Shown here: one piece after another, positions 1-40,751 of the stretch
Numbering within the stretch: position 1 is the stretch's first letter
How the letters are laid out: the number at the start of each line of letters is the position of its first letter
Source of the DNA: Gemmatimonadota bacterium
GTDB lineage: Bacteria > Gemmatimonadota > Gemmatimonadetes > Longimicrobiales > Gaopeijiaceae
DNA: 40,751 nucleotides
Direction of reading: 5' to 3'
Assembly: GCA_026706635.1 (NCBI GenBank)
Contig: JAPOYJ010000044.1
Location: 1-40,751, forward strand
Program-made: the position numbers and the translations under genes
The notes under the pieces: generated by a model
Seen by the model: the letters and a program-made list of their open reading frames with translations, nothing else
The model's database searches: none
Told to the model about the DNA's origin: nothing

Positions 1-910
1 CGTGACCCGGTCGTGCAAATCACGCGGGAATCTGCATGATTATGGGAGACAAGCCAGCCTACCGAGATCGCGATCGGGACCGAATCGAGCCACTCATGCT
101 TCCCCGACGCGATACGCTTGGCGATCAACGCCAGCCCCGGCTGCACGAACGTAGCGAGCGACCAAGGGCCGCCGTCCAACGGCAGATCCCCCTGCGGCAC
201 CAGGACGGCATTCCCCCACGTCGTCTCCCCTATGGCGATCGCGGCCGGCTCAAGCGGCGTAAGGCCATCGCGCAGAGTTAGAAGCTTCCGGGTCAGAGCG
301 AGCGCCTCGATCGGCTCGTCTGGATTGCGCAGCAGATTCACGAAGCACGCCCGGTTGCCCTTGAGCTCGGACGACTTCCGCCGGGTCGCGACGATCAGCA
401 CTTCGGCGATCCGCGTGGACTCGGAGAACGACACCAGCCGCCGCCCGGGCAGCCCCTTCTTCGCGCTCCGGTTGCGGGAATCGTGGCTCACCACCACCCA
501 CTCCACCGAGTACCGGGAGAGCAGGAGCCGCCGGATCGGTGCCCAGCGGCTGCCGGTGAGCATCGTCGCCGGGAGCACGAACGCCACGCGTCCCCCGATG
601 TCGAGCGCCTCGTCGGCGAGCACGACGAAGGCCGATCCCAGCCCCGCATAGAGACTCGCCGAAGTCCCGTCCAGGGTCTTTCGCAGCGCCCTCTTCATCT
701 TCTCCGCGTCACGCTTGTCCAGGAGCGATCCGAAGATGGGGTTCCAAACCGTGTTGGCCTCGTCGCCGGGGCCGCCCGCACGGGTGTAAGGCGGGTTGGC
801 GATCACAAGGTGGCACTTGGAGGGCATCCCCACCTGGCTGTCCTCCACCTCGCCGGTGCCGGTCACGCGGCGGATCGACGGGGTCTCGTCCTCGAACAGT
901 TCTAGGCGAG
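1..910 (-). CDS. N6-adenine DNA methyltransferase, C-terminal part (frameshifted, runs off window)
   Basis: This open frame continues the methyltransferase that begins at 2248, but one frame away. It reads (R)LELFEDETPSIRRVTG and then reaches IANPPYTRAGG, the NPPY catalytic motif IV of N6-adenine methyltransferases, at about 780-800. It then stays open without a stop to the left edge, with ordinary protein-like sequence such as RVAFVLPATMLTGSRW, typical of the region after motif IV. The N-terminal part has SAM-binding motif I but no NPPY, so the two pieces together make one enzyme. The only internal ATG before NPPY is near 827. The change of frame is what a single missing base in the stretch 905-935 would cause. 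Target specificity cannot be read. The end of the gene is outside the window. Confidence 0.7.
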
Positions 911-2248
911 CCGCATTTCCGTGGCTGGGCGACGAGGCAGGAAGTCGAGGCTCCCCAGGCGCGCGACTCCGTCGGTCACGTCGTGCCGGACGCGCCAGAG
1001 GTTCATGTCCTTGACAACCTGACGCGCCTCGGCCATGCAGAGCGTCGAGGCGGCCAAGTGGATAGCGGCGGGAACTACGTCGAAGCCATAAAGCGCCTCC
1101 TCCAGGATCGTGCGCACGATGGTCGGAGCCTCTTCGGCGGGGGCGCCTGCACGCCGGGCCCGCTTCAGGACTTCCTGCGCGGCCGCCATCAGCAGGGTGC
1201 CGCTGCCGCAGGCCGGATCCACGATCCGCAGACCTCCCACGGAGTCCGCCGAAGCGAAGTCGATCTCTGACCAGCGCGGGCCGCGTTCGTCAAACGCGAG
1301 ACCCGCCAACATGATCGCCGCCGGGATGGTGGTGTAGTTCGTCGCGAGGAACTTGCGAGAGTCCAATAGCCGGTGAAACACGCGGCCAGCGACATCGTGG
1401 CGGCGGATCATCCCCGACTCGACGATCTCTCTCGCCGTGCGGATCAGCACGACCATGGCCTGACGGGTCGCGGGCGATCCCGGCGTTGCCTGAAGCGTCT
1501 CGCGGGCGACGTGGAAGATGGGCCACCAGTTGATTGTCAGGATCTCCTCCCACTGCCGCTGCAGGTCCGCAGTGGACCCAGAAGGGTCGGGACGGCCGAT
1601 CGTCTTCTCTCGGTGCTCGGGGGGAAGGAGCGACATGTCCAGATGCCTCGCCAGCAGCTCCTGGAAGACCAGCGCGTTGAGCCATATGAGTGCCTTGGTG
1701 CCGGGAGACTCCGGCTCGCGGCCCCGATCCCGGTCAAGTCGAGCGAGCACCTCGGCGACCTCGTCGATCGCCGTCGAGGCCTTCCGCACGATCTCCTCGA
1801 TGCGAGCGCCGTTGTCGCTCTGCACCCAGTAGTTGCGCAGCTGCTCGGCCAGCCCCGCCACGGTACCGACCGTGTCCGCCCCCCACTCGTCGCCGTAGTA
1901 GCGATAGGCGATCGTCAGGTCCTGGACGGCGGCCAAGTTGGCGTCGGTGTCGCTCTCGGGGAGGTCGGCCAGCCGCTCGGGGTAACCAACGGCGACGGCG
2001 AGCCGCAGCGGCAGTCCGCCCACCATTGCGGGTTGGTCCGGGGGGAAGCGCCTGTCGGCATCGGCCCTCGCAGGCGCGCCGAACTCCGCCTCGATCACGA
2101 CGGCGTAGTCCTCGAAGTCGAGCAGGACATCCGCCTGTCCCCTCGCCTGGCCGAACATATGGCGCTGTTCGCCCTGCGCGTTCAGCCCTTCGTGACGGAG
2201 GAGCCGGGCGAGGGCGAGATTGTAGGCGACCTCGTTGGAATTGCTCAT
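902..2248 (-). CDS. N6-adenine DNA methyltransferase with nuclease-like N-terminus, N-terminal part
   Basis: The frame encodes 448 residues. SAM-binding motif I, VDPACGSGTLLMA, lies at about 343-355, followed by LYGFDVVPAAIHLA (motif II/III region), as in HsdM and type IIG enzymes. The first 70 residues contain QADVLLDFEDYAVVIEAEFG, with D40, E53 and E55 spaced like the acidic core of PD-(D/E)XK nucleases, although the usual lysine is replaced (E-A-E). That makes a one-chain restriction-modification protein possible but unproven. The frame ends at a TAG at 902, just before the catalytic NPPY, which is found in the neighbouring frame. The ATG overlaps the stop of the upstream ATPase remnant (ATGA), a sign of a former operon. 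Either a pseudogene or an assembly indel. Confidence 0.8.
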   Translation of the reverse strand: MSNSNEVAYNLALARLLRHEGLNAQGEQRHMFGQARGQADVLLDFEDYAVVIEAEFGAPARADADRRFPPDQPAMVGGLPLRLAVAVGYPERLADLPESDTDANLAAVQDLTIAYRYYGDEWGADTVGTVAGLAEQLRNYWVQSDNGARIEEIVRKASTAIDEVAEVLARLDRDRGREPESPGTKALIWLNALVFQELLARHLDMSLLPPEHREKTIGRPDPSGSTADLQRQWEEILTINWWPIFHVARETLQATPGSPATRQAMVVLIRTAREIVESGMIRRHDVAGRVFHRLLDSRKFLATNYTTIPAAIMLAGLAFDERGPRWSEIDFASADSVGGLRIVDPACGSGTLLMAAAQEVLKRARRAGAPAEEAPTIVRTILEEALYGFDVVPAAIHLAASTLCMAEARQVVKDMNLWRVRHDVTDGVARLGSLDFLPRRPATEMRLA

Positions 2249-2484
2249 TGGGCCCTAATCACATACCCGCCTCGCTTGCCCGCCGCGTGACCCAGGGAGT
2301 GCCGGAACGAGTCGGACACGAGCCGGAGCGCGTCCAGAAAGTTGCTCTTGCCCGAGCGGTTCGGACCGACAAGGAACGTCAGCTGCGCTTCACCCGGCCG
2401 AGGAGGAAGCCGACCGCCGGTCCCTGCTGGCAATGCTCTCGCGTTGGACCGCCAGCACCTCACCCCACAGCTCCAACTGGCCAT
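2245..2484 (-). pseudogene. AAA/SMC-like ATPase, P-loop fragment
   Basis: The recognisable stretch is LTFLVGPNRSGKSNFLDAL followed by RLVSDSFRHSLGHA and RGG. This is the Walker A end of the RecF/SMC/OLD-type ATPases that normally continue for 300-400 residues with a signature motif and Walker B. Here the frame stops about 10 residues later, exactly at the ATG of the methyltransferase, so at least three quarters of the protein is missing. The sequence in front of LTFLVGPN is not like the usual family N-terminus (a beta strand with F-x-x-F/I-R-S), suggesting damage there too. The boundary with the methyltransferase looks like a deletion join. The original ATPase may have worked with that enzyme, but this is inference. 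Confidence 0.5.
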
Positions 2485-2526
2485 CCGGCCTTTCCGCCAG
2501 AGTCCCTGCGCCGCCGTCTGCGTCAG

Positions 2527-2802
2527 TCATCTGCCGCCCGCCGATCTCTCGTAGCCCGAGCCCTGGACACCCAGTGACGGTGGGGTAGCCCCCGCCTCAG
2601 CCAGGTCCGTGAACATCTCCATCGCCAGACTCAGCGACACCGTGTAGACGCGGTACCCTCCGTAGGGAGATGGCTCGACGCGAGTGATCGCGTCGGACGC
2701 GATCGGCAGCGCTTTTCGACGACCGGCCTCCTCGAAGGCCTCGTCCGAGCTGTCGCAGTGGGCGTCGGGAATGAGCCGGGGAAGGATGTCGAAGCGGAGC
2801 AT
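2527..2802 (-). CDS. Hypothetical protein, about 91 residues
   Basis: From the ATG at 2802 the frame reads MLRFDILPRLIPDAHCDSS, then a central YGGYRVYTVSLSLAMEMFTD, and ends GYERSAGGR. Composition is balanced, with hydrophobic stretches alternating with charged ones, unlike the arginine/proline-rich text of shadow frames in this DNA. I do not recognise a family. Only a weak ribosome-binding site (AAGGTTG) precedes the ATG. A second short frame starts in the ATGA overlap at its stop (ATG at 2531) and breaks off after about 46 codons. It lies among degraded genes and may itself be a fragment. Confidence 0.3.
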   Translation of the reverse strand: MLRFDILPRLIPDAHCDSSDEAFEEAGRRKALPIASDAITRVEPSPYGGYRVYTVSLSLAMEMFTDLAEAGATPPSLGVQGSGYERSAGGR

Positions 2803-2870
2803 TTGCAACCTTGGACGGTGATGCGGGAGGAGGCCTAAATGTAGCGGCATCCACGTCGAGCACCCCCCGC

Positions 2871-3233
2871 TCAACCAGCCGCTCTCCCCTCCGCCATGTC
2901 CAGCAGCTCGGCGAATACCAGGATCGCCACGCGCCTCCCGGACGCCGCGCGCAGCACCTCGACCACGCCGTCGGCGCGCAGCTTCCTCAGCAGTCGCCTC
3001 GCCACATGCTCCGGAATGCCGGCCCGGCGAGCGAAGCCCGTGCGCGTGAAGACCGGCTGGCGGAAGAGCCGGTCCAGCGCCGCGACGGCGTGCCGGGAGC
3101 GGGTGATCTCGGGCAGGTGCCACATCAGGTCGTCCAACTCCTGTCTCGCGGCTTGGTCGCGCCGGCGAGCGCGTCGGCGGCGCAGTTCGCCAGCCAGTGG
3201 AACAGCGCGTAGTAGATGAGACTGACGGCGCAT
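2871..3233 (-). pseudogene. Fic-family protein, C-terminal winged-helix fragment
   Basis: From about 3135 down to 2871 the translation reads EITRSRHAVAALDRLFRQP, then VFTRTGFARRAGIPEHVARR, LLRKLRADGVVEVL, and ends RVAILVFAELLDMAEGR. This is the pattern of the C-terminal winged helix of Fic/DOC AMP-transferases, where a run such as SRNALALLDxLFxxP is followed by a helix-turn-helix and a final VFxYxELLDIL. The catalytic Fic motif HPFxxGNGR is absent, because everything upstream has been replaced by the HEPN-like pseudogene in another frame. The first 30 residues of the open frame are arginine-rich shadow sequence and should not be taken as protein. A relic; unlikely to be functional. Confidence 0.5.
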
Positions 3234-3316
3234 CGTAGGTCCACCTGGCGGGGCGCCCCCCGGCGTGGCTGCTAGAGAAGCCGCCTGGCCGCGTCGAGCC
3301 AGTGGTCGGGATTCAT
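3125..3316 (-). pseudogene. HEPN-like small protein, amber codon at position 15 and truncated
   Basis: An ATG at 3316, preceded by a good GGAGGA-type ribosome-binding site, reads MNPDHWLDAARRLL and then meets an in-frame TAG at 3274-3272. The same frame continues past it as QPRRGAPRQVDLRCAVSLIY and YALFHWLANCAADALAGAT before another stop at 3127. The two parts match the start of a family of about 150-170 residues that I remember with the pattern PRQADLRRAVSTAYYALFH, a helical HEPN-type fold. The match is from memory and was not searched. Both the early stop and the loss of the second half argue for a pseudogene. It runs straight into the Fic relic. Confidence 0.5.
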
Positions 3317-3444
3317 CGCCCGTCCTCCGCCATCAACACAGACCGGGCCGAGGCGGGCACCGGATCGTACGCCGCCGGTCGGCTGGTTGCCAGCAGAGCC
3401 CCCGTGGCGGTCGGCCCTGCGCGGCGAGTCACGCAGTCACGCCG

Positions 3445-4239
3445 TCAGCGGGATACCACCACCAAGGTGAAGTGGTTGGAGACCCGCTCCTCCAACGGAA
3501 TCAGATCCCCCCACGGGGGTCCGTCTTCGTCGTAGGAGGACAGCGCGTCCGTCCACACGATCCTATGTGCGGTCGAATCGGTGCGCGGCAGGGTCAGGCG
3601 CGGCGCGCAGCTCCCGCCCGAGGTGCAACCCAAGACATCAACGAAACCCTGGTAGACCTCGTCCGGCTCGATCACGATGGGAGGGCTCAGGCAATTCAGC
3701 AAAATCGGAGACCAGTAGTAGATCCAATCCCCGGCCGCCTCCACTTCCAGCTTGATCTCGAACCCGCCTCTGCAGTTGGGAAGGTAGACCTTCGAGCCGG
3801 TCCGGTTCGTAAAGCTGTACGGAATCGCCGTGGTGTACCAAGTGTGGCCTCCCCATTCCTCTTTCGTCAGCTCGAAGCTATCCCCGTCGGTAACGATGGC
3901 GGGCTCCTCAACCGTGACGGTGGCCATCCCCTTCGCCGAGCCCGAAGTCGCGGTCACAGTGGTCGTCCCACTCGCCACTGCGGTGACCAGCCCGGAGTCG
4001 CTCACGGTCGCCACCGCGTCGTCCGAAGACGACCAGGTCACCCCCGCATCGGCGATGGCATCGCCATTCTCATCGGCGACCTTCGCGGTCATCTGGATGG
4101 TCGCGCCCATGGCCAGGGTTTCCTCGCCCGGCGAAACGGTGACGCTGTCCGCGACCGGCGGATCGGTGCCGCACGCAACTGCCAGGAAGAGGGCGGCCGC
4201 GGCGAGAAGACCACTACGGCAAGCAGCTAGAGAAGGCAC
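3445..4239 (-). CDS. Lipoprotein with bacterial Ig-like (Big2) domain
   Basis: The 264-residue product starts with a positively charged stretch and hydrophobic core ending LFLAVACG, a lipobox with Cys about residue 23, so it is probably exported and lipid-anchored. Residues about 30-112 are a Big2 domain: it opens VADSVTVSPGEETLAMG, has the hallmark VTWSSSDDAVATVSDSGLVT, and closes with GMATVTV. The remaining 150 residues, with four cysteines that could pair (NCRGG, NCLSP, GCTSG, SCAPR), are not recognised. Big2 domains are usually surface-display or adhesion modules. The start is GTG with AGGAGA eight bases upstream; the ATG six bases upstream of it is in another frame. It is transcribed divergently from the propeller lipoprotein with about 200 bp between them. 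Confidence 0.75.
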   Translation of the reverse strand: MPSLAACRSGLLAAAALFLAVACGTDPPVADSVTVSPGEETLAMGATIQMTAKVADENGDAIADAGVTWSSSDDAVATVSDSGLVTAVASGTTTVTATSGSAKGMATVTVEEPAIVTDGDSFELTKEEWGGHTWYTTAIPYSFTNRTGSKVYLPNCRGGFEIKLEVEAAGDWIYYWSPILLNCLSPPIVIEPDEVYQGFVDVLGCTSGGSCAPRLTLPRTDSTAHRIVWTDALSSYDEDGPPWGDLIPLEERVSNHFTLVVVSR

Positions 4240-4443
4240 GCCATTTCTCCTGTGGGAGGAGGTAGCAGATTGTCAAGGTAACCAGAATGAAATCGCCCCG
4301 CAAGAAATGCGTGGTCCGATCGATCTCGCCTTGCACCGCCTCCGGTCGCGGGAAGGAGGCCGGCGCTCTACCTTGAGTCACCCCCAGAGCCGCCACAGCC
4401 TCCGAATACCTGGGACAGCCTCCCTGCCGGTCAAGGAGCCCTC

Positions 4444-5715
4444 ATGTCAGACCGATTCGAAATGAGGCGGACCAGCGCGCCGCTTCCCGCAACGCTCACC
4501 ATCCTGCTCCTCTCGTGCGGCGACGGTCCGGCCCCCGACGCCGGCACCGACGTCCCGCTTACCCCCGCGACCGAGGACATCTACACGGTCGGCGAGTACG
4601 CGGGCGAGGAGTGGGAGAACTTCACGAGAGTCGACAAGGTCGCCTTTGACGCCTCCGGGAACCTCCACGTCTTCGACCCGGAGGCCAAGCGCATCGTGGT
4701 GGTCGACCAGGATGGGGACTTCCTCCACGAGATCGGTGGCCAGGGCGAGGGGCCCGGCGAGCTGAGCTACCCCTCTGGCTTCGAGATCCTCCGGGACGGC
4801 AGGATCGTCATCTACGACTTTCCCCGGACCTGGGAGCTCTACGATCCGCAGGGCGCATTCCTCGAGGACGTCACCTTCGACGTCTTCGCGGGAGCCCCGG
4901 GAAGCCTGTTCATGGCGCGCCCCGATGGCCGAATCGTTACCAGAGGAGGCGTGCGCATGATCCGGCCGGATCAGGGGAGCGAGGAGGTGGAGGACCCGCA
5001 CCTTCGCGACATCGATCTCTTTGCCCTCGGGGAGTCGGGCAAGGAGGTGCTCTACCGCGCCTGGGGCATGGAGCTTCTCGAGGTGGACGAGGAGCTGGTG
5101 GCGGAGAACGAGGAAGGACAGCGGGGGATGAGCGTCCAGGTGACCCGGATGCGCGCCTTCGAACCTGGGCTGCACCTCGGGATGCTCTCCGACGGGCGCC
5201 TCGCGGTCGTCGACTCGATGGGGTACCGGGTCAAGCTGATCGGGCTGGACGGGAGCGTAGTGGGTGCGGTCGAACGGCCGATTGCGCCGGAACCGGTGAC
5301 CGAGGCGGTCATGGCGGCGGAGCGGGAGCGGCGCCGGGAGGCCTTCGAGGAACTCGGGGAGATCTACATGGCGGGCCTCGCAGTCGGGGGGGAGCTCCGC
5401 GAGCAGATGAGCGCGAGCCAGCTGGCGCGGGTCGACGACATGGTCTTCACCGAAGTGATCCCCGTGATCGCAGCGATGGCGGTGGGTGCGGGAGACCTGA
5501 TCTGGGTCGAGCGGACCGGGCCGGGGGGCGATGGGCCGGGCCCGATCGACGTGCTGACCTCTGACGGGGAGTACATCGGAACGCTGCCGGCGGACGGCCC
5601 GCGCATCCCGGATGCCTTCGGGCCGGACGGGCTGGCGGCCTACATAGAGGCCGACGAGCTCGGCGTGCCGGTCGTTCGCGTGATCCGGCTGACGGGTATC
5701 GAGTCTCCGGGCTAG
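4444..5715 (+). CDS. Six-bladed beta-propeller lipoprotein (NHL/6-blade type)
   Basis: The product has 423 residues. The N-terminus [20 protein letters not shown], counted from the second Met, is a lipoprotein signal with lipobox LLSC. Blade repeats follow: [20 protein letters not shown], then [28 protein letters not shown], later [20 protein letters not shown] and DGEYIGTLP. The motif GxGEGPGEL-x-x-P is the standard signature of 6-blade propellers found in Bacteroidota and Gemmatimonadota. Such proteins sit in the envelope and their ligands are mostly unknown, so no reaction is assigned. The acidic insert near residues 285-330 ([18 protein letters not shown]) looks helical. The ATG at 4462 is an equally good start. 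A paralogue lies near 9.4 kb. A repeat element begins right after the stop codon. Confidence 0.8.
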
Positions 5716-5716
5716 C

Positions 5717-5903
5717 CCGTGGACAAACCTCCCACGGCATTTTCTGTGAAACAACGCCAGCGAGCGCAGCGCGTTTCAGCCCCGCGGGGTGGCCGCTCGC
5801 GGCCATGGGAGATTCGAGCGGCGCTGCATCTCCGCTGGACCGCCCTGCTATCCTGTTGATAATGTAATCTACGCTTTACAATATGTAATCCGTGATTTAC
5901 AAT
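5717..5903 (+). repeat. Dispersed element, copy A (forward, 3' end lacking)
   Basis: This copy starts one base after the TAG of the propeller gene with CCGTGGACAAACCTCCCAC and GG, itself able to form a 6-bp stem (CCGTGG/CCACGG). After a 73-bp insert (about 5739-5811) relative to copy B it resumes with ATTCGAGCGGCGCTGCATCT and CCGCTGGACCGC, shared base for base with copy B, and it ends in the AT-rich tandem palindrome shared with copy C. No TATCCACGG end is present, so the copy is truncated or ends differently. It fills the gap between two convergent genes. Confidence 0.6.
5863..5901. promoter_or_regulatory. Tandem palindrome pair, TGTAAW-N6-WTTACA, in element A
   Basis: Two 18-bp sites, TGTAATCTACGCTTTACA at 5863-5880 and TGTAATCCGTGATTTACA at 5884-5901, lie 21 bp apart start to start (two helical turns), in an AT-rich patch of otherwise GC-rich DNA. 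The same arrangement occurs at 15161-15199 and 20015-20053. The form is that of a double operator for a dimeric regulator, but here it lies between two convergent gene ends, so it may simply be part of the repeat element. No regulator can be named. Confidence 0.4.
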
Positions 5904-5927
5904 ACCTGTGCCCGTGGCCGAGGCATG

Positions 5928-7538
5928 TCAGTGCCAGCGTCGCTGGCTGGACTCCACCCTGTAGAGCGCATAGTCCCTCAGCCGGGAGGCCACCCCGAGC
6001 TCCAGGTAGGGTACCACGACCTTCCCGCAGGCGAGCTGGACACGGAGGGTGGCGAGACCCTTGCGGGCTTGCAGCGGCGACTGGCTGACGGCGACGTCCT
6101 GCGCCTTGCGGAAGAGGAAGGCGTCGACCCTGCGGCCCAGGAAGCCGCTTCGGCTGGCCAGCCCGTCGTCGTCGTGCAGGTAGCCCTGCCGACGCCAGCG
6201 CACCCAGGCGATCAGGGCGGCGACTGGAATCGAGGCGAGCCAGACGAGGAGCGCGCCCAGGACCACTCCGCCCACGACTCCGCCCGGGAGCGGTTCGGCG
6301 GGAGCCATTAGCACCGCGACCAGGAACGGCAGCGACACGAGCGCCATCGTCGAGCTGATCCGCAGAGTGAGCGCGCGAACGTAGTGCGGCGAGACGCGCC
6401 TGAAGCCAGCCGTCTGCGGCAGGAGGCTCAGGCCGCGGCCCTCGCGACCGAAGAGCCGCGTGCGCAGATCCTCCGCCTCGGGACCCCGGAGGAGCGGAAC
6501 CTCGAGCACCTCCGCGACGTGCACCCCCTGCGCGTCGCCTCCCTGGCCGGGCAGAGTCGCGGCCGGCAGCGCCCTGAGCCGGTGTCGGCGGAGGAGGCGC
6601 ATGACCAGGTTGTGGGAGAGCGAGAGCTGCTGGACCCTGCGCGTCTCGACCACGACCTCCCTCTGCGTTAGGAGCCCTGCTCGCGTGCGGTAGGCGGCAC
6701 CCTCGCGCCAGAGCGTGAAGCCGTGGTAGCGGAGGAACGCCCCGGAGAGCACTATTGCCAGCCCGGCGAGCACGAGGCTGACCACAGCCAGCGCCTGAAC
6801 CAGGCCGCTCGCACCGACAAACGCCTCGCTCGCCGACTCGAAGGTCGGGCGCAGCCTGTCTTCCGCGAAGTCCATGGACTGGCCGAAGAGCCCGAGAACC
6901 GCGGCCGCCACGACGAGGTTCCGGTTCGCGAGGCCGATGCGCACGATGTCGCCCGGGGAGAGCTGATGCACGACCTGGCCGAGGGACTCGGCGGGTGCCG
7001 AGGGCGGGCGGGCTACTCTCTCGGATGGTGCGACCCGACCGTCTCCTACCCCGCCTTCCGCGGCCTCTCCGGTCGGTTGGTGGGCGCGGATCCTGGTGCG
7101 CAGGTCGTCGGCGAGCTCGGAGGTGACGGACGGCAGCTGACCCTCGACGGCCGCCGACCCCGCCGTGTCCAGGCCCACCGTGACCAGTCCCAGAATCCTG
7201 TCGAGGAGGGATCGCTCCACGTTGATCCCCTGGACCCGGTCGAAGGGAAGATCGAGCGCGGTCCTCCTGGCGATGCCCTGGCGGATGTGGATCCGGTCCT
7301 CGTCGACCCGGAAGCGAAAGAACCAGTACCGCAGCACCCCGGCCGCGACGATGGCCAGGACCCCCGCCGGAATCGCCAGCGCGACTTGGGGGTTCCTCTC
7401 GATGAGGACGGCGAGTGCGCCGAAGGTCGCGATCAGCTGTACGATGTTGCGCGTGAGGGACCTGACCGTCCTTCCGATGAAGAAGGCGATCGCAAACGGG
7501 GATGTCCGCTGCCAGGCGCCGGATGCGGAGGGGTTCAA
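5928..7538 (-). CDS. PH-domain (bPH2/DUF304) membrane protein, YdbT-like
   Basis: The product has 536 residues with several membrane segments (for example IVQLIATFGALAVLI, VALAIPAGVLAIVAAGVL, LVQALAVVSLVLAGLAIVL, MALVSLPFLVAVLMA, GGVVLGALLVWLASIPVAAL) alternating with three bacterial PH (bPH2) modules. The first reads RFRVDEDRIHIRQGIARRT then LPFDRVQGINVERSLLDRIL; the second FTLWREGAAYRTRAGLLTQR; the third starts YLHDDDGLASRSGFLGRR. This is the layout of Bacillus YdbT, which is encoded next to YdbS as here. Function in the membrane is unknown; YdbS/YdbT have been linked to bacteriocin resistance in Bacillus. The best start is a TTG at 7538; no ATG exists nearby because copy B of the repeat element lies immediately upstream. 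Confidence 0.85.
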   Translation of the reverse strand: MNPSASGAWQRTSPFAIAFFIGRTVRSLTRNIVQLIATFGALAVLIERNPQVALAIPAGVLAIVAAGVLRYWFFRFRVDEDRIHIRQGIARRTALDLPFDRVQGINVERSLLDRILGLVTVGLDTAGSAAVEGQLPSVTSELADDLRTRIRAHQPTGEAAEGGVGDGRVAPSERVARPPSAPAESLGQVVHQLSPGDIVRIGLANRNLVVAAAVLGLFGQSMDFAEDRLRPTFESASEAFVGASGLVQALAVVSLVLAGLAIVLSGAFLRYHGFTLWREGAAYRTRAGLLTQREVVVETRRVQQLSLSHNLVMRLLRRHRLRALPAATLPGQGGDAQGVHVAEVLEVPLLRGPEAEDLRTRLFGREGRGLSLLPQTAGFRRVSPHYVRALTLRISSTMALVSLPFLVAVLMAPAEPLPGGVVGGVVLGALLVWLASIPVAALIAWVRWRRQGYLHDDDGLASRSGFLGRRVDAFLFRKAQDVAVSQSPLQARKGLATLRVQLACGKVVVPYLELGVASRLRDYALYRVESSQRRWH

Positions 7539-7557
7539 AGGGCCCCCGCCGAGCAGT

Positions 7558-7719
7558 CCGTGGATAATCTCGCGCGAGCACCGAGAGCGGCGAAGCGCTC
7601 CGCTGGCAAGGCGTGACGAAGGGGGAATAGCAGCGCTATTCGTCCGAGGAACAACGCAGAGCGAAGCGGTCCAGCGGAGATGCAGCGCCGCTCGAATGCC
7701 GTGGGAGGTTTGTCCACGG
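7558..7719 (-). repeat. Dispersed element, copy B (inverted, 162 bp, both ends present)
   Basis: On the plus strand the copy begins CCGTGGATAA and ends TTGTCCACGG, which are imperfect inverted repeats (9 of 10). Read on the minus strand it starts like copy A (CCGTGGACAAACCTCCCAC, then ATTCGAGCGGCGCTGCATCT and CCGCTGGACCGC) and ends GCTCGCGCGAGATTATCCAC and GG. Its middle differs from A and C and holds a perfect 7-bp-arm palindrome, GAATAGCAGCGCTATTC, at 7625-7641. It begins four bases after the stop of the ydbS-like gene and ends just before the ydbT-like start. It encodes no transposase, so it resembles a MITE. Confidence 0.6.
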
Positions 7720-7723
7720 GCTG

Positions 7724-8317
7724 CTAGGGGTGGACGGGTGTGGGGGCTGCGTCCGGCGACGGTGAGTCCAGTTCATCACCCGGCTCGGTCGCCTCCGCCT
7801 CGATCCTCTCGGAGACGTAGACGCGCAGCCGCTCGGCGGTGTCCGCACCGAGCCCGCGGATCTTGTGTCCTTCGGCGCCCGCGGGAAATACGGAGAGGTT
7901 GGCTAGCCCGAATCGCCTGTCTAGGAGCCCGCTGTCGACCTTGGTGTGCTGCACACGGTTGAAGGGCACTGCGACGACCGAGCGCCAGAGGACGCCCGTC
8001 CTGTAGAGGATGTCGTTTTCGCGAACCACGTAGCCTCGCCGCGGCACCGCGATCACGGGCCAGACGATCGTCAGTGTGGCGAAGAAGCCGAGTCCCGCGA
8101 CGGCCGCTGGCAGGAGCCGGTCGACTAAGAGTCCCAGTGCCGCAGAATCCCCGCCGGTCGCCAGGAGGTGGGCCGCGAAGCTGACGGCACCGATCACCAG
8201 GACGCGCACCACGGCGCCGAGCTGCAGGCGGCGGACGAAGCGCTGGTGGAGGGGGTGCCAGTCGAGGTCGTCGGTGCCGGGGAGGGACTCGTGGGGCACT
8301 TCAGGGTTTGAGAACAT
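7724..8317 (-). CDS. PH-domain (bPH2/DUF304) membrane protein, YdbS-like
   Basis: The product has 197 residues: a soluble N-terminus, two membrane helices (LGAVVRVLVIGAVSFAAHLL and LPAAVAGLGFFATLTIVW), then one bPH2 domain, PRRGYVVRENDILYRTGVLW followed by VPFNRVQHTKVDSGLLDRRF, with the conserved F-x-R-V-Q-H block. Length and order match YdbS, the usual partner of YdbT. The last 35 residues are an acidic, proline-rich tail. The ATG at 8317 is the natural start. The two genes would normally abut or overlap; here 185 bp of repeat element separate them, so the downstream partner may depend on read-through. Confidence 0.85.
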   Translation of the reverse strand: MFSNPEVPHESLPGTDDLDWHPLHQRFVRRLQLGAVVRVLVIGAVSFAAHLLATGGDSAALGLLVDRLLPAAVAGLGFFATLTIVWPVIAVPRRGYVVRENDILYRTGVLWRSVVAVPFNRVQHTKVDSGLLDRRFGLANLSVFPAGAEGHKIRGLGADTAERLRVYVSERIEAEATEPGDELDSPSPDAAPTPVHP

Positions 8318-8518
8318 GTGCGGTAGCCGGGCGACGGTGAACTGAGACGAGCAACACAGAACTTAGCCGCCCGCTCGTACCCGCACACCTCGGGAACGTT
8401 CCCCTCCAGTCAGGTAACAGCACTCGCCCGGCGAGCGGTCCGCCGCGGAGAAGATCCCGCCGGTGGAGGACGCACCGAGCAATCCCCGTGTGTGGGCGGA
8501 GACAGTCGAGCAGCGCAT

Positions 8519-8570
8519 CCCATATTGGACAGGATGGCTTGCCCATATCATTCGATACGGCTAGTATGGG
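8519..8570 (+). promoter_or_regulatory. Possible promoter/operator of the toxin-antitoxin pair
   Basis: Upstream of the antitoxin ATG lie two direct copies of CCCATAT (8519-8525 and 8542-8548) and one inverted near-copy GTATGGG (8564-8570), spaced about 22-23 bp. A TTGGAC at 8525 with TATCAT at 8546 could be a weak promoter (15-bp spacer). Ribbon-helix-helix antitoxins usually bind such repeats to repress their own operon. The rest of 8318-8573 shows no gene. Confidence 0.25.
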
Positions 8571-8573
8571 ATC

Positions 8574-8828
8574 ATGAAGACCACCATCGATGTCCCCGAC
8601 GAGCTCCTCGCGCGGGCCAGGCTCCATGCGCGCGTCGCCGGCGTCCCCCTGCGGGCCGTGGTCGCCGAGGGGCTCCGGCTCCTGCTGGAGACGGACGAAT
8701 CCGTGGAGCCCTACAGGCTGCCCGACCTGAGCGTCGGTGATCCAAGAGCGGACGACCCGCTGGAGGCCTACTCCTGGCAGGACCTTTCCGAAGCCGCCTA
8801 CGAGCATCCGGGAGGGGGCGGGCGGTGA
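8574..8828 (+). CDS. VapB-type antitoxin, ribbon-helix-helix
   Basis: The product has 84 residues. The N-terminus MKTTIDVPDELLARARLHAR is the classic ribbon-helix-helix pattern (beta strand TTIDVP, then two helices) that dimerises and binds DNA, while the C-terminal part, DPLEAYSWQDLSEAAYE, would wrap the toxin. It should neutralise the PIN ribonuclease encoded next and repress the shared promoter. The stop overlaps the toxin start (GTGA), so translation is coupled. The ATG is unambiguous. Type II VapBC assignment is by order, size and partner. Confidence 0.75.
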   Translation: MKTTIDVPDELLARARLHARVAGVPLRAVVAEGLRLLLETDESVEPYRLPDLSVGDPRADDPLEAYSWQDLSEAAYEHPGGGGR

Positions 8829-9259
8829 TTGCGGTCGACACGAACGTGCTCGTCTACGCGCATCGCCGGGAGTCGGAGGTGCATGGCGCGGCTGCCGAGC
8901 TCCTGCGCTCCCTGGCGGAGGGCGCGCGCCGCTGGGCGATCCCCTGGCCCTGCTGCTACGAGTTCTTCGGGATCGTGACGAATCGCCGCATCTGGCGGGG
9001 GGCGGAGTCCTCTCCGCGCGAGGCCTTCGCCCAGCTCCTGGGGTGGACCGCTTCACCTTCGATCCGTCTGATCGGCGAGACGCGCGGCTTCCTGGGGATC
9101 CTGGAGGGTCTCGCCACCCGATCGCGGGTGCGAGGTCCCGTCGTCCACGACGCGCGTGTGGCCGCCATCTGCCTGGCGCACGGGGTCGAAGCGCTCCTCA
9201 CACGTGATCGCGACTTCGCCCTCTTCCCCGAGCTGGAGACACGGGACCCCTTCCGCTGA
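8825..9259 (+). CDS. VapC-type toxin, PIN-domain ribonuclease
   Basis: The 144-residue product is a single PIN domain, a Mg-dependent RNase that in VapC toxins cleaves tRNA or rRNA. The four acidic positions are visible: D5 in AVDTNVLVYA, E46 in CCYEFFGIV, D109 in VVHDARVAAI, and D128/D130 in LLTRDRDFALF. All are intact, so the toxin is probably active and must be kept in check by the antitoxin. Translation starts at a GTG inside the antitoxin stop codon. The segment SPSIRLIGETRGFLGILEGL, between E46 and D109, is the usual variable helical region. The RNA target cannot be told from sequence. Confidence 0.85.
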   Translation: MIAVDTNVLVYAHRRESEVHGAAAELLRSLAEGARRWAIPWPCCYEFFGIVTNRRIWRGAESSPREAFAQLLGWTASPSIRLIGETRGFLGILEGLATRSRVRGPVVHDARVAAICLAHGVEALLTRDRDFALFPELETRDPFR

Positions 9260-9301
9260 TCGGTGGGGGGGTTTGACCTTCCCGAACCACACTAGACCGT
9301 C

Positions 9302-9472
9302 ATGAGCAAACCGGGCACCGGCGGAACTAACCGCATCGTCGCCGTCCTATTTCCCGCCCTTGCCTTCGCCACGTCGTGCCGGCAGGACGTCGTACCCTCG
9401 GGCGCCGTCATGAACCCGACGGGGAAGAATCTTCCCCTCCGGGCAGCCCCCTCATCCGGGCGGACACGGTGA
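9302..9472 (+). CDS. Lipoprotein signal peptide fragment of the downstream propeller gene
   Basis: The frame encodes 56 residues, MSKPGTGGTNRIVAVLFPAL then AFATSCRQDVVPSG, a signal peptide with lipobox ATSC (Cys 26). It then drifts into a nonsense tail and stops at 9472, while the adjacent frame carries a propeller protein that has no export signal of its own. The related protein at 4444 has exactly such a signal fused to its blades. I therefore read this as the true N-terminus of the next gene, separated by one missing base somewhere between about 9410 and 9460. A TTGACC sits 29 bases upstream of the ATG. Confidence 0.6.
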   Translation: MSKPGTGGTNRIVAVLFPALAFATSCRQDVVPSGAVMNPTGKNLPLRAAPSSGRTR

Positions 9473-10521
9473 TCGAAGGACTGCCCACCCCGGAGCGCGC
9501 TGCCGAGTGGTCGGCCGCTCGCCGTGCCCTCCTCGATGCCACGCCGGTCACCAGCGTCGGGACCCTTGAAGGTACCGGACCGGATCTGCTGGGCTCAGTC
9601 ACAGCGGCCGCCAGCGACGCCGATGGCAACGTCTACATTCTGGACGGCATTGCGGAAGAGGTGCTCGTCTTTGATGCCGCAGGCGGCTTCCTCCACCGCA
9701 TGGGCGGCAAGGGAGAGGGGCCCGAGGAGTTTCTGGACGTCCGGGACCTCGTGCGCCTCCCCGACGGGCGCCTGGTGGTGGGGCAGTCCGGCGCGCCCGC
9801 CAAGGTGCTGGAGCCCGGCCCCGAAGGGTACGCATTCGCGGGCCCGCTCGTGCAGGACCGCGCCACCGAGGCGCTGGCCGTCATCGACATGTGCGCCGTG
9901 CGGGACCGCCTCTTCCTCCACTCCTCCAACCTGGCGCGCGATGCCCTGGTCATTCACGAGGTGTCGACGGAGGACGGTGCCGTCCTGTCCTCCTTCGCCG
10001 AGGCCTACCGGGCGACCTTCGAAAGTGACCGGACCGACCGATCCTACGGACGCATCGCGTGCGGGGAGCCCGAGACCATTGTGTGGGCCTTCTACTACTT
10101 CCCGATCGTCCGGGCATTCCGGCCCGACAACACGCTTCTATGGGCCGCGCTGATCGAGGCCTTTGCACAGGGCCTGGTCTACCAGAATTCGCCGAGCTCA
10201 CCCACCGTGCACCCACGCAGCTCTCCCACCGAGTACATCGTTGTGGTCCATGCGCTCCCGCCCGGGTTCGTGGTTCTCCAGACGGTCATGTACGAATATC
10301 GCGGCACCGGTGAAGACCGGAGGTGGGAGTCGGTCCGCCGGCGCACCTACCTCATTGACCAGGAGACCGGCAATGGGGGCCTCGTCAGCGACAGCCTGCC
10401 CCGGATCGCGTGGATCGGGGATTCGACGTACGTGGCGGCGTGGTCGTTTCCCTATCCGAGAGTGGAGTTGCGGGCGATGCCGGGCGTGGCGTCGCCGCAC
10501 GCGGCCGCGGAGCCGCATTAG
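9376..10521 (+). CDS. Six-bladed beta-propeller protein, body (signal in other frame)
   Basis: The frame has 381 codons. Real protein begins about residue 25 (SPLIRADTVIEGLPTPE); the earlier residues are arginine-rich filler from the wrong frame. Blades are evident: DADGNVYILDGIAEEVLVFD, then FLHRMGGKGEGPEEFLDV and LPDGRLVVGQ, the same G-x-GEGP-x-E-F signature as the protein at 4444. Later parts (FYYFPIVRAFRPDNTLLWAA, EYIVVVHALPPGFVVLQT) complete a propeller of normal size. Its native start is probably the ATG at 9302, which would make it a lipoprotein. Function and ligand are unknown. It follows the VapBC pair by about 40 bp, with the same direction. Confidence 0.7.
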   Translation: MPAGRRTLGRRHEPDGEESSPPGSPLIRADTVIEGLPTPERAAEWSAARRALLDATPVTSVGTLEGTGPDLLGSVTAAASDADGNVYILDGIAEEVLVFDAAGGFLHRMGGKGEGPEEFLDVRDLVRLPDGRLVVGQSGAPAKVLEPGPEGYAFAGPLVQDRATEALAVIDMCAVRDRLFLHSSNLARDALVIHEVSTEDGAVLSSFAEAYRATFESDRTDRSYGRIACGEPETIVWAFYYFPIVRAFRPDNTLLWAALIEAFAQGLVYQNSPSSPTVHPRSSPTEYIVVVHALPPGFVVLQTVMYEYRGTGEDRRWESVRRRTYLIDQETGNGGLVSDSLPRIAWIGDSTYVAAWSFPYPRVELRAMPGVASPHAAAEPH

Positions 10522-10616
10522 CGATTCAGCACCACGCCCGCCTCCTACCCAACGGCAAGATCCGCTAGCTTCTGGGGGACTGGCTACGGCGTCCGACCGC
10601 ATCACATCCAAGGCCT

Positions 10617-11951
10617 ATGGCGTCCTCACCCTTGCGGGAGCAGCCGCCTTCCTTCGGGGGCGGCTTCAGCGACACGGCCTTCACCGACAACCGCACGCGA
10701 CTGCTCCATCGGTGGGTCCCCTGGATCGCCGGCTTCTCGGGGTCTTTCGTCGAGGACGTGATCGTGGACTCGAGCCCCAACGGTCGTTCCCTCCGCATTC
10801 TCGATCCGTTCGCTGGCGTCGGCACCACACTGGTGGAGGCGCTCCAGCAGGGTCACTCCGCCACCGGCTTCGAGATCAACCCGTACGCGGCGCTCGCGAG
10901 CCGGATCAAATGCCAGGCGACGGGCTTCGAGCTCGAGGAGCTCGACTGGGCCATCGCGCGAATGGAGGAGCTCGCCGAAGAGGAGGCCTGGCGCGCGACC
11001 CCGCCCGCCAGCGTCCCGCCGCCCGGATTCAGGAGCCGCGTCCCGTTCTTCAGCGCCTCCATCGAGCCACAGGTTCTCGCGTGCATGGACTTTATCCAGC
11101 AGGAGCCCGCGGGGTGGATTCGAGATGTGGTGCGGCTCGCTCTCGGCTCCGTCATGGTGGGCTTCTCGAACTACTCGTACGAGCCCAGCCTTGGGACTCG
11201 GGCGGGCGCCGGAAAGCCGAATGTGGACCATGCGGACGTCTTCGCAGTCATGGGAAACAAGCTGGGGGAGATGCGCCACGACATCGCCGCCCTTCAGAGC
11301 CGCCTTGCCCACCGTCGCCGGAGTCCGGCGGCCACGGTGCACCCATGCTCCTTCATGGAGAACGGCGGTCTCGTCGAGTCCGGGACGGTGGATCTCGTCA
11401 TCACCTCCCCCCCGTACCTCAACAACTACCACTACCTCCGCAACACGCGTCCCCAGCTGTACTGGCTCCAGCTGGTCCGCGACATCTCCGACATCAGGGC
11501 CATCGAGCGACAGAGCTTCGGCCAGTTCTGGCAGACCGTGCGCTCAGGCCCCGAGGTTCCGCTCTCGCCCTCGCTGGCCGAGCTGGAGGAGAAGCTGCGT
11601 CGGCTCCGCAGGAGGAATGTCGACCGCGGCACCTACGGCGGGCCGGGGTGGGCCAACTACGCGGCGACGTACTTCAACGACTGCCAGCGGTTCTGCCGCA
11701 CGCTCGCCCCGCTGATGCGGCCGGGCGGCAGACTGATGGTGGTGATCGGCAACAGCATCCTGCAGGGGATCGAGTTCCAGACGGACCGGATATTCGCCGA
11801 GATCGCGGCGCTGGAGGGGTTCGAAGTCGTGGGGATCCACGAAGTGCGGAGCAAGCGCACCGGCAACAGCGTGGTGAACTCGGCGGTCAGGGTCGGCAAG
11901 GTTGCCCGGCCGACCCGGCTCTACGAGACAGCGGTCGAGCTGAGGGGGTGA
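10617..11951 (+). CDS. Orphan DNA methyltransferase (N4-cytosine/N6-adenine type), permuted motif order
   Basis: The product has 444 residues. SAM-binding motif I, LDPFAGVGTTLVEAL, is at about 62-76, followed by ATGFEINPYAA. The catalytic motif TSPPYLNNYHYLRN is at about 263-276, and a late MRPGGRLMVVIGNS block follows. DPFxGxGTT with TSPPY is typical of the N6_N4 methylase group, but there TSPPY usually comes first and DPF later; here the order is reversed. No endonuclease gene is adjacent, so it probably acts as a solitary epigenetic methylase or as a relic of a restriction system. Target base and site are not readable. The stretch between the motifs (about 110-250) could hold target recognition. 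Confidence 0.85.
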   Translation: MASSPLREQPPSFGGGFSDTAFTDNRTRLLHRWVPWIAGFSGSFVEDVIVDSSPNGRSLRILDPFAGVGTTLVEALQQGHSATGFEINPYAALASRIKCQATGFELEELDWAIARMEELAEEEAWRATPPASVPPPGFRSRVPFFSASIEPQVLACMDFIQQEPAGWIRDVVRLALGSVMVGFSNYSYEPSLGTRAGAGKPNVDHADVFAVMGNKLGEMRHDIAALQSRLAHRRRSPAATVHPCSFMENGGLVESGTVDLVITSPPYLNNYHYLRNTRPQLYWLQLVRDISDIRAIERQSFGQFWQTVRSGPEVPLSPSLAELEEKLRRLRRRNVDRGTYGGPGWANYAATYFNDCQRFCRTLAPLMRPGGRLMVVIGNSILQGIEFQTDRIFAEIAALEGFEVVGIHEVRSKRTGNSVVNSAVRVGKVARPTRLYETAVELRG

Positions 11952-12109
11952 CTGGAGTGGCCGCACAGCTCCCGGGGCGTGCGGTGGCTCATCCGCGTTC
12001 ACGCCCGATACCGCTGCTCGCACCCCGGTTGCCGGGGAGGAGGCCGCGCCGTAGCCTGAATCGACCGGGAAACCCCCCTTGATCTTGGAATGCGAACGGG
12101 ACGGCCACT

Positions 12110-13084
12110 ATGGGCGACTTGCTGACGCGACGCGAATGGCTTCGGACCGCCGGCGCCTCTGGCGCGGCGCTCGCGCTGGCCCCCGACCTCGTGGCAGCGC
12201 TCGGGAGGCCCGACCTGATCGTGCGGGCGGTGCCCTCGACGGGCGAGGAGCTGCCGATAGTCGGCCTGGGGAGCTCGGCCACCTTCAGGCGGGTGGCGGG
12301 GAGCGACGACACCGGTGCGCTGGCGCGGGTGCTCAGCACCTTCATCGAGGAGGGCGCGCGGGTATTCGACACCGCGCCGAGCTACGGCGACTCGGAGGAG
12401 GTGGCTGGGAGGATAGCTGCCGAGCTCGGAGTCTCCGACCGGATCTTCTGGGCCACCAAGGTGAATGTGGCACGGCGTGGCGGATCGGCCGACCCAGCCG
12501 CCGCCCGGGCGCAGATCGAGCGCTCCTTCGAGCATCTGGGCGTCGACACGATCGACCTCGTGCAGGTGCACAACCTGGGCGACCCGGCGACCCAGGTGCC
12601 GATCCTGGCCGAGCTGAAGGCCGCCGGGCGCATCCGCTACATCGGGATCACGACCACCAGCAAGGGCCGCTACGGGGACCTGGCCCGAGCGATGGGGGAG
12701 TATCCCCTCGACTTCATCGGGATCGACTACTCGGCCGCCAACCTGAGCGCGGCCGACGAGATCCTCCCTCTCGCCCAGGAGCTGGGGATAGGCGTGCTCG
12801 TCTACATGCCCTTCGGGAGGGGTGCCCTCTTCTCCCGCGCCTCCGGCCAGGAGCTGCCGGGGTGGGCGGCCGACTTCGGGGCCCGGAGCTGGGCGCAGCT
12901 CTTCCTCAAGTTCGTGGCGGCGCACCCGGCGGTGACGTGCGTCACGCCGGCGACGAGCAACCCGAAGCACATGCTCGACAACATCGGGGCGGCGCGCGGA
13001 CGCCTCCCCGACGAGGAGGAGCAGGCGCGCATCCTGGAGGTTGTCGAGGCCCTCCCGCCAGCACCCCGGCGCCGCCGCGGGTAG
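12110..13084 (+). CDS. Aldo/keto reductase with Tat-type signal
   Basis: The product has 324 residues. TRREWLRTAGASGAALALAP at residues 6-25 has the twin-arginine pattern of Tat-exported oxidoreductases. The fold is a single AKR TIM barrel, with the catalytic tetrad visible as D87 and Y92 (VFDTAPSYG), K117 (WATKVN) and H154 (VQVHNLG). Such enzymes reduce aldehydes or ketones with NAD(P)H, but an exported AKR may hold its cofactor tightly or have another role; the substrate is unknown. The gene is convergent with the GH-like gene, only 11 bp apart. The last 14 codons and the stop are part of a 51-bp sequence repeated at 16678. Confidence 0.85.
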   Translation: MGDLLTRREWLRTAGASGAALALAPDLVAALGRPDLIVRAVPSTGEELPIVGLGSSATFRRVAGSDDTGALARVLSTFIEEGARVFDTAPSYGDSEEVAGRIAAELGVSDRIFWATKVNVARRGGSADPAAARAQIERSFEHLGVDTIDLVQVHNLGDPATQVPILAELKAAGRIRYIGITTTSKGRYGDLARAMGEYPLDFIGIDYSAANLSAADEILPLAQELGIGVLVYMPFGRGALFSRASGQELPGWAADFGARSWAQLFLKFVAAHPAVTCVTPATSNPKHMLDNIGAARGRLPDEEEQARILEVVEALPPAPRRRRG

Positions 13085-13093
13085 CCGCCTGCC
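13043..13093 (+). repeat. 51-bp direct repeat, copy 1 (3' end of aldo/keto reductase gene)
   Basis: The copy runs from GTCGAGGCCCTCCCGC across the TAG stop to TAGCCGCCTGCC. A second copy at 16678-16728 has the same length and differs at four positions. This copy is coding to its stop. Confidence 0.7.
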
Positions 13094-13095
13094 CC

Positions 13096-14214
13096 CTATC
13101 CCACCACCCCCCTCAGCGCGGCCAGGTGCTCGTCGCTGAGCCCGTGCATCTCGAACGTCGCCACCCCGGCCGCCCCCTCCTCCCGCGCCACCGCCACCGC
13201 CCCGGCGAGTTCGGCCGGCTCCAGCGACGGCAGGTAGAGTCCCGCGTGCAGCGGCGTTCCAGGGCGCGGCCTCCCCTCCCCGCCGCCGCCCGCCAGCGCG
13301 GCCACCCCCTCACGCACACACTCCCCGATCCAGGCGATGTCCTCCAGGTAGAACCCCTGGTAGAGCATGGGGAAGAACCGGTCGAGCGGCCATTCTTCCC
13401 AGGATTGCCGCACCAGCCGCCGCGCGACCGCGGGCGTCGGGAAGACCGCCGCGGTGATCGGCTTGTGATGCTCGTGCACCGCCGCGGCCAGCTCCCGCAC
13501 CGCCCCGGTCACGCTGTCCCAGCGGAAGCGCCGCCACGCCTCGTCGGCCGGGGGGTCCGGGATCTCGAGCGGGTCGCGGCCATCCAGCGCGGCGAAGCGC
13601 TCGCGGCATACATCGCAGTAGCAGAAGTCGAACTCCGGGTGCTCGACATCCTGCACGAGGTTGTACCGCTCCCAGAGTCCCCGGGGGAGGATCACGTCGC
13701 AGTGGCGCACGTAGTCGAGGTGGACGCCACCCACGCCCGGGTTCGCCGCCAGCTCCCCGACGCGACGACTCAGGTACTCGCGCACCGGCGCGCGCGACGG
13801 GCAGACCCACCTGTAGTAGTTGACGTAGGGCGGCTTCTCGAGCGACGACTCGAGGTTGCGACTTACTGTGAACCACTCGGGGTGGTTCTCCTGCGCCCAC
13901 TCGTCGCCGTTGCGGTTCATCGTCCAGAACCAGCGGTGGTACTCGAGCCCCTCCGCGCGGGCGGCCCCGGAGACGAGCTCCACGTCCCCACCCCCGACCA
14001 GCACCGCGCGAAAGCCCGCCTCGCGCAGCCGGGCGAAACGGCGGCGCCACTCGTCGGCGTCGTACTCGCGGTTGCCGTGTACCCAGCTCCAGAGGCTGAA
14101 GTCGCCGCCCCGGCCGGACGCCGACGCGCGGCCGGCAAGGGCGGATGTCACCGTGGACCCCCCAGCCAACGCCGCCGCCGCACCCGCCGTCTTCAGGAAG
14201 TCCCTGCGTCTCAC
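13096..14214 (-). CDS. Tat-exported glycoside-hydrolase-like TIM-barrel protein
   Basis: The product has about 372 residues from a GTG start that overlaps the stop of the upstream gene (GTGA). The N-terminus, RRRDFLKTAGAAAALAGG, is a clear Tat signal. The body resembles the GH10-like/putative glycosyl hydrolase barrel family: WVHGNREYDADEWRRRFARL, REAGFRAVLVGG, GVGGVHLDYVRHCD, the cysteine cluster FCYCDVCRERF, and the late QGFYLEDIAWIGECVREGV. Acidic residues in HLDYVR and the central strands are candidates for catalysis. It probably acts on extracellular polysaccharide with its CBM9-like partner, but the substrate is unknown. Earlier in-frame text is the partner's shadow and is not part of this protein. 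Confidence 0.75.
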   Translation of the reverse strand: MRRRDFLKTAGAAAALAGGSTVTSALAGRASASGRGGDFSLWSWVHGNREYDADEWRRRFARLREAGFRAVLVGGGDVELVSGAARAEGLEYHRWFWTMNRNGDEWAQENHPEWFTVSRNLESSLEKPPYVNYYRWVCPSRAPVREYLSRRVGELAANPGVGGVHLDYVRHCDVILPRGLWERYNLVQDVEHPEFDFCYCDVCRERFAALDGRDPLEIPDPPADEAWRRFRWDSVTGAVRELAAAVHEHHKPITAAVFPTPAVARRLVRQSWEEWPLDRFFPMLYQGFYLEDIAWIGECVREGVAALAGGGGEGRPRPGTPLHAGLYLPSLEPAELAGAVAVAREEGAAGVATFEMHGLSDEHLAALRGVVG

Positions 14215-15104
14215 CGCTCCGCCCCTCCGGTGAAGCGCACGGTCCCCCACATCTCGGGGATGTGCATGTTGATCTCGCCCTGCGGCGACCACACCCAGTT
14301 GTGCTCCGGGTGCCGGTCCCCAGGGCTCGGCTCCCGCGCCCTCCGGTATCCGCCCGGCACGACGCCGACCGGCCACTGCACCCGCGAGAAGTTGATTCGC
14401 CACTCGTCTCCGGCCCGTGGTCCGGCGCCCGGTTCGTGCCGGCCCTCCTCCGCGGTCGCGTACCGGTCCGTCTCCCTGGGATCGTCCTCGGCCGCGCCCC
14501 CCTCGGGCGGCCTCAGCGCCGACCACGGGATCGCGATCTCCACCGTCCACCCCCGGTCCTCGTCGGAGGGGTCGTTCAGGGTGCCGTCGAGCGCCACCGC
14601 CGTGCGGAGCCCCGCCATGTCCCACCCCACGTTGGCCTTGCCCTCGCGGTTGTACGGCCGCGGCAGGAACAGGTCGAACTCGGTGCCCAGCGCGTTGATC
14701 TCGAGCTCGTAGTAGTCGAGCGCGTCCCCGTCGGGGTCGATGAAGACCTCGAAGTCGTGCTCCCAGTAGAGGATGGCGTCGCGCTCGGCGAGTGTGGCCC
14801 AGAGGTGGGGCTCCACCAGCTCGGCCGCGATGTAGAGGTGGCCCTCGTCCCAGACGATCTTCGCCCGCGTCTCCCAGGTCGGCGCGGGCCATCCTCCGCC
14901 CCGGATGTCGATGAAGGGCTCGGTCCAGGGGGCCGCGCGCCAGGCAGCATCGCTGAGGGAGCCGTCGATCGCGGGCGGGGATGCCGCGCTCGGGGCGTCG
15001 TAGCTCCGCGGTTCGGCGGGCACTTGAGCGAGGGCGCCAGCCGCCGACGGCCCGTTTAGGCCCACCGCCACCGCCAACCCCAAGAGCCCATGGAACCGGC
15101 CCAT
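14211..15104 (-). CDS. Secreted carbohydrate-binding family 9-like protein
   Basis: From the ATG at 15104 the product has 297 residues, with a signal peptide MGRFHGLLGLAVAVGLNG ending near ALAQ. The rest is a CBM9-like/DOMON-type beta sandwich: PAIDGSLSDAAWRAAPWTEP, then KIVWDEGHLYIAAELVEPHL, WEHDFEVFIDPDGD, YYELEINALGTEFDL, GWTVEIAIPWSAL, and the family's closing HNWVWSPQGEINMHIPEMWG. An upstream GTG at 15158 is possible but would place 18 non-signal residues in front. It likely binds sugars in the envelope and is translationally coupled to the GH-like enzyme. The tandem palindrome lies 57-95 bp upstream of this start. Confidence 0.78.
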   Translation of the reverse strand: MGRFHGLLGLAVAVGLNGPSAAGALAQVPAEPRSYDAPSAASPPAIDGSLSDAAWRAAPWTEPFIDIRGGGWPAPTWETRAKIVWDEGHLYIAAELVEPHLWATLAERDAILYWEHDFEVFIDPDGDALDYYELEINALGTEFDLFLPRPYNREGKANVGWDMAGLRTAVALDGTLNDPSDEDRGWTVEIAIPWSALRPPEGGAAEDDPRETDRYATAEEGRHEPGAGPRAGDEWRINFSRVQWPVGVVPGGYRRAREPSPGDRHPEHNWVWSPQGEINMHIPEMWGTVRFTGGAER

Positions 15105-15160
15105 GCTGCACTCGGATGGCGATGCATCCGCGCGGAACCAGTGTGCTGTCCTGGTCACAC

Positions 15161-15199
15161 TGTAAATCCAACTTTACATAATGTCATGTCTACTTTACA
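15161..15199. promoter_or_regulatory. Tandem palindrome pair in the divergent promoter region
   Basis: Sites TGTAAATCCAACTTTACA (15161-15178, perfect 6-bp arms) and TGTCATGTCTACTTTACA (15182-15199) repeat the 21-bp phasing seen at 5863 and 20015, here without the flanking CCGTGG element. The pair lies between the CBM9-like gene (minus) and the symporter gene (plus), so it could control either. The remaining DNA from 15105 to 15392 holds no other gene. Confidence 0.5.
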
Positions 15200-15392
15200 T
15201 TTCCGCGTGACAGAACCGGCCTGAGCGAGCCCCCAATGTCCGGTGACCGGCGGGGCCGCGCAAGCTAGCAGCCGTCCAGGCCAGCCATCCAGGCGGCGGA
15301 ACCCGCGCTGCCGCTTGACCATCCACCCCCCGCGCCCCATGTTGCCCGCGACCCCTACTCCCGCCGGAGACCCACCCCCAAGGAGAACCCCA

Positions 15393-16655
15393 ATGGAATA
15401 CACCCCGGGCCAGGATTGGTACAAGCGTCTTCACTGGCAGGTATTCGTCGCGATGGTCGTCGGCGTCCTCATCGGATACTCTCCGGCCGGAGGATTCTTC
15501 GCGGACAACTTCGGCTGGCTCGGCACCCTCTTCATGCGCCTCCTGAAGATGATCATCGTGCCCCTGGTCATCACCTCCATAATCGCGGGGGTGGCCTCCG
15601 CCGGAGGCGGGCGCGTGGTGGGCCGGATGTTCGGCAAGACGCTGACCTACTACATGGTGTCGAGCTTCCTGGCCGCGCTGACCGGGCTGATCCTCTTCAA
15701 CCTCTTCAGTCCGGGACGCGGCTACCCGATTACCGACACCGGGACGGAGCCCCCCGACCTCGCGGTCCCCGATTCCTTCAAGGACCTGCTCCTGGACATC
15801 GTGCCCACCAACTTCCTGGGCTCGGCCACGGCTGGCGACATGCTGGGCATCATCTTCTTCTGCATCGTCTTCGGCGTGGCGGTCACGACGTTGCCGGAGG
15901 GCACCCGCACCAAGGTGACCGGCCTGGTCGACGCGCTCTTCAGGGCGATGATGGCGCTGACCCGGGGCATCATCAAGCTGCTCCCGATCGGCGTGTTTGC
16001 CCTGATGGTCACCCTGGTCTCCGGGACGGGCCTCAAGGCCTTCGGCAACCTGGCGCAGTACGCCGCGGCGCTGGGCACCGGTCTCGGCATCCACTTCTTC
16101 ATCACGCTGCCCCTGCTCCTCTACTTCTGGGCGCGCGTCTCCCCCTGGAAGCACGCGATGAACATGCGGGAGCCCCTCCTGGTGGCGTTCTCGACGAGCT
16201 CCTCGGCCGCCACCCTGCCCGTCACCCTGACGACCGTTCGGAAGAAGGTCGGCGTGTCGGACCGGGTGTCCTCCTTCACGCTGCCGATGGGCGCCACCGT
16301 CAACATGGACGGAACCGCGGTCATGGAGTGCGTGGGAGCGCTCTTCATCGCGCAGGCGCTTGGAGCCGACATCGGGTTCATGACCCAGGTCGTCGTCGTC
16401 TTCACGGCGCTGCTCGCGTCGATCGGTGCCGCCGCGGTCCCATCCGCAGGTCTGGTGGTGATCTTCATCATCCTCGGCGCGATCGGGATCGGGGACAATC
16501 CCGAGGCGATGCTGATCGTGGGCGCGATGCTCTCCATCGACCGGCCCCTCGACATGGCCCGCACCGCCGTCAACGTCTACAGCGACTCGTGCGCGGCGGC
16601 GGTGGTCGGGAGGTGGGAAGGCGAGGAGGGGATCGACGCGGAGATACGGACTTAG
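15393..16655 (+). CDS. Dicarboxylate/amino acid:cation symporter (DAACS, GltP/DctA type)
   Basis: The product has 420 residues from ATG 15393, with AAGGAG seven bases upstream; the earlier in-frame start at 15243 has proline/arginine-rich filler and is less likely. The inner-membrane carrier takes up glutamate, aspartate or C4-dicarboxylates with H+ or Na+. Diagnostic parts are the serine-rich hairpin FSTSSSAATLPVT, the unwound helix MGATVNMDGTAVME (NMDGT), and the second hairpin region AAVPSAGLVVI, followed by the DRPLDMARTAVNVYSDS helix that supplies the substrate-binding Asp and Asn. Hydrophobic helices fill the rest. It is transcribed away from the CBM9-like gene and shares its upstream region with the tandem palindromes. 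Confidence 0.9.
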   Translation: MEYTPGQDWYKRLHWQVFVAMVVGVLIGYSPAGGFFADNFGWLGTLFMRLLKMIIVPLVITSIIAGVASAGGGRVVGRMFGKTLTYYMVSSFLAALTGLILFNLFSPGRGYPITDTGTEPPDLAVPDSFKDLLLDIVPTNFLGSATAGDMLGIIFFCIVFGVAVTTLPEGTRTKVTGLVDALFRAMMALTRGIIKLLPIGVFALMVTLVSGTGLKAFGNLAQYAAALGTGLGIHFFITLPLLLYFWARVSPWKHAMNMREPLLVAFSTSSSAATLPVTLTTVRKKVGVSDRVSSFTLPMGATVNMDGTAVMECVGALFIAQALGADIGFMTQVVVVFTALLASIGAAAVPSAGLVVIFIILGAIGIGDNPEAMLIVGAMLSIDRPLDMARTAVNVYSDSCAAAVVGRWEGEEGIDAEIRT

Positions 16656-16677
16656 CAGCGCGCGGACGATAAAGGTC

Positions 16678-16728
16678 GTCGAGGCCCTCCCGCTGGCACC
16701 CCGGAGCCGCCGCGGCTAGCCGCCTGCC
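16678..16728 (+). repeat. 51-bp direct repeat, copy 2 (downstream of symporter)
   Basis: The copy shares 47 of 51 bases with copy 1 at 13043. It keeps the reading phase and the stop (VEALPLAPRSRRG then TAG), and weaker similarity extends back to the symporter stop codon. It is therefore the tail of a lost aldo/keto reductase paralogue, or a duplicated junction. Confidence 0.7.
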
Positions 16729-16755
16729 GGACGCAGGGGGGAGAGCGCACTGCAA

Positions 16756-17226
16756 ATGCCCGAACAGGGGGTGCCGAGCGCCCATCTGCGAAACGTGGGC
16801 GGCGCCGTGCTTGGGTGGGTCGTGATGGCCGTCTGCGTCACGGGGCTCATGATCGGGCTCTTTGCGCTCCTCGGTCCCGATCGGGTGTTTCGGCCCGGCG
16901 GTCTGGAGCCCACCCCGGCGTGGCTGATCGCGTCGATCGCGATCGGCCTGGCGGCTGCGGTCGCGGGCGGCACCGTCTGCGCGAAGGTCGCGAGCGACCG
17001 CCGAGGCGTGCTCATGCTGATCGCTCTCGTAGTGGTCCTTGGAGTTGCGGATGCGCTCGCCCAGAGGCCTCCGCCCGAGGTGACGGCCCCCGAGGTGGTC
17101 GGCTTCCTTGAAGCCCTAGGATCGGCCCGGCCGCCTGCGTGGATCTCATGGCTCAGTCCGCTCCTGGGTGCGGTGGGCACCCTCGTTGGCGCGGGGATCG
17201 CCGGCTCGCAGGGCGACGGTCGGTAG
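16756..17226 (+). CDS. Small membrane protein of unknown function
   Basis: The product has 156 residues with about four hydrophobic segments: VGGAVLGWVVMAVCVTGLMI, WLIASIAIGLAAAVAGGTVC, VLMLIALVVVLGVADALA, and LLGAVGTLVGAGIAG at the C-terminus. No catalytic motif is visible and I do not recognise the family. The ATG at 16756 gives a short cytoplasmic head. It is followed six bases later by the MATE gene, so the two may be cotranscribed. Confidence 0.55.
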   Translation: MPEQGVPSAHLRNVGGAVLGWVVMAVCVTGLMIGLFALLGPDRVFRPGGLEPTPAWLIASIAIGLAAAVAGGTVCAKVASDRRGVLMLIALVVVLGVADALAQRPPPEVTAPEVVGFLEALGSARPPAWISWLSPLLGAVGTLVGAGIAGSQGDGR

Positions 17227-17232
17227 CGGAGG

Positions 17233-18645
17233 TTGCCAGATGGCGGGGGTGGTGGAGGTGGACTGAAGGGGCGCCGGCTGGACCGGTCGATCGCGGAGGG
17301 CCCGGTTGGGCGCGCCGTCTGGCGGCTCGCGTGGCCGACGATGCTCCAGAATGTCATCGGGGGTGTGCAGGGGATCGCGGACCATGCGATGGTGGGCCAC
17401 TACGTGGGGCACGCCGGCAACGCCGCGATCGGAGTGTCGTGGCAGATCTTCCTCGTGGTCCAGGTCTTCCTCGGGTCGCTCTTCACCGGAATGGGCGTGC
17501 TCGTCGCCCGCTACGCCGGAATGAACAGGCCGGAGAGGGTGAACAGGGTGGTGGCCCAGACGCTGCTGACCGCGGCTTGCCTCTCGTTCGTAGTGCTCGC
17601 CCCGCTGGGGTACGTGCTGGCGCCCCGGCTCCTCGAGCTGGTGAACGCCGCGCCAGCGGTGCAGGCCGACTCGCTCCCCTACATCCGCACGATGTTCATC
17701 TTCAGCTTCGGGATGCTGGTCTTCTTCATGCTCGGCGGGGCGCTCCGCTCTGCCGGGGACGCACGCACGCCGCTGCGGCTCGGCATCTGGATGACCGCGC
17801 TGAACGTCGTCGCCAGCGTGATCCTGATCCGGGGGCTCGGTCCGATCCCGGGCTTTGGGACTCTGGGCGCGGCTCTCGGCACGGCCCTGGCCAGCTGGGT
17901 GGTGGCGCTCGGGGCCGCATGGGCGCTCTTTACCGGCCGCTGGGTCATACGCCTCCGTCCGGGGTCGGACTGGCGGCCCGATCCGGCGATCATCCGCCAG
18001 CTCTTTCGCTTCGGAATTCCGACCGGCATTCAGGGCGTGGCGATGAACGTCGGCGGAGTGATCCTGCTGCGCTTCATCGGCTCGCTTCCCGATAGCGCCG
18101 AGGCACAGGCAGCGTACGCGGTTGGCTACACCCAGCTCTTCTCGCTCGTCACCTGGACGTCCGTTGGGCTGATGGCAGCTACGGCGGCGGTTTCCGGCCA
18201 GAGTCTGGGCGCGAGGCGGCCGGAGCGGGTGGCGCTGGCCGTCCGAGCCACCTCCCGGATCGGCCTAGGTGTGGGGGCCGGAGTGGGGTCCCTCTTCCTC
18301 CTGGCACCCGGCTTCCTCCTTCACCTGTTCGGGATGGACGATCCGGTTGCCCGAGCGATCGGTAGCGAGCTGCTCGCCTTCCTGAGCGTCTCCGGGGTCT
18401 TCGTGGCGGTGGCGCTCACCTACAACGGGGCGCTGCAGGGCACCGGCGACACACGGGGCGCGATGTACATATCGCTCGTCTCGCAGCTGGCCCTCCCGCT
18501 CGGCGTATGCTGGGGGGTGCAGCAGGTGGCGACCCTCCAGTCCCACCACGTCTGGACGGCGATCCTCCTTGGACACGTCTCGCGCTGCCTGCTCGGCATA
18601 GGACGATTCCGCCAGGGACATTGGCGGCGAATCGAGGTGGAGTAG
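17233..18645 (+). CDS. MATE-family efflux transporter
   Basis: The 470-residue product has about 12 membrane helices in two similar halves (MatE domains). Family hallmarks are IAEGPVGRAVWRLAWPTMLQ at the start, ADHAMVGHYVGHAGNAAIGV, GALRSAGDARTPL in the first half, and GALQGTGDTRGAMYISLVSQ in the second. MATE proteins export drugs or metabolites in exchange for Na+ or H+; the substrate here is unknown. The start is uncertain: an in-frame stop lies at 17224-17226 and the first usable codon is a TTG at 17233, right behind GCGGAGG. The conserved part begins about 20 residues later. Confidence 0.9.
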   Translation: MPDGGGGGGGLKGRRLDRSIAEGPVGRAVWRLAWPTMLQNVIGGVQGIADHAMVGHYVGHAGNAAIGVSWQIFLVVQVFLGSLFTGMGVLVARYAGMNRPERVNRVVAQTLLTAACLSFVVLAPLGYVLAPRLLELVNAAPAVQADSLPYIRTMFIFSFGMLVFFMLGGALRSAGDARTPLRLGIWMTALNVVASVILIRGLGPIPGFGTLGAALGTALASWVVALGAAWALFTGRWVIRLRPGSDWRPDPAIIRQLFRFGIPTGIQGVAMNVGGVILLRFIGSLPDSAEAQAAYAVGYTQLFSLVTWTSVGLMAATAAVSGQSLGARRPERVALAVRATSRIGLGVGAGVGSLFLLAPGFLLHLFGMDDPVARAIGSELLAFLSVSGVFVAVALTYNGALQGTGDTRGAMYISLVSQLALPLGVCWGVQQVATLQSHHVWTAILLGHVSRCLLGIGRFRQGHWRRIEVE

Positions 18646-18721
18646 CGGTCGGAGGCCCGCGGAAGCCCGTGCGCAAGGGACCGTGCGGCACTCCGGAGGC
18701 GCTCGGTGACTAACGACCGAT

Positions 18722-19675
18722 CTACAAAGGGCCGCCGACGCGGGCCAGACGGCCCGAGATCTCCCGCAGGCGCAGCCACCCCTGGAAGTAGAGGGGGAGC
18801 ATCATCATCGATTCCATGAATTGGAAGACGTACATCACCACGGCGAAGACCGAGCCGTACTCGGGCGAGTCGTGCACGGATGCGCCTACCGAGAAGACGA
18901 GCAGCGCGATCATGAAGACCCAGTTGATCCCGTAGTTGGCTGCCTCCAGATCGGAGAGGCGGATGTTCCAGCGCATCATCTTCCGCAGGTGTGCGCCGAG
19001 GTGTCGGGGGTCGGAGCTGTGAACCGCGTCGACCTGCTGCTCGTGCTCGTCGTTCAGCCCCTGGTTGTAGCGGATCGTGAGGCGGCCGGTTAGCGCGTAG
19101 AGGACCGTGGTCGCGGCCGCGGTAACCGCGCACGCCACGAAGACCGAGGTGTTGAGGGTGGCCACTATGGCGACCGTGCCGATCAGACTGAGCACGCTGA
19201 CGACCAGCTCCGGGAGCGAGTTCTCGAAGAATTCCACCACTTCGCGCAGCATCCCCAGACGAGCCGTGCGGGTCGAGGTGCTCTCCTCCCTGGCCGCGTC
19301 GGCCATCTCCTCGCCCAGTGTGGCGTAGATCGAGGCGTAGGCCCGGCTGTCGACCTGGCGCCTGAGCACCGCGATCCCCATCGTGGCGACGCCGAGCACC
19401 GCCAGCTGCTGAAGACCTTGCGCCGAGCCGACGAGGACGCTGTCGATCGCGCGGCCAATGACGAGGGGGAAGAGGATCCACCCGAGCGTCTCGAGGACGA
19501 CGAGCGCCAGGGTGAGCGCTAGACGCCCTCGGAAGCGCTTGATCAGTGCGTGCAATCGTGGCGGGGGGCAGCCGCTACAGGCGGTAGGATCCGTCCAGCG
19601 GGTGCCCGACGCTGTCGCTGGGCTCGATCTGCCCATGGCACTGAGGATCACTCCCCGGCGGGGGCTCGGCGGCAT
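18722..19675 (-). CDS. ABC-type six-transmembrane domain protein without ATPase domain
   Basis: The product has up to 317 residues. From LHALIKRFRGRLALTLALVV onward it follows an exporter-type ABC transmembrane domain: helices around LETLGWILFPLVIGRAID, the long helix EEMADAAREESTSTRT, FENSLPELVVSVLSLIGTVA, YGINWVFMIALLVFSVG and FAVVMYVFQFMESMMMLPLY. The frame stops after six helices; no Walker A, signature or Walker B follows, and none is encoded nearby. Stand-alone proteins of this kind exist and their role is unclear. The first 40 residues are not protein-like, and a TTG at 19555 or ATG at 19636 may be the true start. Convergent with the MATE gene. Confidence 0.75.
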   Translation of the reverse strand: MPPSPRRGVILSAMGRSSPATASGTRWTDPTACSGCPPPRLHALIKRFRGRLALTLALVVLETLGWILFPLVIGRAIDSVLVGSAQGLQQLAVLGVATMGIAVLRRQVDSRAYASIYATLGEEMADAAREESTSTRTARLGMLREVVEFFENSLPELVVSVLSLIGTVAIVATLNTSVFVACAVTAAATTVLYALTGRLTIRYNQGLNDEHEQQVDAVHSSDPRHLGAHLRKMMRWNIRLSDLEAANYGINWVFMIALLVFSVGASVHDSPEYGSVFAVVMYVFQFMESMMMLPLYFQGWLRLREISGRLARVGGPL

Positions 19676-19781
19676 CGGAGACTGCCAGACGATTCGCTCC
19701 GAGAATCAGACACATCGACAGGACCAGCCCAAGGGTGGCCTGAAGGCGATTGAAGCGCTGCGCCAGACGAACCGTCCTCAT
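19575..19781 (-). CDS. Possible small secreted or membrane peptide
   Basis: The frame encodes 68 residues: basic start MRTVRLAQRFNRLQATLGL, hydrophobic VLSMCLILGANRLAV, then a polar tail with one Cys (PQCHGQIEP). It looks like a signal peptide plus short mature peptide. It lies just upstream of the six-helix ABC protein and would end 19 bases before that protein's TTG start. If the ABC protein starts further upstream, this frame is a shadow. No family is recognised. Confidence 0.3.
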   Translation of the reverse strand: MRTVRLAQRFNRLQATLGLVLSMCLILGANRLAVSDAAEPPPGSDPQCHGQIEPSDSVGHPLDGSYRL

Positions 19782-19944
19782 CTTGATCCCCCTTTAGGCC
19801 CCCTTAGGATCCACTCTTCGAGCCATCTTTGCGCCGACCACGATACCGTTCCGCAATAAGCGTGCCAGCCAGCCGCGCGGAGGCCGTCGACGACGCCCCG
19901 GGCGCGTCCCGCCCTCCTCGCCGCGCCAGCGGTCAATTTGCGGT

Positions 19945-20190
19945 CCGTGGACAACCTCCCACGGCAGGAGCAGCGCTGCATCCGCACTGGACCGCTGGGC
20001 TCGCCTGTCTACAATGTAATGTATGCTTTACAATATGTAATCTATGATTTACAATTGCGCGAGACTATCCACGGGGTGCCAGCGGCCCGTCTCGTGCCTA
20101 CAGAGACGGTTCCGGGAGGTGAAGGGGTTGCAGAGGGGGAACGGTGCGCTTGGCCACTCCCGGCGCTCGCGCGAGATTACCCGCGGACTG
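19945..20190 (+). repeat. Dispersed element, copy C (forward, with extra 3' end)
   Basis: The copy starts CCGTGGACAACCTCCCACGG, continues with GCGCTGCATC and CTGGACCGC as in A and B, then the tandem palindrome pair shared with A, and ends GCGCGAGACTATCCACGG at 20074 (130 bp). A second 3'-end-like sequence, GCTCGCGCGAGATTACCCGC then GGACTG, at 20165-20190 matches the 3' end of copy B even better, suggesting a nested or extended copy. Confidence 0.6.
20015..20053. promoter_or_regulatory. Tandem palindrome pair in element C
   Basis: TGTAATGTATGCTTTACA (20015-20032) and TGTAATCTATGATTTACA (20036-20053), phased 21 bp like those at 5863 and 15161. They lie about 320 bp upstream of the P1 peptidase ATG. 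Nearly identical to the pair in element A. Confidence 0.45.
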
Positions 20191-20373
20191 GCAGGCACAC
20201 GAACGAAGCAGCTCCCAGGGAGGCCATCGACCGTGGGTACAGATTGTGGGGCGGCGGCTTTACGCGCGCCGAGCTGTGCCATAGGGGCGCGCGCCCTCCT
20301 CGCGCTCCAGCTCTCGTCCGTACCAGCGGGGGGACAGGGATTCGCTTCGGCGCAAGAGGGCCAAGGGGACGGA

Positions 20374-21342
20374 ATGGACGGTATCGCGCTGGTGGAGGGC
20401 ATCAGGGTCGGGCACTTCACCTATCCCGACGACTGGACGGGGTGCACGGTAGTCATCGCCGACGGCGGGGCGGTTGGCGGAGTGGATGTGCGGGGTGGGG
20501 CTCCCGGCACCGTCGAGACGGACCTGCTCGACCCGGTGAACACCGTCTCGAGGGTCGATGCGGTCTTCCTCTCGGGGGGAAGCGCATTCGGGCTCGATGT
20601 GCGCCGCGGGGTGATGAGGCACATGGAGGAGGTCGGCCAGGGGTTTCCGGTCGGTGCCAGCGGGGTGGTCCCGATCGTGCCGGGTGCGATCATCTTCGAC
20701 CTGGGCGTGGCGGGGAGTCGGCGCCCAGGGCCCGACTGCGGCTACGAGGCGGCCACCCGCGCGACTGGCGGAGCCGTCGCCGAGGGGAGCGTTGGCGCCG
20801 GCGCCGGGGCGACGGTTGGCAAGATGCTGGGGATGGAGTGGGCGATGAAGGGCGGGGTGGGCACGAGCGCGGTGACGCTCGGGAGCGGACTGGTCGTCGG
20901 TGCCCTGGCCGTGGTGAATGCGGTGGGCGACGTGGTCGACCCCATGACGGGCGAGATCGTCGCGGGTGCGCGGACCCCGGAAGGGGGCTTCGCCGACGCG
21001 CGGCGCATCGTGCGGGGCGAGTATCACCCCGCAGAGACCGGTCAGAACACGACGGTGGCCGTAGTGGCCACCAACGCGAAGCTCGACAAGGCCCAGGCCA
21101 CCAAGGTGGCGCAGATGGCCCACGACGGTCTGGCGCGGGCGATCGTTCCTAGCCACACGCCAAGCGACGGCGACACCGTGTTCTCCCTCGCGACGGGGAC
21201 TCTCGCCGACGCCGCGAACGTCGGCCAGGTGGGTGCCCTCGCGGCCGAGGTGCTGGCGGACGCGATCGTGCGCGCCGTCCGAAGCGCGCGCGGTCTCCCC
21301 TCGCTCCCGGGAGTGCAGGATCTGGAGTCGGCCGCCAGGTGA
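20374..21342 (+). CDS. P1-family (S58) peptidase, DmpA-like
   Basis: The product has 322 residues from ATG 20374, preceded by AAGGGGACGG. S58/DmpA enzymes are N-terminal nucleophile aminopeptidases that cleave themselves and then release D-, beta- or ordinary amino acids from peptides. Family blocks are IRVGHFTYPDDWTGCTVV at the start, DAVFLSGGSAFGLD, and the autocleavage site QNTTVAVVATNAKLDK, where T226 or T227 is the expected nucleophile. The late GDTVFSLATG motif is present. It may have an upstream export leader in the same frame, weakly supported. Its stop overlaps the symporter start, so product uptake or export may be linked. Confidence 0.87.
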   Translation: MDGIALVEGIRVGHFTYPDDWTGCTVVIADGGAVGGVDVRGGAPGTVETDLLDPVNTVSRVDAVFLSGGSAFGLDVRRGVMRHMEEVGQGFPVGASGVVPIVPGAIIFDLGVAGSRRPGPDCGYEAATRATGGAVAEGSVGAGAGATVGKMLGMEWAMKGGVGTSAVTLGSGLVVGALAVVNAVGDVVDPMTGEIVAGARTPEGGFADARRIVRGEYHPAETGQNTTVAVVATNAKLDKAQATKVAQMAHDGLARAIVPSHTPSDGDTVFSLATGTLADAANVGQVGALAAEVLADAIVRAVRSARGLPSLPGVQDLESAAR

Positions 21343-22733
21343 ACGGCGCGCTGCTCGGGCTGCTGGCGTATGTGGCGCTGATCACCGCGGTCGGTCTCGC
21401 GATTGGCCGCCGCGTCTCCGGAACCCGCGACTTCTTCGTCGCCGGGCGCTCGCTCGGCCCAGGGCTCCTCTTCGCCACGCTCCTGGCCGCCAACATCGGT
21501 GCCGGGTCCACGGTCGGCGCGGCTGGGCTGGGGTACGAGAACGGCATTGCCGCCTGGTGGTGGGTCGGATCGGCGGGCGTCGGCACCCTCGTGCTCGCCT
21601 TCTGGCTCGGCCCGCGCCTCTGGCGGGTGGCGCGCGAGCACTCGCTCCGCACGGTAGGGGACTACCTGGAGCTCCGCTACGGCCCCTCGGTGCGGGCGGC
21701 GATGGCGGCGCTCCTCTGGCTGGGCACGCTGGCCATCCTGGCCGGACAGCTGATCGCGATGGCGTGGATCCTGGAGGTGGTGGCCGGGGCGCCCAAGTGG
21801 CTGGGGGCGGTGGTCGGGGGTGTGGTCATGACCGTCTACTTCGTCGCCGGGGGGTTGCTGAGCTCCGCGTGGGTCAACCTCGTGCAGCTCGTGGTGCTGA
21901 TCGTCGGATTCCTGATCGCGGTGCCGCTTGCGATCGACGGCGCGGGCGGGGTGGGGGCGGTGGCGGAGAGTGCCCGCTCCGTCGAGGGACACACCGACTT
22001 CATGGCGAACGGCAGCTCCGGGTGGATGTACCTGATCCTCCTCGCCCCTGCCTTCATCGTCTCTCCCGGAATACTGCAGAAGACCTTCGGTGCCCGCGAC
22101 GAGCGCGCTCTGCGCCTCGGCGTGGCCGCGTGCGGGGTGGCCCTCATGCTCTTTGCGATTCTGCCCCCTCTGCTCGGGACTGTCTCGCGCACCGTGGTGC
22201 CCGGTCTCGAGAACGCCGAGACCGCGCTGCCCGTCATCCTCACCGAGGGCGTGCCGGCGTGGGTCGGGCTGCTGGGGCTGGCGGCGGTGCTCTCCGCGGA
22301 GATCAGCTCGGCGGACGCGATCCTCTTCATGCTCTCCACCTCGCTCTCGAAGGACCTCTACAAGCGCTTCCTGCGGCCGGACGCGTCGGACCAGGACACG
22401 CTCAGGGTGGCGCGTCTCGCGGCGATGGCGGGCGGCTTGGCGGGGGTGGTGCTGGCGGTCGCGATACCGAGCGTCGTCGGAGCGCTCGTGATCTTCTACT
22501 CGCTGCTGGGCGTCAGCCTCTTCGTGCCGATTGTCGCGGGACTTCATTCGCGAAGGCCGTCGTCGGTCGAGGCGCTCGCCGCCGCCGGGGCCGGGGTCGC
22601 TGCGCTCCTGGTGGCCCGCGCTCACGGGGCGGAGGGGTGGCTGCCGCCGTCGGCGTGGGGTCTGGCCTTCGCGGCCGTCGCCTTCGGTGCGGTCTTCGCG
22701 GCGCGGAAGGTGGCGGGGTTGGGGCATCGATGA
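21339..22733 (+). CDS. Sodium:solute symporter (SSS family)
   Basis: The product has 464 residues and about 12-13 membrane helices. SSS features are RDFFVAGRSLGPGLLFATLL, then AANIGAGSTVGAAGLGYENG (helix 1, Na+ site), the RTVGDYLELRYG loop, and LSAEISSADAILFMLSTSLS then KDLYKRFLRP, the conserved S-A-x-x-S-S-x-D block. The solute is unknown; amino acids or peptide products are plausible given the peptidase in front. The start is a GTG overlapping the peptidase stop, and the stop overlaps the thrS ATG, so three genes appear translationally coupled. Confidence 0.9.
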   Translation: MNGALLGLLAYVALITAVGLAIGRRVSGTRDFFVAGRSLGPGLLFATLLAANIGAGSTVGAAGLGYENGIAAWWWVGSAGVGTLVLAFWLGPRLWRVAREHSLRTVGDYLELRYGPSVRAAMAALLWLGTLAILAGQLIAMAWILEVVAGAPKWLGAVVGGVVMTVYFVAGGLLSSAWVNLVQLVVLIVGFLIAVPLAIDGAGGVGAVAESARSVEGHTDFMANGSSGWMYLILLAPAFIVSPGILQKTFGARDERALRLGVAACGVALMLFAILPPLLGTVSRTVVPGLENAETALPVILTEGVPAWVGLLGLAAVLSAEISSADAILFMLSTSLSKDLYKRFLRPDASDQDTLRVARLAAMAGGLAGVVLAVAIPSVVGALVIFYSLLGVSLFVPIVAGLHSRRPSSVEALAAAGAGVAALLVARAHGAEGWLPPSAWGLAFAAVAFGAVFAARKVAGLGHR

Positions 22734-24661
22734 GCACCCCGACCGACCGCCCCTCCATCTGCGTCTCGCTCCCCGACGGCCGCGAACTCGCTCTCCCCGA
22801 GGGTGCCACCGCCGCGGATCTGGCCGCCAAGATCGGTCCGGGTCTGGCTCGCGCGGCGCTCGCGGCGACTGTGGATGGCGAGGTCCGCGACCTCGCGCGC
22901 CCGCTCCCGGACGGCGCCGAGGTCCGGCTGCTGACCGAGCGCGACCCGGAGGCGCTGGGCGTGCTCCGCCACTCCGCCGCCCACGTCCTCGCGACCGCTG
23001 TGCGCGAACTCGTGCCGACCGCCGGGATCGGCTTCGGACCCGCGATCGACGATGGCTTCTACTACGACTTCGACGTCCCCGAGCCCTTCACGCCGGAGCA
23101 GGTCGCGGCGATCGAGGAGCGCATGGCCGCCGTGATCGAGGCCGATCACCCCTTCGAGCGCCAGGTGGTGTCGCGCCAGGAGGCCTGCGATCTCTTCTCG
23201 GACGACCCGCTCAAGCTGGAGCGCCTGGGCGAGATCGGCGACGACGAGGAGATCACCGTCTACCGGGACGGACCCTTTCTGGATCTGTGCCGCGGCCCCC
23301 ACGTCCCCTCCACCGGCCGCCTCGGGCACTACCGGCTGCTCAGCGCCGCCGGGGCCTACTGGAGGGGCGACGAGCGCCGCCGGATGCTCCAGCGCATCTA
23401 CGGCACCGCCTTCTTCCGCGCAAAGGACCTCCGAGCCCACCTGCACCGCCTGGAGGAGGCGAAGAAGCGCGACCACCGCGTTCTCGGCAAGCGCCTCGAC
23501 CTCTTCTCCGTCCAGGAGGAGGTGGGAGCCGGGCTGGTGCTCTGGCACCCGCACGGGGGGCGCGTGCGGCGGATCGTCGAGGACTTCCTGCGCGAGTCGC
23601 TGGTCGCGCACGGCTACGAGCTGGTGTACACGCCCCACCTGGCCAGCGAGGAGCTCTACCGGATTTCGGGGCACCTGGACGTCTTCGCCGAGGACATGTT
23701 CCCCGCCATGGAGTCCGGCGGCGACCGGTTCCGCATGAAGCCGATGAACTGCCCGCATCACTTCATGATCTACCGCTCCCAGGTGCGCTCCTACCGGGAT
23801 CTGCCCCTACGCTTCGCCGAGCTCGGGACGTGCTACCGCTACGAGCGCTCGGGCACGCTGCACGGGATGCTGAGGGTGCGCTCCTTCACCCAGGACGACG
23901 CCCACATCTTCATCCGCGAGGATCAGATCGCCGAGGAGTACCAACGGCTCCTCGACCTTGGGGACCACCTGCTCGGAGTCTTCGGGTACGAGTACCGGGT
24001 GGCGCTATCGACGCGCCCCGAGAAGGCGATCGGGGACGCGGCGGTGTACGACGCGGCCTCCGACCGGCTGGCCGGGGTGCTGCGCGAAAGGGGGCTCGAC
24101 TACGAGCTCGACGAGGGGGGCGGCGCCTTCTACGGCCCGAAGGTGGACATCCTCGTCACCGACGCCCTTGGCCGCGAGTGGCAGGGGGGGACCTTCCAGC
24201 TCGACTTCCTGATGCCGGAGCGCTTCGGCCTGGAGTACGTAGGCCGGGACAACCGCCGCCATCAGGTCGTGGTCGTCCACAGGACGCTCCTGGGCTCGAT
24301 GGAGCGCTTCATCGGCGGGCTGATCGAGCACTACGGCGGTGCATTCCCCCTCTGGCTCGCCCCGGTGCAGGTGCGCGTCCTGCCCGTCTCGGAGCAGTGG
24401 GAGGGATCGGCCGCCGAGCTGGTCGCCCAGCTCTCCGCGGTCGGCCTCCGTGTCGAGCTCGACCAGCGCGATACGCTGGGGTACAGGATCCGGGCCGCCG
24501 AGACGATGAAGGTGCCCTACATGGCGATAGTGGGGGAGCGGGAGGCGGAGGCGGGCACCGTCGCGGTGCGGGCGCGCGGCGCCAGGCGCAAGCAGGTGGC
24601 GATGGAGCGCGGCGAGTTCGTAAGCCGTCTCGCCGACGAGGTGGAGAGGCGGGTGTTGTAG
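22730..24661 (+). CDS. thrS: Threonyl-tRNA synthetase
   Basis: The 643-residue enzyme charges tRNA-Thr with threonine in the cytoplasm. All domains are present in order: TGS (residues 8-70, CVSLPDGRELALPEGATAAD), the editing domain with HSAAH at 81-85 and CRGPH at 187-191, which removes mischarged serine, the class II core with zinc-binding C341 in KPMNCPHH and motif 2 TCYRYERSGTLHGMLRVRSF, VHRTLLGSMERFIGGLIEH for motif 3, and the anticodon domain from about residue 545 (WLAPVQVRVLPVSEQ). Length is normal. The ATG overlaps the stop of the symporter gene. No T-box or other leader is visible, and coupling to a transporter is uncommon for thrS. Confidence 0.97.
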   Translation: MSTPTDRPSICVSLPDGRELALPEGATAADLAAKIGPGLARAALAATVDGEVRDLARPLPDGAEVRLLTERDPEALGVLRHSAAHVLATAVRELVPTAGIGFGPAIDDGFYYDFDVPEPFTPEQVAAIEERMAAVIEADHPFERQVVSRQEACDLFSDDPLKLERLGEIGDDEEITVYRDGPFLDLCRGPHVPSTGRLGHYRLLSAAGAYWRGDERRRMLQRIYGTAFFRAKDLRAHLHRLEEAKKRDHRVLGKRLDLFSVQEEVGAGLVLWHPHGGRVRRIVEDFLRESLVAHGYELVYTPHLASEELYRISGHLDVFAEDMFPAMESGGDRFRMKPMNCPHHFMIYRSQVRSYRDLPLRFAELGTCYRYERSGTLHGMLRVRSFTQDDAHIFIREDQIAEEYQRLLDLGDHLLGVFGYEYRVALSTRPEKAIGDAAVYDAASDRLAGVLRERGLDYELDEGGGAFYGPKVDILVTDALGREWQGGTFQLDFLMPERFGLEYVGRDNRRHQVVVVHRTLLGSMERFIGGLIEHYGGAFPLWLAPVQVRVLPVSEQWEGSAAELVAQLSAVGLRVELDQRDTLGYRIRAAETMKVPYMAIVGEREAEAGTVAVRARGARRKQVAMERGEFVSRLADEVERRVL

Positions 24662-24700
24662 GCGAAATCACCTGCGGACACCGGGTCTCGCCCGTATAGG

Positions 24701-24790
24701 ATGGTCCGACTGGTTCGCAAGGGGATCTCCGTGACGATCACCCACCGAGGTGATCCCGTGGCCGAGGTCCGCCCGATCGTCGACGGAGAT
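24701..24790 (+). pseudogene. Phd/YefM-type antitoxin fragment
   Basis: The frame reads VRLVRKGISVTITHRGDPVA then EVRPIVDG, which matches the middle of Phd/YefM antitoxins (V-x-x-G-E-x-V-x-I-T-x-R-G-x-P-V-A-x-L-x-P). The N-terminal helix region and C-terminal toxin-binding part are missing, and no toxin follows. It is most likely a relic in the gap between thrS and the nuo operon. The frame runs on into nuoA in another phase and should not be read as an extended protein. Confidence 0.4.
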
Positions 24791-24819
24791 TTCCCCTGCG
24801 GTGCCGGGCACAATATTAT
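24791..24819 (+). promoter_or_regulatory. Possible nuo operon promoter
   Basis: A TATTAT at 24814-24819, in the only AT-rich patch of this gap, lies 17 bp downstream of TTCCCC (24791-24796). The nuoA ATG follows only five bases after the hexamer and has no purine-rich ribosome-binding site, so the transcript may be leaderless. Weak evidence. Confidence 0.28.
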
Positions 24820-24824
24820 CCGAC

Positions 24825-25181
24825 ATGGCCAAGTCCTACATTCCGCTCCTGATCATCTTCGGGGTCACAGTGCTGAACGCCGTCGGGATGGCGGCTGCCT
24901 CGCACATCCTCAACCCGAGCCGCCCCACTCCCGAGAAGGCGATGCCGTACGAGTCGGGGATGATCCCGCTCGGGGACACGCGGGCCCGCTTCTCGATCAA
25001 GTTCTACATGGTGGCGATTAGCTTTATCGTCTTCGATCTGGAGACGATCTTCCTGGTGCCGTGGGCCGTCAGGGTGCGGGAGCTGGGGTGGGGCCCCTTC
25101 GTGGCGGTCTTCCTCTTCGTGATCGTGCTCGCGGTGGGGCTCGTCTACGAGTGGAGAAAGGGAGGCCTGGAATGGGACTAG
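24825..25181 (+). CDS. nuoA: NADH-quinone oxidoreductase subunit A
   Basis: The 118-residue membrane subunit of complex I has three helices ([59 protein letters not shown]). The signature [20 protein letters not shown] then FY is intact; this loop and the acidic FDLETIFL helix lie at the junction of the quinone site and the membrane arm. First gene of the operon. Its stop lies inside the start of nuoB (the reading frames overlap by 10 bases). Confidence 0.95.
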
Positions 25182-25825
25182 AGAACAACCCGCTGTCCAC
25201 CTCGGAGCCGTCCCCCTTCCTGACGACCAAGCTGGACTTCGTCGTCAACTGGGCGAGACGCAATTCGCTCTGGCCGATGCCCTTCGGAACCGCCTGCTGC
25301 GCGATCGAGATGATGGCCTCGGCGGCGAGCAACTACGACCTCGCCCGCTTCGGGATGGAGCGCATGTCCTTCAGTCCCAGGCAGGCCGACGTGCTCATCT
25401 GCGCCGGGCGCGTGCCTTACAAGCTGGCCCCGGTGCTCCGCCGGATCTGGGATCAGATGATGCAGCCGAAGTGGTGCGTCTCGATGGGAGCGTGCGCCTC
25501 TTCGGGCGGCGTCTTCGACGCCTACTCGATGGTACAGGGGATCGACACCATCGTCCCGGTCGATGTGTACATCCCCGGGTGTCCTCCGCGTCCGGAGGCG
25601 CTCATCTACGGGCTGATGATGGTCCAGGAGAAGATCCGGGGCGAGAGCCTGGCGAACCACCAGGATCTGCGAGCCGAGGACCCCCTCGCCGCGGGCAGGC
25701 CGCACGCCGACGACGAGGAGGTCGCCGACCTCTCCGGCCCCTTCGGCAACTCGACGCACCAGAATCGCATGAGCGGGCTGGTGGAGACCGCCGCGGTCGC
25801 CCGTCCCGGCGACAGGCTTCCGTGA
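25172..25825 (+). CDS. nuoB: NADH-quinone oxidoreductase subunit B
   Basis: The 217-residue peripheral subunit carries cluster N2, which passes electrons to quinone. The four cysteine ligands are C42 and C43 ([10 protein letters not shown]), C108 ([10 protein letters not shown]) and C137 ([10 protein letters not shown]). After the conserved core ends at about residue 160 there is an unusual hydrophilic tail of some 55 residues (from [14 protein letters not shown] to the end) that standard NuoB lacks. The ATG at 25172 gives the usual short N-terminus. Confidence 0.96.
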
Positions 25826-26533
25826 GTGTCCGCAGCTAGCGAGCCACCCGCCGCCGCGCCCGACTTCGACCTGGTTTCGCTGGGTCCGAGCGGCCAGCGC
25901 GACGCCCGGGCCCCCCGTGCGACCGGGAGCGAGGCGCCCCACCTCAACCCCTCGGTCGCGGCTCTCCGCGAGCGCTTCCCCGGTGCCGTCCTCGGAAACC
26001 GGGTGGCGGCGGGCGACGAGGACGTGGTGTACGTGGACTCGTCGCGCATCGTCGAGGTGCTCCGCTGGCTCCGCGAGGACCCGGATCAGCACTACGACCA
26101 CCTGGCCGATGTGACCGCGGTGGACTACGGCGGGGGCAGGCCCATCGAGGTCGTATACCAGCTCTGGTCCATTCCCCGCCGGGCCGCCCTCCGACTCAAG
26201 TGCGAGCTGTCCCTCGACGCGCTCGAGATCGACAGCGCCACGGCGATCTGGGAGGGCGCCAACTGGCTGGAGCGCGAGGTCTACGACATGTACGGCGTGG
26301 AGTTCCGCAGCCACCCCGACATGCGCCGCATCCTCATGCCCGACGGGTACGCCGAGGGGCACCCGCTCCGGAAGGACTTTCCGCTCCGTGGCCGCTTCTC
26401 GCGTGCGGAGCAGACTCGCCGCTCCCTGACCCGCAATCCCGAGGACCACTACGCGCCCGGCGAGATCGGAGGACGGGAGCCCCAGCTGGTTTCCCCGCGC
26501 GACGAGGACGCGGATGGCGACCCAGAGCGCTAG
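25826..26533 (+). CDS. nuoC: NADH-quinone oxidoreductase subunit C
   Basis: The product has 235 residues of the 30-kDa subunit, separate from NuoD rather than fused as in E. coli. The family signature is WLEREVYDMYGVEFRSHPDM followed by RRILMPDGYAEGHPLRKDFP. It helps hold the quinone module together. A proline/alanine-rich extension of about 40 residues precedes the conserved part. Translation starts at GTG directly after the nuoB stop. Its last 20 bases overlap the nuoD start. Confidence 0.94.
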   Translation: MSAASEPPAAAPDFDLVSLGPSGQRDARAPRATGSEAPHLNPSVAALRERFPGAVLGNRVAAGDEDVVYVDSSRIVEVLRWLREDPDQHYDHLADVTAVDYGGGRPIEVVYQLWSIPRRAALRLKCELSLDALEIDSATAIWEGANWLEREVYDMYGVEFRSHPDMRRILMPDGYAEGHPLRKDFPLRGRFSRAEQTRRSLTRNPEDHYAPGEIGGREPQLVSPRDEDADGDPER

Positions 26534-27791
26534 CTACGCCGTCGGCCGCAACCCGGAGATGGGACCCGGAGGCGAGCTCGTCCCCAGCCCGGTGGCCCCC
26601 TTCGACGCCCCCGAGCCCGAGCTGGGGTCGCAGACGATGCTCGTCAACGTCGGGCCGCAACACCCGGCCACCCACGGAGTCCTCCGCCTGGTCGTCGAGC
26701 TGGATGGCGAGACCGTGGTCAGCGTCACGCCCCGCCTCGGCTATCTGCACTCCTCCTTCGAGAAGCTGGGCGAGTACCGCACCTGGAACCAGATCGTCCC
26801 CCTGACCGACCGGATGGACTACCTGGCGCCGCTGATCTACAACTGCGCGTACGTCATGGCGGTCGAGAAGCTGATGGGGATCGAGGTGACGGAGCGCTGC
26901 AAGGTCACGCGCGTCATCTGCATGGAGATGGACCGCATCTTCTCCCACCTCCTCTGGCTGGGGACGTGGTCGATCGATGTGGGCGCCTTCACCCCGTTCC
27001 TCTACGCCTTCCAGCAGCGCGAGAAGGTCTACAGGCTGCACGAGGCCTTCACCGGCGCCCGCATCACGACTTCGGCCACGCGCATCGGCGGCATGATGGC
27101 CGACCTGCCCGAAGGATGGACGGAGGGGGTGCGGGAGTTCGCCGACAACCTCCCCGCGACGCTCGACGAGATAGACACGCTCCTGACGTGCAACGCCATC
27201 CATGTGGGCCGCACCCAGGGGGTCGGCGCCATCTCGGCCGACGAGGCGGTGAACCACGGGCTGACCGGTGCCAACCTACGCGCGAGCGGGGTGCCGTACG
27301 ACGTGCGCAAGGACCGCCCCTACTACGACTACGAGAGCTACGACTTCGAAGTCCCGATCGGCTGCCACGGGGACTGCTACGACCGCTACCTCGTGCGGAT
27401 GGAGGAGATGCGCCAGAGTCTGCGCATTTTGCAGCAGGCGCTCGACCGGCTGCCCGACGGCCCGATGGACGTCCCTGACCCGCGCGTCACCCTGCCGACC
27501 AAGACGGAGTGCATGTCGGACATGGAGTCGATGATCCACCACTTCAAGCTGATCACCGACGGGATCCCGGCCCCCGCCGAGGACTGCTGGTTCTCGGTGG
27601 AGGGCTCGAAGGGCGAGCTCGGGATGTACGTGGTCGGAGACGGCGGCCCCAAGCCCGTTCGGTGGCGCATCCGCCCGCCCTCGTTCGTGAACCTCTCGGC
27701 AATTCCGAAGCTGGCGGAGGGCCACCTCATGGCCGATCTCATCATGATCAACGCCAGTCTGGACATCGTGCTCGGCGAGATCGACAGGTGA
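26514..27791 (+). CDS. nuoD: NADH-quinone oxidoreductase subunit D
   Basis: The 425-residue 49-kDa subunit lines the quinone pocket. GPQHPATHGVLRLVVELDGE lies at about 47-66, with the His that contacts quinone, and the conserved Tyr lies in TDRMDYLAPL. The family also keeps MDRIFSHLLWLGTW, RIGGMMADLP, and the closing GHLMADLIMINASLDIVLGE then IDR. The extra 40 residues at the N-terminus are poorly conserved. The ATG lies inside nuoC, so the two are probably translated together. Confidence 0.97.
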   Translation: MATQSASYAVGRNPEMGPGGELVPSPVAPFDAPEPELGSQTMLVNVGPQHPATHGVLRLVVELDGETVVSVTPRLGYLHSSFEKLGEYRTWNQIVPLTDRMDYLAPLIYNCAYVMAVEKLMGIEVTERCKVTRVICMEMDRIFSHLLWLGTWSIDVGAFTPFLYAFQQREKVYRLHEAFTGARITTSATRIGGMMADLPEGWTEGVREFADNLPATLDEIDTLLTCNAIHVGRTQGVGAISADEAVNHGLTGANLRASGVPYDVRKDRPYYDYESYDFEVPIGCHGDCYDRYLVRMEEMRQSLRILQQALDRLPDGPMDVPDPRVTLPTKTECMSDMESMIHHFKLITDGIPAPAEDCWFSVEGSKGELGMYVVGDGGPKPVRWRIRPPSFVNLSAIPKLAEGHLMADLIMINASLDIVLGEIDR

Positions 27792-28450
27792 GCGAGGCGC
27801 GCTTCAGGAACCCCGGGTGGGCGGGTAACACGGGCGACTTCGAGCTGACCGAGGCGGAGGTGCGGGGAAGCGAGTACGTCGGCCGCCGGTCCCCGGACGG
27901 CGGACACCCCTCCGTTGCGCCGAGCCTGCCCTACATGCTCGTGGCGAAGAACCCCGAAGCGCCCCTCCTGGAGGGTCCGTACCGGGAGCGCCTCGGGAAG
28001 ATCCGGAGCCGCTACCCGACGGCCCGCGCGGCGCTCATTCCGCTCCTCAACATGGCCCAGGAGATCCGCGGCCACATTTCGCCCGCGACGATGAACGAGG
28101 TGGCCGGGATACTCGGCCTGAGCGAGGCCTTCGTGAGGGGCGTGGCCACCTTCTACACGATGTACAACAAGCGTCCTGTCGGTCGCTTCCTGGTGCAGGT
28201 GTGCACGAACATCTCCTGCAATCTCGCCGGCGCCGACGAGGTGCTGGCGGCCTTCCTCGAGCACACCGGAACCGAGCTGGGGGAGACCTCCGCCGACGGG
28301 GACTTCACGGTGGCCGAGGCCGAGTGCCTGGCGGCGTGCGGATTCCCCACCTGCGTCCAGATCAACTCGCGCTACTTCGAGGACGTCTCCCCGGAGGACG
28401 TTCCCGCCCTGCTCGCGAGGCTGCGGCGCGAAGTGGACGAGGGGTACTAG
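27788..28450 (+). CDS. nuoE: NADH-quinone oxidoreductase subunit E
   Basis: The 220-residue product begins at a GTG overlapping the nuoD stop; earlier in-frame text belongs to another frame of nuoD. The thioredoxin-like domain binds the [2Fe-2S] cluster N1a through VCTNISC (C-x4-C) and ECLAACG (C-x3-C). Before it is the helical bundle ALIPLLNMAQEIRGHISPAT, then EVAGILGLSEAFVRGVATFY. A variable N-terminal 60 residues precede these. Forms the NADH-dehydrogenase tip together with NuoF and NuoG. Confidence 0.94.
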   Translation: MSEARFRNPGWAGNTGDFELTEAEVRGSEYVGRRSPDGGHPSVAPSLPYMLVAKNPEAPLLEGPYRERLGKIRSRYPTARAALIPLLNMAQEIRGHISPATMNEVAGILGLSEAFVRGVATFYTMYNKRPVGRFLVQVCTNISCNLAGADEVLAAFLEHTGTELGETSADGDFTVAEAECLAACGFPTCVQINSRYFEDVSPEDVPALLARLRREVDEGY

Positions 28451-28476
28451 TGGACGAGGACAACTAACCAAGCCCG

Positions 28477-29769
28477 ATGGCCTATCCCTACCTGCACGAG
28501 AGCGAGACCCGGGTCCTCAGCGAGGGCTTCGGAAGCCCGGAGGCTCGCACCGTGGCCGGGTGGAGGGCGCTCGGCGGCTACCAGGGGATCGCCCGCGCGC
28601 TTGAGATCGGACGCGAGGCGACGATCGAGGAGGTGAAGGCGTCGGGTCTCCGGGGGCGGGGCGGGGCGGGCTTCCCGACCGGGCTCAAGTGGTCCTTCAT
28701 GCCGAAGGAGGCGCGGCGGCCCCACTACCTCCTCTGCAACGCGGACGAATCGGAGCCGGGCACCTTCAAGGACCGCGAGATCATCCGCTGGACGCCGCAC
28801 CAGCTCATTGAGGGGTGCCTCGTCGGGTCGTACGCCATCGGCGCGTCGCACTGCTACATCTACCTGCGGGGCGAGTTCTTCGAGAGCACGCAGGTGCTGG
28901 CGCGGGCGCTGGAGGAGGCGTACGGGGAGGGGCTGGTGGGCAGCGACGTCATGGGGTCGGGGGTGGAGATCGACATCACGCTGCACGTCGGTGCCGGTGC
29001 CTACATCTGCGGCGAGGAGACCGGCCTGATGAGCTCGCTGGAGGGGCGCCGGGGGGAGCCTCGCATCAAACCGCCCTTCCCGGCGGCGGTCGGCGCCTTC
29101 GGCATGCCGTCCACGATCAACAACGTCGAGACGCTCGCCGCCACTCCGCACATCCTCCGCCACGGCGGGGAGTGGTACCGCCAGTGGGGCACCGAGAAGA
29201 GCCCCGGGACCAAGCTCTTCTGCGTATCGGGCCATGTTAGGAGGCCCGGCAACTACGAGCTGCCGCTCGGCTTCCCGATGATGGAGCTGATCGAGGACGT
29301 CTGCGGCGGCCTAAGCGGTGGCCGCGCACTCAAGGCGGTGATTCCCGGGGGCAGCTCGGTGCCGATCATGAGCGCCGAGGAGTGCATGGAGTGCGACCTC
29401 TGCTACGAAGGGGTCGAGGCGGCCGGCTCGATGCTCGGTTGCGCCTCGGTGATCGTGATGGACGAGACGACCGATATCGTCAAGCAGGTGCGCCGCATGG
29501 CATACTTCTACGCGCACGAGTCGTGCGGACAGTGCACGCCCTGCCGCGAGGGCACCGCGTGGGCGACGCGCATCCTGCAGCGGATCGAGGACGGACGCGG
29601 CACGGAGGACGATCTGGAGACGCTGGTGGAGATATCCGAACAGATGACCGGAACCACGATCTGCGTGCTCTCGGACTCGCTCGCGATGCCGATCATCTCG
29701 TCGATCGAGAAGTTCCGCGACGACTACCTCGCCCTGATCCGCACGGGCGAGCGCCTGGGAGCCGCCTGA
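28477..29769 (+). CDS. nuoF: NADH-quinone oxidoreductase subunit F
   Basis: The 430-residue subunit binds NADH and FMN and carries cluster N3. The nucleotide-binding loop is SGLRGRGGAGFPTGLKWSF; the FMN loop is GAGAYICGEETGLMSSLEGR. The N3 ligands are three Cys in ESCGQCTPCREG plus a later Cys in TTICVLSDS. A 26-bp gap follows nuoE, the longest within the front of the operon. Length is normal. Confidence 0.97.
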   Translation: MAYPYLHESETRVLSEGFGSPEARTVAGWRALGGYQGIARALEIGREATIEEVKASGLRGRGGAGFPTGLKWSFMPKEARRPHYLLCNADESEPGTFKDREIIRWTPHQLIEGCLVGSYAIGASHCYIYLRGEFFESTQVLARALEEAYGEGLVGSDVMGSGVEIDITLHVGAGAYICGEETGLMSSLEGRRGEPRIKPPFPAAVGAFGMPSTINNVETLAATPHILRHGGEWYRQWGTEKSPGTKLFCVSGHVRRPGNYELPLGFPMMELIEDVCGGLSGGRALKAVIPGGSSVPIMSAEECMECDLCYEGVEAAGSMLGCASVIVMDETTDIVKQVRRMAYFYAHESCGQCTPCREGTAWATRILQRIEDGRGTEDDLETLVEISEQMTGTTICVLSDSLAMPIISSIEKFRDDYLALIRTGERLGAA

Positions 29770-31359
29770 ATGCGCACAGTCACCCTGACGATCGACAGTG
29801 CCGAGGTAACCGTGCCGAAGGGGACGTCGCTCCTGCAGGCGGCCGAGGGGCTCGGGATCGAGGTGCCGCACTACTGCTACCACCCCGGTCTCACCGCCCC
29901 GGCCCAGTGCCGCATCTGCCTCGTCGAGGTGGAGGGCGCTCCCAAGCTGCAGCCGTCGTGCGTGACGATGGCCGAGGACGGCCAGGTCGTGCGCACCGAC
30001 AGCGACGCGGCGCTCCGGATGCGCAAGGGTGTGCTCGAGTTCTACCTTGTGAACCACCCGCTCGACTGTCCCATCTGCGACATGTCGGGCGAGTGCATGC
30101 TGCAGGACTACGTCTTCGACGAGGGGCGGGAGAAGGGACGCAGCCGCGAGCCCAAGCGCGTCTTCGGGCGCGACGACTTCGGCGGCGATGTTCTCTACTA
30201 CGGCGACCGCTGCGTGATGTGCACCCGCTGCGTGCGTTTCATGGACGAGGTGGCCCGCGACTCGCGCCTCACGGTGGTCGAGCGGGGTAGCCGCGCCGTC
30301 ATCGACACCTTCTTCGAGGAGGGCCTCGAGGGGTCGCCCTTCGCTGGCAATGTGGTGGACATCTGTCCGGTGGGGGCGCTGGTCTCGAAGGACTTTCTGC
30401 ACAAGGCGCGCGCCTGGGACCTCGACCACACCCCGTCGGTCTGCACGAGCTGCAGCCAGGGGTGCAACATCGAGCTGCACACCCGCGACAACCTGGTGCA
30501 GCGACTCAAGCCCCGCGCCAACCACGAGGTAAACGGCCACTGGATGTGCGACTACGGCCGAGCCAACTACGAGTGGTACAACCGGGCGGGCCGACTCGAG
30601 GAGCCGTCCTCGGGGCGAGGAGGGAAGCGCAGGGGAGGTGACTGGAAGTCGGCGCTCGAGCACCTCTTCGTCCGTCTCGTCGAGCTCGCCGGGACCGAGG
30701 TGCGGGTCGTGGGCTCCCCATCGGCCTCGGTCGAGGCGCTGGGGGCGCTCCTCGCCCTCGCCGAGGCGGCTGGGGGGGCGGCATCGGGGGTCTTCCGCTC
30801 CCGCCGGGCCGAGAGCGAGGACCCGATGCCGGGCTTCCCGCTCCTGGTTCGCCGCCGGGATCTTGCCGCCAATGTGGACGGGGCCCGGCTCCTGGGCTTC
30901 GAGCGGGTCGGCGACGACGAGGCTGCCGGCGGGCTCGAGGAGGTGGCCGCCCACGACGGCATCGTCGTGGTGCTGGGCGACGAGCTCGCCGATCAGAGCG
31001 CCGACTTCGGGGGCGAAGCCGCCCTCTACGTCTACATGGGGCACTTCGATTCGCCCGCCGCCGGGAACGCCGACTTCGTGCTCCCGATCACCACGGCCGC
31101 CGAGGAGGAGGGCACCTTCGTGAATGCGCAGGGCCGGGTGCAGCGCTACTGGCAGGGGCTCCAGCCCCTGGGGGCGGCGCGTCCCGCGTGGCTGGTGCTC
31201 GGGGCGCTGGCTGGTGCGCTGATGGGGGGCGGCACGCCAGCCAGCGCGGCGAAGGCCTTCGCCGCGCTGGCGGCCGCGCACGCCCCCCTGGAGGGGCTGA
31301 GCCACGAGGCGCTCGGCGAGCTCGGCGTGGCTCTGGCCGCGGAGGCCGCCCATGGGTGA
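29770..31359 (+). CDS. nuoG: NADH-quinone oxidoreductase subunit G, short form
   Basis: The product has 529 residues against roughly 700-900 in well-known NuoG. Present are the N-terminal [2Fe-2S] domain (HYCYHPGLTAPAQCRICLVE), the His-ligated cluster (NHPLDCPICDMSGECMLQD), the two-cluster ferredoxin part (CVMCTRCVRF, DICPVGAL), and an extra four-Cys site (CTSCSQGCNIEL with a later WMCDYG) like N7. After that the molybdopterin-type domain is reduced to about 230 residues but keeps the end motif NADFVLPITTAAEEEGTFVN then AQGRVQRYWQG. Electron path looks complete. Its end overlaps nuoH by eight bases. Confidence 0.93.
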   Translation: MRTVTLTIDSAEVTVPKGTSLLQAAEGLGIEVPHYCYHPGLTAPAQCRICLVEVEGAPKLQPSCVTMAEDGQVVRTDSDAALRMRKGVLEFYLVNHPLDCPICDMSGECMLQDYVFDEGREKGRSREPKRVFGRDDFGGDVLYYGDRCVMCTRCVRFMDEVARDSRLTVVERGSRAVIDTFFEEGLEGSPFAGNVVDICPVGALVSKDFLHKARAWDLDHTPSVCTSCSQGCNIELHTRDNLVQRLKPRANHEVNGHWMCDYGRANYEWYNRAGRLEEPSSGRGGKRRGGDWKSALEHLFVRLVELAGTEVRVVGSPSASVEALGALLALAEAAGGAASGVFRSRRAESEDPMPGFPLLVRRRDLAANVDGARLLGFERVGDDEAAGGLEEVAAHDGIVVVLGDELADQSADFGGEAALYVYMGHFDSPAAGNADFVLPITTAAEEEGTFVNAQGRVQRYWQGLQPLGAARPAWLVLGALAGALMGGGTPASAAKAFAALAAAHAPLEGLSHEALGELGVALAAEAAHG

Positions 31360-32638
31360 GATGCAGGAGCTCACGACCTTCTGGTTCGTGACGATCGCGG
31401 CCATCAAGGTGGTGGCGGTCTTCACCGTGCTGATGGTGGTGGTGGCGTACATGACGCTCGCCGAGCGCCGGGTCTCCGCCTTCATCCAGGACCGCCTGGG
31501 CCCGAACCGGGTCGGCCCCTTCGGGCTCCTGCAGCCCATCGCCGACGGGATCAAGAACATCATCAAGGAAGAGACGATGCCCGGCACGGCGGCGAAGTTC
31601 TACTTCGTCCTCGGGCCGGCGCTTGCGATAATGCCCGCTGTCGTGACGATCGCGGTCATCCCCTTCGCGGCGCCGCTGCCAACGCCCGTGGGGACGGTGG
31701 ACATGGTGGTGGCCGACGTGCCGATCGGGGTGCTCTACATCCTCGCCCTCTCCTCGCTGGCGGTATACGGGGTGGTGCTCTCGGGGTGGGCGTCGAACAA
31801 CAAGTACGCCTTCCTGGGCGGGCTTCGCGCCTCGGCCCAGATGATCTCCTACGAGGTGGCGCTCGGGCTCAGCCTCATCGCGGTGCTCCTCCTCGTCGGC
31901 AACGTCACGCTCACCGAGGCGGTCTGGCGGCAGCAGCAGCTCGGCCTCTGGTTCGTATTCCCGCTCTCGCTCGCCTTCATATTCTTCCTCATCTCGGCGC
32001 TGGCGGAGACCAACCGGCTTCCCTTCGACATGCCCGAGGCGGAGTCGGAGCTGATCACGGGGTATCACACCGAGTACTCCGCGATGAAGTTCTCGATGTT
32101 CTTCATCGCCGAGTACGCCCATGTGGTAACGGCGTCCGCGCTCCTGGCGACGCTCTTCCTCGGCGGGTGGGACATACCCTTCTGGACGGGCGACGACATC
32201 TTTCGCCACGAGTCGGGGTGGATACGCGGCTTCGACGAGGCGGGCGCCCCGATCCCGGCGACTCCGAGCGTCCTGATCACTCTGCTTACCCTGGCCGCCT
32301 TCTCGGTCAAGACGGGTTTCTTCCTCCTCCTCTACATCTGGATCCGCTGGACGCTGCCGCGCTTCCGCTACGACCAGGTCATGCACCTGGGGTGGAAGGT
32401 GCTGCTGCCATCGTCGCTCGGGTACATCATGCTGATTGCCGGGACGATGCTGGTGCTGGACCAGCTGGGCATCCCCTTCGGGATCCTCTACGGAGGGGTG
32501 CTGACGGTCGTGAGCGGGATTACGACGCTTGCGTTCCTCTTCTTCGTCGACCGCGACCGGGTCATCGCGGGGGCGCATCGCCGGAGAGTGGCGAGGAGTC
32601 CCGCCGCGGACGCGGACGCGCTCGGATTGGACTGCTGA
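31352..32638 (+). CDS. nuoH: NADH-quinone oxidoreductase subunit H
   Basis: The 428-residue membrane subunit with about eight helices forms the entry of the quinone chamber and the first proton path. Conserved blocks are LAERRVSAFIQDRLGPNRVG, PFGLLQPIADGIKNIIKE, the acidic loop ALAETNRLPFDMPEAESELI, and GYHTEYSAMKFSMFF. The insert WTGDDIFRHESGWIRGFDEA between helices is a little longer than usual. The stop overlaps the nuoI ATG. Confidence 0.97.
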   Translation: MGEMQELTTFWFVTIAAIKVVAVFTVLMVVVAYMTLAERRVSAFIQDRLGPNRVGPFGLLQPIADGIKNIIKEETMPGTAAKFYFVLGPALAIMPAVVTIAVIPFAAPLPTPVGTVDMVVADVPIGVLYILALSSLAVYGVVLSGWASNNKYAFLGGLRASAQMISYEVALGLSLIAVLLLVGNVTLTEAVWRQQQLGLWFVFPLSLAFIFFLISALAETNRLPFDMPEAESELITGYHTEYSAMKFSMFFIAEYAHVVTASALLATLFLGGWDIPFWTGDDIFRHESGWIRGFDEAGAPIPATPSVLITLLTLAAFSVKTGFFLLLYIWIRWTLPRFRYDQVMHLGWKVLLPSSLGYIMLIAGTMLVLDQLGIPFGILYGGVLTVVSGITTLAFLFFVDRDRVIAGAHRRRVARSPAADADALGLDC

Positions 32639-33138
32639 TGTCGATTTCGGTAAAGGTGATGAAGCGGCCCGAGGCGGGGCGCACCTCGTACATGCGGGCG
32701 ACGCTCAGGGGGATGAGCCTCACACTCAGGCACCTCGTCCGCCCCAGGAGCGTGACGCTCGAGTACCCGGAGGAGCAGCCCGACCTTCACCCCCGCTGGC
32801 GCGGCACGCACCGGATGGAGGTGCACGCCGACGGCCGCCCCAAGTGCGTTGCCTGCGGCCTCTGCCCGACGGTCTGTCCCGCCAACTGCATCCGCCTTGT
32901 GGGTGGGGAGGACGACCAGGGCAACCGCTACCCGATCGTCTACGAGATCGACGAATTCCGGTGCATCTTCTGCGGGATGTGCCAGGAGGTCTGCCCGGTC
33001 GAGGCGATCCACGTCGGCCAGCACTTCGAGAACGCGGAGTACACCCGCGATCGCTTCGTATACGACCTGGACCGCCTGATGGAGCAGGACCACCCGGTCA
33101 CCGATCTCTGGGATCCGAGCGACCCTCGGTCCGAATGA
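32638..33138 (+). CDS. nuoI: NADH-quinone oxidoreductase subunit I
   Basis: The 166-residue ferredoxin-like subunit has two [4Fe-4S] clusters, N6a and N6b, bound by CVACGLCPTVCPANC and CIFCGMCQEVCPVEA. It relays electrons from NuoG to NuoB. The start is ATG at 32638 within the nuoH stop (TGATG). The stop overlaps the nuoJ start. The amphipathic N-terminal helices (TSYMRATLRGMSLTLRHL) contact the membrane arm. Confidence 0.96.
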   Translation: MSISVKVMKRPEAGRTSYMRATLRGMSLTLRHLVRPRSVTLEYPEEQPDLHPRWRGTHRMEVHADGRPKCVACGLCPTVCPANCIRLVGGEDDQGNRYPIVYEIDEFRCIFCGMCQEVCPVEAIHVGQHFENAEYTRDRFVYDLDRLMEQDHPVTDLWDPSDPRSE

Positions 33139-33683
33139 CCGACGCCCTCTTCGTCCTCTTCGCCGTGGTGTCGGTCGGCGGCGCGGTCGGCGTCGTGACG
33201 GGCCGGAGCCCGGTGGCGAGCCTCCTCTTCATGGTGGCGACGCTCGCCAGCCTCGCCGGCATCTACGTCCTCCTCGAAGCGCACTTCCTGGCCGCGATCC
33301 AGGTGCTGGTCTACGCAGGCGCGATCATGGTCCTCTTCCTCTTCGTGATCATGCTCCTGAACCTCGGTCACGACTACCGCGCCGACCTCAGGTTCGGGTC
33401 GTGGTCGCTCCTCTCGGTCGTAGTGGTGGGGCTGACCGCGAGCGTGCTGGTGCAGGGGATCACGGGGTCCGAAGCCGACGCTTTCGGCGGCCACCTGGCC
33501 GACCCCGCCGCGGCTGCCGCGATCGACCTTGCAGTGGCCGAGAAGGGCGCGGTGGGCGCGATCGCCGATCCGCTCTTCACCGACTACGTCGTCGCCTTCG
33601 AGGTGATAGGACTCCTCCTCCTCGTCGCTATCGTCGCCGCGGTCGTGCTGGCCAAGCCTCGAGGCAGGAGCGAAGACGCCTGA
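33135..33683 (+). CDS. nuoJ: NADH-quinone oxidoreductase subunit J
   Basis: The 182-residue membrane subunit has five helices. The third, which contains the pi-bulge important for coupling, reads [20 protein letters not shown] followed by MLLNL. The loop between helices 4 and 5 is extended ([20 protein letters not shown]). The ATG at 33135 overlaps nuoI by four bases; earlier in-frame text is shadow sequence. Confidence 0.95.
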
Positions 33684-33684
33684 G

Positions 33685-33978
33685 ATGCTAGCGCCTGCGA
33701 TCTACCTGAGCGCGGCCCTCTTCGCGATCGGCACCCTGGGCGTGATCGTGCGCAGGAACGCCATCATCATATTCCTCTGCATCGAGCTGCAGCTGAACGC
33801 GGTCAACCTGGCCTTCGTGGCGCTCTCGCGGCATGTGGGGATCGAGGGGCAGATCTACGTCTTCTTCGTCATGACGGTGGCCGCCGCCGAGGCGGCTGTC
33901 GGGCTGGCGATCATCATCTCGATCTTCAGGCACTACGAGACGGTGAATGTCGACAAGTTCAACGTGCTGAAGTGGTGA
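33685..33978 (+). CDS. nuoK: NADH-quinone oxidoreductase subunit K
   Basis: The 97-residue subunit has three helices. The two membrane glutamates needed for proton transfer are visible: one in [20 protein letters not shown] and one in [18 protein letters not shown]. Length is standard. It follows nuoJ with one base between. Confidence 0.96.
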
Positions 33979-33982
33979 CGCG

Positions 33983-36139
33983 GTGACTTCTCCGGCCCTC
34001 GCGTACGCGGCCGATGCGGCCGTCGCAGCCGATGGGTGGGTGCCGGTGCTCCCGGGTGCGATGGTGCTGCTCCCGCTCCTCGGATTCGTCCTGAACGGCC
34101 TCCTGGCGCTCCGGTCGGCGCGCGACTCCTCGGCGGCGCTGCGGGCGGGACGCGACTGGAGCCCGCTCGTGGGCGACCGACGGCCAGCCACCCACACGCT
34201 CCCCACCTGGATCGGCCCGGGCGTCATGGCGCTGGCCTTCGGCCTGGCCCTCCTCAACTTCCTTGGGATGCCCGCCGAGATGCACGATCCGGTCGTGCGC
34301 TCCTACTGGGGCTGGGTAGTGACGGGCGAGCTGCGCATCGACGCGGCGCTGCAGCTCGACCAGCTCTCGATGCTCATGACGCTGGTCGTCACCGGGGTAG
34401 GGTTCCTGATCCACGTCTTCAGCGTCGGCTACATGCGCGACGACCCCGGGTACCCGCGCTACTTCGCCTACCTGAACCTCTTCGTCTTCTTCATGCTGGT
34501 GCTGGTCCTGGGCTCCAGCTTCGCGACGATGTTCGTGGGGTGGGAGGGAGTGGGGCTCTGCTCGTACCTGCTGATCGGCTACTGGTTCAGCGACCGGGAG
34601 AAGTCGGACGCGGGCAAGAAGGCCTTCATCGTCAACCGCATTGGCGACGTCGGCTTCCTGCTGGCGATGTTCCTCATCTTCGGAGCGTTCGGCACCCTCG
34701 ACTTCGCGCCCATCTTCGCCGGCACCGAAGGACAGCTTGCGGCGGGTGGCGCCCTCGTCACCGCGATCACGCTCCTCCTCCTCCTCGGCGCGGCGGGCAA
34801 GAGCGCCCAGCTGCCGCTCCACATCTGGCTGCCGGACGCCATGGCCGGGCCCACCCCCGTCTCGGCGCTCATCCACGCGGCCACCATGGTCACCGCGGGC
34901 GTCTACATGGTCGTGCGCTCCTCGGTCCTGTACTCGCTGGCGCCGACGAGCCAGGCGGTCGTTGCCGGGGTGGGGGTGCTAACCGCCCTGGTCGCGGCCA
35001 CGATCGCGCTCCAGCAGTACGACATCAAGAAGGTGCTGGCATACTCGACGATCTCGCAGCTCGGCTTCATGTTCCTGGCAGCCGGGGTCGGGGCCTACAC
35101 CGCCGCGATCTTCCACCTCGTCACGCACGCCTTCTTCAAGGCGCTCCTCTTCCTGGGCGCGGGCGCCGTCATTCACTCGATGCACCACGCGGCCCACCGG
35201 TCGCACACCGACTTTGACGAGCAGGACATGCGCAACATGGGGGGACTGAGGCGACACATGCCCATCACCTGCGCCGTGATGTGGGTCGCCACCCTGGCGA
35301 TCGCGGGGATCTGGCCCCTCGCCGGCTTCTTCTCGAAGGACGAGATCATCTGGTACGCGGCGGCGTGGGCGGGTGCGGAGTCCAACCCCTTCGCGGGGCC
35401 CTACGCGGCCTTCTGGGCGCTGGCGCTCCTCACTGCGCTCTTGACCGCATTCTACATGGCCCGCCTCATGGTCATGACCTTCCACGGGGAGAGCCGCACC
35501 GGGGAGGACGCCCGGCGCCACCTTCACGAGGCCCCCGGCGTGATGACCGTGCCCCTCGTCGCTCTGGCCGCCCTCTCGGTGTTCGGGGGGTGGATCAATG
35601 TGCCCGAGGTCCTGCGAAGCTCCTTCGCGGGGCTCTTCGGCGCGCTGCCGATGACCGAATGGCTGCACCATTGGCTCCATCCGGTCACCCATGCAGCCAC
35701 GTCGATCCAGATTGCGGGATTCGGCGAGGCGGCGAAGCACGCGCCGCTTGGGGGCGGCGAGGCGACGTGGGCTCTGCTCTCGACTCTGGCGGCCGCCGCC
35801 GTGGTGGCGGTGGCGGTGCGGGTGGTGGGGTCGCGCAAATTCCAGCCAGCCTCGCTCGACAGCGGACCGGAGGGCGGGCTCCGCCTGGCGCTCTACAACA
35901 AGTGGTACTTCGACGAGCTCTACGACGCCGTTGTGGTGCGTCCGGTGGTGGCGCTCTCCAGGTGGTGCTGGCGAGCGGTCGACAATCGGGTGATCGACGG
36001 GCTCGTCAACATGACCGGGAGCGTGGCCCGCCTGGCGGGCTGGACAACGAGCCTCTTTCAGACCGGCCAGGTGAACATGTACGCCTTCGTGCTGACTCTG
36101 GGGATCCTCTGCTTCCTGGGCGCGGCGGTTCTCCTGTGA
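33983..36139 (+). CDS. nuoL: NADH-quinone oxidoreductase subunit L
   Basis: The 718-residue antiporter-like subunit sits at the far end of the membrane arm and includes the long lateral helix at its C-terminus. Key parts are the glutamate of TMFVGWEGVGLCSYLLIGYW, the lysine and histidine region GAAGKSAQLPLHIWLPDAMA, and the block SALIHAATMVTAGVYMVVRS. KKVLAYSTISQLGFMFLAAG marks the second proton channel. The start is GTG; a 35-residue weakly conserved head precedes the first helix. Confidence 0.97.
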   Translation: MTSPALAYAADAAVAADGWVPVLPGAMVLLPLLGFVLNGLLALRSARDSSAALRAGRDWSPLVGDRRPATHTLPTWIGPGVMALAFGLALLNFLGMPAEMHDPVVRSYWGWVVTGELRIDAALQLDQLSMLMTLVVTGVGFLIHVFSVGYMRDDPGYPRYFAYLNLFVFFMLVLVLGSSFATMFVGWEGVGLCSYLLIGYWFSDREKSDAGKKAFIVNRIGDVGFLLAMFLIFGAFGTLDFAPIFAGTEGQLAAGGALVTAITLLLLLGAAGKSAQLPLHIWLPDAMAGPTPVSALIHAATMVTAGVYMVVRSSVLYSLAPTSQAVVAGVGVLTALVAATIALQQYDIKKVLAYSTISQLGFMFLAAGVGAYTAAIFHLVTHAFFKALLFLGAGAVIHSMHHAAHRSHTDFDEQDMRNMGGLRRHMPITCAVMWVATLAIAGIWPLAGFFSKDEIIWYAAAWAGAESNPFAGPYAAFWALALLTALLTAFYMARLMVMTFHGESRTGEDARRHLHEAPGVMTVPLVALAALSVFGGWINVPEVLRSSFAGLFGALPMTEWLHHWLHPVTHAATSIQIAGFGEAAKHAPLGGGEATWALLSTLAAAAVVAVAVRVVGSRKFQPASLDSGPEGGLRLALYNKWYFDELYDAVVVRPVVALSRWCWRAVDNRVIDGLVNMTGSVARLAGWTTSLFQTGQVNMYAFVLTLGILCFLGAAVLL

Positions 36140-36146
36140 GGGCGCG

Positions 36147-37706
36147 ATGACCGAGCTGCTCGCCGCGATCCGGTACGAGGACTGGGTCCTCCACGCGCTG
36201 ATCTGGCTGCCCCTGGCCGGCGCCGCGCACGTCGTGGCGTCTTCGGCGGAGCGCGCCAGGCTCGTCGCCTTCGGGTGGTCGCTGCTTGTCCTCGGGCTCA
36301 GCCTTGGCCTCTGGTGGGCCTACGACCCGGGCGACGGAGGCTTCGCCATGGTCTCGTCGGCGACGTGGATCGAGCGCTGGGGCGTGGGCTACTCGCTGGG
36401 GCTGGACGGCATCTCGATCTTCATGGTGCTCCTCACGACGCTCACGAGCGCAGTGGCGATCCTCGGGTCCTTCGAGTACGTGAAGACGCGCCGCAGAGCC
36501 TTCTACTCGCTGATGCTGCTCCTGCAGACCGGGGTGGTCGGCTTCTTCCTGGCCACCGACGTCTTCCTCTTCTACGTCTTCTTCGAGCTCACCCTGGTGC
36601 CGATGTACTTCATCGTGGGCATCTGGGGGGGCGAGCGCCGGATCTACGCCGCCGTCAAGTTCTTCCTCTACACCGCCGTAGGCTCGCTGCTGATGCTGGT
36701 GGCGATCCTCTACGTGTACTTCGCGGGTGACACCGGCTCCTTCGCCTACGACGCCTTCCTGCACGCCGAGCTCTCGCTTCGGGAGCAGCTCTGGCTCTTC
36801 GCCGCCTTCGCGCTCGCCTTCGGGATCAAGGTCCCGATCTTCCCCTTCCACACATGGCTCCCCGACGCCCATGTCGAGGCGCCGACGCCGGGTTCGGTCA
36901 TCCTGGCTTCGGTGCTCCTCAAGATGGGCACCTACGGCTTCGTGCGCTTCGCGCTGCCATTCTTCCCCGACGCGGCCCAGCATCCGACGGTCGTCTCCAC
37001 GATGCTTGCGCTCGGAGTGGTGGGGATCATCTACGCCGCGTGGGTCGCCGCCGTCCAGCCCGACGCGAAGAAGCTGGTCGCCTACACCTCGGTCGCGCAC
37101 ATGGGCTTCGTCGTGATCGGCATCTTCGCCCTCACGCTGAACGGCCTGCAGGGCGGGATGGTGGTCATGATAAGCCACGGCGTCTCGACCGGCGCCCTCT
37201 TCCTGCTCCTCGGCATGATGTACGAACGCCGTCACACGCGCCGCATCGAGGACTTTGGCGGCATCGGCCGGGTGGCTCCCCTCTTCGCGACCGCCTTCGT
37301 CGTCACCGCGCTCGCCTCGATCGGGCTCCCGGGCACAAGCGGCTTCGTGGGCGAGTTCCTGGCTCTGCTCGGCACCTTCGAGCGACACCCGGTCCACGCG
37401 ATTCTGGCCGCGCTCGGGGTGGTATTTGCGGCGTACTACATGCTCCCGATGGTTCAGCGGATCCTCTTCAACAAGCTCGACAAGCCCGAGAACCGGGCTT
37501 TTGCGGAGCTGTCGCGGCGAGAGATCGCCGTCCTGGGCCCCCTCCTCGCCCTGATGATCTGGATCGGCGTCCACCCGACGCCCCTGCTCGAGCGGATGGA
37601 GCCGAGCCTGCAAGTCGTGCTCGAACGGGTGGAGGGCGGTGAGGCCGCGGCTGCCGTCCCGGCCGCTCCGTCCATCGGGGCCGAGCGGGGGAATCCGGCG
37701 GACTGA
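36147..37706 (+). CDS. nuoM: NADH-quinone oxidoreductase subunit M
   Basis: The 519-residue antiporter-like subunit is a proton-pumping module. The conserved glutamate is in LFYVFFELTLVPMYFIVGIW, the channel lysine is in AFALAFGIKVPIFPFHTWLP, and the following DAHVEAPTPGSVILASVLLK block carries a second lysine. KKLVAYTSVAHMGFVVIGIF is also typical. It starts seven bases after nuoL. The last 25 residues are a variable alanine-rich tail. Confidence 0.97.
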   Translation: MTELLAAIRYEDWVLHALIWLPLAGAAHVVASSAERARLVAFGWSLLVLGLSLGLWWAYDPGDGGFAMVSSATWIERWGVGYSLGLDGISIFMVLLTTLTSAVAILGSFEYVKTRRRAFYSLMLLLQTGVVGFFLATDVFLFYVFFELTLVPMYFIVGIWGGERRIYAAVKFFLYTAVGSLLMLVAILYVYFAGDTGSFAYDAFLHAELSLREQLWLFAAFALAFGIKVPIFPFHTWLPDAHVEAPTPGSVILASVLLKMGTYGFVRFALPFFPDAAQHPTVVSTMLALGVVGIIYAAWVAAVQPDAKKLVAYTSVAHMGFVVIGIFALTLNGLQGGMVVMISHGVSTGALFLLLGMMYERRHTRRIEDFGGIGRVAPLFATAFVVTALASIGLPGTSGFVGEFLALLGTFERHPVHAILAALGVVFAAYYMLPMVQRILFNKLDKPENRAFAELSRREIAVLGPLLALMIWIGVHPTPLLERMEPSLQVVLERVEGGEAAAAVPAAPSIGAERGNPAD

Positions 37707-37708
37707 CG

Positions 37709-39220
37709 ATGCTCCTCGACTACTCCTCGAGCCTCCACTACCTACTCGCGCTCCTCCCCGAGGCGGTCCTCGCCGCCTTCGCGATGTGGGTGCTGCTGGC
37801 GGGCGTTTCGCGCAGGCGGTCGGGCGGCCTGGGGAAGGAGACCGGTTGGCTGGCGCTCGCGGGCCTCCTCGTCGCCGGCGTGGCCAACGGGTGGCTCTAC
37901 TCCGGCGTGGCGGAGGGCGGCACGGCCGCGATGATCGCGGTGGACCGGCTCCGCCTCTTCGCCAACTGGGTCTTCATCCTCGGCGCGGGCTTCGCGATCG
38001 TCGTCGCGCTCCCCTACGTGGCGCGACAGAAGCTGCAGGCGGGCGAATACTACTCGCTCGTCCTCTTCGCGACGGTCGGCATGATGGTCATGGCGGCGTC
38101 GCGCGACCTGATGCTCATCTTCCTCGGCCTCGAGCTGATGTCGATCGCCGTCTACGCGCTTGCGGGGTACAACCGCCGGGACCGCAGGTCCGCCGAGGCC
38201 GGACTGAAGTACTTCCTGCTGGGCGCCTTCGCGAGCGCGTTCCTCCTCTTCGGGATCGCGCTCCTCTACGGGGCCGCGGGGAGCACCAACCTCCACGCCA
38301 TATCCGAAGCGCTCTCCGCCGGCGCGGCCGTGGAGAGCCTCCTCGGTCCCGGCCTGGCTCTCCTGACGATCGGCCTCGCCTTCAAGGTCTCGGCGGTGCC
38401 CTTCCACATGTGGACGCCCGACGTCTACGAGGGTGCGCCGACCCCGGCGACGGCCTTCATGGCCGCGGCCGTCAAGGCGGGCGCATTCGTGGTCCTCCTG
38501 CGGATCTTCGCGACCGGGCTCGGCACCCTGCACGCCGAGTGGTCCGGCATCCTCTGGTGGGTGTCCGCTCTGACGATGGTCTTCGGCAACCTGGTGGCGC
38601 TGGTGCAGTCGAGTGTGAAGCGCATGCTGGCGTACTCGTCGATCGCGCACGGCGGCTACCTCCTGGTGGCGATAGTCGCCGCCAACGAGACCGCTGCGGC
38701 GGGCCTCCTCTTCTATCTCCTCGTGTACACCGTGATGACGATCGCCGCCTTCGCGGTCGTCGTGACGGTGGCCAACCAGGGGGAGGGCGGCAACCGCATG
38801 GAGGACTACCAAGGTCTGGGCACCCGCCGCCCGGTGCTCAGCATCTGCATGACCGTCGTGCTTCTCGCTCTGGCGGGCTTTCCCGGGACGGCCGGGTTCA
38901 TAGCCAAGTACCACCTGCTCCTCGGCGCGGCCGAGGCGAGCCTCTGGACGCTCGCCGTCATCCTAGCGCTCACGACGGTCGTCTCCTACTGGTACTACCT
39001 GCGGGTCGCGTGGTACATGTGGATGCGCGACCCCCCCGCCGAAGGCAGGCCGACGGACTACGTCATCACCCCCTTCGGCACGCGGGTGGCGCTTGTGGTG
39101 AGCGTCGCCCTCCTGGTACTTGCGGGGATCTTCCCGGGAGCCGCGCTGGAGATGGCCGAGAACTCGATCCGGGGCATCATGTACCTTGCTGCGCCCCAGG
39201 CGGGGGCTGCAGGCCCCTGA
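37709..39220 (+). CDS. nuoN: NADH-quinone oxidoreductase subunit N
   Basis: The 503-residue third antiporter-like subunit lies nearest the quinone site. Conserved parts are LMLIFLGLELMSIAVYALAG, AGLKYFLLGAFASAFLLFGI, LAFKVSAVPFHMWTPDVYEG and APTPATAFMAAAVKAGAF, and KRMLAYSSIAHGGYLLVAIV. It starts two bases after nuoM and closes a complete 14-subunit set in the canonical A-to-N order. Confidence 0.97.
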   Translation: MLLDYSSSLHYLLALLPEAVLAAFAMWVLLAGVSRRRSGGLGKETGWLALAGLLVAGVANGWLYSGVAEGGTAAMIAVDRLRLFANWVFILGAGFAIVVALPYVARQKLQAGEYYSLVLFATVGMMVMAASRDLMLIFLGLELMSIAVYALAGYNRRDRRSAEAGLKYFLLGAFASAFLLFGIALLYGAAGSTNLHAISEALSAGAAVESLLGPGLALLTIGLAFKVSAVPFHMWTPDVYEGAPTPATAFMAAAVKAGAFVVLLRIFATGLGTLHAEWSGILWWVSALTMVFGNLVALVQSSVKRMLAYSSIAHGGYLLVAIVAANETAAAGLLFYLLVYTVMTIAAFAVVVTVANQGEGGNRMEDYQGLGTRRPVLSICMTVVLLALAGFPGTAGFIAKYHLLLGAAEASLWTLAVILALTTVVSYWYYLRVAWYMWMRDPPAEGRPTDYVITPFGTRVALVVSVALLVLAGIFPGAALEMAENSIRGIMYLAAPQAGAAGP

Positions 39221-39236
39221 CGGCTAGCGCAGAGCC

Positions 39237-40631
39237 TTGATCGTCCACGAGCACATCTTCCGCGAGTACGACATCCGGGGTGTCGTCGGCGAGGAGCTGA
39301 ACGCCGAGGTCGCGGAGGCGATCGGCAGGGCGTACGCCTCCGAGCTGCGGGAGTGCTCCGGCCACGCCTCTCCCGTGGTCGCCGTGGGCGAGGACAACCG
39401 GCCCTCGTCCCCTGAAATCGGTGCGGGACTCGTGCGGGGCCTTCGGTCCGCAGGGTGCGACGTCCTCCACCTGGGGACCGTTCCCACTCCGGTCACCTAC
39501 TTCGGCGAACATTGGCTTGGCACCGAAGGGGCGGTGCAGGTCACCGGATCGCACAACCCGTCCGAGTACAACGGGATCAAGATGACCGTCGGCGCGAAGG
39601 CGGTCTACGGCGACGCCATCCAGGCGCTGCTCGGGCGCATTCGGGCCCGAGGGACGGTCCCCGCAAAGGTGGGCGTGGGGAGTCTCAGGCGGGTGGACCC
39701 CCTGCCTTCGTACGTCGCCGACGTGAGCGGACGCTTCTCGCTCGAGTGGCCCGTCAGAGCGGTGGTCGACTGCGGCAACGGGACCGGCGCGGTGGTGGCC
39801 GTGGAGCTGCTGCGCGCGGTCGGCGTCGAGACGATCCCCCTCTTCTGCGACTCCGACGGGACCTTTCCGAACCACCATCCCGACCCCACGGTCGACGAGT
39901 ACGTGCAGGACCTCGTGGCGGCCGTGCGCGCACACGGGGCCCATGTCGGGATCGGCTTCGACGGCGACGCGGACCGTATCGGGGTGGTGGACGAGCTCGG
40001 ACGCATCGTAAGGGGCGACATGCTCCTGCTCCTCTTCGCGTTGGAGATCCTCCAGCGCGAGGGGCCGCGCGGCCAGAGCGTCGTCTTTGACGTCAAGTGC
40101 TCCCAGGTGCTCGTCGAGGAGATTCGCAGCGCTGGCGGCAATCCGGTCATGTGGAAGACGGGGCACTCGCTGATCAAGGAGAAGATGGCGGAGACGGGTG
40201 CGCCGATTGCGGGCGAGCTCTCCGGCCACATCTGCTTCGCCGACGGCTACTACGGCTTCGACGACGCCCTGTACGCCGCCTGCCGCCTCTGCAATATGCT
40301 GGCCGCCTCCGATCGCCCCCTCTCGGCTATGGTGGACGACCTGCCGAGACGCGCCTCCAGCCCCGAGATCCGGATCGAGGTCGCCGAGGAGGAGAAGGCC
40401 GGGCTGGTGGAGCTGGCCAGCCGGCACTTCGCAGCGCGCTACGAGACCGAGACGATCGACGGCGTGCGGGTGCTCTTCCCCACCGGGTGGGGACTGATCC
40501 GGGCCTCCAACACCCAGCCCGTGATCGTGGCCCGCTACGAGGCGAGGACCGCGGAGGATCTCGCGGGCATCCGGGCCGAGATCGAGGGGTGGCTAGGCCG
40601 TCGGGGGGTCGCGGTGGATGGACTGGGATAG
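39237..40631 (+). CDS. Phosphomannomutase/phosphoglucomutase (alpha-D-phosphohexomutase)
   Basis: The 464-residue enzyme moves a phosphate between C6 and C1 of mannose or glucose, feeding sugar nucleotides for polysaccharide and envelope synthesis. All four active-site loops are present: the phosphoserine loop VTGSHNPSEYNGIKM, the metal loop GFDGDADRIGVV, the sugar-specificity loop IAGELSGHICF, and the phosphate-binding loop IRASNTQPVIVARYEA. The start FREYDIRGVVGEEL is typical of ManB/AlgC-type enzymes. GELSGH versus GEMSGH does not decide between mannose and glucose. Translation begins at TTG, 16 bp after nuoN, with only a weak ribosome-binding site; it may be read from the nuo transcript. 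Confidence 0.92.
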   Translation: MIVHEHIFREYDIRGVVGEELNAEVAEAIGRAYASELRECSGHASPVVAVGEDNRPSSPEIGAGLVRGLRSAGCDVLHLGTVPTPVTYFGEHWLGTEGAVQVTGSHNPSEYNGIKMTVGAKAVYGDAIQALLGRIRARGTVPAKVGVGSLRRVDPLPSYVADVSGRFSLEWPVRAVVDCGNGTGAVVAVELLRAVGVETIPLFCDSDGTFPNHHPDPTVDEYVQDLVAAVRAHGAHVGIGFDGDADRIGVVDELGRIVRGDMLLLLFALEILQREGPRGQSVVFDVKCSQVLVEEIRSAGGNPVMWKTGHSLIKEKMAETGAPIAGELSGHICFADGYYGFDDALYAACRLCNMLAASDRPLSAMVDDLPRRASSPEIRIEVAEEEKAGLVELASRHFAARYETETIDGVRVLFPTGWGLIRASNTQPVIVARYEARTAEDLAGIRAEIEGWLGRRGVAVDGLG

Positions 40632-40642
40632 CGGTCGAACAC

Positions 40643-40678
40643 ATGCGGAATCCGCATAGGTTCCCGGACGAACCGGAA
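40643..40678 (+). terminator. Possible double hairpin after the mutase gene
   Basis: ATGCGGAATCCGCAT forms a 6-bp stem with a 3-base loop, followed directly by the imperfect inverted repeat TTCCCGGACGAACCGGAA. No T-run follows, so it is at best a weak or factor-dependent terminator. Nothing else is recognised to the window end. Confidence 0.2.
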
Positions 40679-40751
40679 TCATTGTAGTCTTCAGATGGCT
40701 CTTCACCTGTCGTGGTGGGTGGGGAGCATCGGGAGCTGAATCATAGGGCGG

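What the first reader, a model, noticed from the sequence alone, without database searches (positions are those of the whole stretch)
13043..16728. Gene-end direct repeats flanking the carbohydrate/symporter block
51 bp spanning the stop codon of the aldo/keto reductase gene recur 3.6 kb on with 47 identities, frame and stop kept, and weaker similarity back to the symporter stop. Duplicated gene 3' ends around a cargo block are typical of integration sites, or of a paralogue from which the rest was replaced. The cargo is a CBM9-like/GH-like pair and a dicarboxylate symporter.
Basis: partly seen in the sequence, partly recalled or inferred. Interest (0 to 1): 0.5.

Follow-up and report, generated by a model that had tools for sequence, protein, structure and literature searches.

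The report
Foreign gene block inserted between neighbours
A three-gene block (two sugar-related proteins and a small-acid transporter) came from a related bacterium and landed behind a reductase gene, whose last 56 or so bases now stand on both sides of it; it looks like an ordinary but well documented gene transfer, not an integrase-driven mobile element.

Summary
The repeat is real: the aldo/keto reductase (AKR) 3' end plus 9 bases after its stop recurs 3,635 bases on (47 of 51, or 51 of 56 bases), frame and stop kept, and nowhere else in this genome. Relatives show the empty site. In all 21 same-genus genomes with good matches to both genes, AKR and symporter lie apart, and AKR is followed by an AHSA1/SnoaL-like gene (in some after an amidase), with the small membrane protein and MATE beyond it in most. 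Here that gene is missing from the site and GHL10-like/CBM9/symporter stand in its place. The block is foreign: fourfold-site identity to relative G003 is 82-86%, against 44-45% for AKR, MATE and rpoB; the symporter tree conflicts with rpoB (AU tests). Both repeat copies share an extra Arg codon seen in none of 22 relatives, so the duplication arose in the recipient lineage. No integrase, transposase or second AKR accompanies it; Ku is encoded. I favour capture at a break with duplication of the target. The transfer is well supported; the joining mechanism is inferred. In passing: related tyrosine integrases abound in this genus (4-50 matches per genome), and their islands split the GHL10-like gene in several relatives.

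The parts
12110..13084 (+). Aldo/keto reductase (AKR), native gene; its 3' end is the left repeat
   Evidence: PF00248 129 bits; 72-75% aa identity to relatives, no closer to G003 than to others
13038..13093 (+). Left repeat copy: last 47 bases of the AKR gene including the stop, plus 9 bases
   Evidence: 51 of 56 bases equal to 16673-16728
13092..16655 (.). Foreign block: homology to G003 begins at 13092 and ends at the symporter stop 16655
   Evidence: G003 C189 89.5% (13092-13625) and C214 92.6% (13613-16655); 4-fold identity 82-86% v. 44-45% background
13096..14217 (-). GHL10-like (glycosyl-hydrolase-like) protein, intact here
   Evidence: PF02638 20.6 bits, E 2.7e-4, under cut-off; full-length homologues in G021 and G012 at 81-82% aa
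14211..15158 (-). CBM9-like protein
   Evidence: PF06452 45.9 bits; 91% aa to G003
15393..16655 (+). Sodium/proton:dicarboxylate symporter (SDF family)
   Evidence: PF00375 383 bits (on 15243-16655); 96% aa to G003
16656..16672 (.). 17 bases between symporter stop and right repeat, origin unknown (donor spacer or filler)
   Evidence: no likeness to the bases after the G003 symporter stop, by eye
16673..16728 (+). Right repeat copy: AKR 3' end duplicate, not attached to an AKR gene
16756..17226 (+). 156-aa membrane protein, native neighbour
   Evidence: homologues beyond AKR in relatives; no Pfam match
17233..18645 (+). MATE transporter, native neighbour
   Evidence: PF01554; conserved downstream of AKR in 20 of 76 scanned loci

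Best explanation
Horizontal acquisition. A 3.56-kb piece carrying exactly three genes (GHL10-like, CBM9-like, symporter) came from a relative of genome G003, where these genes sit at another locus beside an RtcB-like gene. It was joined into the AKR-membrane protein-MATE locus of this lineage immediately behind AKR. The native AHSA1/SnoaL-like gene of that place was lost, before or during the event. The join duplicated about 56 bp of the AKR end: the left copy still ends AKR, the right copy is a free remnant that has drifted. I think the piece was captured at a staggered or resected break (Ku-type end joining or another illegitimate join with fill-in), not placed by a site-specific recombinase. 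Shown: the repeat, the empty site in relatives, the foreign ancestry of the block, the absence of the AHSA1-like gene at the site, the recipient origin of the duplicate. Inferred: direction of transfer, the joining mechanism, that duplication and insertion were one event.
For: In these 21 the symporter is on another contig (19) or over 1.5 Mb away (2); G003 itself has the site empty and the block elsewhere. Foreign block: 4-fold identity to G003 85.6 (GHL10, N-half only), 84.8 (CBM9), 81.8 (symporter) v. 44.8 AKR, 44.4 MATE, 45.1 rpoB. Trees: symporter joins G000 with G003 (100/99) and rejects the six rpoB sisters as a clade without G000 (AU p 0.0003); rpoB rejects G000+G003 (p 0.0018). Boundaries of homology coincide with the inner repeat edge on the left and the symporter stop on the right. 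Recipient origin: both copies have the extra Arg codon and CCGCCTGCC; relatives read RRRG (14 of 22) or lack the Arg tail. Right copy carries P->L and R->S, left copy keeps the conserved residues. Ku present in this genome.
Against: Duplications of about 56 bp are long for a simple staggered-break fill-in. A single event is not shown; the AHSA1-like loss could be older. The RtcB-like pair on contig C33 is also closer to G003 than background (72 and 67% at 4-fold sites), so more than this block was exchanged and the story may be longer. The MATE tree does not reject G000+G003 (p 0.07) and AKR only weakly (0.022); in the AKR tree the place of G000 is unresolved (43/37). The genome is a fragmented draft; read coverage over the joins is not available. 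The no-hit for the AHSA1-like/amidase DNA elsewhere in this genome had no positive control.
Confidence: 0.6

Rival explanations
1. Single crossing-over: the incoming DNA was circularised and carried a stretch like the AKR 3' end; recombination in that stretch placed the block between two copies of it.
For: Gives exactly this anatomy (direct repeat of the shared stretch on both sides). Circularisation by ligation and single crossing-over is one fate of linear DNA in E. coli (PMC3240628, abstract and introduction read).
Against: The donor-side block in G003 has no AKR end beside it, and both copies carry recipient-specific features, so the circle would need recipient-like AKR DNA. It does not explain the loss of the AHSA1-like gene.
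Confidence: 0.17
2. Remnant of a second reductase or of a short tandem duplication: AKR (or its end) was duplicated first, and the block later replaced what lay between.
For: Right copy keeps frame and stop. Second AKR genes occur 7-8.5 kb downstream, beyond MATE, in 3 of 76 loci.
Against: No second AKR between AKR and the membrane protein in any of the 22 syntenic loci. High likeness stops at 16673, with no AKR coding sequence before it. One match to this AKR in the own genome.
Confidence: 0.15
3. Site-specific integration: repeat copies are attL/attR of a recombinase using the AKR 3' end, the enzyme acting in trans or since lost.
For: Gene 3' ends are classic attachment sites (recalled). The genus is full of related tyrosine integrases (4-50 matches per genome).
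Against: No integrase in or beside the block; the element ends that go with the genus's integrases are not in the window (best 25 of 49 and 23 of 42 bases). No other genome has an insert with an AKR-end repeat. Copies differ at 5 of 56 bases.
Confidence: 0.06
4. Assembly artefact: contig C80 is a false join of a G003-like sequence into this genome.
For: The genome is a draft of 86 contigs; relatives are metagenome-assembled.
Against: Longest exact run shared by the two copies is 16 bases, short for a false join by common assembler word lengths (recalled). The block is 7% different from G003. The only block copy in this genome is here.
Confidence: 0.02

Closest known systems
Homology-facilitated illegitimate recombination (HFIR)
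   Same: Foreign DNA inserted with loss of about 1 kb of recipient DNA (PMC3240628 introduction, describes about 1 kb insertions and 1 kb deletions with 3-10 bp microhomology).
   Different: HFIR uses a homologous anchor at one end; none was found between block and recipient. HFIR as described there does not leave a 56-bp direct repeat on both sides.
Integrative elements inserted at gene 3' ends (attL/attR)
   Same: Repeat of a gene 3' end with stop on both sides of a cargo.
   Different: No recombinase, imperfect repeat, no second instance, cargo is a chromosomal gene trio.
Insertion by end joining with target duplication
   Same: Direct repeat of recipient sequence at both joins, unrelated 17 bases at one join, Ku encoded.
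   Different: The duplication is long; the mechanism is not shown here.

Membership tests
Horizontally acquired block in an otherwise native locus | Relatives have the locus without the block | tested here: met
   22 of 76 AKR loci syntenic with the AHSA1-like gene, none with GHL10 or symporter there
Horizontally acquired block in an otherwise native locus | Block ancestry conflicts with that of the flanks | tested here: met
   4-fold identity 82-86 v. 44-45%; AU p 0.0003 symporter, 0.0018 rpoB, 0.022 AKR, 0.07 MATE
Site-specific integrative element | Encodes or adjoins an integrase/transposase | tested here: not met
   none in Pfam scans of 26 window proteins
Site-specific integrative element | Same site used in more than one genome | tested here: not met
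   no AKR-end repeat downstream in 22 relatives, 2 of them with mislocated stop
HFIR | Homology at one end of the incoming DNA | tested here: not met
   block-donor flanks and recipient flanks share none beyond a few bases at the left join, by eye
HFIR | Insertion coupled with deletion of recipient DNA | tested here: met
   AHSA1-like gene absent from the site here, present in the 22 syntenic relatives; coupling in time not shown
End-joining capture with target duplication | Ku/LigD machinery present | tested here: met
   Ku (PF02735) at G000:C15:16950-17486, 20 of 23 genus genomes; LigD not tested
End-joining capture with target duplication | Duplicate derives from the recipient, made at insertion | tested here: inconclusive
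   recipient origin supported by shared Arg codon; timing not shown
Paralogue remnant | Second AKR between AKR and the membrane protein in relatives | tested here: not met
   0 of 22 syntenic loci

The most novel reading that the evidence does not exclude
The AKR 3' end is an attachment site for a recombinase acting in trans, perhaps one of the many paralogous tyrosine integrases of this genus with changed specificity, so that bare chromosomal gene trios move between species as integrase-driven cassettes without carrying the enzyme.
Probability: 0.05. Interest if true: 0.65.

Novelty: new member of a known kind. Interest (0 to 1): 0.33.

Why it matters
It is a clean natural case of gene exchange between congeneric, mostly uncultured Gemmatimonadota, with donor locus, recipient empty site, boundaries at gene stops and a recipient-derived duplication all visible. 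Such cases show how genes enter chromosomes without an element of their own. By itself it is ordinary.

Tried and rejected
Repeat family in the genome: rejected, two places only. Repeat in relatives: 69-nt DNA query gave only short chance-like matches in 10 of 58 relatives, E 1e-4 or worse. Tandem AKR ancestry: rejected. Phage or plasmid carriage of the block: no relative of the GHL10-like protein in viral contigs, two plasmid records under 60% identity. AHSA1-like gene/amidase moved elsewhere in this genome: DNA query from G007 found nothing, without positive control. Element ends of the genus's integrases in the window: not found. Old home of the block in this genome: the RtcB-like neighbours lie on contig C33:1192-5064 with a leucine-rich-repeat ORF on the side where relatives have the block, near the contig end; the other flank of the native locus was not found by DNA. 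Names RtcB-like, Rieske and leucine-rich repeat are read by eye, not from a search. Literature: five-term search on illegitimate recombination and foreign DNA, none; HFIR, 49 papers, one opened; target duplication plus end joining, two listings, not opened; intragenic integration, seven listings, not opened; Palauibacter, seven listings, not opened; sponge integrase islands in Gemmatimonadota, none.
Full report
Observation. The repeat exists as described. 13043-13093 and 16678-16728 share 47 of 51 bases, 51 of 56 from 13038/16673, 84% over 69 nt. The same 51-mer finds at best 29 or 31 of 51 elsewhere in the window, and at most 34 in 200 simulated windows. A search of the whole genome (G000) gives these two places alone.

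Genes. AKR 12110-13084 (+), GHL10-like 13096-14217 (-), CBM9-like 14211-15158 (-), symporter 15393-16655 (+), 156-aa membrane protein 16756-17226 (+), MATE 17233-18645 (+). Upstream are a DNA methylase-like gene and a PIN-domain gene; downstream an ABC transmembrane protein, a peptidase S58 gene, threonyl-tRNA synthetase and NADH dehydrogenase subunits. No integrase or transposase is among the 26 window proteins scanned.

Empty site. I fetched the AKR neighbourhoods of ten same-genus genomes. In all ten, MATE follows AKR without the block, and a minus-strand gene of about 270 aa lies between; the example scanned matches AHSA1 and, below cut-off, SnoaL_2. A genome scan for AKR returned 76 loci; 22 have the AHSA1-like gene downstream, 21 the membrane protein, 20 MATE, none GHL10 or symporter within the up to 9 kb of downstream DNA held, and one (L180) a 25% CBM9-like hit. 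Some of the other 54 loci hold little downstream DNA. In 11 of the 22 an amidase or another about 1.7-kb gap separates AKR from the AHSA1-like gene (gene calls; Pfam amidase for the G007 case), so this interval varies in the genus. In this genome both are missing from the site, and DNA carrying both from G007 found no match elsewhere in it (no positive control).

The block elsewhere. The symporter has a 77-96% identical protein in 21 of 22 same-genus relatives (G016 lacks it), on another contig than AKR in 19 and over 1.5 Mb from it in two. CBM9 lies beside it in 7 of the 10 symporter loci fetched. A 23-genome DNA search shows block joined to AKR in this genome only among the matches listed; the list was cut.

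Foreign ancestry. DNA identity of the block to G003 is 92.6% (13613-16655) and 89.5% (13092-13625), against 80-85% to the next relatives for most of the block (74-75% for the GHL10/CBM9 part in G002 and G006). AKR and MATE are 74-76% to G003 and no closer to it than to others to any extent that matters. Fourfold-site identity to G003: GHL10 85.6 (N-half), CBM9 84.8, symporter 81.8, AKR 44.8, MATE 44.4, rpoB 45.1. rpoB puts this genome outside the clade of G003, G014, G007, G012, G018, G021 (97/98), while the symporter joins it to G003 (100/99). AU tests: symporter rejects the six as a clade without G000, p 0.00028; G000+G003 is rejected by rpoB, 0.0018, weakly by AKR, 0.022, and not by MATE, 0.07. 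The groups were chosen after the first trees were seen. G017 also nests oddly in the symporter tree. The direction, from a G003-like donor to this lineage, rests on the block sitting at a shared locus in the relatives.

Against a simple one-event story: the RtcB-like gene and its neighbour on contig C33 are also nearer to G003 than background (71.8 and 66.8% at fourfold sites), so exchange was not limited to this block.

The duplication. Both copies share an additional Arg codon (RRRRG; RSRRG on the right) and the 9 bases after the stop. Among 22 relatives, 14 read RRRG and the rest lack the Arg tail (for L128 and L129, where the script missed the stop, read by eye from the printed DNA). So the duplicate was made from recipient AKR. 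By eye, three of the five differences changed on the right copy (two of them alter residues), one on the left, one is unclear. High likeness stops at 16673; the 17 bases from the symporter stop to there resemble neither AKR nor G003. With the block and right copy taken away in thought, 27 bases would separate the repeat from the membrane gene, against about 1 kb in relatives without the amidase: insertion went with, or followed, a deletion.

Mechanism. Favoured: capture of a donor fragment at a break in the AKR end with duplication of the ends; Ku is encoded here and in 20 of 23 genus genomes. Rivals: single crossing-over of a circularised fragment, an older duplication, site-specific integration, assembly error; see the Rival explanations section. 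The paper opened for HFIR (PMC3240628: abstract, outline, introduction) describes insertion coupled with deletion, which fits in part, and single crossing-over of ligated DNA, which would give flanking repeats.

Side observation. In relatives the GHL10-like gene is an island target. In G006 its halves lie 29.4 kb apart on one contig (C41:51564-80995 between them) with a 442-aa tyrosine integrase (PF00589, 61.7 bits) at one end. The same cut at CGCAGTAGC is seen from the N-half side in six genomes (G003, G006, G002, G007, G018, G011) and from the C-half side in six (G003, G006, G007, G011, G002, G008); G010 is cut at a second place about 100 bases away. The integrase has 4-50 matches in each of 23 genus genomes (15 here); these counts at E<=0.001 may include ordinary Xer proteins. 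Of 30 integrase loci fetched, 19 have at least two GCGGGA within 60 nt after the integrase stop, against 46 of 6,000 random 60-mers; 3 of 30 adjoin a tRNA gene. In this genome the GHL10-like gene is whole.

Noticed in passing
Relatives: L189/L190 (G006:C41:51564-80995), L077, L084, L080, L082, L198, L109/L235, L191-L194; homologous to window 13614-13627: GHL10-like gene is cut at the same CGCAGTAGC core by integrase-bearing islands in several same-genus genomes; 29.4 kb island fully within one contig in G006; a second cut about 100 bases away in G010 (window about 13512-13523).
   Followed up: partly
Loci L239-L268 and 23 genus genomes: A family of related tyrosine integrases has 4-50 matches per genome in this genus, many followed by GCGGGA repeats and then differing target sequences, tRNA genes in 3 of 30 fetched loci: looks like an expanded integrase family with diversified sites.
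   Followed up: partly
L241 (G013) and L243 (G008), after the integrase stop: Close integrase relatives (98% and 92%) sit at the same core CGCAGTAGCAGA in what looks like a different target sequence than GHL10.
   Followed up: no
L188 (G000:C33:1192-5064): RtcB-like gene and neighbour, next to the block in relatives, are also closer to G003 than background in this genome (72 and 67% at fourfold sites): a second exchanged piece.
   Followed up: partly
window 8574-9259: Small ORF followed by a PIN-domain protein, likely a toxin-antitoxin pair (PIN by Pfam; the partner has no match).
   Followed up: no
AKR to AHSA1-like interval in relatives (for example L114, L121, L125): An amidase gene stands directly behind AKR in one part of the genus and is missing in another, so this interval is variable.
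   Followed up: no
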